Assembly: GCF_900110455.1 (NCBI RefSeq)
Contig: NZ_FOIS01000001.1
Coordinates: 1 to 64,000, forward strand
Length of the DNA: 64,000 bases
Direction: 5' to 3'
Source: Natrinema salifodinae
GTDB taxonomy: Archaea > Halobacteriota > Halobacteria > Halobacteriales > Natrialbaceae
Part shown: piece after piece, positions 1 to 64,000 of the stretch
Numbering within the stretch: the stretch's first letter is position 1
Layout: every line of letters begins with the position of its first letter
The notes under the pieces: model-generated
What the model was told of the DNA's origin: nothing
The model's database searches: none
Seen by the model: only the letters and a program-made list of their open reading frames with translations
Made by a program: the position numbers and the translations under genes

Positions 1-39
1 GCCATGGTCACAACCTGGGTTCAAATCCCAGCCAGCGCA
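1..39 (+). tRNA. tRNA-Gly (GCC), 3' part only
   Basis: The window opens inside a tRNA. Bases 1-3 (GCC) fit the anticodon; the anticodon-stem 3' strand follows at 6-10, then a 4-base variable loop, a T arm (stem CTGGG/CCCAG around TTCAAAT), the acceptor 3' strand CCAGCGC at 32-38 and discriminator A at 39. An acceptor 5' strand GCGCTGG, as found in archaeal tRNA-Gly, would pair with it. No CCA is encoded, so it must be added after transcription. The 5' half lies outside the window, so the identity rests on the anticodon and acceptor. Confidence 0.85.
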
Positions 40-92
40 TTTTTCGATACCTACCGACGACGAGCGGAGCGAGGAGTTCGTTTATCGAAAAA
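40..92. repeat. Inverted repeat directly after the tRNA
   Basis: TTTTTCGATA at 40-49 is repeated as its perfect reverse complement TATCGAAAAA at 83-92, with 33 bases between. The left arm touches the tRNA 3' end and starts with a T run, so a transcript could fold into a stem-loop whose T stretch serves as terminator or processing signal. Alternatively it could be a relic of integration at the tRNA end; no integrase is nearby. Confidence 0.5.
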
Positions 93-611
93 CGTCCTGA
101 ATTTTCCCGGGAGCGCCTCGTAGCGCGTCGTCCGTGGGCAAGAGAAGCGGAGTTGCGCACCACTCGCCTGAAACGAGATCGGCTTCAACCGGTGCACCAT
201 ACGATACCGTCGCTTCCCCTCGCCACCAGCGAAGCGCAGCCATAGACGGGAAGCGCCGCGGCGAGAACGGCGGTCGCAGCGTAGGTAATACGCGATTTAG
301 TCGTGGCTGTCCGCGTCACCGCCTGGCCGGCGAGGAGCGATCGCGGATCTCATAGACGGTTTGTATCGCTCTCCGAAAGTGCTCGATAAGCCGTCTAAAT
401 CGGGGTAACAGTTTCTTACAGTTCGATTCGTGCGCTGGCCCAAGTCTGACGTGTGCGAATACCGGACTATCGTTCGCGGCCGCACACGTGCGACCCGTGC
501 GTGTTGGTCCGAAAATGATCACCCGGAACGCTCTCGGCGCCCGAGCGCCGGCTGACGAGCCGATCGAGCGTCTCGAATGACCGAAATCGGGCCTCGTCTC
601 GGAGTCGAACG
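93..611. other. Non-coding stretch, nothing recognised
   Basis: No reading frame here has haloarchaeal codon character (GC-rich third positions, acidic product) and none resembles a known family. The short frames over 134-522 give arginine-rich, low-complexity products typical of antisense or intergenic frames. No RNA gene was recognised. Confidence 0.5.
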
Positions 612-1145
612 TTAGTCTATGGAGACGGTCTTCGGTTCGCGCTCCGCCTGGCCGCCGTCAGCGAGGTCCTCGAGTGCCAGCATGACGTTCCACTTGTTCG
701 ACTTCCAGAAGGCGTCGAAGAGGACGCCGATGATCGGGACGGAGCCGCCGATGGTGTCGACGGCGACGTTCGCGAGCATGCGAAGGAGCGTCGACTGAGA
801 GACGCCCATTCGGGCGGACTCGGCGACGATGTACAGCGAAACGATCGACGCTGCGCTGTCGCCGACCCCCGGGAGGATGCCGACGATCGGATCGAGTCCG
901 AATCGGAAGTTCGTGCCGGGAACTCGCATCCCTTCGTCGAGGATGCGCGCGGAGACGCGCATTCGTTCGAGCGCCGCTTCGTCGACCGTACTGGGAAGGT
1001 CGCCCTCGAACTCTTCGAGCGCCGAACTGACGTTGTCGGCTGCGCCGGTAGCCATACGATACGATCGGATGCCTGCGCGGATAAGCCCGGGGGCGGCCGT
1101 GGCAAGCGGTCGGGACATCCATATCGGACGCTCGGTCCGAGCCAT
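612..1145 (-). CDS. DUF4112 family protein
   Basis: A 177-residue protein of unknown function. The core carries the DUF4112 signature: RFGLDPIVGILPGVGD around residues 81-96, followed by hydrophobic segments (about 97-115 and 130-150) that probably make it membrane-associated. The C-terminal 25 residues are polar. A second ATG at residue 10 (base 1118) is an equally possible start, because a TATA-like GATTAACC lies only about 15 bases before the first ATG. It stands alone on this strand, with no operon partner visible. Confidence 0.8.
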   Translation of the reverse strand: MARTERPIWMSRPLATAAPGLIRAGIRSYRMATGAADNVSSALEEFEGDLPSTVDEAALERMRVSARILDEGMRVPGTNFRFGLDPIVGILPGVGDSAASIVSLYIVAESARMGVSQSTLLRMLANVAVDTIGGSVPIIGVLFDAFWKSNKWNVMLALEDLADGGQAEREPKTVSID

Positions 1146-1526
1146 CGCGAGAAGGTTAATCGATGCGTGCGCGCAGTTCGATCCTGCCGATCGTCATCGC
1201 GCCACCGATTCATCGCGAACTACTGTGAGCGCGGTGTGGCTGATCGGCGCGTTCGAGACGAACCGACTCCGTGCGATGACGGCGGTCCCACCGTCCGCGG
1301 GTCGGGTCGACGACGAGTTTCCGCGGACGAGCGGATCCTTCCCGTCGCGTTTCCGCCTGGTCCCCCTTCGTCGAAATCGAGTGTGGATGTCCGTCGCGGC
1401 CGACGGTTACCGAACGGGGTTCCGTTTTCGATGTATTTCACATTCGACTACTGTTGTCGGCGACGAGTGGCTTTTATACCGCGAGTAACTACGGGCTAAT
1501 ACACGATTGACCGATCAACGATAGCA
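1146..1526. other. Intergenic region with divergent promoters
   Basis: A 381-base spacer between two divergent genes. CTTTTATACC near 1470-1480 and GCTAATACAC near 1496-1505 are TATA-like; the second is about 27 bases before the start at 1527, the usual haloarchaeal leaderless spacing. No coding capacity is convincing. Confidence 0.45.
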
Positions 1527-1880
1527 ATGCAGACGGATCTCACACCCGCCGACGGCACGACCGACCCCCAGTACGACCAGACCAACGACCGCTACGTCTT
1601 CCACCACGACAGCGACGGGACGGCGGCTCTCACGACGACGATCGTACACGCACTCGCGTCGATCGCGGACACCGACGTCTCGCAGGGCGAGTTCTCCCTG
1701 TACGATAGCGTCGATCCGGATGCACTCGATCGCATCTTCAGTCCCAAAGCGGACGGTGCCGACCGGACGGGCGGTCACATCGCCTTTACCGCCCTGGAAC
1801 ACGAGGTGTACGTCTACGCGAACGGCGACATCATCATCTACCCGCCCGCGGAGACGCCCCGCACTCCGACGACGAACTGA
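1527..1880 (+). CDS. HalOD1 output-domain protein
   Basis: A small acidic 117-residue protein. The middle matches the haloarchaeal HalOD1 output domain: an N-terminal segment HHDSDGTAALTTTIVHALAS, then LYDSVDPDALDRIF near residues 58-71, then a C-terminal beta hairpin ending in HEVYVYANGDIIIYP. HalOD1 domains occur alone or fused to sensors and are thought to be signalling outputs; no partner or ligand is known from sequence. It stands alone, with a TATA-like element about 27 bases upstream. Confidence 0.85.
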   Translation: MQTDLTPADGTTDPQYDQTNDRYVFHHDSDGTAALTTTIVHALASIADTDVSQGEFSLYDSVDPDALDRIFSPKADGADRTGGHIAFTALEHEVYVYANGDIIIYPPAETPRTPTTN

Positions 1881-2038
1881 GGACTGACGGCGGTCGCTGT
1901 TCTCCCCTGCATCGCCGCCGACGTGTGAGCCGCGCGTCAGCGCGTACAGCGACACCGATAGATCGCGTCGTCGCCGTTCCAAGCGGTCGATAGGACCGGC
2001 ATCTGTCGACGTCCGGCCGAACGACCCACGCATGGCAC

Positions 2039-2046
2039 ATATTTAC
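2039..2046 (+). promoter_or_regulatory. TATA-like promoter of the MTH1187-type gene
   Basis: ATATTTAC sits about 30 bases before the ATG at 2073, consistent with a leaderless transcript. Spacing and AT content are the only evidence. Confidence 0.45.
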
Positions 2047-2072
2047 ACCCCTGGCAGTCGTCGGTACCGGGT

Positions 2073-2387
2073 ATGACGGTAATCGCACTACTGAGCGTCG
2101 CACCGGTGATCGAGGACAGCATGGCGGGCGAGATCGCGAAGGCCGTCGACGCCCTCGAGGAGTACGACGTTACCTACGAGACGAATCCGATGGGGACTGT
2201 GATCGAGGCCGAGTCGGCCGACGAACTGTTCGCAGCCGCCCAGGCGGCCCACGAGGCCGTCGACGCCGACCGAGTGAGCACCGTCCTGAAGATCGACGAC
2301 AAGCGAACGCGCGACGTCTCCGCACAGGAGAAGGTTGACGCCGTCGAAGAACAGCTCGGCCGCCCGGCGACGAACCGCGAAGACTGA
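2073..2387 (+). CDS. MTH1187 family thiamine-binding protein (UPF0045/DUF77)
   Basis: A 104-residue ferredoxin-like protein matching the MTH1187/YkoF-type family. It starts with the typical strand VIALLSVAPV, followed by the helix SMAGEIAKAVDALEEY, the strand VTYETNPMGTVIEAES and the helix ELFAAAQAAHEAV. Family members bind thiamine-like ligands and form small oligomers; some sit beside thiamine transport genes, but no such neighbour is present here. The ligand for this copy is therefore inferred from the family only. Its length is normal and the start has a well-placed TATA element. Confidence 0.85.
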   Translation: MTVIALLSVAPVIEDSMAGEIAKAVDALEEYDVTYETNPMGTVIEAESADELFAAAQAAHEAVDADRVSTVLKIDDKRTRDVSAQEKVDAVEEQLGRPATNRED

Positions 2388-2622
2388 GCGCGAGACGCGT
2401 CCTAGTCGTCGTTCCCGTCGGCTCGTCGGTGGGATCGCCAGGCGCGTGACCAGACGGACCGAAGATAGCTAGTTCTCGAACCGACCGTAACGAAGAGCGA
2501 CCGCACGTGCGGTTGTCCAGTCGCGATCGGTCACAGCGGCGTGACCGGGTTTCGAATCGGTTCTCGGTTCGATGGCCGTTCCGGAGATCCGAACGGCCTC
2601 GCGACGGGTCTTCGATTCCTGA

Positions 2623-4692
2623 TTACTGACCGGGAACCTGCGTGTCCGGTGCGTCGGCGTCCGGACTGATCGTGGACTGGATCGCGTGCAGGCCGGCGGT
2701 GGCGACCAGCGCGCCGCCTTGGATCAGCAGGTCGGGGTGGACCATCGCCACGACGCCGAGCGCGAAGAAGCCGACCCGCGTGCCGGCGGTGGTGGATCGA
2801 CTGAGGGGGAACCGGAAGTTGATCCCGTGGATGATCACCAGCGCGCCGATCAGGGCCAGGCCGCCCGCGGTGAGCGACGTGATGCCGAACGTCCCGGAGA
2901 CGAGCTCCGGGTGGTAGATGAACGCGAAGGGAAGCACGTACAGCGGCGCGGAGATCTTCAGCGCTTCCTTGCACGTCTCCCAGAAGTCTGCGTCGGCAAT
3001 CCCGCAGGCGACCGCGGCGCAGGTGGCGATCGGCGGGGTCAGGCCCGCAAGGATCGCCGCATAGAACACGAAGAAGTGTGCGGAGAGGTCGGGCAGGCCG
3101 AACTGACCGGTCAGCGACGGCGCGACCAGCAGCGCCACGACGGTGTACGCCGCCGTGGTGGGCATGCCCAGGCCGAGCAGGATGCAGATGGCCATTGAGA
3201 GGACGGCCGCGACGATCAGGATCCCGCCGGAGAGGTTCATCATCGCGAGCGAGATCGACGTCGGGACGCCGGTGGTCATCAGGATGTCGACGACGCCGTT
3301 GATCGCCGCGAGGATGATCGCGACCGGCGCGAGGACGACGACGCCCTCGCGGGCTCCGTCGACGGTGCGCTTCCCAACATCGAGTAGCTCAGCGACCAGG
3401 TCCCGTCCCTCGTAGGCGGCCTTGGCGAGAGGGAACAGTACACCGGTGGCGATCATCGACGCCGAGGTCCACAGCGCGGCGGTGCCGACGGTGTAGCCGA
3501 GCACGCCGAGTACGTAGATGAGGACGGCAAGCGGAATGAGGAACTTGATGCCGTCGTAGACGAACTCGCCGGCCGGTTTCTCCTCCTCGAAGAAGCCGTC
3601 CATCGTCGGATCGTCGATCTGGGGCGCCGCCACGTAGTGGACGGCCACCGTGATCGAGACGACGAGGATAACGGCAGGGATGAGCCCGGCGATCACGATG
3701 TCGACGTAGCTGATACCGGGGACGTCGACGAGGTTGGCCATGATGAACGCGGCCGCGCCCATCACGGGCGGCAGCACCTGACCGGAGGTCGAGGCGACCG
3801 CCTCGATCCCGCCCGCAGTCGAGGGCTTGATGCCGTTCTCCTTCATCATCGGAATCGTGAAGGAGCCGGTCATGCCCGCGTTGGCGGTCTGACTCCCGTT
3901 GACCGAGCCGATGACGGCGCTCGCGAGCACCGCGGTCTGGGCGACGCCGGAGGAGACGTACTTCGCGGACCGGACCGCGATACGCAGGATCAGGTCGAAG
4001 GCCCCGTAGGCCTTGAGCAGGCCCGCGTACAGCAGGAACAGCGCGATCCAGGCGGCCACGAGCCGGTTGAGCGAGCCGAAGAAGCCCTCGATCTCGAGGA
4101 CGAGCACCCGGAGCATCCGTTCGGGGGTGATGCCGCCGTGGCCGAGGATGCCGGGGATGGACTCGCCGAACAGCCCGTAGCCGATGCCGGCGAGCAACAC
4201 GACGAGGAAGGTCACGCCGAACGACCGCCAGGTGAGATAGATCATCGTCAGCGTGAACACGGCGCCGAGCACGAGCTGGAAGCCGGTCGCCGTGCCGCGT
4301 CTTCCGACGTACATCGCGTCGAAGTGCGTGAACATATACACCGTCGTGGCGAGGACGACGAGCCCCGAGGCGACCAGCAGAACGCTGGAGAGGTATTGCA
4401 TCGCGGCCGACCGCCGATCGGGTGCCGCGAACGGGTTCTCGGCCTCGAAGACGGTTACGAACTCGTTGACGATGTACAGGAGCAGGATGCCCCCGAGGAA
4501 CGCGACCCCGTACTTGGCGCGGGACGCGCCGCCGAGCAGCGCCAGTTCGTCGTACGCGTAGAGGGCGACGATCGCCCAGAAGACGAGCGAACCGACGGTC
4601 AACAGGCTCTCGAACGACCGGTGCATCGGACCGGAGTCGGTGGGCTCGGCGTCCTGGCCGATCTCGGGCGATTCAGCTGCCATCGGCGTCAC
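2623..4692 (-). CDS. TRAP transporter fused permease (4TM/12TM)
   Basis: A 689-residue integral membrane protein that joins the small DctQ-like subunit (about residues 25-170) to the large DctM-like channel subunit in one chain, as is usual for TAXI-type TRAP systems. The DctM part contains typical family segments such as GSVNGSQTANAGMTGSFTIP and LGLGMPTTAAYTVVALL. It uses the sodium gradient to move an organic anion handed over by a binding protein. The binding-protein gene lies just upstream on the same strand (93-base gap), so the two probably form an operon. The substrate cannot be read from sequence. Confidence 0.93.
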   Translation of the reverse strand: MTPMAAESPEIGQDAEPTDSGPMHRSFESLLTVGSLVFWAIVALYAYDELALLGGASRAKYGVAFLGGILLLYIVNEFVTVFEAENPFAAPDRRSAAMQYLSSVLLVASGLVVLATTVYMFTHFDAMYVGRRGTATGFQLVLGAVFTLTMIYLTWRSFGVTFLVVLLAGIGYGLFGESIPGILGHGGITPERMLRVLVLEIEGFFGSLNRLVAAWIALFLLYAGLLKAYGAFDLILRIAVRSAKYVSSGVAQTAVLASAVIGSVNGSQTANAGMTGSFTIPMMKENGIKPSTAGGIEAVASTSGQVLPPVMGAAAFIMANLVDVPGISYVDIVIAGLIPAVILVVSITVAVHYVAAPQIDDPTMDGFFEEEKPAGEFVYDGIKFLIPLAVLIYVLGVLGYTVGTAALWTSASMIATGVLFPLAKAAYEGRDLVAELLDVGKRTVDGAREGVVVLAPVAIILAAINGVVDILMTTGVPTSISLAMMNLSGGILIVAAVLSMAICILLGLGMPTTAAYTVVALLVAPSLTGQFGLPDLSAHFFVFYAAILAGLTPPIATCAAVACGIADADFWETCKEALKISAPLYVLPFAFIYHPELVSGTFGITSLTAGGLALIGALVIIHGINFRFPLSRSTTAGTRVGFFALGVVAMVHPDLLIQGGALVATAGLHAIQSTISPDADAPDTQVPGQ

Positions 4693-4785
4693 CTCCCGCT
4701 ACCGATCCGCGTACCTGACGAGCGATCGATGGGTGGATTGAGTGCATATCGATAATGAAATCGCGAGGGAACTCGGTCGTCGTAC

Positions 4786-5850
4786 TTACTCTTCGTCGCT
4801 GCCTTCAGCTTCGCCGCGAGTCCAGGCGTCGTCCCAGACGCCCTTCTCTTCGAAGAAGTCCGCGACGCCGGGGTGGACCTCGAGGTCCTCCACGACGGCC
4901 TCGGTCATCGACTCGGCGTCGGAGTGGTCGAGCGTCGTCGGGTCGGACTCGCGGAGCGCCTCGTGGTGCTCGTGTGCGAGCCGGGCGATCTCGTAGGTCG
5001 CGTCCGCCGGAATCTCCGGTCCGAACGCCCACTGCGCGGCGAGCGCCCAGCTGGTCACCGTGTCCGTGATTCCGGTGACGTCCTGATTCCAGCCGTAGGG
5101 CTCGAACTCCGTCTTCAGCGCGCCCGGCGTGTCGTCGATCGCTTGCTCGAACTCGTCGTGGATCGGGATGGCTTGGAGCTCGGCGCGAGCGTCGACCTCC
5201 TCGACCCAGGAGGAGAGGTCGACACCGTTGGCGCCGTAGATACATAATGCGTCGACGCGGCCCTCCTCAACGGCGCCGGCCACGTCGGTGGTGTCGCCCT
5301 CGTAGATGTTGTCTGACTCGTCGAGGGACTCCCACATACCGGCGCGGTTGATGACCTCTTCGGTCAGTAGGCGGGTCCCGAACCCGGGCTGAATCGGGTA
5401 GATCGTGTGGTCGCCGTCGACGATGTCGGCGGTCGATTCGATGCCCGAGTCCTCGGTCGCGACCCAATACATCTCGAGGCGCGTGAAGACGAATCCCTGC
5501 ATCGGGAGCTCGTCGACCGGGTCCTCGTCGAAGGGGGCTTCCTCGTTCATCGCCTTCGACAGCGAGTTGTTGTCGACGGCCATCCCGGGGATGTTGCCGC
5601 CGTCGAACTCGTGGAGATTCGCGGTCCAGCCGCCCGTGACCTGCGGATCGACCTGCACCGAGTCGCTGTGTTCACTCGCCGCGCGAGCCAGGGCCTGGGC
5701 GGCCTGCTGGCTCGAACTGTTCTGTGAGGTCGCGCCGATCGTCACGGTGGTCCGGTCGCCGCTACCGAGACAGCCGGCCAGGCCGATCGCGCCGGCCGCA
5801 CCGGTCGCTTTGAGCACATCACGCCGCGTTGCCCGAGTTTGTTTTGCCAT
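4786..5850 (-). CDS. TAXI family TRAP solute-binding lipoprotein
   Basis: Extracytoplasmic binding protein of a TRAP transporter (354 residues from the chosen start). The N-terminus has a twin-arginine motif (TRRDVLK) and a lipobox LAGC, so it is probably Tat-exported and lipid-anchored. TAXI features follow: TIGATSQNSSSQQAAQALA near the mature N-terminus and the PIQPGFGTR block in the middle. An ATG eight codons upstream (5874) is possible; 5850 was chosen because it puts the RR motif in the usual position. It is followed by the fused permease. An inverted repeat upstream may control it. Confidence 0.92.
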   Translation of the reverse strand: MAKQTRATRRDVLKATGAAGAIGLAGCLGSGDRTTVTIGATSQNSSSQQAAQALARAASEHSDSVQVDPQVTGGWTANLHEFDGGNIPGMAVDNNSLSKAMNEEAPFDEDPVDELPMQGFVFTRLEMYWVATEDSGIESTADIVDGDHTIYPIQPGFGTRLLTEEVINRAGMWESLDESDNIYEGDTTDVAGAVEEGRVDALCIYGANGVDLSSWVEEVDARAELQAIPIHDEFEQAIDDTPGALKTEFEPYGWNQDVTGITDTVTSWALAAQWAFGPEIPADATYEIARLAHEHHEALRESDPTTLDHSDAESMTEAVVEDLEVHPGVADFFEEKGVWDDAWTRGEAEGSDEE

Positions 5851-5897
5851 GTAATCCCACGCTTGCATTGGCATGGTTTAAGGATGTTGGATTGTCC

Positions 5898-5912
5898 GTG
5901 ATGGATCATCAC
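5898..5912 (-). promoter_or_regulatory. Candidate operator before the first TAXI-TRAP operon
   Basis: GTGATG-GAT-CATCAC forms perfect 6-base arms around a 3-base centre. On the minus strand a TATA-like element (CCAAATTAAAC, near 5921-5932) would place the transcription start at about 5899, so the repeat straddles the probable start site, where a bound repressor would block transcription. Inferred from position and symmetry only. Confidence 0.45.
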
Positions 5913-6042
5913 TAATCGTGCTGTTTAATTTGGTGATATTTAATCTAGGATGATTATTTTAATACAGATGGTGTGACAGTTGTTGATCAGCATCTAGATA
6001 CCGTGTCTGATACGGTCGAGAAATGACCAATACGGCTGTTTC

Positions 6043-6078
6043 CTCAGGCCGAACAAAACGATATTATGTTCGTCTGAG
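6043..6078 (-). terminator. Hairpin spanning the MFS stop codon
   Basis: CTCAG and CGAAC arms (6043-6054) pair with GTTCG and CTGAG (6068-6078), with one mismatch or bulge, around an AT-rich loop. The structure overlaps the last codons and stop of the MFS gene and could terminate or stabilise its transcript. Confidence 0.35.
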
Positions 6079-7260
6079 CAGAACAACAAGAAAGACGAAT
6101 CCGAGAAACGCCATCGCGGCGAGCATCGTCCACCCGGCGTCGTACCCCGTCACGTCGACGAGAAATCCGAACGTCGGCGGGGCGATCAGGGCACCACAGT
6201 TGAGCGCGATCTGAGCCCCGGCGGTCGCGCTTCCCATCTCTTCGGACGGGACGATCGATCCGATACAGGAGTAGTAGACGCCGGTGAACCCGAGGATGAA
6301 GAACCCTAGTAGCGAGAACAGGACCAGGCCAGTCAGCGCCGACCCGGCGAACGGAACCGCGAGGAAGAGCACGACGGATGCGGCCGCCTGCAGACAGAGG
6401 ATGCGAAGCGTCGAGACGGTCAGCGGCGCCGAGAGGCGATCGGCGAGCCAGCCGAAGGCGAGGCGGCCCGCGCTGCCGGCGACCTGGGCGGCCGCGAGCG
6501 TAACGCCGGCGACGACGACGCTCGCGCCGACGGCCTCGTCGACGTAGAGGATCGTGTAGCCGACCGTCGTGAACAGCCCCGCACCGAGGGCGAACCCGGC
6601 GGCGATCAACAGGAGGTACGACGGTTCGGCCAGGCGCGCCCGGATGCCGTCCCGGCCCCCGTCGCTGCCGCGGCCCCCGGCGTCGTAGCTCGCCCAGAAG
6701 ACGATGCTAGTCGCGGCGGCGACGCCCGCGGCCAGCAGGAACGCGACCTTCCAGCCGAACCGCGTCGCGCCGAACCAGGGCACCAGAACCGAGCTGATCC
6801 CGCTGCCCGCGGTCACGCCGACCTGCTTGATTCCCATCGACGTGTTGAGCCGCTCGTCCGGGACCGCGTTGAACACCGCCTTGTTGGTCCCCGGCATCGC
6901 CGTCGCGTAGAACGCGCCGACGACGAACACTGACGCGAGCAAGACCAGATACGTCGGCGCGACCGTGACGCCGACCGCGCCGAGGCCGAGGCCGACCAGG
7001 CCGCCGACCAGCGCGCGGTCCTCGCCGTACTCGTCGATGAACGAGCCGATCGGGAGCAGGAAGACGGTATACCCGAGCGTCAGCGCCGTCATCATCACGC
7101 CGACGAGCGTCGCCGAGACGCCGAACTCCTCGCGGACGAACGGCGTTACCGCGTAGACCGAGTAGAAACAGGCGCTCGCAGTGAGCTGCCAGAGGAGGAT
7201 GAGCGCGGTGTATCCCTTCCAGCCGCGCACCCGGATTCCGGACTCGAAGACGCTGCTCAT
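6064..7260 (-). CDS. MFS transporter
   Basis: A 398-residue major facilitator superfamily carrier with about twelve hydrophobic segments. The cytoplasmic loop between helices 2 and 3 reads GSFIDEYGEDR, a variant of the MFS GxxxDRxGRR motif, and the equivalent loop of the second half reads GWLADRLS. The MPGTNKAVFNAVPDERL segment resembles MFS carriers of organic anions. An open frame extends to 7794, but the extension is arginine-rich and non-homologous; the ATG at 7260 (SSVFESGIRVRGWKGY) begins the conserved region. It ends about 0.2 kb from the start of the TAXI-TRAP operon on the same strand. Substrate unknown. Confidence 0.85.
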   Translation of the reverse strand: MSSVFESGIRVRGWKGYTALILLWQLTASACFYSVYAVTPFVREEFGVSATLVGVMMTALTLGYTVFLLPIGSFIDEYGEDRALVGGLVGLGLGAVGVTVAPTYLVLLASVFVVGAFYATAMPGTNKAVFNAVPDERLNTSMGIKQVGVTAGSGISSVLVPWFGATRFGWKVAFLLAAGVAAATSIVFWASYDAGGRGSDGGRDGIRARLAEPSYLLLIAAGFALGAGLFTTVGYTILYVDEAVGASVVVAGVTLAAAQVAGSAGRLAFGWLADRLSAPLTVSTLRILCLQAAASVVLFLAVPFAGSALTGLVLFSLLGFFILGFTGVYYSCIGSIVPSEEMGSATAGAQIALNCGALIAPPTFGFLVDVTGYDAGWTMLAAMAFLGFVFLVVLLRRT

Positions 7261-7521
7261 CGATCGATCACCGCTTCCGGTCGACGACTCGTCGGTACCG
7301 TTCGGACGACGACTCGCGCATCGATTTCGGCCACGGGTTCTCGTCCATTCCTGGGTCGTGTCTCTTGGATAGGAATTTCGACAGCGGCGAAGAGGTGGTA
7401 AGAATAGTGACACGATTCGGGGCCGGCCGAGACGTCGCCGCGATCGGTTGGATCGGCGTATCCTCGCCCCGTTGCAGGCACGGGCAGAAGATTCTCCCCG
7501 CCGGAAGGCCGAAACGCGGAT
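7261..7521. other. Intergenic, divergent promoters
   Basis: A 261-base spacer between the divergent MFS and HMA-like genes. No gene is seen. Confidence 0.4.
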
Positions 7522-7731
7522 ATGGAACAGACGACGCTCGCCGTCACCGACATGTCCCGTACTGAGTGCGAGCAGACCGTGACCGAGGCCCTCGAAGCCC
7601 TCGACGGGGTCGCGTCGGCGCGAGCCGACCGCGAGGCCGACGAAGTACGCGTCGAACACGACGAGTCGCGGATCGATCGGGCAAGCCTGGCGGGGACGAT
7701 CGAGGACGCGGGCTATACCGTCGAGGCCTGA
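7522..7731 (+). CDS. HMA-like small protein with a degenerate metal site
   Basis: A 69-residue protein with the length and beta-alpha-beta-beta-alpha-beta pattern of heavy-metal-associated domains: TTLAVTDMS, then ECEQTVTEALEALDGVASARADREADEVRVEHD and a final GYTVEA. The metal loop, normally MxCxxC, reads MSRTEC here: the first cysteine is arginine, leaving one thiol. It either binds metal differently, has a partner, or has lost metal binding. It is not next to the metal ATPase (16 kb away) and stands alone between the MFS and mch genes. Confidence 0.75.
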   Translation: MEQTTLAVTDMSRTECEQTVTEALEALDGVASARADREADEVRVEHDESRIDRASLAGTIEDAGYTVEA

Positions 7732-7832
7732 GAAAGGAGCGGGTCGGGTCGGATCGGACCCAACGGTGTCCGTCGGACGCAGGTCGGACGCCAACGGACA
7801 AACGGTTTTACCCCGGAGGCTGAAGCCCGACC

Positions 7833-8765
7833 ATGGAAAGTCTCAATCGGATGGCGATCGAGCTGGTCGACGAGGCCCTCGATTACGCCGAGGAGTTGAA
7901 CGTCGGGGGCTACGACCTGGCGAACGACGCGACGGTGCTCGACTTTGGGCTCGAGTTCGACGGCGGTGTCGAGGCGGGCCTGTTGCTCACCGAGATCCAG
8001 ACCGCGGGGATGGCGACGCCGAGTTACGAACTCGGCGAACTGGGCGACGCGTCGATCCCCTACGTCGAGCTCTCGACCGACCAGCCGGCGCTCTCGCTGC
8101 TGTGTTCCCAGAAGGCGGGCTGGGAGCTGACCACCGAGGACTTCGAGGGCCTGGGCAGCGGGCCCGCCCGCGCCCTCGTCGCCGAGGAAGCGGAATTCCG
8201 ACAGATCGGCTACACCGACGCCTTCGACCTGACGGCCTTAGCCGTCGAGACGGACGAGGAGCCGACCGAGGCCGCGGCCCAGCAGGTCGCCGACATGGCC
8301 GAGGTCGAGCCCAGCAGCGTCTTCCTGCTCGCCTACCCGACCGCGAGCCTCGTCGGAAGCGTGACGAACGCCGCCCGCGCCGCCGAACTCGCAACCTTCC
8401 GGCTCTCGGAACTCGGCTACGATCCGCTCGACATCGTCTCCGTGACCGGCCGCGCGCCGGTCGCGCCCGTCGCGGACGACGAGCAGACGGCCATCGCGCG
8501 CACGACCGATGCGATCGCCTACGGCGGGCGGGCCCACATCACCGTCCGCGAGGACGCCGATATCTTCGACTCGGTACCGTCGACGGCCGCCGAGGACCAC
8601 GGCCGTCCGTTCGGCGCGGTCTTCGACGACTTAGACTGGGAGTTCGACGAAGTGCCGTCGGACCTGTTCGCGCCCGCAACGGTAACGATCGACGTGCTCG
8701 GGGGGCCGACCTACGTCCACGGCGAGACGAACGAGGAACTGCTCGTCGAGTCCTTCGGACTCTGA
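7833..8765 (+). CDS. mch: Methenyltetrahydromethanopterin cyclohydrolase
   Basis: A 310-residue, near full-length Mch homologue. The family converts methenyl-H4MPT to formyl-H4MPT in one-carbon metabolism. Family blocks visible include ESLNRMAIELVDEAL at the N-terminus, LSLLCSQKAGWEL, GSGPARALVAEE and the C-terminal GGPTYVHGETNEELL. Haloarchaea make no methane, so this enzyme probably serves folate- or pterin-linked C1 transfer; that role is inferred. TTTTAC at 7806-7811 lies about 25 bases before the ATG. The stop codon is the point where an IS200/IS605 element begins. Confidence 0.93.
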   Translation: MESLNRMAIELVDEALDYAEELNVGGYDLANDATVLDFGLEFDGGVEAGLLLTEIQTAGMATPSYELGELGDASIPYVELSTDQPALSLLCSQKAGWELTTEDFEGLGSGPARALVAEEAEFRQIGYTDAFDLTALAVETDEEPTEAAAQQVADMAEVEPSSVFLLAYPTASLVGSVTNAARAAELATFRLSELGYDPLDIVSVTGRAPVAPVADDEQTAIARTTDAIAYGGRAHITVREDADIFDSVPSTAAEDHGRPFGAVFDDLDWEFDEVPSDLFAPATVTIDVLGGPTYVHGETNEELLVESFGL

Positions 8766-9932
8766 CATCCTCCCACGACTAAAGCCGTGGGGTTCCCCAC
8801 TGGGGGTTGAACCCACGGATACGGAGAGGTTCGCAGGTTCGTCGTCGCGTGGGACGATGACCTGCGTTTCGGGCCGTGCCAGTACGGCCCCCGCCTCGGA
8901 CAGCGGTTTCGAGAACTTGCCCAAGGCTCGTTTGCCGATGTTCAACGCGCCGTTTTTGTCCGCGTTGTCGTCCAACCCGCATTCCGGGCACTCGAAGCGT
9001 CCCTGCGTCTCTCGGACGCCCTCGCAGGCACAGCGGTTGCACGTCTTCGACGTATCGTATTCTTCGACCAACCGCATGTTGATGCCTGCGTCGTGTGCCT
9101 TGTATTCGATGTAGTTCAAAAGGCGGGCGAACGGCATCTTGTGCGTCTTGTCGTTGACGTACCGCCCCTTGTCGTTGTCCTTGCGAATCCCGCCGAGGTC
9201 GCCCACAACAACGACCGCGTTCCGCTCCTCGGCGTCCTCCACGATTTGGCGGGCAATCTTGTGGAGGAGGTCGTCCACCTTCCGCGCTTCCGCGTCACCG
9301 ATTCGCTCCACGACCTGCTGGCCCTGCCGGGGTTTCGCCTTCCCGATGGACTTTCGCAACTGTTTGTAGTGTTCGCGGATACGGCGAACTTCCTCGCCGT
9401 AGAACCGTGTTTTGCGGTCGGAGAGGAACGCGCAGGTGGCGACCCACCGTGCGCCCATGTCGATAGCCAGCACGTCGTCATACTCGTCTTGAATGGTCAC
9501 AGACCGTTTAACGACGAGATGGACGTACCAGTCACCGTCTCGGCCCACTAGTTCGCTGTCCCGAATATCGCCCTCGCGGACGAGTTGTTCGTCCTTGTTC
9601 GGGACGTGGGCGGGACACCAGATGGAGTTTCCCCGTCCGCGTTCGGGGTCGTAGACGGGGACTTTCACCCACCACGACGACAGCACCGTGCCCTCGTCGT
9701 GAGACACGTCGAACACGTCGTTGCGGAGGACGACGGGCTGGTCGGTGTCGGGATTCGGGTCTTTCTGGCGTTGTACCTTCGACGCCTGCTGTTTGGTCGC
9801 TGAGTACAGGTCGGCGTCTCCGCCGTGAACCTCGGTCTGAAACGCCTCGTATTCACGGGCGAGCAGGTCGGCCTTCCTGTTGGTCAGCGAGTGGAGTTTG
9901 ACCCGCACCGTGGTCGAGACGTTCCGTTGCAT
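8631..9932 (-). CDS. tnpB: IS200/IS605-type TnpB (OrfB), RNA-guided nuclease family
   Basis: A 433-residue TnpB/OrfB. RuvC-I aspartate is seen in LAIDMGARW (D158) and the RuvC-III region in DNADKNGALNI (D325); a zinc ribbon uses C298, C301, C315 and C318. The usual RuvC-II glutamate position reads VVVGDLGG (G244), while a glutamate stands further on in NYIEYKA (E276). The element itself ends near residue 388; the last about 45 residues come from translating the antisense strand of mch, because no stop codon lies inside the element. It starts two bases after the tnpA stop, so the two are probably co-translated. TnpB is dispensable for transposition but helps keep the element through guided cleavage. 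Confidence 0.93.
   Translation of the reverse strand: MQRNVSTTVRVKLHSLTNRKADLLAREYEAFQTEVHGGDADLYSATKQQASKVQRQKDPNPDTDQPVVLRNDVFDVSHDEGTVLSSWWVKVPVYDPERGRGNSIWCPAHVPNKDEQLVREGDIRDSELVGRDGDWYVHLVVKRSVTIQDEYDDVLAIDMGARWVATCAFLSDRKTRFYGEEVRRIREHYKQLRKSIGKAKPRQGQQVVERIGDAEARKVDDLLHKIARQIVEDAEERNAVVVVGDLGGIRKDNDKGRYVNDKTHKMPFARLLNYIEYKAHDAGINMRLVEEYDTSKTCNRCACEGVRETQGRFECPECGLDDNADKNGALNIGKRALGKFSKPLSEAGAVLARPETQVIVPRDDEPANLSVSVGSTPSGEPHGFSRGRMSESEGLDEQFLVRLAVDVGRPPEHVDRYRCGREQVRRHFVELPV
8772..8814 (-). repeat. Right-end hairpins of the IS (possible omega-RNA 3' part)
   Basis: Three adjacent inverted repeats: CCCACG/CGTGGG (8772-8791), CCCC-ACT-GGGG (8795-8805) and GGGTT-G-AACCC (8804-8814). Hairpins near the right end are the recognition structures of the IS200/IS605 transposase, and the same region in related elements gives the guide-scaffold RNA used by TnpB. 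Confidence 0.65.
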
Positions 9933-9934
9933 GA

Positions 9935-10348
9935 CTACTCACCCGCTTGCGCGTCGATGTACTCCTCGATAACCTCGCTGGACACGTCGCCCGCGTTGGA
10001 AACGAAATACGAGCGCGTCCACAGCGAGAGCAAGCCGAAGTCGAACTCGTCGCGGAGGTAGCGAGACGAGTAGCCTTTGACCTGTTGCAGTATCTTGTTC
10101 GGGGCGAGCGTCGGGTCGCCCGTGATGAACAAGTGAACGTGGTCGGGGCGAATCGCCAACTCCAGTATCTCCAAGCCGAGTTCGTCGGCTTTCTCCTCGA
10201 TGAGTTCTTCGAGGCGGTCGCGTACCTCGCCTTCCAGTACCGACTTGCGGTACTTCGGACACCAGATGAAGTGGTACTGGAGTTTGTGAATGGAGGTACG
10301 TTCCCTGTCGAACCCACGAGGAATAGTCAACATATAGAAACTATTCAT
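9935..10348 (-). CDS. tnpA: IS200-type TnpA, HUH Y1 transposase
   Basis: A 137-residue single-strand transposase. The HUH metal site is H70-V-H72 in RPDHVHLFITG, and the nucleophile tyrosine is probably Y130 in EEYIDAQ, following the family segment SLWTRSYFVSNAG. Length and motifs are complete, so it is likely active. It cuts and joins single-stranded DNA at the element ends as a dimer. A second ATG lies five codons in (10333). An inverted repeat overlaps the start and may limit translation. tnpB begins two bases after its stop. Confidence 0.93.
   Translation of the reverse strand: MNSFYMLTIPRGFDRERTSIHKLQYHFIWCPKYRKSVLEGEVRDRLEELIEEKADELGLEILELAIRPDHVHLFITGDPTLAPNKILQQVKGYSSRYLRDEFDFGLLSLWTRSYFVSNAGDVSSEVIEEYIDAQAGE
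10321..10346 (-). promoter_or_regulatory. Inverted repeat at the tnpA start
   Basis: GAATAGT and ACTATTC (7-base perfect arms, 12-base loop) overlap the first codons of tnpA. In IS200 relatives a hairpin at the tnpA start represses translation; this one is placed to act the same way, though that role is inferred. Confidence 0.45.
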
Positions 10349-10542
10349 CTAAAGAGGTTACGCAAGCATCCAATCCCAGCCGTGGCTACGAGCGTGAATA
10401 GATTTCCAGTTGTCGGCTTCATCCCACTCCTACCCCTAGAGGGGGTTTCGCCTCGCAACCGCTGTAACGTCCCGGCGACCGGCAACGATTCCCGTTCTGC
10501 TGTAGCGACGTCGAGAGGAGAAAGAAGTGGAGAGAGACGCGA

Positions 10543-11880
10543 CTACTCGTCGGAGAGCCGGCCAGGCGACCACTCGCCGTCGAAGTCCTCGTGGACGAAC
10601 GGCGCCGCGTCCTCGCCGGCGTAGGTGGCGACGAGGTGGCCGTCGCCCTCGAGGTGGTACTTGTAGGTCGTCAGCCCTTCGAGGCCGACGGGACCGCGAG
10701 CGTGGATCTTGCCCGTGCTGATGCCGACCTCGGCGCCGAGCCCGAACCGGTAGCCGTCGGCGAAGCGCGTCGAGGCGTTGTGGAAGACGCTCGCCGAGTC
10801 GATGCTACGCATGAAAGTGCTCGCGCGGTCGGCGTCCTCGGTCACGATCGACTCCGTGTGCTTCGAGCCGTGGGTGGTGACGTGATCGATCGCCGCCTCG
10901 AGCGAGTCGACGACCCTGATCGAGACGATGAGATCGCCGTACTCGGTGTCCCAGTCGGCGTCGGTCGCCGCCTCGACGTCGACGATCTCGCGAGTGCGCT
11001 CGTCGCCGCGCATCTCGACGTCGGCCGTCTCGTAGCGGTCCGCGATCGCCGGCAGGAACTCCTCGGCGACTGCCTCGTGGACCAGCAGCGTCTCGACGGC
11101 GTTACAGACCGCCGGGTACTGAACCTTCGCGTCGTAGGCGATCTCCTCGGCCATCGAGCGGTCCGCCTGGTCGTCGACGTAGACGTGACAGACGCCCTCC
11201 GTGTGGCCGAGGACGGGGATGCTCGTGTTGTCCTGAATGTAGCTCACGAACTCGGAGCTCCCGCGGGGCATGAGGAGGTCGATCGAATCGTCCATCTCCA
11301 GCAGCCGGTCGACGTCCTCGCGGGCCTCGACGTGCTGGGCCCAGCCGTCGGGCACGTCGGCCGTTGCGTCCTCGATAATCTCGAAGAGGATCCGGTTGGA
11401 GTGCAGCGCCTCGCTGCCGCCCTTGAGGATCACCGCGTTTCCGGACTTGAGGCCGAGCGCGGCGATCTGGACGAGCGCGTCGGGCCGGGACTCGAAGACC
11501 GCACCGACGACGCCGATCGGGACGGCGACCTTGTAGAGTTCGAGGTCCTCGTCGAGTTCTCGTGCCGAGAGGGTCTTGCCGAGCGGGTCGTCCTGATCGG
11601 CGACGCTGCGGACCATCTCGGCGATGCTCTCGATCTTCGACTCCGAGAGCTTCAGCCGGTCGACCAGCGCCTGCGTGTACTCGCCTTGCTCGAGCAGCTT
11701 CTCGCCCTCGGCGACGTCCTTCTCGTTGGCTTCGAGGATCTCGTCGGCTCGAGCTTCGATCGCGTCGGCGATCTCGCGGAGCGCCGCACTCCGCTCCTCG
11801 TCGGAGCGTTTCGCGAGCTCTAAGGCCGCGGTCTGTGCCTCATCGACGTCTCGCTCGATATCGGTGTCAGTTTCAGTCAT
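10543..11880 (-). CDS. proA: Glutamate-5-semialdehyde dehydrogenase (gamma-glutamyl phosphate reductase)
   Basis: A 445-residue ProA, second step of proline synthesis: NADPH reduction of gamma-glutamyl phosphate to the semialdehyde in the cytoplasm. Family blocks include [31 protein letters not shown], the catalytic cysteine in [14 protein letters not shown] and [20 protein letters not shown]. It is the last gene of proC-proB-proA; its ATG overlaps the proB stop by 8 bases (ATGACTGA), indicating translational coupling. The IS element lies just downstream without interrupting it. Confidence 0.97.
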
Positions 11881-12706
11881 CGCTCCCTCCGTTGATGGGA
11901 ACGAATACGGTCCCCACAGGCTTGGCAGTAGCGATCTTCTCGAGGATGTCGGGCTCGGTCGACTTCGCGATCACGGCCGGAATGCCGTGCTCGCTGACGT
12001 CGCGTGCGCCCTCGACCTTCGTCTGGATGCCGCCGAAGCCGTCCGAGGCGCTCTCAGAGACGATCTCCTGGACCGTATCGTAGTTCTCGCCGACCGCTTC
12101 GATGCGCTCGGCGTCCCCGTTTTCCTTCGGGTTGCCGGTGTAGACGCCGGCGACGTCGGTCAGCGTGACCTGCAGGTCGGCGTCGACGCCCATGGTCGTC
12201 GCCGCCGAGAGCATGTCGTTGTCGCCGATCCGGATCTCCTCGGTCGCGACGGCGTCGTTCTCGTTGATGATCGGGACGACGCCCCAGTCCAGCAGCGTCT
12301 CGACGGTGTTGCGGAAGTTCGTAAACCGCTCGGGGTTCTCGAGGTCGTGTTGGGTCACCAGCAACTGGGCCACCTTCCGGTCGTACCGCGCGAAGCTCTC
12401 GGTGTAGCGGTGCATGAGGTGGCTCTGCCCGACGGTCGACAGCGCCTGGGACTCCTCGACCGTCTCGCTCGCCTGGTCGATCCGTCCCATCCCGGCGCCG
12501 ATCGCGCCCGAGGAGATCAGGATGACCTGCCTGTCCCGCTTTAAGAGGTCGTGGATGTCGTCGACGAGCTTGTCGAGTTTCTCGTCGTCGAGGTTCGAGT
12601 CCTCGTCCGTCAGGGAGTTGGTCCCCGCCTTGACGACGACGCGGTCGGCGTCGGCCGCCAGCTGTCGCGCCTCCGAGACGGCCGACGATTCGATGCCCTT
12701 ACTCAT
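11873..12706 (-). CDS. proB: Glutamate 5-kinase
   Basis: A 277-residue amino-acid kinase that phosphorylates glutamate, the committed step of proline synthesis. Motifs: [14 protein letters not shown] near the N-terminus, [15 protein letters not shown], and [22 protein letters not shown]. It consists of the kinase domain only; the C-terminal PUA domain of the E. coli enzyme is absent. The ATG at 12706 overlaps the proC stop (ATGAGTAA), so it is preferred to an ATG four codons earlier. The short C-terminus overlaps proA. Confidence 0.96.
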
Positions 12707-13490
12707 CGGTCTCGTCACCGTCGTTGAACTCGCTTGCCAGTTCGGCGGAGCGCTCTTCGGCCGCCGTCACCGCCTCGGCGACCGACGTCTGGACGTCGCT
12801 GTCCCAGAGGACTTCCATCCCTTCGATGGTCGTCCCGTTCGGCGAGCAGACTGCATCGATCAGCTCGTCGACGGTCCGGTCCGACCGGAGGACGGTCTCG
12901 GCGGCTCCCTTGAACGTCTGGGCGGCCAGCGTCTCGGCAGCCTCGGGGTCGAGCCCGCTGTCGACGCCCGACTCCTTCATCGCCTGGAGGAGATAGAAGA
13001 CGAAAGCCGGACCGCTCCCGTTGACGGCGGTCGCGATGTCCATCTTCGTCTCGTCGATCTCGACGAACTCGCCGACGTCGCCGAGCAGCGCCCGCACGTC
13101 GTCGGTGACGTCGTCGCCGGTGACGGCCGCCGCCATGTCCCCCGTCTCGGCCGCCAGATTGGGCATGATTCGAACGACGTTCGCGTCGGTCCGCGCTTCG
13201 ACGAAGTCGGTCGGGACGCCCGCGGCGATAGAGAGAAGGGTCTGATCCGGCGAGAGCTCGAGGTCGTTCAGTACCACGCCGACGATGTCCGGTTTGACCG
13301 CGACGATCACTACGTCGGCGTCGGCCGCCTCCGCGATGTCGGACGTGGTCCGGTCGGCGTAGTCGGCGACCGCGTCGAGTGCTTCGGGATCGAGATCGCA
13401 CGCGGTCACCGTGTGATTCCCGGCCCGCCGGAGGCCCTTCACCAGGGCACTCCCCATGTTTCCGCAACCGATGACGCTCGTCTGTACCAT
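12699..13490 (-). CDS. proC: Pyrroline-5-carboxylate reductase
   Basis: A 263-residue ProC, the final NAD(P)H-dependent step to proline. The Rossmann motif is [13 protein letters not shown] at the N-terminus, followed by [21 protein letters not shown] and the C-terminal [15 protein letters not shown] plus [10 protein letters not shown]. First gene of the proCBA operon; each junction overlaps by 8 bases. Having the whole pathway in one operon suggests synthesis on demand; no operator was recognised upstream. Confidence 0.96.
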
Positions 13491-13669
13491 CTTGTCTCAC
13501 TCTGAGGAACCGACACGGACATACAACTTTGGTTTCGCACAGCCGACGTCGATCGGGACGGATCGACCCGTCGGTTCGGCGGGCTACGAGTCGAAGGCGA
13601 GCACGTCTCGCGGCGGCCGCGAGGGAGCGAGCTACCCGGACGGTGGCTCCATCGGACGACCCGAGTGGA

Positions 13670-15325
13670 TCAGTCCGCGGGGTGGACGTCAGTTACCGTT
13701 CCGACGCCCTTGCTTCGACCTTCGCGGAAGACGAACTTCTGGCCCTCTTCCACGAGATACGGGCGGAATTTGAACCGGACGGTGGTCTTGCCCGTGTCGC
13801 CTGGCAGCAGCCGGCCGTTTTCGGGATAGAAGGCGGCGGCTTCGCCGATCGTCTCGAGGTGGACGACGGGTTCGTACCCCTCGCCGATACGGGTCGGGTG
13901 GTTGAGCACCATCACCTCGGCCTCGAACTCGCGGATCGGCTCGGGGTCCGCGTCCCGCGGGAGCAAGACCATTCCGCGCTCCATGGCGCTCTCCTTGATC
14001 CCCTTCAGAGCGATGCCGACGATCCGGCCCGCTTGGGCCTTGTCGACCCGGTGGTAGTGCATCTCGATCGAGCGGACCTCGACCTCCTGGAAGCGGCCGT
14101 CTGGCATGGGACCGATCAGGAGTTCGTCGCCGGCCTCGACCTCGCCGGCCATCACCGTTCCCGAGGCGACCGCGCCGACGCCGGTCACCGAGTAGCTGCG
14201 GTCGACGTACATTCGGAACTCGCCGGTGTCCTGGGCCGTCTTGGGGAGCCGATCGAACAGTTCGTCAAGCGTGCCCAGGCCGTCCATCGTGATGGCGCTG
14301 CTCTCGACGATCGGGACCACCCGCTCGCTGATCTCATCGATCGCGGCGTCGACGCCGTGGCGGGCGATCCGCAGCGGCGACTTGTCGACCTCCCGGAGGA
14401 GCCGCTCGACCTCGCGTTCGACCTCCTCGACGCGCTCGTCGTCGACCAGGTCCGTCTTCGTGATCGCGACGATCGTCGGCAGGTCGGTGGCCAGCAGGAC
14501 GCCCAGGTGCTCCCGCGTCGTCCGCGTCGGGCCGTCATCGGCGGCGACGACCAGCAGGCCGTAGTCGAGCTTCTGGCCGACCAGGCCGCGGATCGTCGTC
14601 CGGAGCCAGGGCTCGTGGCCGACGGTGTCGACGAAGGAAACGAGCCGGTCGGCCTCCTGGACGACCTCGGCGCGGTCGGCCTTGCGGTTAGGATTGCGAA
14701 CGCGGACGGGGCCCTCGTCGTCGAAGCCGTAGACGGCGTAGGAGAGGTCGGCCGAGAGGCCACGCTCGACCTCGTGGGGCTGGACGTCGAGGAACGCGCG
14801 GGTCGCGCCGTCGCCGTCGTCCGGTTTCCCGGTCACCAGCGAGCCGACGAGCGTGCTCTTCCCGTGGTCGACGTGGCCCGCCGTGCCGACGACGACGTGT
14901 TCGTCGTCCGTCTCGAGGACGCCGCCCTCGCGGACCTGCGCGACCCCCACTAATCCACGCCCGGACGTCTCCGACGCTCGGTCTGCTTCGGACTCCGCGG
15001 CGTCCGAAACGCCGTTGACGCCCCAGGTCTGGACGTCTTCGATGTGTGCGTCGGCCTCCTCGGCCAGCAGGGAGAGGACGTCCATCGTCTCGGAAAAGGT
15101 GTCGGGATCGACGCCGGCCAGGCCGCCGTCGTCGGTGACGCCGACGACGTACGTCGCCTCGCCGTCGCCCGAGAGCAGGCGGTGTCGCAGTTGGGCGGCC
15201 AGGCTCTCCCGCCGTCCGCCCTCGAGGTGGACGTCTCGTGACAACCGCTCTTTGAATTCGACGTTGCCACCGTCCTGTTCGCCACGGTCCAGGGCCCGCT
15301 CCAGAAGGGCCCGGTCACGGCTCAT
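13670..15325 (-). CDS. GTPBP1-like translational GTPase
   Basis: A 551-residue GTPase related to EF-Tu/EF-1A and the GTPBP1/2 group. An N-terminal domain of about 140 residues (GNVEFKERL...VVGVTDDGGLAGVD) precedes the G domain: G1 GHVDHGKST, G3 DTVGHEP, G4 TKTD (the usual N is T), then beta-barrel domains II and III ending in FVFREGRSKGVGTV. GTPBP1 proteins act in translation and mRNA surveillance; the archaeal role is unknown. The ATG at 15325 starts SRDRALLERALD; a TTG nine codons upstream would have to be read through an inverted repeat and is not preferred. Confidence 0.85.
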   Translation of the reverse strand: MSRDRALLERALDRGEQDGGNVEFKERLSRDVHLEGGRRESLAAQLRHRLLSGDGEATYVVGVTDDGGLAGVDPDTFSETMDVLSLLAEEADAHIEDVQTWGVNGVSDAAESEADRASETSGRGLVGVAQVREGGVLETDDEHVVVGTAGHVDHGKSTLVGSLVTGKPDDGDGATRAFLDVQPHEVERGLSADLSYAVYGFDDEGPVRVRNPNRKADRAEVVQEADRLVSFVDTVGHEPWLRTTIRGLVGQKLDYGLLVVAADDGPTRTTREHLGVLLATDLPTIVAITKTDLVDDERVEEVEREVERLLREVDKSPLRIARHGVDAAIDEISERVVPIVESSAITMDGLGTLDELFDRLPKTAQDTGEFRMYVDRSYSVTGVGAVASGTVMAGEVEAGDELLIGPMPDGRFQEVEVRSIEMHYHRVDKAQAGRIVGIALKGIKESAMERGMVLLPRDADPEPIREFEAEVMVLNHPTRIGEGYEPVVHLETIGEAAAFYPENGRLLPGDTGKTTVRFKFRPYLVEEGQKFVFREGRSKGVGTVTDVHPAD

Positions 15326-15346
15326 GTCCCCCGTTAATGGGGGACA
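15325..15346 (-). promoter_or_regulatory. Perfect 8-base inverted repeat at the GTPase start
   Basis: TGTCCCCC-GTTAAT-GGGGGACA lies against the ATG of the GTPase gene. It could be an operator over the start site, or a 5' hairpin that hides the start if the transcript begins upstream. The GTTAAT loop is itself TATA-like on the minus strand but is too close to the ATG for leaderless use. Confidence 0.5.
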
Positions 15347-15529
15347 CGGCAAAAGCCTTCCCGTACATTGTCAATTATTGTCACAGCACAATTCGGTCCG
15401 GCGGAACGACGAGCCGCGTCGATCGACCGTGCGGTCGCGCCTTTCTGGAGCAAATCGAAGCTCGAGGGGATCTCAGCGGTCGACGCATTCCGGGCCCGGT
15501 TTCAAGGCCCTCGAAGCCCTACGAGAGGC

Positions 15530-15709
15530 ATGAGCATCAGCGGCCTCTGCCAGATCTGTGAGTCCCGGCCCGCACAGGAGCAGTGTTCGAACTGCGGCAC
15601 GCTCGCCTGCGAGGTCCACTACGAGGAGAGCGCGGGGCTGTGCGCCGACTGCGCCTCGCAGGCCCAGCCGGGGCCCGACAACGACGACGTGGAGATCAAT
15701 CGATTCTAG
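15530..15709 (+). CDS. HIT-type zinc-finger small protein
   Basis: A 59-residue protein with eight metal-ligand candidates: CQIC, CSNC, then CEVH and CADC within CQICESRPAQEQCSNC and the following 25 residues, the treble-clef pattern of HIT zinc fingers. The C-terminus is acidic. The open frame continues upstream to 15368 without homology; the ATG at 15530 (MSISGLCQIC) is adjacent to the finger and is chosen. Role unknown; such fingers usually mediate protein contacts. Confidence 0.8.
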   Translation: MSISGLCQICESRPAQEQCSNCGTLACEVHYEESAGLCADCASQAQPGPDNDDVEINRF

Positions 15710-15752
15710 GTCGATCATTCGAATCGGAACGGCACAGCACAGACTCGAGACC

Positions 15753-16061
15753 GTGACCTCCATCCGCGACCTACTCGGCGAGACCCTCGGCGTCGGAGAG
15801 ACGTATCGCCTGGCGCTCGAGGAACGGGACGGCTTCCTCGTCGCCGAGCACCCGAACGACGCCAGCCCGATGGACGTCGCCGTCGTCGAGGGACTGGATC
15901 GACTCGACGAACGCCCGCCGACGGAGCCGGTTCCGGTCGAAATCGTCGGCCGCGTGGTCGATGATCGAATCGCCGGACGGGTCGTCGCCGCTCCCGACAC
16001 TGACCCCGAGTTCGGTCGCTCGTCAACGTCCGGAAGTAACGGCGCGGAAACGGACCGCTAG
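15753..16061 (+). CDS. Conserved-looking haloarchaeal hypothetical protein
   Basis: A 102-residue acidic protein read from a GTG start (TSIRDLLGETLGVGE). Codon character is typical of the genome; no known family was recognised. The region of residues 18-75 (YRLALEERDGFLVAEHP ... VVDDRIAGRVV) looks like a small beta-rich fold, and the tail is low-complexity. Its TAG stop shares the palindrome CTAG with the converging pyrF stop. It follows the zinc-finger gene by 43 bases and may be co-transcribed with it. Confidence 0.6.
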   Translation: MTSIRDLLGETLGVGETYRLALEERDGFLVAEHPNDASPMDVAVVEGLDRLDERPPTEPVPVEIVGRVVDDRIAGRVVAAPDTDPEFGRSSTSGSNGAETDR

Positions 16062-16861
16062 TCCCCCCGATACTGATTCAATCGCGCCTTCAGTTGCTTC
16101 GCCGCCTGGCCGCTCGCCTTCGCGAAGTCCTCGCCGTCGTTTTCTCCCGCAAAGATGATCCCCCGCGAGGAGTTGACCAGGCCGACGCCGTCGGCGAGCC
16201 CGTACTCGACGGCGGCCTCGGCGTCGCCGCCCTGCGCGCCGATGCCCGGGACGAGGAAGGGCAGGTCGGGCACCTGCTCGCGCAGTTCCTCGAGCTCTTC
16301 GGGCTGGGTCGCGCCCACGACCAGACCGACGTTGTCGTTCTCGTTCCAGAGGTCCGCCAGGGCCGCGACCCGCTCGTAGACCGATTCGCCGGTCTCGAGT
16401 TCGAGGTCCTGGAGGTCGGCCCCGCCGGGGTTCGAGGTGCGACAGAGGACGAAGACGCCGGACTCCTCGTCGGCCAGGAACGGCTGCAGCGAGTCCCGAC
16501 CCATGTAGGGATTGACGGTGATCGCGTCGACTTTCTCGAGCATCTGCGCGTACTGCCTGGTCGTGTTGCCGATGTCGGCGCGTTTGGCGTCCAGCAGGAC
16601 CGGAACGTCCTTGCCGTGGGCGTAGGCGATCGTTTCCTCCAGGGCGGCCCAGCCGTCGGGGTCCTCGTAGAAGGCCGCGTTGGGCTTGTAGACGGCGGCG
16701 TGTTCGTGCGTTGCGTCGATGATCCGGCGGTTGAAGGCCCACCGTGGGAGGTCGTACTCGTCGAGGTGATCAGGGACGCGCGACGGGTCGGGATCGAGGC
16801 CGACCGAGACGACGCTATCGACCGATCGGATGCGGTCGTGCAGACGATCGAAGAAGTTCAT
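16058..16861 (-). CDS. pyrF: Orotidine 5'-phosphate decarboxylase
   Basis: A 267-residue OMP decarboxylase, last step of UMP synthesis. The active-site block is LLDAKRADIGNTT (the D-K-D set), preceded by FNRRIIDATHEHAAVYKPN and followed by VLCRTSNPGG and VPGIGAQGGD. Length and motifs fit the longer PyrF type 2 group. The open frame runs on to 17038, but that extension is basic and non-homologous; the ATG at 16861 begins NFFDRLHDRI. It converges on the preceding gene with overlapping stops. Confidence 0.95.
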   Translation of the reverse strand: MNFFDRLHDRIRSVDSVVSVGLDPDPSRVPDHLDEYDLPRWAFNRRIIDATHEHAAVYKPNAAFYEDPDGWAALEETIAYAHGKDVPVLLDAKRADIGNTTRQYAQMLEKVDAITVNPYMGRDSLQPFLADEESGVFVLCRTSNPGGADLQDLELETGESVYERVAALADLWNENDNVGLVVGATQPEELEELREQVPDLPFLVPGIGAQGGDAEAAVEYGLADGVGLVNSSRGIIFAGENDGEDFAKASGQAAKQLKARLNQYRGD

Positions 16862-17064
16862 GCCGGGAGTGGCCCCGCGACGGTCGAAAAGGTTGCTATC
16901 CCGTCGGCCGCAGTCGATGGCGTCGACTTCGCTTCTCCTCGGTTTCCCATTGCGGCCGCTGTCTCGGACGAATCGGTCGCGGCTCCGCGTCGGACGGGGC
17001 TCGCGACGACTCATCGCCGGTCTCGAAAGCCACAGCATGTGACTGGTTACGATCGATCACGCTC

Positions 17065-17075
17065 CAAATATTTTA
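17065..17075 (+). promoter_or_regulatory. TATA-like promoter of the zinc-ribbon gene
   Basis: CAAATATTTTA is centred about 27 bases before the ATG at 17097, standard spacing for a leaderless haloarchaeal transcript. Confidence 0.5.
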
Positions 17076-17096
17076 GACATCAGCTACTTCCTCCGT

Positions 17097-17387
17097 ATGC
17101 CAGTTACATCACCTATGAACATCCGACAGCGTTCGACATCGTTCTCGAACCGCCTCCGTGAGCACGTCCGGTCGACGCTCCTGGAGCCGACGGACGCGAG
17201 GTGGGACGGGCCCGGAGACGATCAAACAGCGGACGCCGAACCCGAACAGGAGGCGACCGCATCCGGGAACCTCTTCCACTGCGCGCGGTGTAGCGTCGTC
17301 TACATCGCCGCCGAGAAACAGACCTGTCCCGAATGCGACGGGGACGTCGAGCAAGTGCGATCGACGCTGGCTTGTAATCAAGACTGA
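17097..17387 (+). CDS. Small zinc-ribbon protein
   Basis: A 96-residue protein. The first half is polar and probably disordered; residues 62-80 form a rubredoxin-type knuckle pair, CARC ... CPEC, likely binding one zinc. A second in-frame ATG is at 17115, but the TATA element fits the first. The function cannot be named; short haloarchaeal zinc ribbons often accompany transcription or RNA proteins. It stands alone at the edge of a lower-GC patch. Confidence 0.7.
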   Translation: MPVTSPMNIRQRSTSFSNRLREHVRSTLLEPTDARWDGPGDDQTADAEPEQEATASGNLFHCARCSVVYIAAEKQTCPECDGDVEQVRSTLACNQD

Positions 17388-17658
17388 CGCGGCACGATCC
17401 GTTACTGCCGGGCTCATACCGGTTTCGTTCGTTCTGTTTGCTCCGCCCGCTTCGTTCGTCTCAGGCTGTCCCTTAGCAGTAAATAGTAGCGCGATTTCTT
17501 TATTTAGAATCATGTCTGAAACTGAATCGGGCAGTTCGATAACTACGTGTGCGAACTGAACGGCGAAATATCTATCAGATATGGATGATGTTTGTCGAGC
17601 CGTGCTGCATATACAGCGCACTAACGTGCTCTATTCTTGAACAGAGGGTGTTTAAGAA
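17388..17658. other. Low-GC intergenic segment with a short gene start
   Basis: At 17512 an ATG opens a 15-codon frame (MSETESGSSITTCAN) with AGTAAATAGTA about 28 bases upstream, which looks like the severed start of a haloarchaeal gene. ATATCT-ATC-AGATAT at 17568-17582 is a short inverted repeat. No complete gene is seen. Confidence 0.4.
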
Positions 17659-18138
17659 TTGCAGATAATGAAGGGAGAGGTGTTTTTCGAGGGCGATGTA
17701 GATTGCACACTGATGGGTTTCCCCGAGATAGATTCCGCTGTTTTCTTTGGTTCGATTACAATGGTAACGTGGGGAATCTGGGTAGTCTTGGGCAACGCTG
17801 CGTCAGAGACCATCGATCCGAGGACGGCCGCCGCGATCTCCTATCTTGTTGCGGGACCCCTTGCACTCGGATTCATCCTCGTTTCAGACGCATCGCTCGC
17901 CATTACTGCGAAAGGAGGACTGCTCGCTGGCACAGCCGGATTGTTCACCGGAATAGGCCTTATTTCGATGTACGTCGGCCTCTCCGGAGGGTCAACAGCA
18001 ATCGTCTCTACTCTCGGTGCGATGTACTTCGTCATCGCGGCCATCATCGGTATGGTCGTCCTCGGAGACGAAGTTACGATAACGAGACTTGCCGGGATAG
18101 CGTTCGCAGTTATCGGGGTCGTCTTGGTTACCAGATAG
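17659..18138 (+). CDS. Half-size EamA/DMT-type membrane protein
   Basis: Up to 159 residues with about five hydrophobic segments, matching one EamA repeat. The C-terminal end LGDEVTITRLAGIAFAVIGVVLV is the classical EamA repeat terminus. Full EamA carriers have two such repeats (compare the 308-residue copy at 39271), so this one would need to dimerise, or it is the surviving half of a larger gene. Starts at 17659, 17668 or 17713 are all possible; homology begins near FPEIDSAVFFGS. It sits in lower-GC DNA, suggesting transfer or decay. Confidence 0.7.
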   Translation: MQIMKGEVFFEGDVDCTLMGFPEIDSAVFFGSITMVTWGIWVVLGNAASETIDPRTAAAISYLVAGPLALGFILVSDASLAITAKGGLLAGTAGLFTGIGLISMYVGLSGGSTAIVSTLGAMYFVIAAIIGMVVLGDEVTITRLAGIAFAVIGVVLVTR

Positions 18139-18319
18139 ATCAATCTTACTGAATTATTGGAAATGAGATAGTACTCCAAAAAATGAGTCAAGGCGCGCCT
18201 TCCACTCGGAAGAATACACGAGTAGCCCCTCCAAAACGTTGTTCTTAGTAGTGATCAGGGGGAGTAGAATCCGTCACGTTGCTGGTTCATCTGTCCCTAC
18301 AGAAAAAGCAGGCCGAGTG

Positions 18320-18340
18320 CCTCGGGGCTTGACCCCGAGG
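18320..18340. repeat. Solitary IS-end-like hairpin
   Basis: CCTCGGGG-CTTGA-CCCCGAGG is a perfect 8-base stem with a 5-base loop, followed by GTGAAGGCCGTAAGCTCG. It looks like the terminal hairpins of IS200/IS605-type elements of haloarchaea, but no transposase is present. It stands exactly where the neighbouring hydrolase gene is cut off, so it may be a remnant or a non-autonomous end. Confidence 0.5.
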
Positions 18341-18358
18341 GTGAAGGCCGTAAGCTCG

Positions 18359-18833
18359 ATTATACGAACCGATACCCTCCGTGCCCTTATCCTGTACGAG
18401 CCGCCGATTCAGGTCGGCGACAACGAACTCGACATCGCCGAGATGGAGACGATGGTGAAACGCGGGGAAAACGAGCAGGCGCTCGTACTGTTCGAACGCG
18501 ACCTCGCCGGTCTCCCACCCGACGAACTCGACGGGCTTCGCGCGACGCCGATCTGGCGGGAGATGGTAGACGCAGCCCGTACGCTTCCCCGAGAGTTGCG
18601 GGCGATCAGCGCGTACGAGTTCGATGCGGCCCGGTTTGCAGACGTGACCGCGCCGACCTTATTGTTGACCGGCAGTGAGAGCCCCTCACAGAGACGCGAC
18701 GGACGCGGTTCACGAGGCGCTTCCGAACGGCCGGATCGCTACCTTCGAGGGGGAACAACACATGGCGGTGCACACCGCACCAGGCCGGTTCGTCGACGAG
18801 GTAGTCACGTTCGTCGAACCCCGAACCGGCTAA
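18359..18833 (+). pseudogene. Truncated, frameshifted alpha/beta hydrolase
   Basis: The first frame reads RTDTLRALILYEPPI and on to FADVTAPTLLLTGSESP, which is the middle and late part of an alpha/beta hydrolase; near 18695 the homology moves to another frame and continues ATDAVHEALPNGRIATFEG, with the catalytic-histidine region EQHMAVHTAPGRF, to a TAA at 18831. The N-terminal half with the nucleophile serine is missing, cut at the IS-like hairpin. Two independent lesions make it a dead gene. Confidence 0.8.
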
Positions 18834-19005
18834 TCGCCACCCGTTTTCTCCTCATCTCCGGCGGCCTACTCGAGAGCGATGATTGCAGGAAGTTGGTGTA
18901 GAACGGACTTCCTGAATAGGGACGCTCATCGTACCACATCTTCCCTGCACGTAACGGGTGGTTCGCGAGTTTTTCCGCAGAAAGTGCCCGTGCCCTTCGC
19001 TCCTG

Positions 19006-19425
19006 TTAGGCTTCGAGTACTTCGATCAGGTTCCCTTCGGGATCGCGCAGGAACAGAATCGACGTGCCGCTTTCGGTCGTGCGCGGCTCGCTGATCGTCG
19101 ACACGTCGTCGGGAAGCGCCTCGTAGAAGGCGTCGAGATCGTCGACCGCCAGGCCGACGTGTTTCGCGCCCGGTTGGTTGAGCCCCGCCGCAGGGGAGCC
19201 CCTTGCTTCGGGCTCGTATTCGACGAGTTCGATGCGAGTTCCGTCGGCCTCGAGGTGGGCGAAGTCGGCGCTCGCGCCCGCGACGTCGACGGCGTCGGCG
19301 AACGCCTGGCCGCCGACGCTGAACCGGTCGATGACCGAGAGGTCGAGGACGTCACGGTAGAACGCGAGCGTCTCCTCGAGATCGGCGACGGTGATGCCGA
19401 CGTGGTGTGCGCTGAGGTCTGCCAT
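19006..19425 (-). CDS. VOC family (glyoxalase/epimerase-like) protein
   Basis: A 139-residue vicinal-oxygen-chelate protein of two beta-alpha-beta-beta-beta modules. Metal ligands are recognisable at HHVGITV (N-terminus), IELVEYE, KHVGLAVDDLD and the C-terminal NLIEVLE, the H-E-H-E pattern of glyoxalase I and methylmalonyl-CoA epimerase. The C-terminal SILFLRDPEGNLIEV is the usual family ending. The exact substrate is open: lactoylglutathione is unlikely in an archaeon, while an epimerase or dioxygenase-like role is possible. Confidence 0.88.
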   Translation of the reverse strand: MADLSAHHVGITVADLEETLAFYRDVLDLSVIDRFSVGGQAFADAVDVAGASADFAHLEADGTRIELVEYEPEARGSPAAGLNQPGAKHVGLAVDDLDAFYEALPDDVSTISEPRTTESGTSILFLRDPEGNLIEVLEA

Positions 19426-19813
19426 GGTTCGGTCGTGCCAGCGCGGGGGAAAAACGCTTCCGGCTGCTCGCCGCCTCCCGGGCGACCGGGGCAGTCCGGC
19501 GGAGCCGGTGACCGGCGGAATCAGGCGTCCACGGCCGGACGGTCGTCCGGAACGCCACGTGGTGGACGGTGCCGGCGCCGGGCTGGCCCCGCGGGTCTGG
19601 GGCTCCTCGAGGAGGCGGGGTCGAGCACCGTCAACACGAGTTTAGCGCTCGGGGGAGGTCGGCGACCGCGTCGGGAACCGTCGCCGCTGCCAGGCCGGAT
19701 CGATCGCTCAGAGGAGTGGTGCCAGTTCCGAACGGTCTCAGTGACCCGCGGACGTGCGTCGTAATCGCACACCCACTGTAGACGCTTTGTGGCTCGGCGG
19801 CGTAGGCGGTCCC
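19426..19813. other. Intergenic region, nothing recognised
   Basis: A 388-base spacer between divergent genes. Frames over it give arginine- and proline-rich products without family resemblance. It presumably contains the divergent promoters. Confidence 0.4.
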
Positions 19814-20836
19814 ATGTCCGGTGATTCGACCGACCAGCGCGAGTACGACGTCGTCGTGATCGGTGGCGGCCCGGCGGGGCTGACGGCCGCGCTCTACACG
19901 ACGCGACTCGGCCATGCGACGGGCCTCGTCGAGCGCGGCGGCGGCCGCGCGGCGATGATGGAGGACGTCCACAACCTCGTCGGCGTTCCGGAGGAGACCG
20001 GCGGAAACGAGTTGCTCGAGACCGGCCGCGAGCAGCTCGAGTCCTACGGCTGTGACGTGTTTCGGGACTTCGTCTCCTCGGCCGGCGAGACGGACGACGG
20101 TCGGTTCCGCGTCTGCGGGGCCGACGCGGACTACGTCGCCGACTGCGTCGTCATCGCGACGGGGTTCGACGACGTGCGGCCGCAGCCGCCGCTCCCCCGG
20201 ACCGGCCGCGGGCTCCACTACTGCCTCCACTGCGACGCGTACATGTTCGTCGACGAGCCGGTCTACGTGATGGGGACCGGTGAGAGCGCGGCCCACGTCG
20301 CCGCGATCATGCTGAATTTCACCGACGACGTGGATCTGCTGACACGGGACGGCGACCCCGAATGGAGCGACGAAACCGCCTCGATGCTCGAGAACCATCC
20401 GATCGACGTCGTCAGCGAGGCGGTGACCGGCGTCCGCAACGGCGCGGACGGCTGGCTCGAGGCACTCGAGTTCGCCGACGGGAGCGTCCGCGAGTACAGG
20501 GGCGGATTCGCGATGTACGGCTCCGAGTACAACAACGGCCTGGCGGCCGATCTAGGCTGCGAACGTAACGACGACGGGACGATCGTCGTCGACGACCACG
20601 GGCGGACGAGCGTCGACGGCGTCTTCGCGGTCGGCGACGTCACGCCGGGACACAACCAGGTCCCGATCGCGCTGGGCGAGGGCGCGAAGACCGGGATCGC
20701 GATCCACTGGGTTCTGCGGGAGTTTCCGCGAGATATCGAAGAGATGGAGACCGCCGGCCCCGTTCGCGACGAGGAAGTACCCGGCATTCCGGACGAACTG
20801 CTCGAGCAGGCCGTCGCGTTCCACACGTACGACTGA
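19814..20836 (+). CDS. Thioredoxin-reductase-like FAD/NAD(P) oxidoreductase
   Basis: A 340-residue flavoprotein. FAD motif VVIGGGPAGLTAALYTTRLG at the N-terminus, a CxxC site in HYCLHCDAY (about residue 140, the position of the redox cysteines in thioredoxin reductase), a second nucleotide-binding VMGTGESAAHVA, and the C-terminal FAD block VDGVFAVGDVTPGHNQVP. The redox centre CLHCD resembles CATCD of true reductases, so disulfide reduction is plausible; ferredoxin-type NADP reductases share the fold but lack the CxxC. An upstream in-frame ATG at 19754 is rejected as non-homologous. Confidence 0.88.
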   Translation: MSGDSTDQREYDVVVIGGGPAGLTAALYTTRLGHATGLVERGGGRAAMMEDVHNLVGVPEETGGNELLETGREQLESYGCDVFRDFVSSAGETDDGRFRVCGADADYVADCVVIATGFDDVRPQPPLPRTGRGLHYCLHCDAYMFVDEPVYVMGTGESAAHVAAIMLNFTDDVDLLTRDGDPEWSDETASMLENHPIDVVSEAVTGVRNGADGWLEALEFADGSVREYRGGFAMYGSEYNNGLAADLGCERNDDGTIVVDDHGRTSVDGVFAVGDVTPGHNQVPIALGEGAKTGIAIHWVLREFPRDIEEMETAGPVRDEEVPGIPDELLEQAVAFHTYD

Positions 20837-20864
20837 GACCGTCCTGAGCGGACGAGCGTCGCGC

Positions 20865-21557
20865 TCAGGCCGTCTCTAGTTCGTCCGCCAGCTCGTGGAA
20901 GCTCTCGATCGTCAGCTCGGGCTCCGTCTCGTAGGGGCCCCAGAGCGTGTCCTGCCGGTTGATCCAGACGCCCTGCATCCCGGCGTTGATCGCGCCTGGC
21001 ACGTCCCACCAGCCCGCGGCCACGAAGGCGATCTCCTCGACCGGCGTCCCGATTCGATCGGCGGCGTGGCGGTACAGCTCCGGTTGCGGTTTGAACTGCT
21101 CGATCTCGTCGGCGCTGATCGCGTCTTCGATTCGGTCGCCGAGATCGGCGTGCTCGAGTAGTGACTCGAGCATCTCCTCGTTGCCGTTCGAGACGATGTA
21201 GCAGTCATAGCCGGCGTCTCGAAGCCGCTCGAGGCCGTCGTGAACGTCGTCGAAGACGGGTAGTTCGTGGTACGTCGAAAGGATTTCCTCGCGTTCCTCA
21301 TCGTCGAGGGCGACGTCGATCGTCTCGAGCGCGAACCGCAGCGCGTGCCGGTTCATCTCGTAGAACGAGTCGTACTCGCCGATCGCGTTGCCGACCATCG
21401 CGTACGCCAGCGACCGCTGTCGCCAGAGCTTCGCGACCAGGCCGGGATCGACGTCGTCGACGCGCTCCGAGAGCGGTTCGGCGACGGCGGAGACGTCCAC
21501 GAGCGTGCCGTAGGAGTCGAACGCGATCGTCTCGACCGCGTCGGGATCGAAGGCCAT
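20865..21557 (-). CDS. Haloacid dehalogenase type II (HAD superfamily)
   Basis: A 230-residue HAD protein. Motif I is AFDSYGTLVD: the second aspartate of phosphatases is replaced by tyrosine, typical of L-2-haloacid dehalogenases, which use the first aspartate to displace halide. Motif II is IVSNGN, and the C-terminal AFVAAGWWDVPGA resembles the dehalogenase motif III (SxxxWDxxGA) with alanine for the serine. It faces away from a DehI-type dehalogenase gene across a 122-base spacer, suggesting related roles. Whether haloacids are the real substrate is not proven. Confidence 0.85.
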   Translation of the reverse strand: MAFDPDAVETIAFDSYGTLVDVSAVAEPLSERVDDVDPGLVAKLWRQRSLAYAMVGNAIGEYDSFYEMNRHALRFALETIDVALDDEEREEILSTYHELPVFDDVHDGLERLRDAGYDCYIVSNGNEEMLESLLEHADLGDRIEDAISADEIEQFKPQPELYRHAADRIGTPVEEIAFVAAGWWDVPGAINAGMQGVWINRQDTLWGPYETEPELTIESFHELADELETA

Positions 21558-21679
21558 AGCAGTCGGGCTACCCCGGCGATCTCGAAATAGCTTGGCCCGG
21601 GTCCGGTCCCGGTCCCAGAGCGCGGACTCGGATCCGAACGCGGCCCGGGACTGATAGGCATTGGCGTCGAGTCGGCGGT

Positions 21680-22561
21680 ATGGATCGGAGCAGACAGCTG
21701 TACGAACGAGATGCGACGGGGTGGCAGCGCGGGCTGTACGAGGACGTCAAATCGACCTTTCGAGCACCGATCGTCAACTGGTTCTTTCGCGCACTGACGG
21801 CCAACGAACCCGCGTTCGCGCGGTACGCGTGGGGCCAGCTCAAGCCGCTCTTCCAGACGCGCGCGTTCGGCGGCTATGCCGTCTCGTACCGGGACGCCGT
21901 GCTCTCGGCACTCGAAGACGGCGAGGCGGCGCTTCCGCGCTACCGGCGCGTCGACGTCGACGTCCGACCGGCCGAGTGGCGCGAGCTCCGGGGACAGCTC
22001 GCGACGTTCGATATCGTGGCGCCGCGGCTCGCGCTCGCGTTTGCCGTCTGCGATCGGGCGATGAACGGTGACTCGGTAGACGATGACCCGAGAGGGACAT
22101 CGTCGACGGCGCCCCTGCCGACGTGGCTCGACCGCGACCGTGGCCGGTCCGTGACGATGGTCGATCCCGGCGACGTTCCCGACGACCTCGCGGATACCGT
22201 CGACGGGATTCGCGACTTTCACGGCCTCGAGGGCGGACTTCCGAGCATCTACCGCTGCCTCGCGCAGTGGCCGCCCTATCTGGAGGCAGCCTGGTCCGAT
22301 CTCGAACCGGTCCTCGAGAGCGAGGCGTTCGAGCGCGCCTGCGACGGCGCCGATTCGGCCGTCGACGACCACCTCGCGGGGCTCCCGTACGCGCCGCGGC
22401 TCTCGCCGGCGGCGCTCTCCGAGCGGGGGTTCGACGACGCGACGATCGACGAGCTCGGCGAGTTCGTTCGGCAGTTCAATCGAGGCGCCATCGAAACGGT
22501 GCTGCCGGCCATCGCCGTCTACGCGGCCACGCTCGACGTTGCCGGCGAGCGGATGCTGTAG
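21680..22561 (+). CDS. DehI family (2-haloacid dehalogenase type I fold) protein
   Basis: A 293-residue all-helical protein with two internally similar halves: VNWFFRALTANEPAFARYAWGQ with LKPLF near residues 30-60, and LPSIYRCLAQWPPYLEAAW with SDLEPVL near 185-215. This is the DehI-type pseudo-dimer fold, which in bacteria hydrolyses both D- and L-2-haloacids by direct water attack. Haloarchaeal members are often annotated by this family name without biochemical proof. It diverges from the HAD-type dehalogenase gene. Confidence 0.75.
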   Translation: MDRSRQLYERDATGWQRGLYEDVKSTFRAPIVNWFFRALTANEPAFARYAWGQLKPLFQTRAFGGYAVSYRDAVLSALEDGEAALPRYRRVDVDVRPAEWRELRGQLATFDIVAPRLALAFAVCDRAMNGDSVDDDPRGTSSTAPLPTWLDRDRGRSVTMVDPGDVPDDLADTVDGIRDFHGLEGGLPSIYRCLAQWPPYLEAAWSDLEPVLESEAFERACDGADSAVDDHLAGLPYAPRLSPAALSERGFDDATIDELGEFVRQFNRGAIETVLPAIAVYAATLDVAGERML

Positions 22562-22576
22562 GAAGAGTCGATCGTC

Positions 22577-23374
22577 TCACTCGAGTACGGCCCGCACCTG
22601 AAGGTACTCCACGCGGATCGCGTTGTCGCCGAACCACTCCTCGAGGGCCGCGACCGCGTCCCGGCGGAGCGCGGCCCGAGCCTCGTCGTCGTCCATCTGC
22701 CGGAGGACCGGCGAGAGCGGCCCCGACTCCTCGGCGAACTCCCGCCAGAAGTGGTGCGGCGTCGCGTACCGGAACTCGAGCAGCCGCCGCTGGAACGACA
22801 GGTCCGTTCCGTCGAACTGTTCGCGGACGAACTCGGGGTCGCCCCACTGGAGGTGCGACCACGGATCGCTCGGCGATTCCGCGACGTGGTCGGTCAGCAC
22901 CTCCGTGAGGTCCCCGACGACGCCGTTGGGCGACCAGGCGGTGAAACAGACCCGGCCGCCGGACCTGGTCACCCGGCATAGCTCCGCGCCGGCCTGCGTC
23001 GAGTCCGGCGCGAACACGTGCCCGAAGTTCGAGAGGACGACGTCGAACGCGCCGTCGGGTACGGGGAGGGTCTCGGCGTCGCCGGTGAGCCAGCCGATGT
23101 CGTCGTAGCCAGCCAGGGAGGCGTTGTCGCGGGCGAGTTCGAGCATCCCGTGGGCGAGGTCGACGCCGACGACCTCGGCCCCCGCGCGGCGGGCGGTCAA
23201 CGCGGCGTTGCCCGTCCCACAGCCGACGTCGAGGACGCGGTTGCCCGGATCGATCCCCGCGACGTTGATCAGGCGCGCGATCGCGGGCAGCATGTTCGGC
23301 GCCATCGCGGGGTATCGGCCGGCCGACCAGACGTGGCGCGTCGATCGGTCGTCGGAGTGGCTCGGGTCGTTCAT
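22577..23374 (-). CDS. Class I SAM-dependent methyltransferase
   Basis: A 265-residue methyltransferase with motif I RVLDVGCGTGNAAL, the acidic residue of motif II in VVGVDLAHGML, and DVVLSNFGHVFAPD as motif IV (normally xxxFGxMF in ubiquinone/menaquinone-type enzymes). The C-terminal region is variable and sets substrate choice, which is unknown. The open frame continues upstream to 23758 without homology; the ATG at 23374 (NDPSHSDDRSTRHVWSAG) is chosen because RVW..G before motif I is a common family start. It diverges from the metal ATPase. Confidence 0.85.
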   Translation of the reverse strand: MNDPSHSDDRSTRHVWSAGRYPAMAPNMLPAIARLINVAGIDPGNRVLDVGCGTGNAALTARRAGAEVVGVDLAHGMLELARDNASLAGYDDIGWLTGDAETLPVPDGAFDVVLSNFGHVFAPDSTQAGAELCRVTRSGGRVCFTAWSPNGVVGDLTEVLTDHVAESPSDPWSHLQWGDPEFVREQFDGTDLSFQRRLLEFRYATPHHFWREFAEESGPLSPVLRQMDDDEARAALRRDAVAALEEWFGDNAIRVEYLQVRAVLE

Positions 23375-23512
23375 ACGCCGTGTGGGCGCGCCACGGACAA
23401 AAATCGGTTGTCGGAGCCGGCGTGCGCGCCGGAGCCAGGCGGACACGGCGGCGCGGAATCGACGGCGGAGGCGAGCGGCCGCTTTTAGGGATCGGGCTGC
23501 TAGCGAGTACCG

Positions 23513-25798
23513 ATGAGCACCGCCCGAGAACAGTTCGACGTCGGCGGGATGAGCTGCTCGTTCTGCGCCGAGAGCATTCGGAAGGCGTACGACCGCACCG
23601 ACGGCGTCGCGGACGTCGACGTGAGCCTCGCCCACGAGGAGGTGCTGGTCCGGTACGACGACGACCGGGTGAGCGAGGTCGACCTGAAGGACACGCTGCG
23701 GGACCTCGGCTACACCGTCCGCGATCCGGACAAACGGGAGCGATTCCGCGAGCAGCAAGCGGAGCTCGCGACCGGCAAACGGCGGCTCGCCCTCGCCGGC
23801 GGCGCGTCCGCGCTCACCGCCGCCCTGATGGGGTGGATGATCGTCGGCACGGGACGGTTCGAGTCGGACTCGCTACCGATGGATCTGGTCGCGCTGGGCC
23901 TGGCGCTGGGAACGATGGTCGGCCCCGGGCGCTACATCCTCGAGAAGGCGTACAACAGCCTCCGCCGGGGCATCTTCAACCAGCACGTCCTGCTCGAGGC
24001 CGGTGCGCTTGCCGGTCTCCTCGGCGGTTTCCTCGGTCTGGCGGTCTTCCCCGCCTTCCCGACGGTGCACTTCTTCGCCGTCTCCGTCTTCATCACCACC
24101 TACCACGTCCTCTCGGAGTACACCAGTCTGCTCGTCCGCACCCGCGCGTCCCAAGCGGTTCAGGACCTGCTCGAGCTGCGGCCGGAGACCGCCCGCCGCG
24201 TCGCCGACGACGGCACCGTCGAAGAGGTCGCCGTCGACGAGATCGATGAGGGCGACCGCGTCCGGATCAAACCGGGCGAGCACGTCCCGGTCGACGGCGT
24301 CGTCCGCGAGGGCGAATCGACCGTCGACGAGTCGGTCGCGACCGGCGAGTCGATCCCCGAGGAGAAGGCGCCTGGCGACGAGGTGATCGGCGGCAGCGTC
24401 ACCGAGACCGGGACGCTGCTCGTCGAGGTGACCGCGACCGGCTCCGACGCGTTTCTGAACCAGATCGTCCACGAAATCGAGGAGGCCCGCGCGATGAAAC
24501 CGGGAATCGTCCGGCTTGCCGACCGCGTCCTCAGGTACTTCGTGCCGGGCGTGCTCGCGATCGCTGCGCTCTCGTTTCTCTTCTGGGTCGTCGTCCCGGC
24601 CGCCTGGCCGGCCGGGCCGTTCGGAACGGGACCAAATGTTCAGCGGGGTGCGTTCGCCGCGTTGGCTGTCCTCGTGCTCGGCTACCCCTGCGCGCTCGGG
24701 ATGGCGACGCCGCTGGCGCTCATCCGCGGCGGCGGGGCAGCGGCGAACCGCGGCGTCCTGCTGCGGTCGGGCGACGCCTTCCAAATCCTCCCCGAGGTCG
24801 ATCGGATCGTCTTCGACAAGACCGGGACGATCACGGTCGGCGAGCCGGCCGTCGCGGAGATCGCGCCGCTGGCGGCCGAGACCGACGAGGAAGCCGTGCT
24901 CGCCGCGGCGACGGGCGCCGAAGCGTTCAGCGAACACCCGCTCGCCGACGCCGTCCTCGAGTGCGCGGATGAGCGGGAGGTATCCTCCGTCGACCCCGAC
25001 GCGTTCGACTCCGTGACCGGCAAGGGCGTCCGCGCGTCGGTCGACGGAGACGAGGTGCTCGTCGGGAAGCCCGCCTGGCTCGAGACCGACGGCATCGACG
25101 CGTCCGGGGCGGCCGCGGAGATCGAGCGCCTCCAGCGCCGCGGGTTGACGGTCTCGGGCGTCGCGCGCGACGGAGAGCTGATCGGCCTGCTCGGCATCGG
25201 CGACGAGATCAAGGACGACGCCGCCGAGACCGTCCGACGGTTGCGGGCGGCGGGAATCGCGCCCGTGATGATCACCGGCGACGACGAACTGACCGCAACG
25301 GCCGTCGCGGAAGCGGTCGGTATCGACCGCGTGATGGCCGACGTCCGCCCCGACGAGAAGCGCGACGAGATCGGTCGGCTGCAGGACGCGGGCCACCGTG
25401 TGGCGATGGTCGGCGACGGGATCAACGACGCGCCGGCGCTCACGCAGGCCGACGTCGGGATCGCGATCGGGGCCGGGACGGACGTCGCGATCGAGTCCGC
25501 CGACGTCGTCCTCGTGGGCGAGCGCCTCGGCGGGGTGAGCGACGCCTACGAGATCGGCCGGGAGAGCTACCGGAAGACGAAACAGAACCTGGCCGCCGCG
25601 TTCGCGTTCAACGGGCTCGGCGTCGCCGCGGCGACGACGGGCCTGGTCCACCCGGTGTTCGCGATGATCGCGATGGTGCTGTCGGTCTCGGCCGTCCTCG
25701 CCAACAGCTTCGCCGGCCAGTTGCTCTCGGGCGAGGGGGTCAACGCGGCGTTCGCCGTCCGAGAGAATCGCTCGGAGGACGACTCCCCGGTAGCGTGA
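23513..25798 (+). CDS. P1B-type heavy-metal translocating ATPase with a YPC membrane motif
   Basis: A 761-residue metal pump. An N-terminal HMA domain carries GMSCSFC (C15, C18). P-type signatures follow: actuator TGES at 277-280, phosphorylation site DKTGT (D435), HP motif in SEHPLAD, and hinge GDGINDAP. The metal site in the sixth transmembrane helix reads GYPCALGMATP (392-393), where copper pumps have CPC; only the second cysteine remains. The metal is therefore uncertain (Cu, Zn or another). A CopZ-like gene lies converging 50 bases downstream. Confidence 0.92.
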   Translation: MSTAREQFDVGGMSCSFCAESIRKAYDRTDGVADVDVSLAHEEVLVRYDDDRVSEVDLKDTLRDLGYTVRDPDKRERFREQQAELATGKRRLALAGGASALTAALMGWMIVGTGRFESDSLPMDLVALGLALGTMVGPGRYILEKAYNSLRRGIFNQHVLLEAGALAGLLGGFLGLAVFPAFPTVHFFAVSVFITTYHVLSEYTSLLVRTRASQAVQDLLELRPETARRVADDGTVEEVAVDEIDEGDRVRIKPGEHVPVDGVVREGESTVDESVATGESIPEEKAPGDEVIGGSVTETGTLLVEVTATGSDAFLNQIVHEIEEARAMKPGIVRLADRVLRYFVPGVLAIAALSFLFWVVVPAAWPAGPFGTGPNVQRGAFAALAVLVLGYPCALGMATPLALIRGGGAAANRGVLLRSGDAFQILPEVDRIVFDKTGTITVGEPAVAEIAPLAAETDEEAVLAAATGAEAFSEHPLADAVLECADEREVSSVDPDAFDSVTGKGVRASVDGDEVLVGKPAWLETDGIDASGAAAEIERLQRRGLTVSGVARDGELIGLLGIGDEIKDDAAETVRRLRAAGIAPVMITGDDELTATAVAEAVGIDRVMADVRPDEKRDEIGRLQDAGHRVAMVGDGINDAPALTQADVGIAIGAGTDVAIESADVVLVGERLGGVSDAYEIGRESYRKTKQNLAAAFAFNGLGVAAATTGLVHPVFAMIAMVLSVSAVLANSFAGQLLSGEGVNAAFAVRENRSEDDSPVA

Positions 25799-25849
25799 TC
25801 GGACCGCGACGACCGCGCGACCCGCGGACCGATCGGTGACGGTCGCTCG

Positions 25850-26062
25850 TTAGGCGGTCCCGGGCACCTCGTAGCCGGCCTCGCGGATGGTGGTATGGAG
25901 GTCGTCGTCCGTCACCCCCTCGTCGACGACGACCTCGACAGTCTCGCCCTCGTGGTCGGCCTCGACCCGCGAGACCGCGTCGAGGGTCGCGAGCGCGCTC
26001 TCGACGGTCCGTTCGCAGCCGTCGCAGGACATGCCGCTGACGGAGATCGTCGTGCGTTCCAT
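25850..26062 (-). CDS. copZ: CopZ-like HMA metallochaperone
   Basis: A 70-residue HMA domain with an intact site GMSCDGCERTV near residue 10-20 and the typical ending IREAGYEV. Such proteins carry Cu(I) to P1B ATPases or repressors. It converges on the metal ATPase gene and diverges from the SDR gene. The open frame extends upstream through unrelated sequence; the ATG at 26062 begins the domain. Compare the orphan HMA-like protein at 7522, which has lost one cysteine. Confidence 0.9.
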   Translation of the reverse strand: MERTTISVSGMSCDGCERTVESALATLDAVSRVEADHEGETVEVVVDEGVTDDDLHTTIREAGYEVPGTA

Positions 26063-26237
26063 GCGAGCGGGTTGGCCGTCCAGCCCGAAGACCGTTCCGC
26101 CGACGCTCGCTGCCGTCCACCGCCGTCGTGTGACCGCGACCGGGCCGGACCCGATCGGGCCAGGCGGGCCAGGCCGCGGGACGCGGAGTCCCACCTCCCC
26201 CACCGACGTTTTGGAACTCGCCGTCGTCGCACGTCCC

Positions 26238-26957
26238 ATGGCGCAATCGAAGACGGCCGTCATCGCCGGCGTCGGCCCCGGTCTCGGTGAATCGATCGCC
26301 CGCAAATTCGTCGCAGAAGGCTGTCGGGTTGGCCTGTTCGCCCGCTCGGCGGAGTACCTCGACGACCTGGCTGCGGACCTCGGCGACGACACTGTCGCCG
26401 TCCCGACGGATATCACCGAGCCCGACCAGGTCGAAGCGGGGTTTCGCGAGGTCCGCGACGAGTTCGGCCCGGTGGACGTGCTCGTCAATCACGCCAGCGG
26501 CGGCGCCTGGCGGGGGCTCCGGGACGTCGACCCGGACGAGTTCGAACGGGCCTGGCGCGTCTCGGCCTACGGCGCCCTGCTGTGCTCCCGGGAGGCGGTC
26601 GACGACATGCTCGCCGCGGATGGGGACGAGGACGGCGGGACCGTCATCTTCACGGGCGCGACATCGGCGGTGCGCGGCCGGGGCGGCGCGATCGGGTTCA
26701 GCGCAGCCAAGTTCGCCGTCCGCGGGATGGCTGAGTCGATGGCCCGCGAACTCGGACCGGAGGGGATCCACGTCGCCCACGTCGTAATCGACGGCCAGAT
26801 CGAGACGCCGTCGGTCCGCGAGTCCCGGCCCGACCGCGACGAGGACGAGTACCTCGACCCGGACGCGATCGCCGACTCCTACTGGCACCTGGTGACCCAG
26901 GACCGGTCGGCCTGGACGCTCGAACTCGATCTCCGGCCGCACGTCGAGGAGTTCTGA
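26238..26957 (+). CDS. SDR family protein with Phe in place of the catalytic Tyr
   Basis: A 239-residue short-chain dehydrogenase/reductase. The cofactor motif reads AGVGPGLGESIARKF, the NAG-like motif is VLVNHASGG, and the substrate-side serine is in FTGATSAVRG. The usual YxxxK is FSAAK here, so the proton-donating tyrosine is missing while the lysine is kept. A recognisable subgroup of SDRs shares this F-x-A-A-K form and HVAHVVIDGQI; its reaction is unknown. It diverges from copZ. Confidence 0.85.
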   Translation: MAQSKTAVIAGVGPGLGESIARKFVAEGCRVGLFARSAEYLDDLAADLGDDTVAVPTDITEPDQVEAGFREVRDEFGPVDVLVNHASGGAWRGLRDVDPDEFERAWRVSAYGALLCSREAVDDMLAADGDEDGGTVIFTGATSAVRGRGGAIGFSAAKFAVRGMAESMARELGPEGIHVAHVVIDGQIETPSVRESRPDRDEDEYLDPDAIADSYWHLVTQDRSAWTLELDLRPHVEEF

Positions 26958-27033
26958 GCGGGCGCTGGAGCCGCCGTCGCGGCCCGTGACCGTACCGGCA
27001 GCACCCGGTGCCTGCGCTTGCACCGTCCCCGGT

Positions 27034-27054
27034 CTATGCTCTCGGTTAGCATAG
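27034..27054 (+). promoter_or_regulatory. Candidate operator before the ComA-like gene
   Basis: CTATGCT and AGCATAG are perfect 7-base arms separated by 7 bases, lying 9 to 29 bases before the ATG at 27063. This covers the TATA and start-site zone of a leaderless gene, so a bound protein would block transcription. Confidence 0.5.
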
Positions 27055-27062
27055 CGGTGCGT

Positions 27063-27908
27063 ATGACCGAGCGACCGTTCGACCGCGCGTTCGACTTCCT
27101 GCACGTCAACCACCGGCCTGACAAGCCCCGCGAGAAAGGCATCACCGAGATCCGCGGCCCCTACTACGACCCGATGGGGCCGCGCGAACTCAGAGATATC
27201 CTCGAGACGATGGGTTGGTACGTAGACATCTACAAGTACTCCGGCGGCTCGTTCGCCCTAATGGACCGCGAGACGGTCCGGGAACTCAACGAGATCTGCC
27301 ACGAGCACGACGTGCAGGTCTCCACCGGCGGGTTCGTCGAGAACGTGCTCGTCCGGGACAACGATCAGGTCGAAGCGTACGTCGAAGAGGCCGACGACCT
27401 CGGCTTCGACATCGTCGAGATTTCGTCCGGATTCCTCGCCATCGACACCGACGACCTGGTCGCGCTCACGGAACTGGTCGCCGACCGCGGCCTGCAACCG
27501 AAACCCGAGATCAACGTCCAGTTCGGCGCCGGCGGCGCCTCGAGCGAAGAGGAACTCCTCTCGGAGGTACAGCAGGATCCCCGCCTGGCGATCGAGGAGG
27601 GACGGCGCCACCTCGACGCCGGCGCGTACAAGCTGATGGTCGAGGCCGAGGGGATCACGGAAAACGTCACTGACTGGCGGACGGACGTGGTCTACGAGAT
27701 CGCGAGCGAACTCGGCATCGAAAACTGCGTTTTCGAGGCCCCGGGACCGGAGATGTTCGAGTGGTATCTCAAGAACTTCGGGCCGAACGTGAACCTGTTC
27801 GTCGACAACTCTCAGATCGTCGAACTCGAATGTCTGCGCTCCGGGCTGTGGGGGAAGACGACCTCGTGGGGACGGGTCGCCTCGTACGAGCGCGGTCCCG
27901 ATGAGTAG
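27063..27908 (+). CDS. comA: Phosphosulfolactate synthase family protein (ComA-like)
   Basis: A 281-residue TIM-barrel protein of the ComA family, which adds sulfite to phosphoenolpyruvate to give (R)-phosphosulfolactate, the first step of one coenzyme M pathway. Family blocks: RPDKPREKGITEIRGPYY, WYVDIYKYSGGSFAL, VSTGGFVENVL, FDIVEISSGF, and KLMVEAEGITEN. Haloarchaea do not use coenzyme M for methanogenesis, so the product may be a free sulfonate or the reaction may differ. A strong inverted repeat in the promoter suggests regulation. The ATG at 27063 follows it by 8 bases. Confidence 0.85.
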   Translation: MTERPFDRAFDFLHVNHRPDKPREKGITEIRGPYYDPMGPRELRDILETMGWYVDIYKYSGGSFALMDRETVRELNEICHEHDVQVSTGGFVENVLVRDNDQVEAYVEEADDLGFDIVEISSGFLAIDTDDLVALTELVADRGLQPKPEINVQFGAGGASSEEELLSEVQQDPRLAIEEGRRHLDAGAYKLMVEAEGITENVTDWRTDVVYEIASELGIENCVFEAPGPEMFEWYLKNFGPNVNLFVDNSQIVELECLRSGLWGKTTSWGRVASYERGPDE

Positions 27909-28008
27909 CCGCGGATCGCTCGCCTCGATCCGGAACCGAACCCCCAGTTACCCGTCGGGCTGCCGATCGACGGCCTAGCGTTATCCGCCCGGGGGTGGAT
28001 CGTCCGCT

Positions 28009-28377
28009 ATGACGCGCGTCGCGCTGATCGCCCACGACGAGAAGAAGCCGGATCTCATCGAGTTCGCGCAGGAGCACGAGACGCAGTTGCGCGAGTACGA
28101 ACTGACTGCGACCGGGACGACCGGCAAACGGCTGCTGGAGGAGACCGACCTCGACGTCGATCGCAAGGAGTCGGGCCCGCTCGGCGGCGACCTGATGATC
28201 GGAGCGGAGGTCGCTGAGGGGAAACTCGACGGAATCGTCTTCCTCCGCGATCCACTGCGGGCCCAGCCCCACGAACCCGACATCTCGGCGCTGTTGCGCA
28301 TCTGCGACGTCCACGACACCGCGCTGGCGACGAACCTCGCGTCCGCGCAGTTTCTCATCGAGGGCCTGGCGGAGTAA
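28009..28377 (+). CDS. mgsA: Methylglyoxal synthase
   Basis: A 122-residue MgsA that converts dihydroxyacetone phosphate to methylglyoxal and phosphate. Motifs: [15 protein letters not shown] at the N-terminus, TGTTGKRL for phosphate binding, and [17 protein letters not shown] with the catalytic aspartate, then [17 protein letters not shown]. Length is normal. It stands 100 bases after the ComA-like gene on the same strand, but a separate promoter is likely. Confidence 0.94.
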
Positions 28378-28473
28378 GCCGAGCGGGTCGTCGCTGACGA
28401 CCGACTCGTCGCGATCGCCCCGTCTTCAGCGGGAAGGGATACCTTCAACCGGGTCGAGCCCCCCGTGACGTCT

Positions 28474-29133
28474 ATGATACGGGCGGTCGTCTTCGACCTT
28501 GATTACACGCTCGCCGTTCCCCGCCGCGATCGGGCGACGATCCTCGCGGAGGCCGCGTCGGCGGCGGGCGCGCCCTCGCTGACCCGCGAGGAGTACCTGG
28601 AGGCCCACCGCCAGAACCTCACCAGCGAGACGCGCGAGCCCATCTTCGCCGACCTCCTGGCGGACCGCGAGAGCGACGCCGATCCCGCCGCCGTCGCGAC
28701 GGCCTACCGCGAGACGATCGCCGACGCCCTCGAACCGCTGCCTGGCGTCGAGGACCTGCTCGCCGCCCTCCGGAAGGAGTACGCGGTCGGCCTGCTCACG
28801 AACGGCCCCGTGCGCGCCCAGCGGGACAAACTCGAGACGCTGGGCTGGGAAGACGCGTTCGACGCCGCCCTCGTCACCGGCGAGCTCGCGGCCGGCAAGC
28901 CGGACCCGCGGGCGTTCGAGGCGATCGCGAGCGAACTCGGCGTCGTGCCGGACCAGGCGGTCTACGTCGGCGACGACGTCGAGACCGACATCGGCGGCGC
29001 CACCGAGGTCGGCATGGCCGCGATTCAGGTGCTGCTCGCGGACGGACCCGGGCCGGACCCGCGGGCCGTCGCGCACGTGGACCAGGCCGAGGTCGCGACT
29101 GCGGTGCCGGAGCTCGTCGCGGAGCTCGATTGA
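28474..29133 (+). CDS. HAD family hydrolase
   Basis: A 219-residue HAD phosphatase. Motif I VVFDLDYTLAVP keeps both aspartates, motif II is LLTNGP, the lysine is in GKPDPRAF, and motif III is YVGDDVETDIGGA. A helical cap lies between motifs I and II (subclass IA). Candidates include phosphoglycolate phosphatase-like and other small sugar-phosphate phosphatases; the substrate is unknown. A GTG at 28465 is three codons upstream; the ATG immediately preceding the first strand is preferred. Confidence 0.88.
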   Translation: MIRAVVFDLDYTLAVPRRDRATILAEAASAAGAPSLTREEYLEAHRQNLTSETREPIFADLLADRESDADPAAVATAYRETIADALEPLPGVEDLLAALRKEYAVGLLTNGPVRAQRDKLETLGWEDAFDAALVTGELAAGKPDPRAFEAIASELGVVPDQAVYVGDDVETDIGGATEVGMAAIQVLLADGPGPDPRAVAHVDQAEVATAVPELVAELD

Positions 29134-29174
29134 GCCGGCTCGAGTAGCAGTCCACGCGCGACGGACAGTATCCG

Positions 29175-30134
29175 TTAGTCGCCGAGCTGGTTCGCCGAGA
29201 CTGGCTCTGACGACTGTGCGGAGGTAGCGGAGCTGGTGGCGGTCGAATCGAGGTGCCGAACGAGCGAACTACTCACGATCTGCTGGGCGACGTGAAATGC
29301 GGTTATGCTGGCGATGATCGCCCCGCCACCGAACACCGCCCCGACCATCACCGATACGCTCAGGTTCTTCATCGAACTGGAGAAGAGCACGGAAAGACAC
29401 TCGTCGCTCCGCAATCCACGCGCGTACAACGCGTAGGCGATCCCCGCACTGAGACACAGTGCCGCGATCGCGATACCGCAGACGATCGCGAGTTGAAAGA
29501 CGTCGACGGAGAGGGTGGAATCCCCGACGCCGACGTAGATCACGATCCCGAGCGTCGCGACGGAGAATCCGTCCAATTGGCCGTCGGAAACGGTCCCGTT
29601 CGGGACGAGACGTGCGAGCACTCCCGCGCCCAGAATGATAGTCCCGAGTTCGACGATCATCTCGGCGGCGGAGAGGTCGACCGGCGAATCGGCAAAGAGC
29701 GCGATAGTGGTCGGCATCGCGAGCGGCGCGAGGAGCATCGAAGCGAGGACGATGACCGTCGCCAGGAGCGCGTTTCCCCCGCTCAGGCGCGTCCAGATGA
29801 TCGAACTGCCGGCGGCCAGCGGTGCGGAGAGGACGATGAGGACGCCGAGTAAGACGTCCCCGGAGAGAACCAGGGCGGCGATCGGGTACAGCGCGATCGG
29901 CACGAGCAGATAGAGACAGCCGAGCGAGGCGATGATTGGGATCGAGAGAGCCCGCACCGAGAGATCGGCGAAACTGAACCCGTAAAACGCCGTGAAGACC
30001 AGTCCGGCGACGAGAATCGGGAGTATCGGCTGAAGGGGGGCGGAGAACGCGGGATACGCTACGCCGGCGAGCGTGGCGGCCAGTACGACGAACAGCGACC
30101 GCTGTGATCGAACGAGAGTCCGGAAATGATTCAT
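29175..30134 (-). CDS. Bile acid:sodium symporter (SBF) family carrier
   Basis: A 319-residue membrane protein with about nine to ten hydrophobic segments, matching the SBF/BASS family. The two crossover regions are visible, APLAAGSSIIWTRLSGGNALLA in part and FSSSMKNLSVSVMVG later, where sodium and substrate bind. The C-terminal tail is polar. Substrates in archaea are unknown; organic acids are likely. It converges with the HAD gene and has a promoter in the AT-richer 30135-30250 region. Confidence 0.85.
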   Translation of the reverse strand: MNHFRTLVRSQRSLFVVLAATLAGVAYPAFSAPLQPILPILVAGLVFTAFYGFSFADLSVRALSIPIIASLGCLYLLVPIALYPIAALVLSGDVLLGVLIVLSAPLAAGSSIIWTRLSGGNALLATVIVLASMLLAPLAMPTTIALFADSPVDLSAAEMIVELGTIILGAGVLARLVPNGTVSDGQLDGFSVATLGIVIYVGVGDSTLSVDVFQLAIVCGIAIAALCLSAGIAYALYARGLRSDECLSVLFSSSMKNLSVSVMVGAVFGGGAIIASITAFHVAQQIVSSSLVRHLDSTATSSATSAQSSEPVSANQLGD

Positions 30135-30326
30135 TGATCGGTCGATAGCCGCGAATATTCGAAACGGGGGATATAGGTCTTTTCAAGCGCTCTTCAGCCA
30201 GATTCAACCAGACAGTCGCCCGTAATTTGAGTGGGAACATCTCCCACGACAAGCGCTGCCGCTATCAGGGTCGATACTACCCGCGAGTTCCACGACCGAT
30301 TTCGAACACAGAAACCGTGCTACTAG

Positions 30327-30731
30327 CTACAGCGACTGGTCCGCCTCGCGTACCGCGCGGCTCACGCGCTGAAGGACGTCCGTCGCCCGCTTGACCTCGG
30401 CCCCGCTCTCGACGAACACGAGCGTTCGCGGCGGCGTCGTCGCTTTCGGTCGCACGCGAAGTTCGAGGTCCGACGCCGCGTCGGCCGCGACGTCCTGGGC
30501 CGCCGCGAACTCGATGTGAGCGCGGTCCTCGTGGACGAAGGCGCGAGCAATCCGCTCGTCACGGTCGTCGTGTGCGATATCGTACGCCCGAGCGCCGTCC
30601 GCCGTCGGTTCGACGTCGCGATCGGCGTTCGTCACCGCAAAATACTCGAGTTCGCCGTCCTCCCGCCCGTCGATCTCGCTCGAGAGGAGTTCAGCGATCC
30701 GCCGGCCGTCGGTGATCCGGTCCTCGACCAT
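30327..30731 (-). CDS. Haloarchaeal hypothetical protein
   Basis: A 134-residue acidic protein without a family recognised with certainty. It starts VEDRITDGRRIAELLSSEI and contains paired beta-strand segments such as YFAVTNADRDV and RAFVHEDRAHIEF, then a C-terminal helix RATDVLQRVSRAVREADQ, which suggests one compact alpha/beta domain. It follows the DUF2240 gene by 23 bases on the same strand, so the two are probably co-transcribed. Confidence 0.7.
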   Translation of the reverse strand: MVEDRITDGRRIAELLSSEIDGREDGELEYFAVTNADRDVEPTADGARAYDIAHDDRDERIARAFVHEDRAHIEFAAAQDVAADAASDLELRVRPKATTPPRTLVFVESGAEVKRATDVLQRVSRAVREADQSL

Positions 30732-30754
30732 GCCCGACGCTCGGGGTTCGGGAA

Positions 30755-31213
30755 CTAACTCTCTTCGGCTTCGAGCACGGCCGATCGAGCGACAGGCACC
30801 AGGTCGTCCACGTCGAGTCCCTCCCGCCTGGCGTAGACGACCGCGGCGGCTTCGATGGTCAACCCCAACTCCTGTTGAAGGGTGTTGATCGCGCCGACGG
30901 CCTCGTGTTTCTCCACGCCCTCGGCGACCAGCGAATCGAGGACGCGCTCGAACGCGGACCGCTCGCGCAGGAGGTCCTCGTCGGGCACGAACTCCTCGGG
31001 AACCGTCACTTCGGCGGGATCGAACGTCACCGCGAGGGCGTCGTCCTCGCGCTCGAGCAGTCCCTCCTGGGTGGCGACGTCGATCAGCCGCTTGGACTGG
31101 TCGGGGGAGAACCAGTCGCGATCGAGCGAGAGGGCGACGACGAACTCGTTTTCCTTGAGGCGACGGGTGCCGTTCTGGATGAACGGGGCGGCGACCGCGA
31201 CGCGAAGGCTCAT
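30755..31213 (-). CDS. DUF2240 family protein
   Basis: A 152-residue protein matching DUF2240, an archaeal family of unknown function: VAVAAPFIQNGTRRLKENEFVV at the N-terminus (part), WFSPDQSKRLIDVATQEGLL in the middle, resembling a winged-helix, and a C-terminal helical region LTIEAAAVVYARREGLDV. It is the first gene of a probable two-gene unit with the following hypothetical protein. Confidence 0.82.
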   Translation of the reverse strand: MSLRVAVAAPFIQNGTRRLKENEFVVALSLDRDWFSPDQSKRLIDVATQEGLLEREDDALAVTFDPAEVTVPEEFVPDEDLLRERSAFERVLDSLVAEGVEKHEAVGAINTLQQELGLTIEAAAVVYARREGLDVDDLVPVARSAVLEAEES

Positions 31214-31370
31214 CGGAGACGACTCTCTCGAGGGGTGAGATAACGATGGCGGTTCCGGCCGATCCGTGGGTGACGTCGACTCGCGAGTCCGCGAGTCGGG
31301 GAAAACGGTGGTCGACCGCGGGCTGATCGCCCGATCGACCGCCGGCTACCGGGTGTGGGAGGCCCGGAGA

Positions 31371-32009
31371 TCAGTCCGAGGCGCGTCCCCCGCCGCCGTT
31401 GCGGTCGGCGCGGGACGGCGGCGGAAATTCCGCTGCGGCCGGGTCCGGGGTTTCCGGAAGGACGCAGCGGTCGGGTTCGCGGTTGACGTGGCGGTATTGC
31501 TCCGGCGCGTTCGCGAGCGGGTGGGCGGGATTCTGATCGCTATCGATGCGGGCCGCTCGGACCTCGTCGAAGCCGTTGAGTCGGGCTTGGATGCCGCGCC
31601 AGTGATACCGCGTCGCGGTCGGGACGGAGACCGGCTGCGGCGATTTTCCGTCCGGATGCTGTGTCGCGAGGATGGAGCTGTTGACGTTGCTGGCGAGCGC
31701 GTCGTGGTCGATGAGGACGCCGACAGATGTGTCTCGCGGTGCACGCGCGGCGAGGACGTCCAAGCCGAGGTGCAGCGCCCGATACTCGGCAACGTTGTTG
31801 TCCGGCGGCGCGTCCGCGGTCGCAACGCGTGCGACACGGGTGCCGTCGCGCGTTTCGATTACGGCGCCCAGCCCGCCGCCCGACTCCCGGAAAGACCCGT
31901 CGGTGGCGACGTAGAAGTCTCGATGATGAGTCCGGGGAGGGTGGGCGATGTGGGGCGTGGGCGATTCGTCGAACAGGTCCCGCAGTGCGGGCCGGCCGTG
32001 AGCGGCCAT
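31371..32009 (-). CDS. RNase HI-like protein
   Basis: A 212-residue protein with an RNase H fold. Catalytic residues are visible in order: D in FYVATDGSFRESGGG, E in NNVAEYRALHLGL, and D in GVLIDHDALASNVN. After the H-domain come about 60 low-complexity residues rich in proline and arginine. It may cut RNA in RNA-DNA hybrids; many haloarchaea carry several such copies. The ATG at 32009 is preferred over one 19 codons upstream because homology starts later. AT-rich DNA upstream provides a promoter shared, in reverse, with the ABC operon. Confidence 0.82.
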   Translation of the reverse strand: MAAHGRPALRDLFDESPTPHIAHPPRTHHRDFYVATDGSFRESGGGLGAVIETRDGTRVARVATADAPPDNNVAEYRALHLGLDVLAARAPRDTSVGVLIDHDALASNVNSSILATQHPDGKSPQPVSVPTATRYHWRGIQARLNGFDEVRAARIDSDQNPAHPLANAPEQYRHVNREPDRCVLPETPDPAAAEFPPPSRADRNGGGGRASD

Positions 32010-32200
32010 ACAATCGAATAAGTGATTCGCCACCTTAACTATTCTGTCCGTGGTAACGAATGCCACGGCTGAACGAATAGGATCGTCGATCGGGTCCAGA
32101 GCGATTCAATCTAGCTAGGTAAAATTCTGGTTGGAGAATACACAAATCAACGAGAAATACTATCTCCGGTATTTCATCCGATTTTATTTGTGTCACAATA

Positions 32201-32209
32201 CCTATATAT
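32201..32209 (+). promoter_or_regulatory. TATA box of the peptide-type ABC operon
   Basis: CCTATATAT lies about 26 bases before the ATG at 32231, in an AT-rich stretch. It is one of the clearest TATA boxes in the window and would drive the five-gene operon. Confidence 0.55.
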
Positions 32210-32230
32210 CGGTGTAGAATGTGTTGGGTT

Positions 32231-33793
32231 ATGTCGTGGGATACTAGCCAACGTTCAACGCGGCGGTCGTTCCTAACGGCCGCGGGTGCATCGTCAGTGG
32301 TGGCGGTTGCCGGCTGTCTCGGTGAGGAAGGCGACGACACCGACGAAATCGTTATCACGCTGTCGCAGTTTCCGGACACCGTCGATCCGATCGACCACAT
32401 CACGGGCGACTACTTCGACGTCTTCGATCACGTCTACGAGCCGCTGTTTAACATCGAACCAGGCGAGGCGCCTGAACCCCGCGTCATCGAAGACTGGGAA
32501 CACGACGACGGGGCAGTCGACCTGATGCTGCGCGACGACGTCCAGTTCCACGACGGACAGGACCTGACCGCCGAGGACGTCGTCTTCACGCTGCGCCGGC
32601 AGATCGACCCGGAGTTCGGCACTGCGTCCTCGCAAGTCGCCGGTCTAGGGTCGATCGAGGGCGCGGAGCCCGTCGACGAACACACCGTCCGGTTCGAGTA
32701 CAGCGGCGCGTCGGCGCTGGCGGAGTACGAGTTCGGGAACTACGCCCGCGCGATGAACGCCGAGTGGGCACAGGAACTGGGCGCTGAAGACGACGAGATC
32801 ACCGGCGACTCCGCCGACGTGTTCAACGGCACCGGGCCGTACGAGGTCGTCGACTTCACGCCAGGCACCCGAATCGAACTCGAAACATTCGACGACTACT
32901 GGGGCGAGGACCCGCCGGTCGAGCGGCTCGTGTTCAACGCCGACGAAGAGTCAAGCGGCCGCGTCTCGGCGCTCGAGGCCGGCGAGTCCGACCTCACCAT
33001 CAACGTCCTCCCGGAGGACGTCCAGCGGGTCAACGACGAACAGGATACCGAGGCCCGCCGCGTGACCAGCTTCCGGAACATCTTCTGCCCGATGAAAAAC
33101 GAGTCGGAGCCCTTCGACAGCCAGGCGTTCCGCCAGGCGATGAACTACGCCGTCGACAACCAGGCGGTCATCGACAACGTCCTCAGCAGTTTCGGCGAAC
33201 CGATGAGCCAGCCCACGCCGCCGGGGGTCAACGGGTACAACCCCGACCTCGATCCGTATCCGCACGATCCCGACCAGGCGGAGCAACTCGTCGAGGAGAG
33301 CGGGTACGGCGGGGTCGAGATCGAACTGGTCGCTCCGCAGGGGCGATACCTCAACGACGCCGACGTCGCCGAGACCGTCGCCGACCAGATCGATCAGCTC
33401 GAGACCGTCAGCTGCAGCGCTGACGTCGTCGACTTCGGGGTCGTCTCCGACGCCAACTCCGCGGGTATGGACGACTACGAGATCCCGTTCTTCATGATCG
33501 GCTGGGGCGTCATCACCGGCGACGCCGACTACGGCGTCTCCGGGTTCTTCCAGGAGGGCGGCGGCGTCCAGAGCTTCCGCGACGAGGAACTCGACCAGGC
33601 GATCGAGGAGAGCAAGGGGATCGAGGATCCCGAGGAGCGCGAACAGCAGCTCCAGGCGGTAAACGAGATGGCCCGCGAGAAGGCGCCGTGGATCTTCCTC
33701 CACCTCCAGGAGAGCATCTACGGCGTCCACGAGGACGTCGAATGGGACCCTCGCGAGGACGAGAGCGTCTGGGTCTGGGAGATGAACACGTGA
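32231..33793 (+). CDS. Dpp/Opp-type ABC substrate-binding lipoprotein
   Basis: A 520-residue family 5 binding protein. The N-terminus has a Tat motif STRRSFLTAAG and lipobox VAGC, followed by an acidic linker. Family blocks include DPIDHITGDYFDVFDHVYEPL and LRDDVQFHDGQDLTAEDVVFTL (part), and FDSQAFRQAMNYAVDNQAVID. It binds an oligopeptide or other solute outside the cell and delivers it to the permeases encoded next. The ligand cannot be predicted. A start four codons upstream is possible; 32231 fits the TATA box. Confidence 0.92.
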   Translation: MSWDTSQRSTRRSFLTAAGASSVVAVAGCLGEEGDDTDEIVITLSQFPDTVDPIDHITGDYFDVFDHVYEPLFNIEPGEAPEPRVIEDWEHDDGAVDLMLRDDVQFHDGQDLTAEDVVFTLRRQIDPEFGTASSQVAGLGSIEGAEPVDEHTVRFEYSGASALAEYEFGNYARAMNAEWAQELGAEDDEITGDSADVFNGTGPYEVVDFTPGTRIELETFDDYWGEDPPVERLVFNADEESSGRVSALEAGESDLTINVLPEDVQRVNDEQDTEARRVTSFRNIFCPMKNESEPFDSQAFRQAMNYAVDNQAVIDNVLSSFGEPMSQPTPPGVNGYNPDLDPYPHDPDQAEQLVEESGYGGVEIELVAPQGRYLNDADVAETVADQIDQLETVSCSADVVDFGVVSDANSAGMDDYEIPFFMIGWGVITGDADYGVSGFFQEGGGVQSFRDEELDQAIEESKGIEDPEEREQQLQAVNEMAREKAPWIFLHLQESIYGVHEDVEWDPREDESVWVWEMNT

Positions 33794-33893
33794 GCGCGGT
33801 CATCCGCATCGGAGAGCGAACCGGAACCGGTTACCGACGGTACGGACCCGCAGTCGCGGTCGCACCCGCCTACCCTCGATCAACGAACGTCAG

Positions 33894-34910
33894 ATGTCCC
33901 TCGCAAAGTTCCTGCTAACGCGACTCCTCCAGGGCGTGTTCGTCGTCTGGGGAGTGGTCACCGTCATGTTCGGACTGCGAGCGGTCTCGCCAGGCGATCC
34001 CGCCAATCTTATCGTGGGAGAGGCGGCCGATCCGGCGATCCGCGACCAGGTCCGCGAACAGTACGGACTGAACGAACCGATATACGTCCAGTACTTCGAC
34101 TACGTACGGGGGATGGTCGTCGGCGACTTCGGCTACTCGTTCCAGTCGGGTCGGGAAGTCGAGGCGATGGTCGTCGAGCGGATCCCGGCAACCCTCGAGT
34201 TGGCCGTCGCGGCGACGGTCATCGCGATCGTCATCGCGGTGCCGCTCGGCGTGGTCAGCGCGTCCCGCCGGAACGAGCCGGCCGACTACGGGGCGACGCT
34301 GTTCTCGCTGGTCGGCATCTCGACGCCGAACTTCTGGCTGGGACTGATGCTCATCCTCCTCTTCGCCGTTCGGTTTCAGGACCCGATGGAGGCGATCCTC
34401 GGGTTCTCGTTCCCGACCGGTCGCCGACCGGTCGGGCTCGGCGAGGCCGCGCTCACGCTCGCGACGACCGGCAACGCCGGCGGCCTCTTCACCTGGCTAC
34501 GCCACATCGCGCTGCCGGCCATCACGCTCGGGACCTACTTCACGGCCCTGATCACGCGGCTGACCCGCAGCGGCATGATCGACGAACTCGGCAAGCCCTA
34601 CGTCGCGGCGACCGAGGCGAAGGGGCTGCCGGGCGCGCTGATCCGATACAAGCACGTGCTGCGGAACACGATGATCCCGATTATCACCGTGCTCGGGCTC
34701 CAGCTCGGAACGCTGATCGGCGGGGCCGTCATCACGGAGACCGTCTTTAACTGGCCCGGACTCGGCGACCGGCTCATCCAGGCGCTCAACTCCCGTGACT
34801 GGCCGCTCATGCAGGGGATCATCGTCTTCATCGGCATCGGCTTCGTCCTGATCAACATCGCCGTCGACACGCTCTACGCATCGCTCGATCCGCGGGTGAC
34901 CGACGAATGA
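33894..34910 (+). CDS. dppB: ABC permease, DppB type
   Basis: A 338-residue inner-membrane permease with six helices. It starts LAKFLLTRLLQGVFVVWGVV and has the EAA-loop region KPYVAATEAKGLPGALIRYKH in part, the contact to the ATPases. The 100-base gap from the binding-protein gene has no strong promoter. Its stop overlaps the next start by four bases (ATGA), showing coupled translation. Confidence 0.94.
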   Translation: MSLAKFLLTRLLQGVFVVWGVVTVMFGLRAVSPGDPANLIVGEAADPAIRDQVREQYGLNEPIYVQYFDYVRGMVVGDFGYSFQSGREVEAMVVERIPATLELAVAATVIAIVIAVPLGVVSASRRNEPADYGATLFSLVGISTPNFWLGLMLILLFAVRFQDPMEAILGFSFPTGRRPVGLGEAALTLATTGNAGGLFTWLRHIALPAITLGTYFTALITRLTRSGMIDELGKPYVAATEAKGLPGALIRYKHVLRNTMIPIITVLGLQLGTLIGGAVITETVFNWPGLGDRLIQALNSRDWPLMQGIIVFIGIGFVLINIAVDTLYASLDPRVTDE

Positions 34911-35902
34911 TTCCGGACCGACTCAAAGCGAACCTGGGACGGGAGTTCCGACGGAGCCTGCTGGCGAAACTGGGGCTCGTCCTCCTGGCCCTGATCCTGT
35001 TCATGGCCGTCTTCGCACCGCTGCTCGCGACTCACAACCCGACGCGGACGGGGTATCTCGACGAGAACGGCAACGAGTACCCGCCGCTCGGGACCGAGTA
35101 CACCACCCAGATCGGCGAGGACGGCGAGTTCGTCGACGTCGAGGTCGAACCGACGAGCGAGCACATTCTCGGGACGAACAACATCGGCCAGGACGTCTTC
35201 TCTCGCCTGGTCTACGGCGCGCGGACGTCGCTGCTGGTCGGCCTGCTGGGCACCGGGCTCGCGGTGCTCATCGGCGTCCCGTTCGGCCTGATCGCGGGCT
35301 ACTACGGGGGACGCGTCGACGACGCGATGATGCGGATCGCCGACGTGATGCTCGCGTTCCCGTCGCTCGTGCTCGCGCTCGCCCTGATCGGCGTCTTCGG
35401 GACGGCCGGGTTCAGCGTCCCCGATCCGATCGTGACGGCCGGCCTGGCCGACGGGATGCCGGCGAGCACGACCATCCCGGGGACCGTGACGATCGTCGTC
35501 GCGCTGGTCACGTGGGTCTGGTTCGCCCGCGTGGCCCGCGGCGAAGCGCTGTCGATCCGCAACGAGGAGTACGTCACGGCCGCGCGGAGCCTCGGCGCGA
35601 GCGACCGGACGATCCTACTGAAACACGTCCTGCCGAACAGCCTCACGCCGGTGATCGTACTCGCGACGATCCAGGTGGCTGCAGTGATCCTCCTCGAGAG
35701 TTCGCTGTCGTTCCTCGGGTTCTCCGGGACGACGCTCTCGTGGGGGTACGAGATCCAGCGGGGGCAGGACTACCTGTACTCGCGGTGGTGGATCGCGACG
35801 GTTCCGGGGATCGGGATCGTCCTGTCGGTGATCAGCGTCAACCTGCTGGGCGACTGGTTCCGCGACGCACTGGACCCGAACATCGAGGGAGAAGGACGAT
35901 GA
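34907..35902 (+). CDS. dppC: ABC permease, DppC type
   Basis: A 331-residue partner permease. A long extracytoplasmic segment after the first helix (about residues 42-85) is typical of DppC/OppC. The EAA loop reads EEYVTAARSLGASDRTILLKH in part. It begins inside the dppB stop (ATGA) and its own stop overlaps the first ATPase gene in the same way. Confidence 0.94.
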   Translation: MIPDRLKANLGREFRRSLLAKLGLVLLALILFMAVFAPLLATHNPTRTGYLDENGNEYPPLGTEYTTQIGEDGEFVDVEVEPTSEHILGTNNIGQDVFSRLVYGARTSLLVGLLGTGLAVLIGVPFGLIAGYYGGRVDDAMMRIADVMLAFPSLVLALALIGVFGTAGFSVPDPIVTAGLADGMPASTTIPGTVTIVVALVTWVWFARVARGEALSIRNEEYVTAARSLGASDRTILLKHVLPNSLTPVIVLATIQVAAVILLESSLSFLGFSGTTLSWGYEIQRGQDYLYSRWWIATVPGIGIVLSVISVNLLGDWFRDALDPNIEGEGR

Positions 35903-37182
35903 CGGAAGACATACTCCGAGTCAACAGGCTTTCGACGCGATTCTTCACGCAAGAGGGACAGGTAAACGCCGTCGACGACCTCGACCTGCGGATCGAGCGC
36001 GGCGAGGTCTTCGGTATCGTCGGCGAGAGCGGTTCCGGGAAGAGCGTCACCGCCAGGTCGATCGTCGACCTGATCGAGTCGCCAGGCGAGATCACCGACG
36101 GGACGATCCGGTTCAACGACGCAGAGTTGGCCGCGGCGGTCCGCGAGGACCACCCCGGGGCGGTCGACGGTGACTTCGTCGACCTTCGGGCGGTCCCCGA
36201 GCGGCTCCGGCGGTCGCTCCGGGGGACGTCCTTCAGCATGATCTTCCAGGACCCCGAGAGCAGTTTCAACCCGAGCCTCACGGTGGGAGAACAGCTCGCT
36301 GAGGCCGTGGAGGTCCAGCGGCGGGCCAGCGCGACCCCGCGGTCGACGCGGGCCCGAACGAAGTCGTCCGAGTACTCGCTGGGCAATTTCGTCCTCTCGG
36401 CGATGCTTCCCTCCCGGCGATACGTCAGCGAGGAGAGCCGCGAGCGGGCGATCGAACTGCTCGAACTGGTCGGCATCCCCGACCCGGTCGAGCGGGCCGA
36501 CGAGTACCCCCACGAGTACTCCGGGGGGATGCTCCAGCGGGCGATGATCGCCCAGGCGCTGGCCGGCGAGCCGGACGTGCTGATCGCCGACGAGCCGACG
36601 ACGGCTCTGGACGTAACCATCCAGGCCCAGATCTTAGATCTGCTCGACGACCTCCAGCGCGAGACCGGGATGACGATCCTCTTGATCACGCACAATCTGG
36701 GCGTCGTCGCGCGGATGTGCGACCGCGTCGGCGTCATGTACGCCGGCGAGATCGTCGAACGGGGCACCCTCGCGGACGTCTTCGACGACCGGGTCCACCC
36801 CTACACCGAGGGCCTGCTCGGGTCGATCCCCGATCTCGAAGGCGTGCGCGGACGCCTCGACCCGATTCCGGGCAACGTCCCCAGCCTGCTCGACGCGGAG
36901 ATGGGCGACCGGTGTCACTTCGCCGACCGCTGTCCGAAGGCCATGGCGGACTGCCTCGAGCATCCCCCCGAGTACCCGGCCGCGGGCAGCGAGCACCACC
37001 AGGCGCGCTGTGTCCTCGCCGAGATGGAGTACGATCCGGCAAGGGCGCTGCCGGAGGGCTACTTCGACGAGACGGAACGGCCTGCCGCCGACAAACACGC
37101 GGGCCCGGAGGAACCCGAGGAGGAGCCGCCCGAAGAGCGACGGCATCCGCCGGCCGAGACCACCGGAGGTGAACACCAGTGA
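35899..37182 (+). CDS. dppD: ABC ATPase, DppD/OppD type
   Basis: A 427-residue ATPase: Walker [12 protein letters not shown]-loop in [10 protein letters not shown], signature [15 protein letters not shown], Walker [15 protein letters not shown]-loop in ITHNLGVV. After the Q-loop there is an insertion of about 45 residues (around [17 protein letters not shown]). The C-terminal OppD/F extension has the cysteine set C-x5-CP ... C ... C, followed by an acidic tail. The open frame extends upstream inside dppC; the ATG at 35899 overlaps the dppC stop and is right. Confidence 0.94.
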
Positions 37183-38495
37183 GCGCCGACGAGCCGCTCG
37201 TTCGCGTCGACGACCTGCAAAAGTACTTCTGGGAGAACGACTCGCTGCTCGACCGGCTGCTGGGCGACGAGCCCGTCCCCGTTCGCGCCGTCGACGGCGT
37301 CAGCTTCGACATCTACGAGGGCGAGACGCTCGGCCTGGTCGGCGAGTCCGGCTGCGGGAAGTCGACGGCCGGCGAGACGCTGTTGCGCCTCCGGGAGCCG
37401 ACCGACGGCCGGGTCGAGTTCGACGGCGAGAACGTCTACGACCTCGGCGGGGACCGTCTCGACGCGTTCCGGAACGCGGCCCAGATCGTCTTTCAGGACC
37501 CGTTCTCGAGTCTCGACCCGCGGATGACCGTCGGCGACATCGTCAGGCAGCCCCTGGACATCCACGACGTCGGCACCGACGCGGAGCGACGAGAGGGGGT
37601 GCGGGACCTGCTCGAGCGCGTGGGACTCTCGGCCGATCAGCTCGACCGCTACCCTCACGAGTTCTCCGGCGGGCAGCGCCAGCGGATCGGCATCGCCCGC
37701 GCGCTCGCCTTGGAACCCGACTTCGTCGTGCTCGACGAGCCGACCTCGGCGCTCGACGTCTCGGTTCAGGCGCAGGTGCTGAACCTGCTCGACGACCTTC
37801 AGGACGAGTTCGACCTGACCTACCTGCTGATCAGCCACGACCTCTCGGTCATCCGGCACGTCTGCGATCGCGTGGCCGTGATGTACCTCGGCGAGATCGT
37901 CGAGATTGGCCCCGTCGAGGAACTGTTCGAGGCGCCGAAACACCCCTACACGCGGGCGCTGCTCGAGAGCATCCCGCGGGCCTCGACGGACGAACGGGAG
38001 CGCGACCGGGAGACGCTGGCCGGCGACGTCCCCTCGCCGCGGGACCCGCCCAGCGGCTGTCGGTTCCGCACCCGGTGTCCGCTGGTGATCCCGCCGGCCG
38101 ATCTCGAGATCGACCAAGACGTCTACCGCGTCCTCATGACGCTGCGCGAGCGGATCGAGCGGCGCGATATCTCCCTCGAGTCGGTCGGCGAGGGTAATCG
38201 GTTCGAAACCGACGACGGCGGCGTCCCCGACGACGAGGTACCCGCGTTCGTCGCGACGCTGAAGGCACGCCTGGTCGACGTCGATCTGCCGCCCCGCCAC
38301 GACGCGGTCGTCGAGGACGCGCTGGCCGACCTGGCGGCGGCGGACTGGGAGGCGGCCGCCGAGCGATTGCAGGCCAAATACGAGAGCGTCTGCGAGCGAT
38401 CCCATCCCGGACTCGGGGATGACGGTCACCCCGTGGCCTGTCACTGCTACGGCGAGGCGAGCGAGCGGACGCCCGAGCCCGCCACCTGGCGGTGA
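37179..38495 (+). CDS. dppF: ABC ATPase, DppF/OppF type, with an internal C-terminal insertion
   Basis: A 438-residue second ATPase read from GTG, which overlaps the dppD stop (GTGA) and is preceded by a good GGAGGTG ribosome site 8 bases upstream. Walker [11 protein letters not shown], signature [15 protein letters not shown], Walker [13 protein letters not shown]. The conserved C-terminal cysteines are present (CRFRTRCP ... VCE ... ACHCY), but about 100 residues separate the first pair from the last, where the family normally has about 20-30. Confidence 0.93.
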
Positions 38496-38696
38496 CGACA
38501 TCGGCGACCCGGCTATTGCCGGCGTCAGTCGGTACGCGAGACAGTCAATAGAATGGATAGAACGCCGTATTTCGGCGTATTCCGGCGTTTGCGGGCCCGT
38601 ACCGATTCTGTCCCGTGGTCGGGGACGAAACACCGTTTGCGGGGACCCAATCTGTATTGGCAGCAGGTGTAATACCGCTGCGTGTTTGGTACAGGT

Positions 38697-39062
38697 ATGA
38701 ACCAAACGAACGGCAGTCGGATGGAAGCCGCCTGCTCGCTGCTCGCGGAGTCGGAACGGCGGTTTCTGCTCTATCAGTTAGCGGACGATCGGACCGTCAA
38801 CCTCGAGGACGTCATCACGCAGGTCGCCGCCTGGGAACTCGACGCCCATCCCGAGGCGATCGACAAGGAGACCAGACAGCGCGTCTACGTCTCGCTGGTC
38901 CACAACCACCTGCCGCGACTCGCGGACTACGACATCATCGAGTACGACCTCCGGAGCGGCGACATCGTGCTGACCGAGGGGTTCGAGGACATCAAGCCCC
39001 TGCTCGAGCAGTTCCGCCAGACCGAGGAGGAGCGCGAACTCCGCGAACTGCCTCCGCTCTGA
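38697..39062 (+). CDS. DUF7344-type winged-helix protein
   Basis: A 121-residue acidic protein with the pattern of haloarchaeal DUF7344 wHTH domains: LLAESERRFLLYQLAD, an acidic helix with DVITQVAAWE, then RQRVYVSLVHNHLPRLADYD as recognition helix and the wing IIEYDLRSGDIVLTEG. It is probably a transcription regulator. It lies 200 bases after the ABC operon with its own weak TATA-like AATACC, so it could regulate its neighbours, but nothing shows that. Confidence 0.72.
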   Translation: MNQTNGSRMEAACSLLAESERRFLLYQLADDRTVNLEDVITQVAAWELDAHPEAIDKETRQRVYVSLVHNHLPRLADYDIIEYDLRSGDIVLTEGFEDIKPLLEQFRQTEEERELRELPPL

Positions 39063-39270
39063 GTCGAGTCGGTCCGTTCCAGTCCGGTCCGCACTGCCCC
39101 GTCCGTTCTCCGCCGGTTCGATAGCCGGACGTTCGCTCTCGACCGTCGTCCTGCCACGCTTGCGCGCTTTCCGCCCCTCGTTCGGCTCCGATCGTTCGAT
39201 ATGCTGACCGTTCACCGCCGCGGTAATTTCGAATCGAAACCAATAGGGGAACCCTAGCGAGACTGCCACT

Positions 39271-40197
39271 GTGAGCCGGTACCGAAATCTCGCACTGTTT
39301 CTGATACTCGCAACGCTGTGGGGATCCGCGTTCGTCGCGATCAGCGCCGGCCTCTCCTATCTCCCGCCGGTCCTGTTCGCGGCGCTGCGCTACGACGTCG
39401 CCGGCCTGCTGATGCTCGGTTACGCCGCCTACGCCGTCGACGCCTGGCGACCCAGCGATCGAGCCGAATGGGCGCAGGTCGCCGTCGGCGCGGTGTTGCT
39501 GATCGCGGCCTATCACGCGCTCCTCTTTATCGGCCAACTGAACACGACGGCCGCCGCAGCCGCGATCCTGGTAAGTCTCTCGCCGGTCCTGAGCACCGGG
39601 TTCGCGCGCCTGCTCGTCCCATCGGACGCGCTCTCGCCGGCGGGCGTCGTCGGCGTCGTCGTCGGCCTGGTCGGCGTCGGCGTCATCGTCCAGCCCGATC
39701 CCGCGAACCTGCTGGCGGCCGACTCGGTCGCGAAGGGCCTGGTCTTCTGTGCCGCGGCGGCGTTCGCGCTCGGTAGCGTCCTCACCCGTCGTATCGACGC
39801 CGGGCTCCCGATCGAAACCATGGAGGCCTGGTCGATGCTCGGCGGCGCGGCCGTGATGCATCTCGTGAGCCTGGCGATCGGCGAACCGGTCGAGCCGTCG
39901 GCGTGGGTCCACCCCGAGGCGCTCGGCGCGCTCGCGTACCTCTCGCTGGGCGCGAGCGCGGTCGGCTTCCTCATCTACTTCGACCTGCTCGATCGACTCG
40001 GGGCCGTCGAGATCAACATGGTGTCGTACGTCGCGCCGATCGTCACCGCGGTGGTCGGCTGGCTCTACCTCGACGAGGTCGTCGACGCGGCGACCCTGAT
40101 CGGATTCGGGCTGATCGCGGTGGGGTTCCTGCTCGTCAAGCGGCGCGCGATCCGGCGGGAGTTCGGCCACGTTCGGTCCCGGGGCTCGAGCGAGTGA
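39271..40197 (+). CDS. EamA family (DMT) transporter
   Basis: A 308-residue carrier with ten hydrophobic helices in two EamA repeats: ATLWGSAFVAISAGL opens the first and AAAAFALGSVLTRRI the second, and the protein ends LYLDEVVDAATLIGFGLIAVG plus a basic tail. Such proteins export or import small metabolites. It is read from a GTG start. Full length, in contrast to the half-size copy at 17659. Confidence 0.9.
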   Translation: MSRYRNLALFLILATLWGSAFVAISAGLSYLPPVLFAALRYDVAGLLMLGYAAYAVDAWRPSDRAEWAQVAVGAVLLIAAYHALLFIGQLNTTAAAAAILVSLSPVLSTGFARLLVPSDALSPAGVVGVVVGLVGVGVIVQPDPANLLAADSVAKGLVFCAAAAFALGSVLTRRIDAGLPIETMEAWSMLGGAAVMHLVSLAIGEPVEPSAWVHPEALGALAYLSLGASAVGFLIYFDLLDRLGAVEINMVSYVAPIVTAVVGWLYLDEVVDAATLIGFGLIAVGFLLVKRRAIRREFGHVRSRGSSE

Positions 40198-40332
40198 GCG
40201 GCGCGATCGACGGCACCGACGGCCGCGAGCGGCCGTTTCGCCTGCCGTAGGCATCGCCTACGGCCACGCGAACGGACGGAATCGGAGAAACGTACGACGG
40301 AAGCAACGGACGCGACGGACCCGCGGCCGGAA

Positions 40333-40626
40333 TCACTGGCGGTACGCGTGTCCGACGTACAACGCGAGGAGATTCCCGAGTATCAGAGCGAGAAAGACGC
40401 CGCCTTCCAGCGAGGACGACAGCCCGGTCGCGAGCAACGGGAGGTAGAGGACCGGGAAGACGATCGCCGTCCAGAAGCCCGCCGCGCGGATCGGCGTGGC
40501 GAGTTCCGGCGCCGCGCGTTCGAGGACGCCGTGGTCCTCGTCCTCGCGGTCGTCCGGGGCGTTCGAATTCGAACTCGATCTCGAACCGGCGGATCGTCGC
40601 TCGCGGAGCGGGGATGAACTCGCCAT
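40333..40626 (-). CDS. Small two-helix membrane protein
   Basis: A 97-residue protein. The first 50 residues are polar (serine- and arginine-rich, then acidic), followed by two hydrophobic helices around AAGFWTAIVFPVLYLPLLATG and FLALILGNLLALYVGHAY (parts). No known family. Codon character in the second half supports a real gene. An ATG three codons upstream exists; 40626 is a reasonable start. Confidence 0.6.
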   Translation of the reverse strand: MASSSPLRERRSAGSRSSSNSNAPDDREDEDHGVLERAAPELATPIRAAGFWTAIVFPVLYLPLLATGLSSSLEGGVFLALILGNLLALYVGHAYRQ

Positions 40627-40932
40627 CAGAATCACCTACGGGATTTCGTTTGGCCCGATGCCGCAAATACCGGGCCGACCGTTCGGATCAGTTACCGCGG
40701 ATTCAACGAGATATACCCGGCTGAACGGCTCGTTTACTCGAGAAATATTTTGTTCCAGTCAGCAAAAACGGCTCGCACGGAGCCGCGCCGACGCGTCCCC
40801 GTCGCGTTCGACTACGCCGAGGTTGGCCGGCCGATATCGGATATCGGCTATCGATATGGCGGTAATCGGAATACCCGGCCGGTCCGAGTATCCGGTTCCG
40901 TCAGGAGGGGATCCCTCGACCGACCGAGTCCA
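40627..40932. other. Intergenic, AT-richer, no gene seen
   Basis: A 306-base spacer between two minus-strand genes. AGAAATATTTTG near 40740-40751 and GAGATATACCC near 40709-40719 are TATA-like. CCGATATCGGATATCGGCTATCGATATGG (40831-40859, given only in outline) is rich in overlapping short palindromes such as CCGATATCGG. Confidence 0.4.
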
Positions 40933-41691
40933 TCAGTTGGTCGGTCCGTCGGCGTCGAGCCCGAAATCGTCGTCTAACGCGTCGCCAGGCGAGTCGAGCA
41001 CGACGCTCTCGCCGGCGGTCATGGAATCGCCGACGTCGACCGCGACGTCCTCGATGTCGACCGCGGGCGGGAAGAGGAGGTCGACCCGGCTCCCGAAGGC
41101 GATGTGGCCGATGCGCTCGCCGCGCTCGAGGTCGTCGCCGCGCTCGGCGTAGGGGTGGATGCGGCGGGCGAACGCGCCGGCGATCAGCGTGACTTCGGCG
41201 TCGTGGGCCGGCTCGTCAGGGTGGGCGGTCGGATCGTCCGCGACCGGCTCGCCGCCGTCGTCCGCGACCGTCGCCGGTTCGTCCTCGTCGCCAGTCGACG
41301 GCAGGTTCGGCGAGTCGGTCGCGAGGCGGACGTGGACGCGTTCGTTGCGATCCGATTCCTTCGAGAAGGCGGGCCGGTTCGCGCCGGAGACGTGTTCGAC
41401 GTCGGTAACGCGTCCGTCGAAGGGCGCGCGGACGACGTGGACGTGCCAGACGTTCATGAAGACACCCAGGCGGACCCGATCGCCCTCCTCGCGGAGCACG
41501 GAGACAGTGCCGTCGGCCGGCGAGACGACGCCGGTCGGCGGCGGGGTGCGTTCGGGATCGCGGAAGAACGCGAGGGTTCCGACGCCGACCGCCAGGGCGA
41601 CCAGGCCGACGGTGGCGCTGTAAAGGAGGGCAAACGGGGCTGCGAGCAGAGGGAGGATCGCGTACTTCCAGGCCCCCGGCGCGACGTTCAT
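40933..41691 (-). CDS. psd: Archaetidylserine/phosphatidylserine decarboxylase
   Basis: A 252-residue pyruvoyl-dependent decarboxylase that makes the ethanolamine head group of archaeal lipids; haloarchaeal copies are linked to surface-protein maturation. N-terminal helices (residues 8-45) anchor it. Family blocks: FFRDPERTPP, GVVSPADGTVSVL, MNVWHVHVVRAPFDG and the self-cleavage site AFGSRVDLLFPP, where the serine becomes pyruvoyl. A acidic loop of about 45 residues lies in the middle. Its usual partner, a lipid synthase, is not adjacent. Confidence 0.93.
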   Translation of the reverse strand: MNVAPGAWKYAILPLLAAPFALLYSATVGLVALAVGVGTLAFFRDPERTPPPTGVVSPADGTVSVLREEGDRVRLGVFMNVWHVHVVRAPFDGRVTDVEHVSGANRPAFSKESDRNERVHVRLATDSPNLPSTGDEDEPATVADDGGEPVADDPTAHPDEPAHDAEVTLIAGAFARRIHPYAERGDDLERGERIGHIAFGSRVDLLFPPAVDIEDVAVDVGDSMTAGESVVLDSPGDALDDDFGLDADGPTN

Positions 41692-42023
41692 GGGCTAGGT
41701 GACGGGATCGGATCGTATGGCCGTTACGGATCGAGACCCGAACTGTAGCAGCCACCCAACCGTCCTGTAGCGGCTCCGTAGGTGAGACGACCGAGACGTA
41801 CAACGTGGCACGGCGAAACCGAAGCCGCGTTCGGGGACCCTGTAGCCGGGTATTCGGCTACTACACAATGCCGCCGGTCCTACCGGACGATTCTTCAGTT
41901 ACGGCCACTGTTCTCGTCCGATCAGCCGTTTCGGACCGCGTTTTTCGGACACTAGTGGGACTCCTGTCGTGTCGTCAACCGAGAATAACAATGTGGCTCT
42001 TCGTGCCGCAAGCGGTCACAGCA
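41692..42023. other. Intergenic, divergent promoters
   Basis: A 332-base spacer between divergent genes. The frame running into the deacetylase gene from 41805 has no homology. Nothing else is seen. Confidence 0.4.
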
Positions 42024-43238
42024 ATGAAACGACGAACGTACCTCGGCGCGGCCGCTGCGGCCGTTCTGGCGGGTTGTTCGAGCAGCGAAGAGGCGAACGA
42101 GGCTACTCCGGGCGACGAGTCCGAATCGGACGACGGGGGATCGGACGGAGACAACGCGGAACCCGAGACGTTCGACGACTTCGAGGAACTGGATCAGTGG
42201 ACCGCAGAGATCGGCACGCTCACCGCGGACGAGGAGCGCTCGGCCACCGGCACCCAGTCCGCCCGCCTCGAGGCGGGAGATGGCGACGACCAGATTCGGC
42301 TCGTCCAGGAGCTGTCGGAACCTCGTGACTTCTCGGGCGTGCGGCCGAGCCTGGCGATCTCGACGGAGGAGGAGGCCGACGTCGTCATCCAGCTGATCGA
42401 CGAGGACGGCGACCGGATCGACTTCCGCCAGCGGATGCACGCCGGAACGCCGCTCGCGCAGTGTAACTTCGGGATTAGCAGTCTCGAGGGCGAGCCGGAC
42501 CTGAGCGCGGTGGCGGAGATCCAGCTCATCCGCTGGACGGGCGAGGACGACAAGGGATCGGTCTGGATCGACGACCTCCGGTTCGCCGACGCTCCGGAGC
42601 CCGGCCAGGTCATGCTCCAGTTCGACGGCGGCTACGAGTCCGACTACACGCACGCGCTGCCTGTCCTCGAGGAGTACGACTACCCCGCGGTGTCGTTCCT
42701 CACGACAGAGCGGATCCGCGAGGACGAGTCCGCTCAGGGTGACCACCTCATCCGCGACCAGGTAGGCGAACTGGCCGACGCCGGCTGGACGATCGGGAGC
42801 TACTCGGCGCGGGGTCTGAACCTGGTCGATCCGTCCGATGACCGCGACCCCGAAGCCGAGATCAGCGACGCCGTCGACTGGCTCGAAGACGAGGGCTTCG
42901 AAGACGGCGCGCAATACTTCTCCTATCCGCTCGACCGATACGACGGCGACGTCCTCGACCTCGTCGCCGACCACCACGAGGTCGCCTTCGCCGGCCGCTA
43001 CCCGTCCCACGGGGAGCCCGCGAATCCGCACCTCTGTCCGCGCGTCTCCAGTCCCAGCGCCAGCCAGGCGCGGACGGCCCTCGATCTGACCGCCGAACTC
43101 GGCGGCATCACGGCGATTTCCTTCGGCGAACTCGACAACGGAAGCCGGTCGGTCCTCGAGGAGACGGTCGCGCACCTCGACGAACTCGAGTCCGCCGGCG
43201 ATCTCGAGGTGATCCTCCCCGAGGACATCCACGCGTAA
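42024..43238 (+). CDS. Polysaccharide-deacetylase-fold lipoprotein, metal site degraded
   Basis: A 404-residue exported protein. MKRRTYLGAAAAAVLAGC is a short Tat or Sec lipoprotein signal with a lipobox, followed by an acidic linker. Residues about 50-190 form a beta-sandwich-like, carbohydrate-binding-type region; the rest has the NodB-type core, starting QFDGGYESDYTHALPVLEEY. The usual H-x3-H metal motif is replaced by YSARGLNL, so a metal-dependent deacetylase reaction is unlikely; it may be a binding or structural relative. An upstream ATG at 41991 is possible. Confidence 0.8.
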   Translation: MKRRTYLGAAAAAVLAGCSSSEEANEATPGDESESDDGGSDGDNAEPETFDDFEELDQWTAEIGTLTADEERSATGTQSARLEAGDGDDQIRLVQELSEPRDFSGVRPSLAISTEEEADVVIQLIDEDGDRIDFRQRMHAGTPLAQCNFGISSLEGEPDLSAVAEIQLIRWTGEDDKGSVWIDDLRFADAPEPGQVMLQFDGGYESDYTHALPVLEEYDYPAVSFLTTERIREDESAQGDHLIRDQVGELADAGWTIGSYSARGLNLVDPSDDRDPEAEISDAVDWLEDEGFEDGAQYFSYPLDRYDGDVLDLVADHHEVAFAGRYPSHGEPANPHLCPRVSSPSASQARTALDLTAELGGITAISFGELDNGSRSVLEETVAHLDELESAGDLEVILPEDIHA

Positions 43239-43274
43239 CGCCGTCGCCTCCGATCGAGCCCGCTCCCGTCGCGA

Positions 43275-45341
43275 TTACCGGCCGCCGACCGGGATCGTGA
43301 ACGTGAACGTCGACCCCTCGCCTGGCTCGGAGTCGACCCAGATGCGGCCGCCGTGGCGCTCGACGATGCGACGACAGAGCGCCAGGCCGATGCCGGTGCC
43401 GTCGTACTCCTCGCGGCTGTGGAGCCGCTGGAACACCCGGAAGACGCGGTCCTGCTCGTCGGGATCGATTCCGATTCCCTCGTCGGCGACCGATAGTTCC
43501 CAGGTCCGGCCGCTGCGATCGACCCCGACGTGGATCCGCGGGGGGTCGTCGCCGCTGTACTCGATGGCGTTCGACAGCAGGTTCTGGAACAGTTGGCGAA
43601 GCTGTCGCGGGTCGCCCTGGACCGCGGGTAACGACTCGGTCGTGATCTCGGCGGCTTCCTGCTCGATCATCACCTGAAGGTCGGTCAGGACGTCGTCGAG
43701 CACGTCGTCGAGATCGACGGGCTCGAACGGATCGCCCTGCGAGTCGATTCGGGAGTACTCTAAGAGCCCGTCGATCATCCCGCGCATGCGGTCGGCGCCG
43801 TCGACGGCGTACTCGATGAACTCCCGGCCGTCAGCGTCGAGGTCGTCGGCATACCGGTTCTCGATCAGCTGCAGGTAGCTCGAGACCATTCGGAGGGGTT
43901 CCTGCAGGTCGTGGGAGGCGGCGTAGGCGAACTGCTCTAACCGCTCGTTCGAGGCTTCGAGGTCCGCCACGGTTTCGTTAAGGCGACGCTCGTACCCCTG
44001 GCGTTCGATGGCGGTCGCGAGAATCGTCGCGACGCTCTCGAGGAAGTCGACGTCGTGGTCGGCGAACTCCCGCCGGTCGGTGTCGTAGACGCCGAGGACG
44101 CCCCACGGATCGGCCGACGAGCCGACGGAGACGCTGACGCCGCTGCGGACGTCGCGATCGGTCAGCAACGACGGGCCGTCGAACCGGTCGTCTGTTTCGA
44201 GGTCCTCGACGACGACCGGGCCGTCGTTCGTCAGCGTGGCGGCGGCCAGCGAGTCCGGCGCCGTCGCGGACGTCGTGGCGTCGTCGAACGAGGCGCCGGG
44301 GTCGTTATCGGCGCGGACCCGAAGCCGGTCGGCATCGGCGTCCGGGCCTGTCACCTCGCGCTCGAGGACAATCGCGTATTCCGCGTCGAGCGCGGCCGCG
44401 ACCAGTTCGGTTGCTTTCGGAAGGAGATCGTCGATGTCGGCGTTCTCGAGGGCGTACCGACCGAGATACGAGACCGACTCGAGCTGAACGACCTTCTCGG
44501 TTAGGGTGTGTTCGGCCCGTTTACGCGGCGAGATGTCCCGAAAGAGGCCGACGAAGTAGCGGTCGCCGTCGTAAGTGAAGTCGTTGAGCGAGACGCCCAG
44601 CGGGACCTCGTGTCCGTCCTTGTGTTGGCCGGGGAGCTCGACGTAGGTCCAGTTGATGTGTCGCTCGCCGGTCTCGAGGTACCGCTGGAGCGCGGAGAGG
44701 TGTGTTTGGCGCAGCCGCTGCGGGATGATCTCGACCTGGCTCGATCCGACGAGTTCGTCGGGGTCGTAGCCGAGGATGCGCCCGACGGCAGGGTTAGCGT
44801 ACTGGATATCGCTGTCAGTGTCCAAAACGATGATGCCGTCGGGGAGCGCGTCGGCGAGCGCCTCGAAGGTTCGCCCGTACGTGAGCTCGGAACGGGCGTC
44901 CGACACCGACCCGCCGTCGCCCGATCGGGGTCGGACGATCCCGGTGATCGACGGCTGCTGGTCGACCTCAGCCGCTGTTCCGGCCGCACTCGGCCCCCGT
45001 TCGAGGTGGACGGTACAGGGAAGCGTCTCCGTTTTCGTCCGAAGCGAGATCGTCGCCGAGATCGGCGATCCGTCGTCGAGGGCCGCGACCAGCGACTCGA
45101 AACCCTTCCCCTCCCCCTCGTCGGCGACGAGTGCGTCGAACGACCGGTCGCGGAGTTCGGCGCGCGTGTAGCCGGTCAGCCGAGCAAACGCGTCGTTGGC
45201 GGCGATGATCGTTCCGGCCGGCGTCGCTCGGAAGCAGGCGATCCCTGCCGCTTCGAGCAGTCCCGCCATCCGGAAATCGGTCGACTCCACGTCAACACCG
45301 GTCTCCTCGGGGGCGGACTCGTGTGGCGGGCCGGATCCCAT
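43275..45341 (-). CDS. PAS-PAS-GAF sensor histidine kinase
   Basis: A 688-residue cytoplasmic kinase without transmembrane helices. PAS-A covers about 25-115 (AAGIACFRATPAGTIIAAND), PAS-B about 155-275 (LPDGIIVLDTDSDIQYANP), GAF about 300-445, then HisKA with AASHDLQEPLRM (phospho-acceptor H477) and a HATPase with N-box NLLSNAIEYSG and G boxes DEGIGI and GTGIGLAL. The H-box resembles phytochrome-type kinases. The start at 45341 is chosen because CTTATCTACGC lies about 25 bases upstream; an ATG 20 codons earlier would include that element. No response regulator is adjacent. Confidence 0.9.
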   Translation of the reverse strand: MGSGPPHESAPEETGVDVESTDFRMAGLLEAAGIACFRATPAGTIIAANDAFARLTGYTRAELRDRSFDALVADEGEGKGFESLVAALDDGSPISATISLRTKTETLPCTVHLERGPSAAGTAAEVDQQPSITGIVRPRSGDGGSVSDARSELTYGRTFEALADALPDGIIVLDTDSDIQYANPAVGRILGYDPDELVGSSQVEIIPQRLRQTHLSALQRYLETGERHINWTYVELPGQHKDGHEVPLGVSLNDFTYDGDRYFVGLFRDISPRKRAEHTLTEKVVQLESVSYLGRYALENADIDDLLPKATELVAAALDAEYAIVLEREVTGPDADADRLRVRADNDPGASFDDATTSATAPDSLAAATLTNDGPVVVEDLETDDRFDGPSLLTDRDVRSGVSVSVGSSADPWGVLGVYDTDRREFADHDVDFLESVATILATAIERQGYERRLNETVADLEASNERLEQFAYAASHDLQEPLRMVSSYLQLIENRYADDLDADGREFIEYAVDGADRMRGMIDGLLEYSRIDSQGDPFEPVDLDDVLDDVLTDLQVMIEQEAAEITTESLPAVQGDPRQLRQLFQNLLSNAIEYSGDDPPRIHVGVDRSGRTWELSVADEGIGIDPDEQDRVFRVFQRLHSREEYDGTGIGLALCRRIVERHGGRIWVDSEPGEGSTFTFTIPVGGR

Positions 45342-45360
45342 CGTCGTGGCTTCGACCGTA

Positions 45361-45371
45361 GCGTAGATAAG
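45361..45371 (-). promoter_or_regulatory. TATA-like element of the histidine kinase
   Basis: On the minus strand CTTATCTACGC is centred about 25 bases before the ATG at 45341, which is the reason for choosing that start. Confidence 0.45.
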
Positions 45372-45433
45372 GTCTGTGAAACCCGGGACCACTTCCCGCA
45401 TTCGATCACTCCCGACTGAGGCAGACGGGAGCC

Positions 45434-48274
45434 CTAGTCCCAGAACGACTGCGTCCGGGCGTACTCGCGCTCCTTCGAGAGAATGTCTCGATAGAACTCG
45501 TCCTCGTCCTCGCGGAGCTTGTTGATGATCCGGGCGGCGTTGTGCGGGCCGACGCCGCGGGCGGCCATCGCGATCACGGCCTGCTTGCCGTGACTCTGGA
45601 CCAGGCTCGCGGCGCGGAACGCGCGCTCGGTCATCTGCTCTTGCTCCTCGTCTTTCTCCGCGGCGCGGACGGCCTGGACGACCTCGTCGGCCCACGGGTT
45701 CAGCGACGCGATCCGGGTCGAGCCGCAGTCGGGGCACTCGGGTTGGTCGGGAACGCGTTTGACCTTCGTCTTCGCCTTCCACTCCTTGCAGTGGGTACAC
45801 AGCAGGATGACACGGTCGTTCTGGAGCCGCTCGCGGACCGTCTTGATGACGCTCGCGTCGGCGTTTTCCGGCGCGAGCAGTTCCTTGCCGCTCGAGGAGC
45901 GACCGCCCTGGCCGACCGGCGTGCGACCGCGGTGGGTCACAAGTTCGAGGTCGTCGGACTGGATTCGCTCGAGGACCGCGCTCGCCCGCTCGATATTCAG
46001 GTCCTCGTGGAACACCTCTCGGATCGCCTCCTCGTACATCGGCGTCTCCTCCAGGGCCGACAGCAGGCGATCGTTCGAGATGCGGCCCGACCCCTGGCCC
46101 TGCCAGCGCTTGAGCGCGCCGAACTTCGCCGAGACCTGGGCGAGCCGGAACGCGAGGGCGTCCGAGCGCTTGAGCCCGAGTTCGACGATGGCCTCGACGT
46201 GGTCCGGGTCGGTGTCCTCGAGCACCTCGATCACGTCGCTGGTCGCGATCGAGTTCGGCACCTCGAGTTCGATCCGGTAGGGATCGGTCTCGAGGCCGAC
46301 GGAGGAACCGGCCCGCTGGCCCAGCAGGGCCGAGAGCACCCGCCCGAGCGTCTCGTTGGCCGTGTGGCCGAAGCAGGCGTTGAGCACGATCGTCCGCCCC
46401 CGGCGCTCTAAGACGAGCCGATCCGCCGTCGGCATCGGCGTCTCGGCGTCGACCTGGCGCTCGAGCTGCGTACAGGCCTCCGTGAGCGTGTACTCGTCGG
46501 CCGGATATCGGTGTGCGAGTTCGCGGCCGATCGCCGCGGCGTCCGCACCCGTCTCGAGCTGCGGCTCTGCGACGGCGCGGATCTCGCCGACCTCGCCCGC
46601 CACCGCGGCGGGGACCGGGATCTCCTGGCCGATCCACGACGGGACTTCCCCCGCGGGGTCCTCGATCGGACTGACCTTGACCCGCCCCTCCTCGTCGTCG
46701 ATCTCGGCGATCCGCCACATCTCACCGCGCTGGACGAACACCTCGCCAGGCTGGGCGAAGTTGACGACGAACCGCTCGTCTAAGGTGCCGATCTGGGTCC
46801 CCGAGGCGATGTCGTGGACCTCGTAGGTCTCCTCGTCGGGGATCATCGAGAGGTTCGCGTAGACGTACTGCCAGGTGCCGCCGGTCGTCTCGATGCGGTC
46901 CTCGCCCTCGTCGAACCACAGGATCCGGTTGCGGTGGAGTTCCGAGAGGATTTCGCGGATCGTCGCCTCGGGCACGTTCCGGAACGGGTACGCCCGCGTG
47001 ACCGTCTCGACGGCCTCGTCGACGTAGGTATCCCCGCGGCTCTGGACGATCGCCGGCAGCTGGTTCGCGACCACGTCCAGGCTGCCCTCGTGGATCGCCG
47101 CCGGCTCGACCTCGCCGTCGCGGGCCCGCCTGGCGATCGACAGCGCCTCGAACGTGTCGTCGGGCCTGGTCGTCACGATCGTCCCCTCCGAGACCGCGTC
47201 CTGGCGGTGGCCCGCGCGGCCGATCCGCTGGAGCAGCCGGGTGACCTGGCGGGGGCTCTTGTACTGGATTACGTGGTCGACCTGGCCGACGTCGATGCCC
47301 AGTTCCATCGAGGAGGTACACAGCAGGCCGTCGAGTTCGCCGGCCTTGAACCGGTCCTCGACGTCGATCCGGGCCTCCTTCGAGAGCGACCCGTGGTGGA
47401 CCCCGATCGGCAGGTCGAGCTCTTTGAATCGCGAGCCCAGCGCCTCCGCTGTCTGGCGGGTGTTGACGAAGATCAGCGTCGACTCGTGGTCGGCGACCAG
47501 GTCCCGGATCAGCCGGACGTGGCTGGCCGTGTCGGGTTCGGTCATAAGCTCGCCGGCCAGGCGCTCGTCTTCCCCCGTCACCGCGGGCTCGCGGACCGTC
47601 ACGTCGACGTTGCTCCCGACGTCAATCTCGCGGATCTCGCAGGGGCGGCCGCCGGTGAGGAACTGTCCGACTTCCTCGGGGTCGCCGACGGTCGCAGAGA
47701 GACCGATCCGCTGGAACGGCCCCGCCAGGTCGCGGAGCCGCTCGAGGCCGATCGCCAACTGCGCGCCCCGCTTCGACGCGGCGAGCTCGTGGACCTCGTC
47801 GATCACGACGTGGGAGACGTCCTGTAGCGCCTCGCGCAGCCGCTCGCCGGTGAGCATCGCCTGAACGGTCTCGGGCGTCGTGATCAGCACGTCCGGCGGG
47901 TCCTCGGCCTGTTTGCCCCGCTGATACTGGGTCGTGTCGCCGTGGCGGACGTCGACCTCGAGGTCGAGGTAGTCGCCCCACCACTCCAGACGCTCGCGCA
48001 TGTCGCGGTTGAGCGCCCGCAGCGGGGTGATGTAGAGCGCGCCGAACCCCTCCGGCGGGCCACCGTCGGCGACCAGGTGGTCGAAGACGGGCAGCATCGC
48101 CGTCTCGGTCTTGCCGCTCCCGGTAGGCGCGATCACCAGCGTGTTCTCGCCGCTCGACAGCGGCGGGATGGCCAGGCGCTGCGGTGCCGTCGGCGTCGAG
48201 AATCCCCGTTCGGAGAGCGCCCCGCGAACCGTCGAGCCGAGGTGCGTAAACGCCGCGACGTCCCCGTCAATCAT
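45434..48274 (-). CDS. lhr: Lhr-type ATP-dependent helicase
   Basis: A 946-residue superfamily 2 DNA helicase. Motifs: Q region PTAPQRLAIPPL, Walker A APTGSGKTET, ITPLRALNRD, DEVH in VIDEVHEL, SAT in GLSATVGD, then HHGSLSKEARIDVEDRFK and QRIGRAGHR. A winged-helix and Lhr-specific C-terminal region follow; near residue 795 a zinc site CTHC ... CPDC is visible. Archaeal Lhr proteins unwind DNA in repair and recombination. The gene stands 92 bases from the kinase, on the same strand, with its own probable promoter. Confidence 0.95.
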   Translation of the reverse strand: MIDGDVAAFTHLGSTVRGALSERGFSTPTAPQRLAIPPLSSGENTLVIAPTGSGKTETAMLPVFDHLVADGGPPEGFGALYITPLRALNRDMRERLEWWGDYLDLEVDVRHGDTTQYQRGKQAEDPPDVLITTPETVQAMLTGERLREALQDVSHVVIDEVHELAASKRGAQLAIGLERLRDLAGPFQRIGLSATVGDPEEVGQFLTGGRPCEIREIDVGSNVDVTVREPAVTGEDERLAGELMTEPDTASHVRLIRDLVADHESTLIFVNTRQTAEALGSRFKELDLPIGVHHGSLSKEARIDVEDRFKAGELDGLLCTSSMELGIDVGQVDHVIQYKSPRQVTRLLQRIGRAGHRQDAVSEGTIVTTRPDDTFEALSIARRARDGEVEPAAIHEGSLDVVANQLPAIVQSRGDTYVDEAVETVTRAYPFRNVPEATIREILSELHRNRILWFDEGEDRIETTGGTWQYVYANLSMIPDEETYEVHDIASGTQIGTLDERFVVNFAQPGEVFVQRGEMWRIAEIDDEEGRVKVSPIEDPAGEVPSWIGQEIPVPAAVAGEVGEIRAVAEPQLETGADAAAIGRELAHRYPADEYTLTEACTQLERQVDAETPMPTADRLVLERRGRTIVLNACFGHTANETLGRVLSALLGQRAGSSVGLETDPYRIELEVPNSIATSDVIEVLEDTDPDHVEAIVELGLKRSDALAFRLAQVSAKFGALKRWQGQGSGRISNDRLLSALEETPMYEEAIREVFHEDLNIERASAVLERIQSDDLELVTHRGRTPVGQGGRSSSGKELLAPENADASVIKTVRERLQNDRVILLCTHCKEWKAKTKVKRVPDQPECPDCGSTRIASLNPWADEVVQAVRAAEKDEEQEQMTERAFRAASLVQSHGKQAVIAMAARGVGPHNAARIINKLREDEDEFYRDILSKEREYARTQSFWD

Positions 48275-48412
48275 CGAAATACGGTACGGGAGAGCGGCGG
48301 ATAAGTACCACGTTTCCGGTGAACACGAGCGGGTCGAACGGAACCGCTAGCCGAGCAGCGAACCGGACGGCACGTGCCTGCGAACGCGCAACCGTCACGA
48401 TCACTGCTCGAG

Positions 48413-49051
48413 TTACTCTTCGGTCTCCTCGCTCTCGTCGTCGGTTTCGGTCATCGATTCGGCGTCGACGAGATCCTCGGCGACGTCCTCGTCGACCGTC
48501 ATCTCGCCTGGCTCCGCGGGTTCCTCCTGAACGTCGGACTCCGCTCGCTCGGCGATTTCCTCCTCCGAGCGCTCCCGATCGGTGTAGTCGGCGTTCGTTG
48601 CCGTCTCGTCGAGCACGTCGGCCTCGTCGGTCTCAGCGGGCGCTCCGGGTTCGTCGTCGGCTTCCGTCTCCGATTCGTCGCCTTCCCCTTCGCTTTCGTC
48701 CTCACCGGGTTCTCCGATCGGAATCCGCGCGACGTCGTCGGGCACGGCGTCGTCGGCCCGATCCCGAATTTCGGCGACGGACTCGGTGGGATCGGTCGGG
48801 ATGGCCTCGACGGTCCGGTTCCGTACCTGATCGGGGATGGCGTTGACGGCGCGTTCCTGAACACCCTCGACGGATGGGCTCGGGGCCCGGTCGCGTGAGC
48901 CCAAGAGGCGCGAGATGATGTAGGCGAGCGCGAAAACGCCGAGGCTGACGAGCAGGAGTCTGACGGGCCCGCCGACGGACGAGGCTCCGTCCGTCCGGCG
49001 ACGTGCCGAGACGGTAGCGTCTTGATCACGAGCGGGTGGTCGGAGTCGCAT
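48413..49051 (-). CDS. Acidic single-pass membrane protein
   Basis: A 212-residue protein. One hydrophobic helix at about residues 30-50 (RLLLVSLGVFALAYIISRLL) follows a basic N-terminus; the rest is an exceptionally Glu/Asp-rich tail, probably disordered. Segments ERAVNAIPDQVRNRTVEAIP and IRDRADDAVPDDVARIP look like short amphipathic repeats. No known family. The ATG at 49051 precedes RLRPPARDQD; one 17 codons earlier is possible. Confidence 0.65.
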   Translation of the reverse strand: MRLRPPARDQDATVSARRRTDGASSVGGPVRLLLVSLGVFALAYIISRLLGSRDRAPSPSVEGVQERAVNAIPDQVRNRTVEAIPTDPTESVAEIRDRADDAVPDDVARIPIGEPGEDESEGEGDESETEADDEPGAPAETDEADVLDETATNADYTDRERSEEEIAERAESDVQEEPAEPGEMTVDEDVAEDLVDAESMTETDDESEETEE

Positions 49052-50189
49052 CACGAATGGTACGCGCTCGGCCGGGAAGTGGGTTGGGGGGTATCCATTC
49101 AACGACAGATACCGGCTATCGATCGGTAGTCATCAGTCGATACGACAGCCTACCGAAGGAGAAAAACTATATAGATGTTTTCCCGGAATGGCTGGCTCAT
49201 GGACAGAACAGTTACGGCACTGTGCCGTAGAGGCCTTACTTCGTCACGGAATCGGTATATCGTCGTCTTGAATCGAATGGCCGTCCGCCACGGACGGAAA
49301 CCCTGGTATTTTGTAAATATCGAAATGATGAAGGGACCGGCCGTCGTCAGTACCCTGCCGAATGCGCCGGTGTGTGCGCTCTTCGGGCAGTCTGATCAGT
49401 GGTAGCCACATATACCGGTATTATAGTAGGGCCGTCTTTCCTCTTCATGATGATGGCTCGAAGAAACTATGAATGGGTTTTATAGTAACTATATATTTGT
49501 TCTCGGCCTCTCGCTCTCTGGTTCGAGTCCGCCGGTCGGGCACATATTTGGCACCGGAGCGGTTGTGTTCGTGTACCGGGTTGTGACCGGATCGGCTTAC
49601 GATTACAAACATATGGTTGTAATTCATTGGGAAAACATCGGCCGGCCCCATGTTGTGTGTTCCCGTGTCGCGAACCCCGATGGTTGTACTTCCGAATTAG
49701 TACCCGATATATTATATGCGCTTGTTTTATAATGCCTCATAATTGTGGTATACATGAATCAGATCTGGGCCTGAGTCCACTATTTCGGAGATTTGGGGCG
49801 GTGGTTCATACGGTTCCTCACGGAGGAACCCGTTCCGAAAGCCGACCCATCCGCCGCCTGGCTGCGGCGTCGTGGAATCGATCGCGCATCGCCGGTTCGG
49901 ACCGACGAATACGGCGGTATTTGCAGACATCAGCCCCCGATCCTCGAACTCGATACCCGGCGTGACATCGCGACAATGCCGGATCAGCGCCGATTGATCG
50001 GCCGTGCTACGGCCAGCTTAGTTCCGCTATCGGGAACGAACCGGAGCGGTAGACGAGTCTCGAGCGCGACGTATCGACCGTCGTTCCGTCGCGAACCGAC
50101 GCGGAATTCGGACCAGGCCGTCGCGAACTGAGCCACCCCTTCCACTATCGAAACGAACAGGGCGGTCTCTGAGTCGGTGGTACCGTACC
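49052..50189. other. AT-rich, essentially geneless stretch
   Basis: About 1.1 kb clearly richer in A and T than its surroundings, with many TATA-like strings (CTATATAGATG near 49166, TTTATAGTAACTATATAT near 49479, TATATTATATGC near 49708). Short open frames here have neutral or basic products and no homology. It may be a decayed region, a transfer scar, or hold an unrecognised RNA. Confidence 0.5.
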
Positions 50190-50530
50190 GTGTGTTACGC
50201 ACACCGCTGCACTCTGTCCGTGGGTTTATGGTGACGATGGTCGCGCGCCTGGCGATCAGCCCGTTCGTCCTGGCGATCACCGAGGAAGTTGCCGGCTCGA
50301 ACGCTGCGGTCAGCCTCGGCCCCTCGCTCATGTGGGAGAGGGACGCCGCGATGCAGCTCCCAGCGGGATTCTCGGCGATCGATTCGGCTGGCGGGCCGGA
50401 ATTCTCATTGGGTTCGCGATCGCTGCCCGGGTCTTCATCCTCTTCGCGAGCGGGCTCTTCTCGCTGTATCCCCTCAGTCACGAACTGACGCAGCCGCTGA
50501 CGGGTTCGCTGTCGGATCGGTGGGGCGGGG
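50190..50530 (+). pseudogene. Frameshifted MFS transporter remnant
   Basis: One frame reads GFMVTMVARLAISPFVLAIT and SNAAVSLGPSLMW, AMQLPAGF, the first two helices of an MFS carrier; at about 50350-50370 the homology moves to the next frame and continues GILGDRFGWRAGILIGFAIA, which contains the DRxG loop motif after helix 2. A further piece, PLTGSLSDRWGG, looks like the equivalent loop of a later part, joined by deletion. The rest of the carrier is gone. Confidence 0.7.
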
Positions 50531-50674
50531 AACGACGACGGCGCCGAGGCGGCCGGGGCAGTCCCGGGCGATACCTTTTTTCCGTCGTGGATCGATCATC
50601 TCCGATGTGAACGTTCTGGACACGCGACGGCGGAGTCGATGGCTCGCGAGCGCTCGAGGAGGTGACGTCGACGG

Positions 50675-50836
50675 ATGAGTGACGGCCGACCGGGACCGAT
50701 CGGGCGGCTCCTCGACGCCGAACGACGGCTCCACGAGGCCGCGCCGATCAGGGACGGCTACAGCCGACTCCTCGTCCGGACGCTCCTGTGGTTCGCGTTC
50801 TTCAGTCTCGTCGCCGCGTTGCTTTCGGGGCTCTGA
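50675..50836 (+). CDS. Small single-helix membrane protein (53 residues)
   Basis: A short frame, MSDGRPGPIGRLLDAERRLH, then a polar stretch and a C-terminal hydrophobic helix LVRTLLWFAFFSLVAALLSG (part). GC-rich third positions and the clean hydrophobic end favour a real small protein. Function unknown. It converges with the dehydrogenase gene downstream. Confidence 0.5.
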   Translation: MSDGRPGPIGRLLDAERRLHEAAPIRDGYSRLLVRTLLWFAFFSLVAALLSGL

Positions 50837-50910
50837 GCGCCGTCTGCCGCCCCCGAGATGAGCCTCGCAACCATCGCGGCCCTCTGCCGGGCGGCCGCCA
50901 CCGACGTCGG

Positions 50911-52305
50911 TCAGGCGTCCGGCAGCACCTTTCCGGGATTCAGAATGCCGTTCGGATCGAACGTCTCCTTGACTGAGCGCATGAGATCGAGCGCCTGGCC
51001 GTGTTCCGCCTCCATGAATTTCCGCTTCCCGATGCCGACGCCGTGTTCGCCGGTCGCGCTGCCGCCGAGTTCGATGGCCCGCTGCACGACGCGATCGTTC
51101 AGTTCGTGAGCCCGCTCGACCATCGCCTCGTCATCGGGATCGACCAGCGGGGTAAAGTGGAGGTTTCCGTCCCCCGCGTGCCCGACGCAGGCGGTGACGA
51201 GATCGAGATCGTCGCTCGCCTGCGAGACCGCGTCGACGATCTCCGGATAGCGGGAGATCGGGACGACCACGTCGCCGACCAGAGCGATGTCCCACTCCTG
51301 CCGGTACGCCCGCGTCGCCGGATACTTGTCGCGACGGGCCTGCCAGATCTCGTCGAGTTCCCCGTCGGGGGCCGACTCCCACGAGCGCATCCCGTGGTCC
51401 TCGCAGATCGCCTTCGCGAACGCGAGGTCCTCCTCGATCCCGCTGTTGTTCGCGTGCAGCTCGATGAGCAGCGTCGGGCGCTCCGCGAAGGTGACGTCCT
51501 CGCGGTAGGCGTTTATCACCTTCAAGGATGTGGCGTCGATGAACTCGATGGCGCCGGGAACCAACGCCGATCCGATCGCGTCGGCGACGGCCCGAGACGC
51601 GTCGACGCGCGACGGGAACGTCACCAGTGCCGCGCGGCGGTGTTCCGGAATGCCGACTAGACCGAGCGTGGCTTCGGTAACGACGCCGAGGGTCCCCTCG
51701 CTGCCGACGAAGAGGTCCGTCAGACTGTACCCCGCGGAGGTCTTGACGACCTCGCTGCCGCACTCGACGACGCGTCCGTCCGCGGTGACCACCTCGAGCC
51801 GACGAATGTGGTCGCGGGTCTCCCCGTACCGGACCGCGTTGAAGCCGCTGGCGTTCGTCGCGACCATCCCGCCGATCGTCGCCACGTCGCCGCTGGAGAT
51901 GCCGGGTGCGAATCGCAGCCCGTGCGGGGCCAGCCGTTCGTTCAGGTCGTCGTAGACGACGCCAGCACCGACGGTCGCCTGCAAGTCGTCGGGCGACACC
52001 TCGACGTGCTCGATCTCGGCGGTACTGAGAACGATTCCGCCAGCCGAGGGGATCGCACTGCCCTCGAGCCCCGAGCCGCCCGAACGGGGCGTGACCGGGA
52101 CGCCACGCTCGTCGGCCGCCGACAGGACGGCCGCGACCTCCTCAGTCGCGGCCGGCCAGGCGACGGCATCGGGTAGCTGCTCGGGGTGAACGCTCGCATC
52201 AGATGCGTACTGTTCGCACACGCTTTCCGCGTGTGCCACCCGTCCGTCGGTGATCACCTCGTCGAGAAATCCGCAGTCGTAGCCCGAATCGGCATCCGAT
52301 ACCAT
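50911..52305 (-). CDS. FAD-linked 2-hydroxyacid dehydrogenase (GlcD / D-LDH type)
   Basis: A 464-residue flavoprotein of the vanillyl-alcohol-oxidase fold. FAD-binding block TPRSGGSGLEGSAIP near residue 75, GGMVATNASGFNAVRYG near 150, then the C-terminal VGHAGDGNLHF and TGEHGVGIGKRKF, the metal- and substrate-binding histidines of D-lactate and glycolate dehydrogenases. It oxidises a D-2-hydroxyacid to the 2-oxoacid and passes electrons to the respiratory chain. The start at 52305 (VSDADSGYDCGF) is preferred to an ATG five codons before. It follows the CoA-transferase on the same strand by about 114 bases. Confidence 0.9.
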   Translation of the reverse strand: MVSDADSGYDCGFLDEVITDGRVAHAESVCEQYASDASVHPEQLPDAVAWPAATEEVAAVLSAADERGVPVTPRSGGSGLEGSAIPSAGGIVLSTAEIEHVEVSPDDLQATVGAGVVYDDLNERLAPHGLRFAPGISSGDVATIGGMVATNASGFNAVRYGETRDHIRRLEVVTADGRVVECGSEVVKTSAGYSLTDLFVGSEGTLGVVTEATLGLVGIPEHRRAALVTFPSRVDASRAVADAIGSALVPGAIEFIDATSLKVINAYREDVTFAERPTLLIELHANNSGIEEDLAFAKAICEDHGMRSWESAPDGELDEIWQARRDKYPATRAYRQEWDIALVGDVVVPISRYPEIVDAVSQASDDLDLVTACVGHAGDGNLHFTPLVDPDDEAMVERAHELNDRVVQRAIELGGSATGEHGVGIGKRKFMEAEHGQALDLMRSVKETFDPNGILNPGKVLPDA

Positions 52306-52419
52306 GGGAAGAAGGTTCACGGACTGGCATAAAATCGCATCGGTCCACCCGGATCGGCTGATCGGGTAGCGAGCACGTTTCGCGTCCGCCGCTCCGACCC
52401 GCTCGCGTCAACGTCCGAA

Positions 52420-53601
52420 CTAGATGACGCCGTCGGTCTGCAACCGCTCGCGCTCGGCCTCGTCGTATCCCAGGTCCGCCAGTACCTCGTCGGTGTGCTC
52501 TCCGAGCCGGGGCGGCGGCCCCTCCTCGTCGGTCTCGAGGGAGTCGAAGTTGACCGGATTTGCGGGCGACTTGAACGTCCCCAGCTCCGGGTGTTCCATC
52601 TCCGCGACCATGTCACGGGTCTCGATATGCGGATCGTCGACCAGCGTCTCGACGTCTTGGACCGGCGTACAGGGGACGTCTTCCTCCTGTAGGATCGCCA
52701 TCCACTCGTCGGTCGTTCGCTCGGCGAAGAGTTCGTCGAGGACGGGATCCAGTTCGTCCCGGTGTTCGACTCGATCCGAAAACGTCGCGTAGCGCTCGTC
52801 GTCGATCCACTCCTCGCGGTCGATCGCCCGGCAGAACTTCGGCCAGATGTGTTCGCTCACGACGCCGACGACGATGTGCGAATCGGCGGTCTCGAACGCC
52901 TGGTAGGGCATGAGGCTGGGGTGACGGGTGCCCATGCGCGTCGGATTCTTGCCCGTCGCGAAGTAGTTCGACACGTGGTAGCCGAGAAACTGGAAGCTCG
53001 CGTCGAGCAACGAGACGTCGATGTACTCTCCGTCGCCGGTTCGCTCGCGGTGGTACAGCGCCGTGAGGATCGAGTAGATCGCCGTCATCGCGCCGGCGAG
53101 GTCGCAGATCGAGACGCCGATCCGCGCGGGCTGGTCCTCGGTACCGGTGACGCTCATCATCCCCGACTCGCCCTGAAGGACGATATCGAAGGACTTCCGG
53201 TCGGCGTAGGGACTGTCCCGGCCGTATCCGGAGATGTCGCAGTAGACGAGATCGTCGTTGACAGCCGAGAGTGTCTCGTACTCGGCGTCGAACGTCGCCG
53301 CGTTCCCGGGCGCGAAGTTCTGCACGAACACATCCGCCTCCGCGATCAACTCGCGGAGGATCGCCTGGCCCTCGGCCGTCGTGAGATCCAGACTGACGCT
53401 TCGCTTGTTCCGGTTCGTGCTGACGAAGTACGCGGAGAGTTCGTCGCCGTACCGCGGCGAGTACGTCCGCGTGAGGTCACCGTGCTCCGGCCGTTCGATT
53501 TTGATCACGTCCGCCCCGAGGTCGCCGAGCGTCTGTCCCGTAAACGGACCGACCAGTGCCTGGGTCGCGTCGATGACGGTAATATCGTCCAGCGGTTGCA
53601 T
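52420..53601 (-). CDS. CaiB/BaiF class III CoA-transferase
   Basis: A 393-residue family III CoA-transferase, which moves CoA between carboxylic acids by anhydride intermediates. Blocks: ITVIDATQALVGPFTGQTL (part), LGADVIKIERPEHGD, NRNKRSVSLDLTTAEG, SFDIVLQGESGMMSVTG with the probable catalytic aspartate, and YIDVSLLDASF. Length fits. Relatives act on formyl/oxalate, carnitine, citramalate and others, so the acid here is open. The open frame extends to 54060 but homology starts at 53601. Probably in one unit with the flavoprotein dehydrogenase. Confidence 0.92.
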   Translation of the reverse strand: MQPLDDITVIDATQALVGPFTGQTLGDLGADVIKIERPEHGDLTRTYSPRYGDELSAYFVSTNRNKRSVSLDLTTAEGQAILRELIAEADVFVQNFAPGNAATFDAEYETLSAVNDDLVYCDISGYGRDSPYADRKSFDIVLQGESGMMSVTGTEDQPARIGVSICDLAGAMTAIYSILTALYHRERTGDGEYIDVSLLDASFQFLGYHVSNYFATGKNPTRMGTRHPSLMPYQAFETADSHIVVGVVSEHIWPKFCRAIDREEWIDDERYATFSDRVEHRDELDPVLDELFAERTTDEWMAILQEEDVPCTPVQDVETLVDDPHIETRDMVAEMEHPELGTFKSPANPVNFDSLETDEEGPPPRLGEHTDEVLADLGYDEAERERLQTDGVI

Positions 53602-53827
53602 ACTCGCGAGACATCCTCGGTGGAACGCATATAGCTTACGCCGGGCCGAGCGTCGCTGCGAGACCGGCCGCTCGATCCTAAAAGATTCCCGGGCCGACGC
53701 GCCGTTCGACTCGCGGACGTACCGAATCGGCGAGCCGTCGGACCGTCGGATCGATGTCGACCGTCCGGCCGGATAACGGTCCGAGTCGCTCTTCCGATGC
53801 GTTATCCGTCGCGAACGACTGATGCGA

Positions 53828-53835
53828 ATATTTAT
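53828..53835 (+). promoter_or_regulatory. TATA-like promoter of a small membrane-protein gene
   Basis: AATATTTATG is centred about 29 bases before the ATG at 53861. Between them ATGTC ... GACAT (53834-53852) forms a partial inverted repeat. Confidence 0.45.
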
Positions 53836-53860
53836 GTCTCGTGGTGCGACATAACATAGT

Positions 53861-54097
53861 ATGGGATCGGATACCAGTGGTTCAGGCGTTCCCGACGGAG
53901 ACGACCGCGAGGCTCCGATGCGAGCGCCGTCCCGACGCATCGATCGAATCAGCACGCCGCTCGGGGAGATCCTGTCACCAGCACGCGTAGACGCCTTCAA
54001 AAAAGGCGTCAAGGCGCTCTTCACCCTTCTCCTGGCGACGCTCCTGGTGTACTGGGTCACCGCGTTTTACTTCGGCGTCGCGCTCTTCGAGTTCTGA
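53861..54097 (+). CDS. Small membrane protein (78 residues)
   Basis: The first 45 residues are polar and charged; the C-terminus has one hydrophobic helix KALFTLLLATLLVYWVTAF with YFGVALFEF at the end. A well-placed TATA element and end-of-protein helix support it. It lies between the CoA-transferase (divergent) and the second TAXI binding protein (convergent). A small DctQ-like or accessory role for the transporter is possible but unsupported by homology. Confidence 0.65.
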   Translation: MGSDTSGSGVPDGDDREAPMRAPSRRIDRISTPLGEILSPARVDAFKKGVKALFTLLLATLLVYWVTAFYFGVALFEF

Positions 54098-54247
54098 CGG
54101 CGGCCCGCTTCTCGTGCGAGTGTTTGTTCTCGTCCTCGTCCCCGTCCCGCGAGTTCGATTCGAGGCCGTAAAAGTCGGTTCTCGGTTCGCAACGACCGGT
54201 GTGTAACTGGCGCGTCGAGACGCTCGTCTATCGACCCTCGGTTCGGT

Positions 54248-55279
54248 TCAGTCACCTCGCTCCCAGCTGTCGTCCCAGAGGTCGTGATCCTCGTAGAAGT
54301 CGGCTGCACCCGGATGGACCGGCAGGAAATCCGATTCGATGGCGGTGACGAAGTGCTCGGGTTCTTCCCCGTATGGGAAGAACGCGGGCTGGCCCTCTTG
54401 GACGCTCTCGTAGTGTTCGTACGCGATCTCGAGCACTTCGTAGACCGCGTCAGCCGAGAGGTCGGGGTCGAAGAAGTACTGGAAGAGCAGGTTCCAGCCC
54501 TGGAACGTGTCGCCGACGTCCTGTTCGTAGCCGTAGGTGTCTTTCTCGTAGTAGGAAACCAGGTTCGACTGTTCGAACACGTCCTGAAACTGATCGGTTA
54601 CCTCGACGCTGTGAAGGTCGACACGGGCACCGGTCTCGGCCATCCACGTCGGGAGGTTGACCTCGTTCGCACCGTACGAGAGGATCGCCTCGATCCGTCC
54701 CTCTTCGGCGGCCCCGGCCACGTCGCCGGTGTCAATGTTGACGACGTTTTCCGTGAGTTCCTCTTTCAGGTCGGGGTCCTCATCCATGGCGTCCATGAAC
54801 TGCTGGCGCGTCCCCCAACCCGGCTGAAGGAGGTAGACGTCGCGCCCGAGCAGGTCGTCGGTTGTCTCGATCCCCGTGCCGTCCAGCGCGACGAAGTGGT
54901 CGTCGCGGACGAAGTAGGTGAACCCCTGATAGGGAACGTCGAGATCCTCGTCTTCGAATGGCTCCTGCGAGTTCAGCGCGTTTTTGACCGTGTAATTGGT
55001 CATGCCGTAGGCCTCGAGATCCCCCTGATCGTAAATCCGGGTGCTCGCCGGATCGCCGCCGGTCGTCTGCGTGTCCCACCGGACGGAGTCGGACTGCTCC
55101 CGGAGGACCCGCTGAATCGCCTGCGAGGTCTGGAAGACGGTCGACCCCTGGGTCGACGATCCGACTCGCATGTCCACGTAATCACCTCCGCCCCCACCGA
55201 GACAACCGGTCAGCCCGATCGCACTGACGCTTGCAGCACCTTTCAGATACCGCCGTCTTGAAGTCGGCCTCTCAGACAT
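54248..55279 (-). CDS. TAXI family TRAP solute-binding lipoprotein (second system)
   Basis: A 343-residue binding protein. Signal: SRRRYLKGAASVSAIG with lipobox LTGC, Tat-type. TAXI blocks: VGSSTQGSTVFQTSQAIQ near the mature start and LLQPGWGTRQQF in the middle (compare PIQPGFGTR in the first copy). It is transcribed after the fused permease (158-base gap), the reverse of the order in the first system. The two binding proteins are alike in plan but clearly diverged, so their ligands may differ. Confidence 0.92.
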   Translation of the reverse strand: MSERPTSRRRYLKGAASVSAIGLTGCLGGGGGDYVDMRVGSSTQGSTVFQTSQAIQRVLREQSDSVRWDTQTTGGDPASTRIYDQGDLEAYGMTNYTVKNALNSQEPFEDEDLDVPYQGFTYFVRDDHFVALDGTGIETTDDLLGRDVYLLQPGWGTRQQFMDAMDEDPDLKEELTENVVNIDTGDVAGAAEEGRIEAILSYGANEVNLPTWMAETGARVDLHSVEVTDQFQDVFEQSNLVSYYEKDTYGYEQDVGDTFQGWNLLFQYFFDPDLSADAVYEVLEIAYEHYESVQEGQPAFFPYGEEPEHFVTAIESDFLPVHPGAADFYEDHDLWDDSWERGD

Positions 55280-55437
55280 TACGCGAATTCCTTCGTATTA
55301 ATAGATATTAAATCTGTGGGAGAGATACACACCCATAATTCTTGATAACACGAAACAACTACTTCGTAGCCCGTCCCAATTACGGAGTAAGCCGACGTGA
55401 AACGGCGATGTTCGAGTTTCGATCGCCCCTGGATCGC

Positions 55438-57429
55438 TCAGATCCGCCGTTGAATCACTGTCCGCATCTGTGTAAGGTCCAGTTCGTTGACTTGCATAAA
55501 CTGCACCGTCACGAGGATGGCGAGGACGACCGAGAGGGCGAGACGGATGAAATCGCTGGGTACCGCCATGACGATCGTGCCCAGAACGACGAATACGGCG
55601 CTGAGAACGTAGTTGACCGCCCTGTTGTCGAACGCTTTTCCGTAGTAGTTCAGGCCGTGAACCATGGCAGCGGCGCCGCCGAGTAGCAGGACGCTCGACG
55701 TGAGCTTGTGCATCGACAGTCCGCCAGCGACGATTTCGGCATTGTAGATCAACGCGAACGGGAGGACGAAAAGCGGTGCGGCTATCTTGACGGCTTCGAA
55801 CGCCGACGACCAGAAGTTCGCCTCCGCGATCCCCGACGCGACCACGACTGCAATCGCTATCGGCGGCGTAATGCCGGAGAGAATCGCCGCGTAGAAGACG
55901 AAGTAGTGGACCGGGAGCCGCGTCAGTCCGAACCCTTCGATGAGCGCCGGCGCCACCAGCAGGGCGACGATCGTGTACGCCGCGACCGTAGGCATCCCGA
56001 GCCCGAGCACGATACAGATCACCATCGCGAGCACGAGGGCCACGAGGAGGACGCCGCCCGACAGCTCGATCAGCGCGAGCGCGAGCTTTCCAGGGACGCC
56101 GGTCGTCACCAGGAGATCGGCGATACCGTTGATCGCGGCGACGATGACCACGATCGGGCCGAAGATGGTCGCACCGCCCTTGAGACCGGCCAGCGTCTGG
56201 CCCAGCAGATCGAGGATCGACACCTGGTTCCACCCCAGGAGTCGCTCGACGAGCGGGAAAGTGATCCCCATGATGACCATCGAGATGGCCGTGTACAGCG
56301 CGGAGGACATGACCGTCCACTGTGCGATCCCGAGCGCGTAGACCAGAACGGCGAACGGAATGCCGAGTTTTAGGGTCTCGGAGACGAACTCCGGTCGCGA
56401 TTTCTTCTCCCCGACCGACTCGGGCGTCTCCTCGATACCGGATTTGATGTTCTGGTTGACCGCGGAGTAGTGAACGGCGATGGCGACCGAGATATAGAAG
56501 ACGAGCGCGGGAACGATGCCCGCGACGAGGACCTCGAAGTAGGTGATCCCGAGGATCGACGCCATGATGAACGCCGCCGCTCCCATGACCGGCGGCATGA
56601 TCTGTCCGCCCGAGGACGCGACGGACTCGACGCCAGCGGCCGTCGAACGCTTCAGGCCGCTCTCTTTCATCAGGGGGATCGTGACCGATCCGGTCATCGC
56701 CGTGTTCGCGACCTGTGACCCGTTGATCGATCCGATCGCCAGGCTCGCGATGACCGCTGACTGGGCGATCCCTGACCTGAGATACTCCGAGGCCCGAAAC
56801 GCGATTCGCATCACGTAGTCGAACGCGCCGTACCCCTCCAGCAGGCCGGCGTACAGGAGAAACAGCGAGACCCAGGCAGCGACGATACCGCTGATCGACC
56901 CGAAGAACCCGGTGAAGTCCAACACGAAGACGTTCATGATCCGAGTGGGAGTCAACCCGCCGTGACCGAGGATCCCTGGCAGTCCATCACCGAGCCACGC
57001 ATAGAGGGAGCCGCCGACGATGACGCCCAGAAACGCCGTCCCGAATTCGCGGAAGATGAGGTAGAACATCGTGAGCGTAAACATCAGGGCCAGGACGTAC
57101 TCGTCGTGGTAGCCGAAGCCGGTCCGCTCGAAGAGTAACTCGTCGAAGTACCACAGCAAGTACGTCGTCGTGACACACACGATGAGCAGCGAAACCACCA
57201 GCAGGGCGAGATCGAGGTAATCCCGCTCCTCGAGTGTGTCCGTCATCTCGTCGAGGATGTAGATGCTGAACCCGAGACCGAAGAGACCGAGCGTATACTT
57301 CGCCCGCGGCATCATCTGGGTGTACGCGTAGTACACCGCGAGCCCCCACATGATGACCGCGAGCACTAACACTAGTATATCTATCGCCTTTGCTAGGCTT
57401 CCCGGCACGGTGGAGCGTCGTTCGAACAT
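55438..57429 (-). CDS. TRAP transporter fused permease (second system)
   Basis: A 663-residue DctQ-DctM fusion like the one at 2623. The DctQ part has four helices (residues 15-170), then the DctM part with GSINGSQVANTAMTGSVTIP, SGGQIMPPVMGAAAFIMA (part) and LGLGMPTVAAYTIVALL. Transport is sodium-driven uptake of an organic anion. It diverges from the D-2-hydroxyacid dehydrogenase; both promoters lie in 57430-57689. Because the flanking genes handle 2-hydroxy and 2-oxo acids, such an acid is a likely cargo (inference). Confidence 0.93.
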   Translation of the reverse strand: MFERRSTVPGSLAKAIDILVLVLAVIMWGLAVYYAYTQMMPRAKYTLGLFGLGFSIYILDEMTDTLEERDYLDLALLVVSLLIVCVTTTYLLWYFDELLFERTGFGYHDEYVLALMFTLTMFYLIFREFGTAFLGVIVGGSLYAWLGDGLPGILGHGGLTPTRIMNVFVLDFTGFFGSISGIVAAWVSLFLLYAGLLEGYGAFDYVMRIAFRASEYLRSGIAQSAVIASLAIGSINGSQVANTAMTGSVTIPLMKESGLKRSTAAGVESVASSGGQIMPPVMGAAAFIMASILGITYFEVLVAGIVPALVFYISVAIAVHYSAVNQNIKSGIEETPESVGEKKSRPEFVSETLKLGIPFAVLVYALGIAQWTVMSSALYTAISMVIMGITFPLVERLLGWNQVSILDLLGQTLAGLKGGATIFGPIVVIVAAINGIADLLVTTGVPGKLALALIELSGGVLLVALVLAMVICIVLGLGMPTVAAYTIVALLVAPALIEGFGLTRLPVHYFVFYAAILSGITPPIAIAVVVASGIAEANFWSSAFEAVKIAAPLFVLPFALIYNAEIVAGGLSMHKLTSSVLLLGGAAAMVHGLNYYGKAFDNRAVNYVLSAVFVVLGTIVMAVPSDFIRLALSVVLAILVTVQFMQVNELDLTQMRTVIQRRI

Positions 57430-57456
57430 CCATTGTGTACGACTACCATCCTAGGC

Positions 57457-57462
57457 CATAAA
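57457..57462 (-). promoter_or_regulatory. TATA-like element of the second TRAP operon
   Basis: On the minus strand TTTATG (inside GAATATTTATGG) is centred about 31 bases before the ATG at 57429. Confidence 0.4.
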
Positions 57463-57660
57463 TATTCGGTATGTGTACTCACCTCATATCTTCGTTGATC
57501 GCAGGGGCCGTTCCCGCTGTTTCGAGGGTGTATCGGGGCGTCGCCGCCGAGAACCGCACGACGAGAGAATCCGACACGTCGGCGATCGAATTCCCCATTC
57601 CGTGGCCTCTCATCACGTGAGACAGGCGATCGATCGACGATCTACGGCGACCAGTACATC

Positions 57661-57666
57661 TTTACA
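57661..57666 (+). promoter_or_regulatory. TATA-like element of the D-2-hydroxyacid dehydrogenase
   Basis: TTTACA is centred about 27 bases before the ATG at 57690. Confidence 0.4.
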
Positions 57667-57689
57667 CTAGTCTGCGAAACAACTCGTTC

Positions 57690-58634
57690 ATGCCAAGCGT
57701 CATCGTGAGACATGATCAGCCGATCGCGAACGCGCTTCGCGACGAACGCGAGGCGTTGACCGTCGTCCGCGCGGAGACGGAGGCGGATTGCCTGGCGACC
57801 CTCTCCGAGGCCGACGTCTTCGTCACCAACCCGACGAACTGGACGGACGAGTATCTCGACGGTCTCTCGGCCGGAGACTGGGTGCAAGCGACCAGCGCGG
57901 GATACGCGGCGTTTCCGCTAGACGAGTTCGAGGCGAACGACATCGCCTTCACGAACGCCGGCGGCAACTACGGCCACCCCGTCGCCGATCACGCGTTCGC
58001 CCTGCTCCTCGGCCTGGCCCGTCAACTGCCCCGCTGTTTCGAAAATCAGCGCCGCGGAGAGTGGGATCGCGACCTCGGGACCGACCTGCTCGACCTGCAA
58101 GGGCGGACGCTCACCGTGGTCGGACTCGGCGACATCGGCGAGGAGGTCGCACGCCGCGGCCGCGCGTTCGGCATGGACGTTTTCGGGACTAAACGCGATC
58201 CTGACGCCTACGACGGTTGTCTGCCGACGGAACGGGTCCGACCCTCCGGCGACCTCTTCGAATTGCTCCCGGAGACGGACACCCTCGTGGTGGCGGTCCC
58301 GCTCACGGAGGCGACACACCACCTCGTCGACGAGGCGGCTCTCGAGACGTTGCCGAACTCTGCGATGCTCGTCAACGTCGCCCGCGGCCCGGTGATCGAC
58401 GAGGCGGCCCTCACCGACGCGCTCGCAGCGGATCGCCTGGCGGGTGCCGGCCTCGATGTCTTCGAGGAGGAACCCTTGCCCGAGGAGTCGCCGCTGTGGG
58501 ATCGCGAGGACGTGATCGTCACGCCCCACGTCGGTGGCCGTTCGCGGGCGTTCATCCCGCGGTTCGTCGAGCTGTTCCTCGAGAACTACGACCGGCGACG
58601 GGCCGGCGACGCCCTGCGCAACCGGATCGTCTGA
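57690..58634 (+). CDS. D-2-hydroxyacid dehydrogenase (NAD-dependent)
   Basis: A 314-residue enzyme of the D-isomer-specific family. Rossmann motif VVGLGDIGEEVARRGRAFG (about residue 140-160), catalytic arginine in VNVARGPVIDEAAL, glutamate in EEEPLPEESPLW and histidine in TPHVGG. It interconverts a D-2-hydroxyacid and its 2-oxoacid. Next to a TRAP importer and near a flavin-dependent D-2-hydroxyacid dehydrogenase it fits a role in 2-hydroxyacid use; glyoxylate, hydroxypyruvate and others remain possible. Confidence 0.93.
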   Translation: MPSVIVRHDQPIANALRDEREALTVVRAETEADCLATLSEADVFVTNPTNWTDEYLDGLSAGDWVQATSAGYAAFPLDEFEANDIAFTNAGGNYGHPVADHAFALLLGLARQLPRCFENQRRGEWDRDLGTDLLDLQGRTLTVVGLGDIGEEVARRGRAFGMDVFGTKRDPDAYDGCLPTERVRPSGDLFELLPETDTLVVAVPLTEATHHLVDEAALETLPNSAMLVNVARGPVIDEAALTDALAADRLAGAGLDVFEEEPLPEESPLWDREDVIVTPHVGGRSRAFIPRFVELFLENYDRRRAGDALRNRIV

Positions 58635-58659
58635 GTCGGAACCGAGTCCGCCATCGTGC

Positions 58660-59196
58660 CTACAGGGTCGCCCGACCGAGGCCGCCGTCGATCGTGACCG
58701 TGGTTCCGGTAATGAACTCGGAGCACGGCGCACTGAGGAACACGACCGTCTTTCCGAGCCCCATCGGGTCGCCCAAGCGTCCGACGGGAACGCTGTCCGA
58801 GCGGGCGGTCAGGCCCTCCTCGGAGGAATCGTACTCGCCGCGTTCGACGGCGTCCTCGATGAGCGATTCCACGCGATCGGTCTCGTGGGGACCGGGTAGG
58901 ACGGCGTTTACTCGCACGTCCGGCGCCAGTTCCCGCGAGAGCGTTTTTCGAGGCCGACGACGGCCATCCGAACCGAGTTAGAGAGGACGAGACCGTCGAT
59001 AGCTTCCTTCACGCTGCGTGAGGTGATGTTCACCACCGTCCCGCCGCCGTTTGCCTGGAGCGCGTCGGCGCTTTCCCGGACGAGGCGGACGACGCTCATC
59101 ACGAGGAGTTCGTGTGCGTCGTTCCAGTCCTCGTCGGTCGTCTCGAGGAACTCGCCGCTTGGCGGCCCGCCGGCCGCTCCGGCGGGTCGGCGGGCG
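58660..59196 (-). pseudogene. SDR remnant, 5'-truncated and frameshifted, in frame behind usp
   Basis: Reading from 59196: AGGPPSGEFLETTDEDWNDA, then TVVNITSRSVKEAIDGLVLS and MAVVGLEK; at the T5/A5 run 58944-58948 one base is missing and homology goes on in another frame, SRELAPDVRVNAVLPGPHET to ITGTTVTIDGGLG. The N-terminal 70-80 residues with the cofactor motif are lost. The remnant is in the same frame as the universal stress gene, only its TAG stop (59199-59201) between them. This SDR type has LVLSNSVR at the YxxxK position. Confidence 0.85.
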
Positions 59197-59198
59197 AG

Positions 59199-59633
59199 CT
59201 AGTCGGACAACGAAACGGTGACCGGCCGATCCGCGTCGAGTAGAACCGCCTGGACGACGCTGCCGAACAGCGCCTTCCCTACCGGCGATCGCCGACGACC
59301 ACCCATCACGATGAGATCGACGTCCAACTCCCGCGCCGCGTTCGTGATCTCTTCCGGCGGCTCCCCGTGGCGCCGCTCGGCGGTCGACGACACGCCGTGT
59401 TCCGTCAGGAACTCGACCGTGCGCTCGAGGCTCTCCGGCGCGGGCTGATCCTCGAAGAGATCCTCGGACGAGGCGCGACCGCCGGCGTCCGTGGCGTCGA
59501 ATTCCTCGAAGACGTTGAGCGCGGTCACCTCGATTTCGTCGCTCGCTCGCGGGAGGCCCGTGACGACCGCCGCGGAGCGGAGGGACTGCTCGACGTTCGA
59601 ATCGACCGCTAACAGTATCTCGTACATCGTCAT
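59199..59633 (-). CDS. Universal stress protein (UspA family)
   Basis: A 144-residue Usp domain. It starts YEILLAVDSNVEQSLRSAA and ends with the ATP-binding pattern GGRRRSPVGKALFGSVVQAV and LLDADRPVTVS. Usp proteins bind ATP and act in stress or as accessory proteins of transporters. The TAG stop is followed in frame by a truncated SDR, so a deletion has probably joined two once-separate regions; Usp itself looks complete. Confidence 0.9.
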   Translation of the reverse strand: MTMYEILLAVDSNVEQSLRSAAVVTGLPRASDEIEVTALNVFEEFDATDAGGRASSEDLFEDQPAPESLERTVEFLTEHGVSSTAERRHGEPPEEITNAARELDVDLIVMGGRRRSPVGKALFGSVVQAVLLDADRPVTVSLSD

Positions 59634-59811
59634 GTCGAGGAACGACCACCATCATAAATGTATCGCGGAGTGCCCCGTGGACGGCGCCGCTCCCACCCAC
59701 CGCGTTCGGCTGACGCGGGATGTCCAACGCCAGCAGGAGCCGGGAGTCCGGAGCGTCAATCAGCGGAGCCACCGTTTCGGGCTTGCGCTCGACGTCTCCG
59801 CCGGCGATGGA

Positions 59812-59817
59812 TTTATG
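59812..59817 (+). promoter_or_regulatory. TATA-like element of the DapA-family gene
   Basis: TTTATG is centred about 29 bases before the ATG at 59843. Confidence 0.4.
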
Positions 59818-59842
59818 CGCCAGCACCCTTCAATCGGAAGGC

Positions 59843-60781
59843 ATGGCATTGTCAGCCGACCAGGTGCAGGAGCACCTCCGCGGCGTCGCCGCGGGGCTCC
59901 TCACGCCGCTGGACGACGATCGCGAGATCGAACACGAGAAGTTGCGCGAAAACGCGACATTGCTCCACGAGGCGGGTATCGAGACGTTCCTGGCGACCGC
60001 GAACATCAGCGAGTACCACTCGCTGACCCGGCGCGAACGGGTCGCCGTCGCCGAGACGGCCGTCGAGGCGCTCCCCGCGGACGCGTGCGTCCTCGCCGGC
60101 GTCGGCGGAAGCACGGTCGACGCGACGGAACTCATCCGCGAATACGATCGCATCGGCGTCGATGCGATGATGATCATGCCCCCGGACCACACCTACCTCC
60201 ACGAAGAGGGGCTCCTCGAGTATTACCGCACGCTCGCGGCGAGTACCGACCAACCGCTCGTGCCGTACGTCCGCGGGTTCGATCCGTCGGTCGAGTACCT
60301 CGGCGAACTCACGCGGGTCGACGGCGTCGCCGGAATCAAGTACGCGCTACCGGATCCCGTGAAACTCGGCGCCGGCGTCGCGGCGGGCGACGACGACGTC
60401 GTCTGGGTCGACGGCCTGGCCGAACCGTTCTCGGTCGCCTTCTGGGCGGAGGGCGCGGAGGGCTTCTCGGCCGGCGTGAGCAACTTCCGTCCGGAGGTCG
60501 GCCTGGAACTGTTCGACGCGCTCGAGAACGGCGACTGGAAACGCGCCCGCGAACTGCGGAACGTCTGCCTCCCCTATCAGAACTTCCGCGACGAGCGCGG
60601 TGAGAACAACGAGATTCCTGGTGCCATCAGCATCCCCGCGGTTAAGAAGGGTCTCGAGCTCGCCGGTCTTCACGGCGGCACCGTCCGGGAACCGATCCGC
60701 CCGCTCTCCGAGGCGGACGAACGGCGAGCCGAAGAACTCTACAGCGAACTCGACGACAATATCGACCGCCTTATCGAGTGA
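59843..60781 (+). CDS. DapA/N-acetylneuraminate-lyase family protein
   Basis: A 312-residue TIM-barrel enzyme. GLLTPLDDDREI at the N-terminus, TANISEYHSLTRRER in place of the pyruvate-binding GTTGE loop, the conserved tyrosine region PLVPYVRGF and the Schiff-base lysine in VAGIKYALPD. The family makes or breaks bonds to 2-oxoacids (dihydrodipicolinate synthase, KDG aldolase, 5-dehydro-4-deoxyglucarate dehydratase). The altered loop argues against lysine synthesis; a catabolic aldolase or dehydratase fits its neighbours. The frame extends upstream to 59720 without homology. Confidence 0.88.
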   Translation: MALSADQVQEHLRGVAAGLLTPLDDDREIEHEKLRENATLLHEAGIETFLATANISEYHSLTRRERVAVAETAVEALPADACVLAGVGGSTVDATELIREYDRIGVDAMMIMPPDHTYLHEEGLLEYYRTLAASTDQPLVPYVRGFDPSVEYLGELTRVDGVAGIKYALPDPVKLGAGVAAGDDDVVWVDGLAEPFSVAFWAEGAEGFSAGVSNFRPEVGLELFDALENGDWKRARELRNVCLPYQNFRDERGENNEIPGAISIPAVKKGLELAGLHGGTVREPIRPLSEADERRAEELYSELDDNIDRLIE

Positions 60782-60855
60782 ATCGGCCGATCGACGGCGA
60801 CAGCCAGGCGGTAGTCCCTCGCTTTCCGCGCTTTCTGGTTGGGAGAGTGACCGCA

Positions 60856-60868
60856 ACTACAATGTAGT
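60856..60868 (+). promoter_or_regulatory. Palindrome at the TATA position of the LDH/MDH gene
   Basis: ACTACA-A-TGTAGT, a perfect 6-base inverted repeat with a 1-base centre, covers -33 to -21 relative to the ATG, where the TATA box should be. It is a good candidate operator. Confidence 0.55.
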
Positions 60869-60871
60869 CGA

Positions 60872-60888
60872 GTGCCACACTGTGGCAC
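60872..60888 (+). promoter_or_regulatory. Palindrome touching the start codon of the LDH/MDH gene
   Basis: GTGCCACA-C-TGTGGCAC is a perfect 8-base inverted repeat with a 1-base centre and ends at the base before the ATG. Together with the palindrome 3 bases upstream it fills the whole core promoter. Confidence 0.6.
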
Positions 60889-61845
60889 ATGCACGTAACG
60901 GTCATCGGTGGTGCCGGGGCAGTCGGGTCGACCGTCGCCTACACCCTCGCAACGACGGTTCCGGACGTGGAGCTTCGCCTGGTCGACGTTGCGGACGACG
61001 CCGCGGCCGGCCACGCGACCGACGTAGAGCACGCGATGAACCACGATACGCACGAGGTCGGACGCTCGATCGGCTCCCACGTTAGCTGGGGCGCCGGGCC
61101 CGTGACGACGGCGGAGCCTGGCCCGGACGCCGTTCGGGACACCGATTGTCTCGTCGTCGCCTACAACGTCTCGCGGACCGACGATGCCGTCGGCCGCGGC
61201 GGACGGGAGAGCTACTACGAGAAGAACCGGCCCGTCGCGGACGACCTCGGCGACTGGATGCGTGGCGCCGACCCGCGTCCCGTCGTCGTAGTGACGAATC
61301 CGGTCGACCGGATCACGGATTGCCTCTGGCGGAACTCCGGCTGGCCACGGGAGTCCTTCGTCGGCTACTCCCTCTCGGAGACAGCCCGTGCCGTCGCCGA
61401 GATCGGTCGTATTCGGGACGTCGATCCGCACACGGTTCACTGTCCGATGATGGGCGAGCACGGGGAACACCTCGTGCCCGTCTTTTCGAAGGCGACCGTC
61501 GGGGGAGACCCCCTCGAGCTGTCCGCAGCGCAGCGTCGCCAGGTCCTCGATTACGTCCGGGACGTTCCGTACGACGTCATGCGACAGCGGGGCGCGGCGG
61601 AGTCGTCCCGATGGGTGTCGGGACGGGGCGTGGCCGCGGTGGCCCATTCGATCCTAACGGGCGGCACGACGGCGCCGATCTGCCTGTCGGTGCCGTTGGC
61701 CGGTGAATACGGATACGAAGACGTGAGTATGAGCGTCCCGGTCGTCCTCTCGTCCGACGGCTGGGATCGGATCGAACGCTGGTCGCTGTCCGACCAGGAA
61801 CGGGAACTCCTCGACGCGGCGTACGATCACCTCGCTACTGACTGA
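60889..61845 (+). CDS. Lactate/malate dehydrogenase family enzyme
   Basis: A 318-residue enzyme of the LDH/MDH fold. Cofactor motif IGGAGAVGSTVAYTLATT (glycines kept), VVTNPVDRITDCLW with the usual NPVD, and the catalytic histidine in MMGEHGEHLVPVFS. The substrate-recognition part YNVSRTDDAVGRGGRE departs from both standard lactate and malate loops, and LSETAR replaces LDSAR, so the substrate may be an unusual 2-hydroxyacid. Two palindromes occupy its promoter, suggesting tight regulation. Confidence 0.87.
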   Translation: MHVTVIGGAGAVGSTVAYTLATTVPDVELRLVDVADDAAAGHATDVEHAMNHDTHEVGRSIGSHVSWGAGPVTTAEPGPDAVRDTDCLVVAYNVSRTDDAVGRGGRESYYEKNRPVADDLGDWMRGADPRPVVVVTNPVDRITDCLWRNSGWPRESFVGYSLSETARAVAEIGRIRDVDPHTVHCPMMGEHGEHLVPVFSKATVGGDPLELSAAQRRQVLDYVRDVPYDVMRQRGAAESSRWVSGRGVAAVAHSILTGGTTAPICLSVPLAGEYGYEDVSMSVPVVLSSDGWDRIERWSLSDQERELLDAAYDHLATD

Positions 61846-61898
61846 ACGGCATCGAGACGGTCCGTCGTGCTCGTCTCGGTCGTCGCCCCGGTGACGCC

Positions 61899-61910
61899 CT
61901 AAAGCTTTAG
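61899..61910 (+). promoter_or_regulatory. Palindromic TATA region of the ThDP enzyme gene
   Basis: CTAAAGCTTTAG, a perfect 12-base palindrome, lies 25 to 36 bases before the ATG at 61935, on the expected TATA position. It may serve as both TATA box and operator. Confidence 0.5.
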
Positions 61911-61934
61911 AGCGATCCGATAACAAGGGGATGT

Positions 61935-63584
61935 ATGACAGTTACAGTTGGTGCTGCCGTAATCGATTGTCTCGTCGACGAAGGGATCACGACGCTGTTC
62001 GGCATCCCCGGTAAGCAAACGCTCCCGATGAACGAGGCGGTCGCCGACCGGGACGACGTCGAGTTCGTGATGGCGCGCCACGAAACGGTCGTCTCTCACA
62101 ACGCGTGGGGGTACGCGGAGTCGAGCGGCGAGATGGCCGCGACCGTCGTCATTCCCGGACCGGGGGATATGAACGCGATGAACGGGCTGAAGAACGCGTT
62201 CAACGACTGCACGCCGCTGATCCACATCTCGGTCGAGACGGAGCCCGAGATCCGCGGCGGCGACGGGATCCACGAGACGCCGCCCGACACCTACGACAAC
62301 GTCGTCAAGGAGAACATCCTCGTGGAGACACCCCAGAGCACAGTCGCGGAACTCCGGCAGGCGATTCGGATCGCTCGGACTCCGCCGAAGGGGCCGGTCC
62401 GAATCGGAATCCCGAAGAATTTCCTGCCGATGGACGTCGAACTCGCCTCGACCGGCGACGCACGTCCCGCGGCCGCTCCGTCTGCCCCCGACCAGGCGGT
62501 GTCCGCGGCCGCGTCGCTGCTGGCCGACGCCGAACGCCCCGTCGTCGTCGCGGGCGGCGGCGTCCGATCGGCCGAAGCGCCCGCCGCGCTTCGGGACGTC
62601 GCGGAACGCCTTGACGCGCCGGTGGTTACGACGTACAAGGGCAAGGGGACCTTCCCTGAAGACCACCCCTTGTCGGCGGGCGTTCTCTGCGGCGGGTCGA
62701 GTACGGAACTGCAGGCGTTGTTGAGTAATGCGGATGCCGCCCTCGGCGTCGGAACCGACTTCGACGCGGTAAGCACGGGCAAGTGGAGCGTCGATCTCCC
62801 CGACGACCTCGTCCACGTGTCGCTGGACGCATCCGATATCGGAATCGGGTACGATCCGGCGGTCGGTATTGCGGCGGACGCCGCCCAGACGCTCTCCGCG
62901 CTCGCGGACGCGTTGGCGAACCGAGCCGTCCGGAGCGAACCGGGGGCCGAACGCGCGGGGGCAGTCCGCGAGTCCGATCGGGACCGGATCGCGGACCTCC
63001 AGAACACCGACGAGTCGCCACTGCCGTCCGTCGCCGCGCTCGACGCCGTTCGTACCGCAGCCCCGAGGGACGCTATCGTAACGGCCGACGCCGGCGGCTC
63101 TCGCGTGTGGACTGTCGTGACGTTCCCGGTATACGACTGCCGCGACTACGTCAATCCGGGATCGTGGGCGACGATGGGGTCCGGGCTCCCGTCGGCGATC
63201 GGCGCCAAGCTCGCGAATCCCGACCAGCAGGTTCTCACCGTCGTCGGTGACGGTGGACTGATGATGAGCGTCCACGAACTCCACACGCTCGTCGCGGAGG
63301 ACATCGACGTCACCGTCGTCGTTCTCAACAACAGTGACTACGCGATCATCTCCGAAGAGGCGGAGCGAAACTATCGACTCCCCACGAGCGAGTACGGCTG
63401 GACCGACGCGCCGCTGGACTTCCAAACCATCGCTGACGGGATCGGCCTGGCGTCTCAGTACGCCGAAACGCCCGCAGAACTCGAAGCGGCCGTCACTGAC
63501 GCCCTCGAGAGCGACGGACCGACGCTCGTCGAAGTACCGACCGATCCCGCGGAACCCCAGGCCGGCGTCAGGATGACGGAGTGA
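61935..63584 (+). CDS. ThDP-dependent enzyme (acetolactate synthase / 2-oxoacid decarboxylase family)
   Basis: A 549-residue thiamine-diphosphate enzyme with the usual three domains. The Pyr domain has the catalytic glutamate in MARHETVVSHNAWGYA; the central domain is near 185-330; the PP domain has the ThDP motif VVGDGGLMMSVHELHTLVAE in part, ending VVVLNN. It is of acetolactate synthase/benzoylformate decarboxylase type, acting on a 2-oxoacid. A regulatory small subunit gene is absent, against biosynthetic acetolactate synthase. It closes a run of 2-oxoacid enzymes and has a palindromic promoter. Confidence 0.9.
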   Translation: MTVTVGAAVIDCLVDEGITTLFGIPGKQTLPMNEAVADRDDVEFVMARHETVVSHNAWGYAESSGEMAATVVIPGPGDMNAMNGLKNAFNDCTPLIHISVETEPEIRGGDGIHETPPDTYDNVVKENILVETPQSTVAELRQAIRIARTPPKGPVRIGIPKNFLPMDVELASTGDARPAAAPSAPDQAVSAAASLLADAERPVVVAGGGVRSAEAPAALRDVAERLDAPVVTTYKGKGTFPEDHPLSAGVLCGGSSTELQALLSNADAALGVGTDFDAVSTGKWSVDLPDDLVHVSLDASDIGIGYDPAVGIAADAAQTLSALADALANRAVRSEPGAERAGAVRESDRDRIADLQNTDESPLPSVAALDAVRTAAPRDAIVTADAGGSRVWTVVTFPVYDCRDYVNPGSWATMGSGLPSAIGAKLANPDQQVLTVVGDGGLMMSVHELHTLVAEDIDVTVVVLNNSDYAIISEEAERNYRLPTSEYGWTDAPLDFQTIADGIGLASQYAETPAELEAAVTDALESDGPTLVEVPTDPAEPQAGVRMTE

Positions 63585-64000
63585 CGATGCGGGTCGCAAG
63601 CGCCCGAGTGCGTGACCGAAACCGCAGTCGACCGGTTCGTTACGGACGGCCACACCACCGGCTAGTCGATCCGTACCGCCGGCAGTCGCTGGCCGCGAAG
63701 CGCACGATCAGAGCATCGATTCCGGTTCTCGATCACGGTCTCTGCCGTGTCCGCGGCCGCGAACAGGTATGAGTACCCTCAGACGCCCGGACGGCGGTCA
63801 AGCCGCTCCGCAGAGAAGCGGTTCGGCCCGATTCAGTTCCCCGTGAGGGAACGACCGGTCGCTCCCCCATTTTGCTCGGCGGCACCGCGGATTACGACTT
63901 CACGAGGCCGTCGCCTGCGATACGATCGCTATCCGTCAGCGATGCCGAGAAACGGCCACAACGGACGACTTCGGCCTGAAACGGCGGTTCCATTCGAACG
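63585..64000. other. Window end, no complete gene recognised
   Basis: No complete frame has coding character. On the minus strand a frame open at the window edge ends with TAA at 63892-63894 (reading about MEPPFQAEVVRCGRFSASL near its visible start) and could be the last 35 codons of a gene that begins outside; this is weak. Confidence 0.35.

Follow-up and report, generated by a model that had tools for sequence, protein, structure and literature searches.

The promoter of an LDH/MDH-family dehydrogenase gene in Natrinema salifodinae carries two tandem perfect palindromes that are versions of one rare word, with 18 bp between their centres. This shared word is the unusual feature; adjacency of two palindromes alone is not rare. 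The pair may well be an operator in which both sites bind the same dimeric regulator; site 1 lies at the TATA/TBP position, site 2 at the start, and the effect would most likely be repression of the gene. The element is real and probably functional, and of an ordinary kind; it is unconserved, lies at one promoter only and has no known regulator. The features of the region, in coordinates of the window (the whole stretch of 64,000 nucleotides that was analysed), are:

59828..60781, plus strand: upstream gene of the dihydrodipicolinate-synthase (DHDPS) family; the nearest models are 5-dehydro-4-deoxyglucarate dehydratase, below cut-off
60856..60868, no strand: palindrome 1 (operator-like site O1), ACTACA-A-TGTAGT = ACTACAATGTAGT, perfect and odd-centred, at −33 to −21 relative to the ATG, the TATA position according to the sequence and the A+T peak of homologues
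60857..60885, no strand: shared dyad CYACA-N-TGTRG in two copies, centres at 60862 and 60880, 18 bp apart
60872..60888, no strand: palindrome 2 (operator-like site O2), GTGCCACA-C-TGTGGCAC = GTGCCACACTGTGGCAC, perfect and odd-centred, at −17 to −1, the presumed initiation region
60889..61845, plus strand: LDH/MDH-family dehydrogenase, 318 aa, with Pfam Ldh_1_N and Ldh_1_C; start from the homologue alignment
61935..63584, plus strand: downstream gene for a thiamine-pyrophosphate (TPP) enzyme, preceded by an ordinary TATA-like promoter of its own

The palindromes had been pointed out in an earlier note on this DNA, and their coordinates, 1-base centres, 3-base gap and termination at the base before the ATG are all confirmed in the sequence. 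The 3-bp spacer reads CGA, and the ATG at 60889 directly follows the last base of palindrome 2 (60888). This ATG is the right start, as Met1 of the homologues aligns with it in the protein alignment. The exact double palindrome, which ends immediately before the ATG, counts in favour of a tandem operator. So does the 17-mer of palindrome 2, which occurs once in the whole genome and thus rules out a mobile or repeated element.

When 31 distinct sequences upstream of homologues are compared, A+T content is highest at −33 to −23, where the TATA box of a leaderless transcript would lie. Palindrome 1 is at this position, so the two sites occupy the TATA and start positions of what appears to be a leaderless-type promoter; the dehydrogenase gene is presumably leaderless. 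The homologous promoters thereby support the placement of palindrome 1 at the TATA position proposed in the earlier note; with dyad sites at the TATA and start positions, the element has the layout of an archaeal core-promoter-overlapping operator. Leaderless transcripts make up 72% of the protein-coding transcripts of Haloferax volcanii (PMC4983044), and in Sulfolobus acidocaldarius a dimer of the GntR-family repressor YtrASa, which has a very small regulon, covers the transcription start (PMC6746942). These precedents and the location of palindrome 1 over the TATA region of the 31 homologous upstreams count for a tandem operator. As with the semi-palindromic archaeal site of YtrASa, palindrome 2 lies over the (presumed) transcription start; the YtrASa operator, however, has a 14-bp core with flanking half-sites and is located downstream of the TATA box, whereas the present promoter has two full odd-centred palindromes, the first of which covers the TATA position.

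In the proposed mechanism, each copy of CYACA-N-TGTRG would be bound by a dimer of the same helix–turn–helix regulator. The dimer on site 1 would cover the position of TATA and TBP, and that on site 2 the points where transcription and translation of the leaderless gene begin. With TBP/TFB and RNA polymerase thus kept off, the dehydrogenase gene would be repressed until the regulator was released by an inducer, probably one of the acids broken down by the local pathway. Judging from the sequence, a real protein-binding operator is probable; if it is one, the position of its sites makes repression very likely. A narrower version is tentative: a local regulator with a single target would bind a yet undescribed class of site (CYACA-N-TGTRG, two dimers 18 bp apart) and occlude TBP and the start-codon region of a leaderless LDH/MDH-family gene of acid catabolism.

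The earlier note had called such dense symmetry unlikely by chance, an argument that is weak by itself, since the count of palindrome pairs equals the chance expectation. In 244 kb of the same genome there are 191 odd-centred palindromes with arms of at least 6, and four pairs lie 13–40 bp apart, against about 4.2 expected from the density. What stands of the argument is the rare core common to both palindromes. The pattern YYACANTGTRR is found at 5 places in the 4.27-Mb genome, two of them at the dehydrogenase promoter (9 places for the reversed control pattern), and the stricter CYACANTGTRG at 4 places, again with two at this promoter; the expected number of further palindromes with at least four of the five core bases of CCACA within 40 bp is 0.0003–0.001. 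The CYACA-N-TGTRG motif was defined after the sites had been seen, so these figures carry a post hoc penalty and the rarity evidence is good, not overwhelming. The shared core counts for the tandem operator; the chance frequency of neighbouring palindromes and the post hoc motif count against it.

The same figures bear on the possibility that the pair is accidental: a GC-rich genome yields many palindromes, and a reader scanning a window will pick a striking pair near an ATG. The pair count fits this, as does the lack of conservation of the pair. So does one other gene, alone among about 930 ORFs in 960 kb from haloarchaeal relatives, whose start is preceded within 45 bp by two palindromes (with GC-only arms). 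The shared core and its tiny expected number of neighbours speak against it, as do the five genomic places of YYACANTGTRR, which also show that the sites are not frequent elsewhere in coding DNA; by the earlier note, such frequency would have been a refutation. Coincidence is rather unlikely. Two near matches in the genome, C4:475731 (beside an SSS-type transporter ORF) and C5:84623 (upstream of a CoxG-like ORF), were rejected as further sites, their counts being within chance.

A role at the RNA level has also been considered: transcripts reading through from the preceding gene would fold into two hairpins ahead of the AUG, and these would restrict translation or processing. The predicted hairpins, just 5′ of the AUG, have stems of 5 and 7 bp with 3-nt loops, and both stems are present in the minimum-energy fold. 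The region as a whole, however, folds no better than shuffled sequences (z −0.84), the hairpins would lie outside a leaderless transcript and no U-run follows them for termination; this explanation is highly improbable.

Homologues of the dehydrogenase were collected at 38 loci by a scan of genome contigs with an alignment, a single-protein scan having given none. Palindromes of this kind are absent upstream of homologues whose enzymes are 38–54% identical. In paralogue-level homologues the sites are thus not conserved, which the earlier note would have counted as refutation; no true orthologue in the same context was found, so conservation neither confirms nor excludes a function. The absence from homologous promoters nevertheless counts against the tandem operator, as does the lack of a second promoter with the site in a genome-wide pattern search. 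A family-wide operator was rejected: with up to two mismatches, the dual pattern occurs in 125 family genomes only here and, among the 124 others, in three unrelated iteron-like arrays beside ParA/HerA-type genes. The long palindrome with one mismatch is found in 5 other genomes of the 391 class genomes scanned, fewer than the reversed control. The arrays, each about 0.5–1 kb long, consist of degenerate TACAC-N-GTGTA palindromes, are largely non-coding and partly phased by 9 bp, and were found in three same-family genomes near a ParA-family and/or HerA-like ATPase gene (L033 ~640–1660, L035 ~670–1790, L036 ~1180–1650); they resemble a partition centromere or an origin array.

The dedicated repressor predicted in the earlier note is unsupported: no regulator gene was found beside the dehydrogenase promoter, which counts against the tandem operator, and the site is missing from other promoters of the genome, from homologous upstream regions and from related genomes. 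No IclR-family gene adjoins the promoter; the nearest HTH_IclR match, at C1:83397, is 22.5 kb away. A 181-aa protein with an HTH-looking N-terminus is encoded at C1:72398-72943 on the minus strand, beside an acyl-CoA synthetase-type gene. Pfam and NCBIfam gave no match for it, and PDB only implausible ones; it could be a member of an undescribed Lrp-like regulator family. The motif is absent upstream of its gene.

The main functional alternative to a repressor operator is a haloarchaeal IclR-type activator, which might assist TBP/TFB from site 1 where the TATA sequence is weak. The TATA-position sequence of the dehydrogenase promoter (CTACAATG) is a poor match to the published haloarchaeal TTWT motif. 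The downstream TPP-enzyme gene is preceded by an ordinary TATA-like sequence (CCTAAAGCTTTA), as are its relatives, which makes the dehydrogenase promoter the odd one in the cluster. XacR, GacR, RhcR and MscR, the IclR-type regulators so far known from haloarchaea, are reported to activate catabolic genes (PMC11519228). They share with the present case the kind of organism and the catabolic gene setting, and there are 34 HTH_IclR-type matches in the genome, several of them in the catabolic region C1:83-146 kb. In another family genome, a one-mismatch copy of the long palindrome (GTGCCACAATGTGGGAC) is located between IclR-like and AMP-ligase-like genes, just after the IclR-like gene (L085:592-1700). 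This copy may, however, be a product of chance, as hits in the 391-genome scan were fewer than for the reversed control; moreover, the other IclR loci of the present genome were found to be free of such a site, and the start site covered by site 2 is an unusual place for an activator. Activation is improbable, and repression through a tandem operator is preferred.

Bacterial KdgR/IclR-type sites have an ACA-N-TGT core. The present palindromes share this odd-centred core, and the neighbouring DHDPS-family gene resembles 5-dehydro-4-deoxyglucarate dehydratase; the outer bases are A/T-rich in the bacterial sites, in contrast to CY..RG here.

The description of the gene product as an LDH/MDH-like enzyme holds: Pfam domains Ldh_1_N and Ldh_1_C place it in the LDH/MDH superfamily, and its alignment with homologues contains invariant GEHG and NPxDR stretches. 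It scores below every cut-off of the NCBIfam MDH and LDH equivalogs, including that for halophilic malate dehydrogenase (NF041314; 130 bits against a cut-off of 550). TRAP-type transporter genes precede the dehydrogenase cluster; a UxuA-like gene and two genes of the mandelate-racemase/enolase family follow it. Genes of the DHDPS and enolase families also lie close to a homologue of the dehydrogenase that a Haladaptatus plasmid carries, in support of a function in acid catabolism. By these sequence comparisons, the dehydrogenase is an uncharacterised LDH/MDH-family member in what appears to be an acid-catabolism cluster. A further genome of the same genus, G015, has the DHDPS and TPP genes (83% identical) side by side and neither dehydrogenase nor operator between them, indicating that the dehydrogenase and its promoter were gained here or lost there.

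If real, the operator would be a compact archaeal module for repression that is easy to test, and one more case of the known archaeal repression by core-promoter blocking; it would also open a way to the function of an LDH/MDH-like enzyme that is uncharacterised and present across Halobacteria. Elsewhere in the window, short-chain dehydrogenase remnants in two overlapping frames on the minus strand (58660-58917 and 58908-59102) look like a frameshifted pseudogene. Another odd palindrome of this genome, GTGACCACA-T-TGTGGTCAC, with 9-bp arms, lies over the stop codon of a SecY-like gene (L032:1497-1515; C3 ~14944-14962) and is possibly a 3′-end element.
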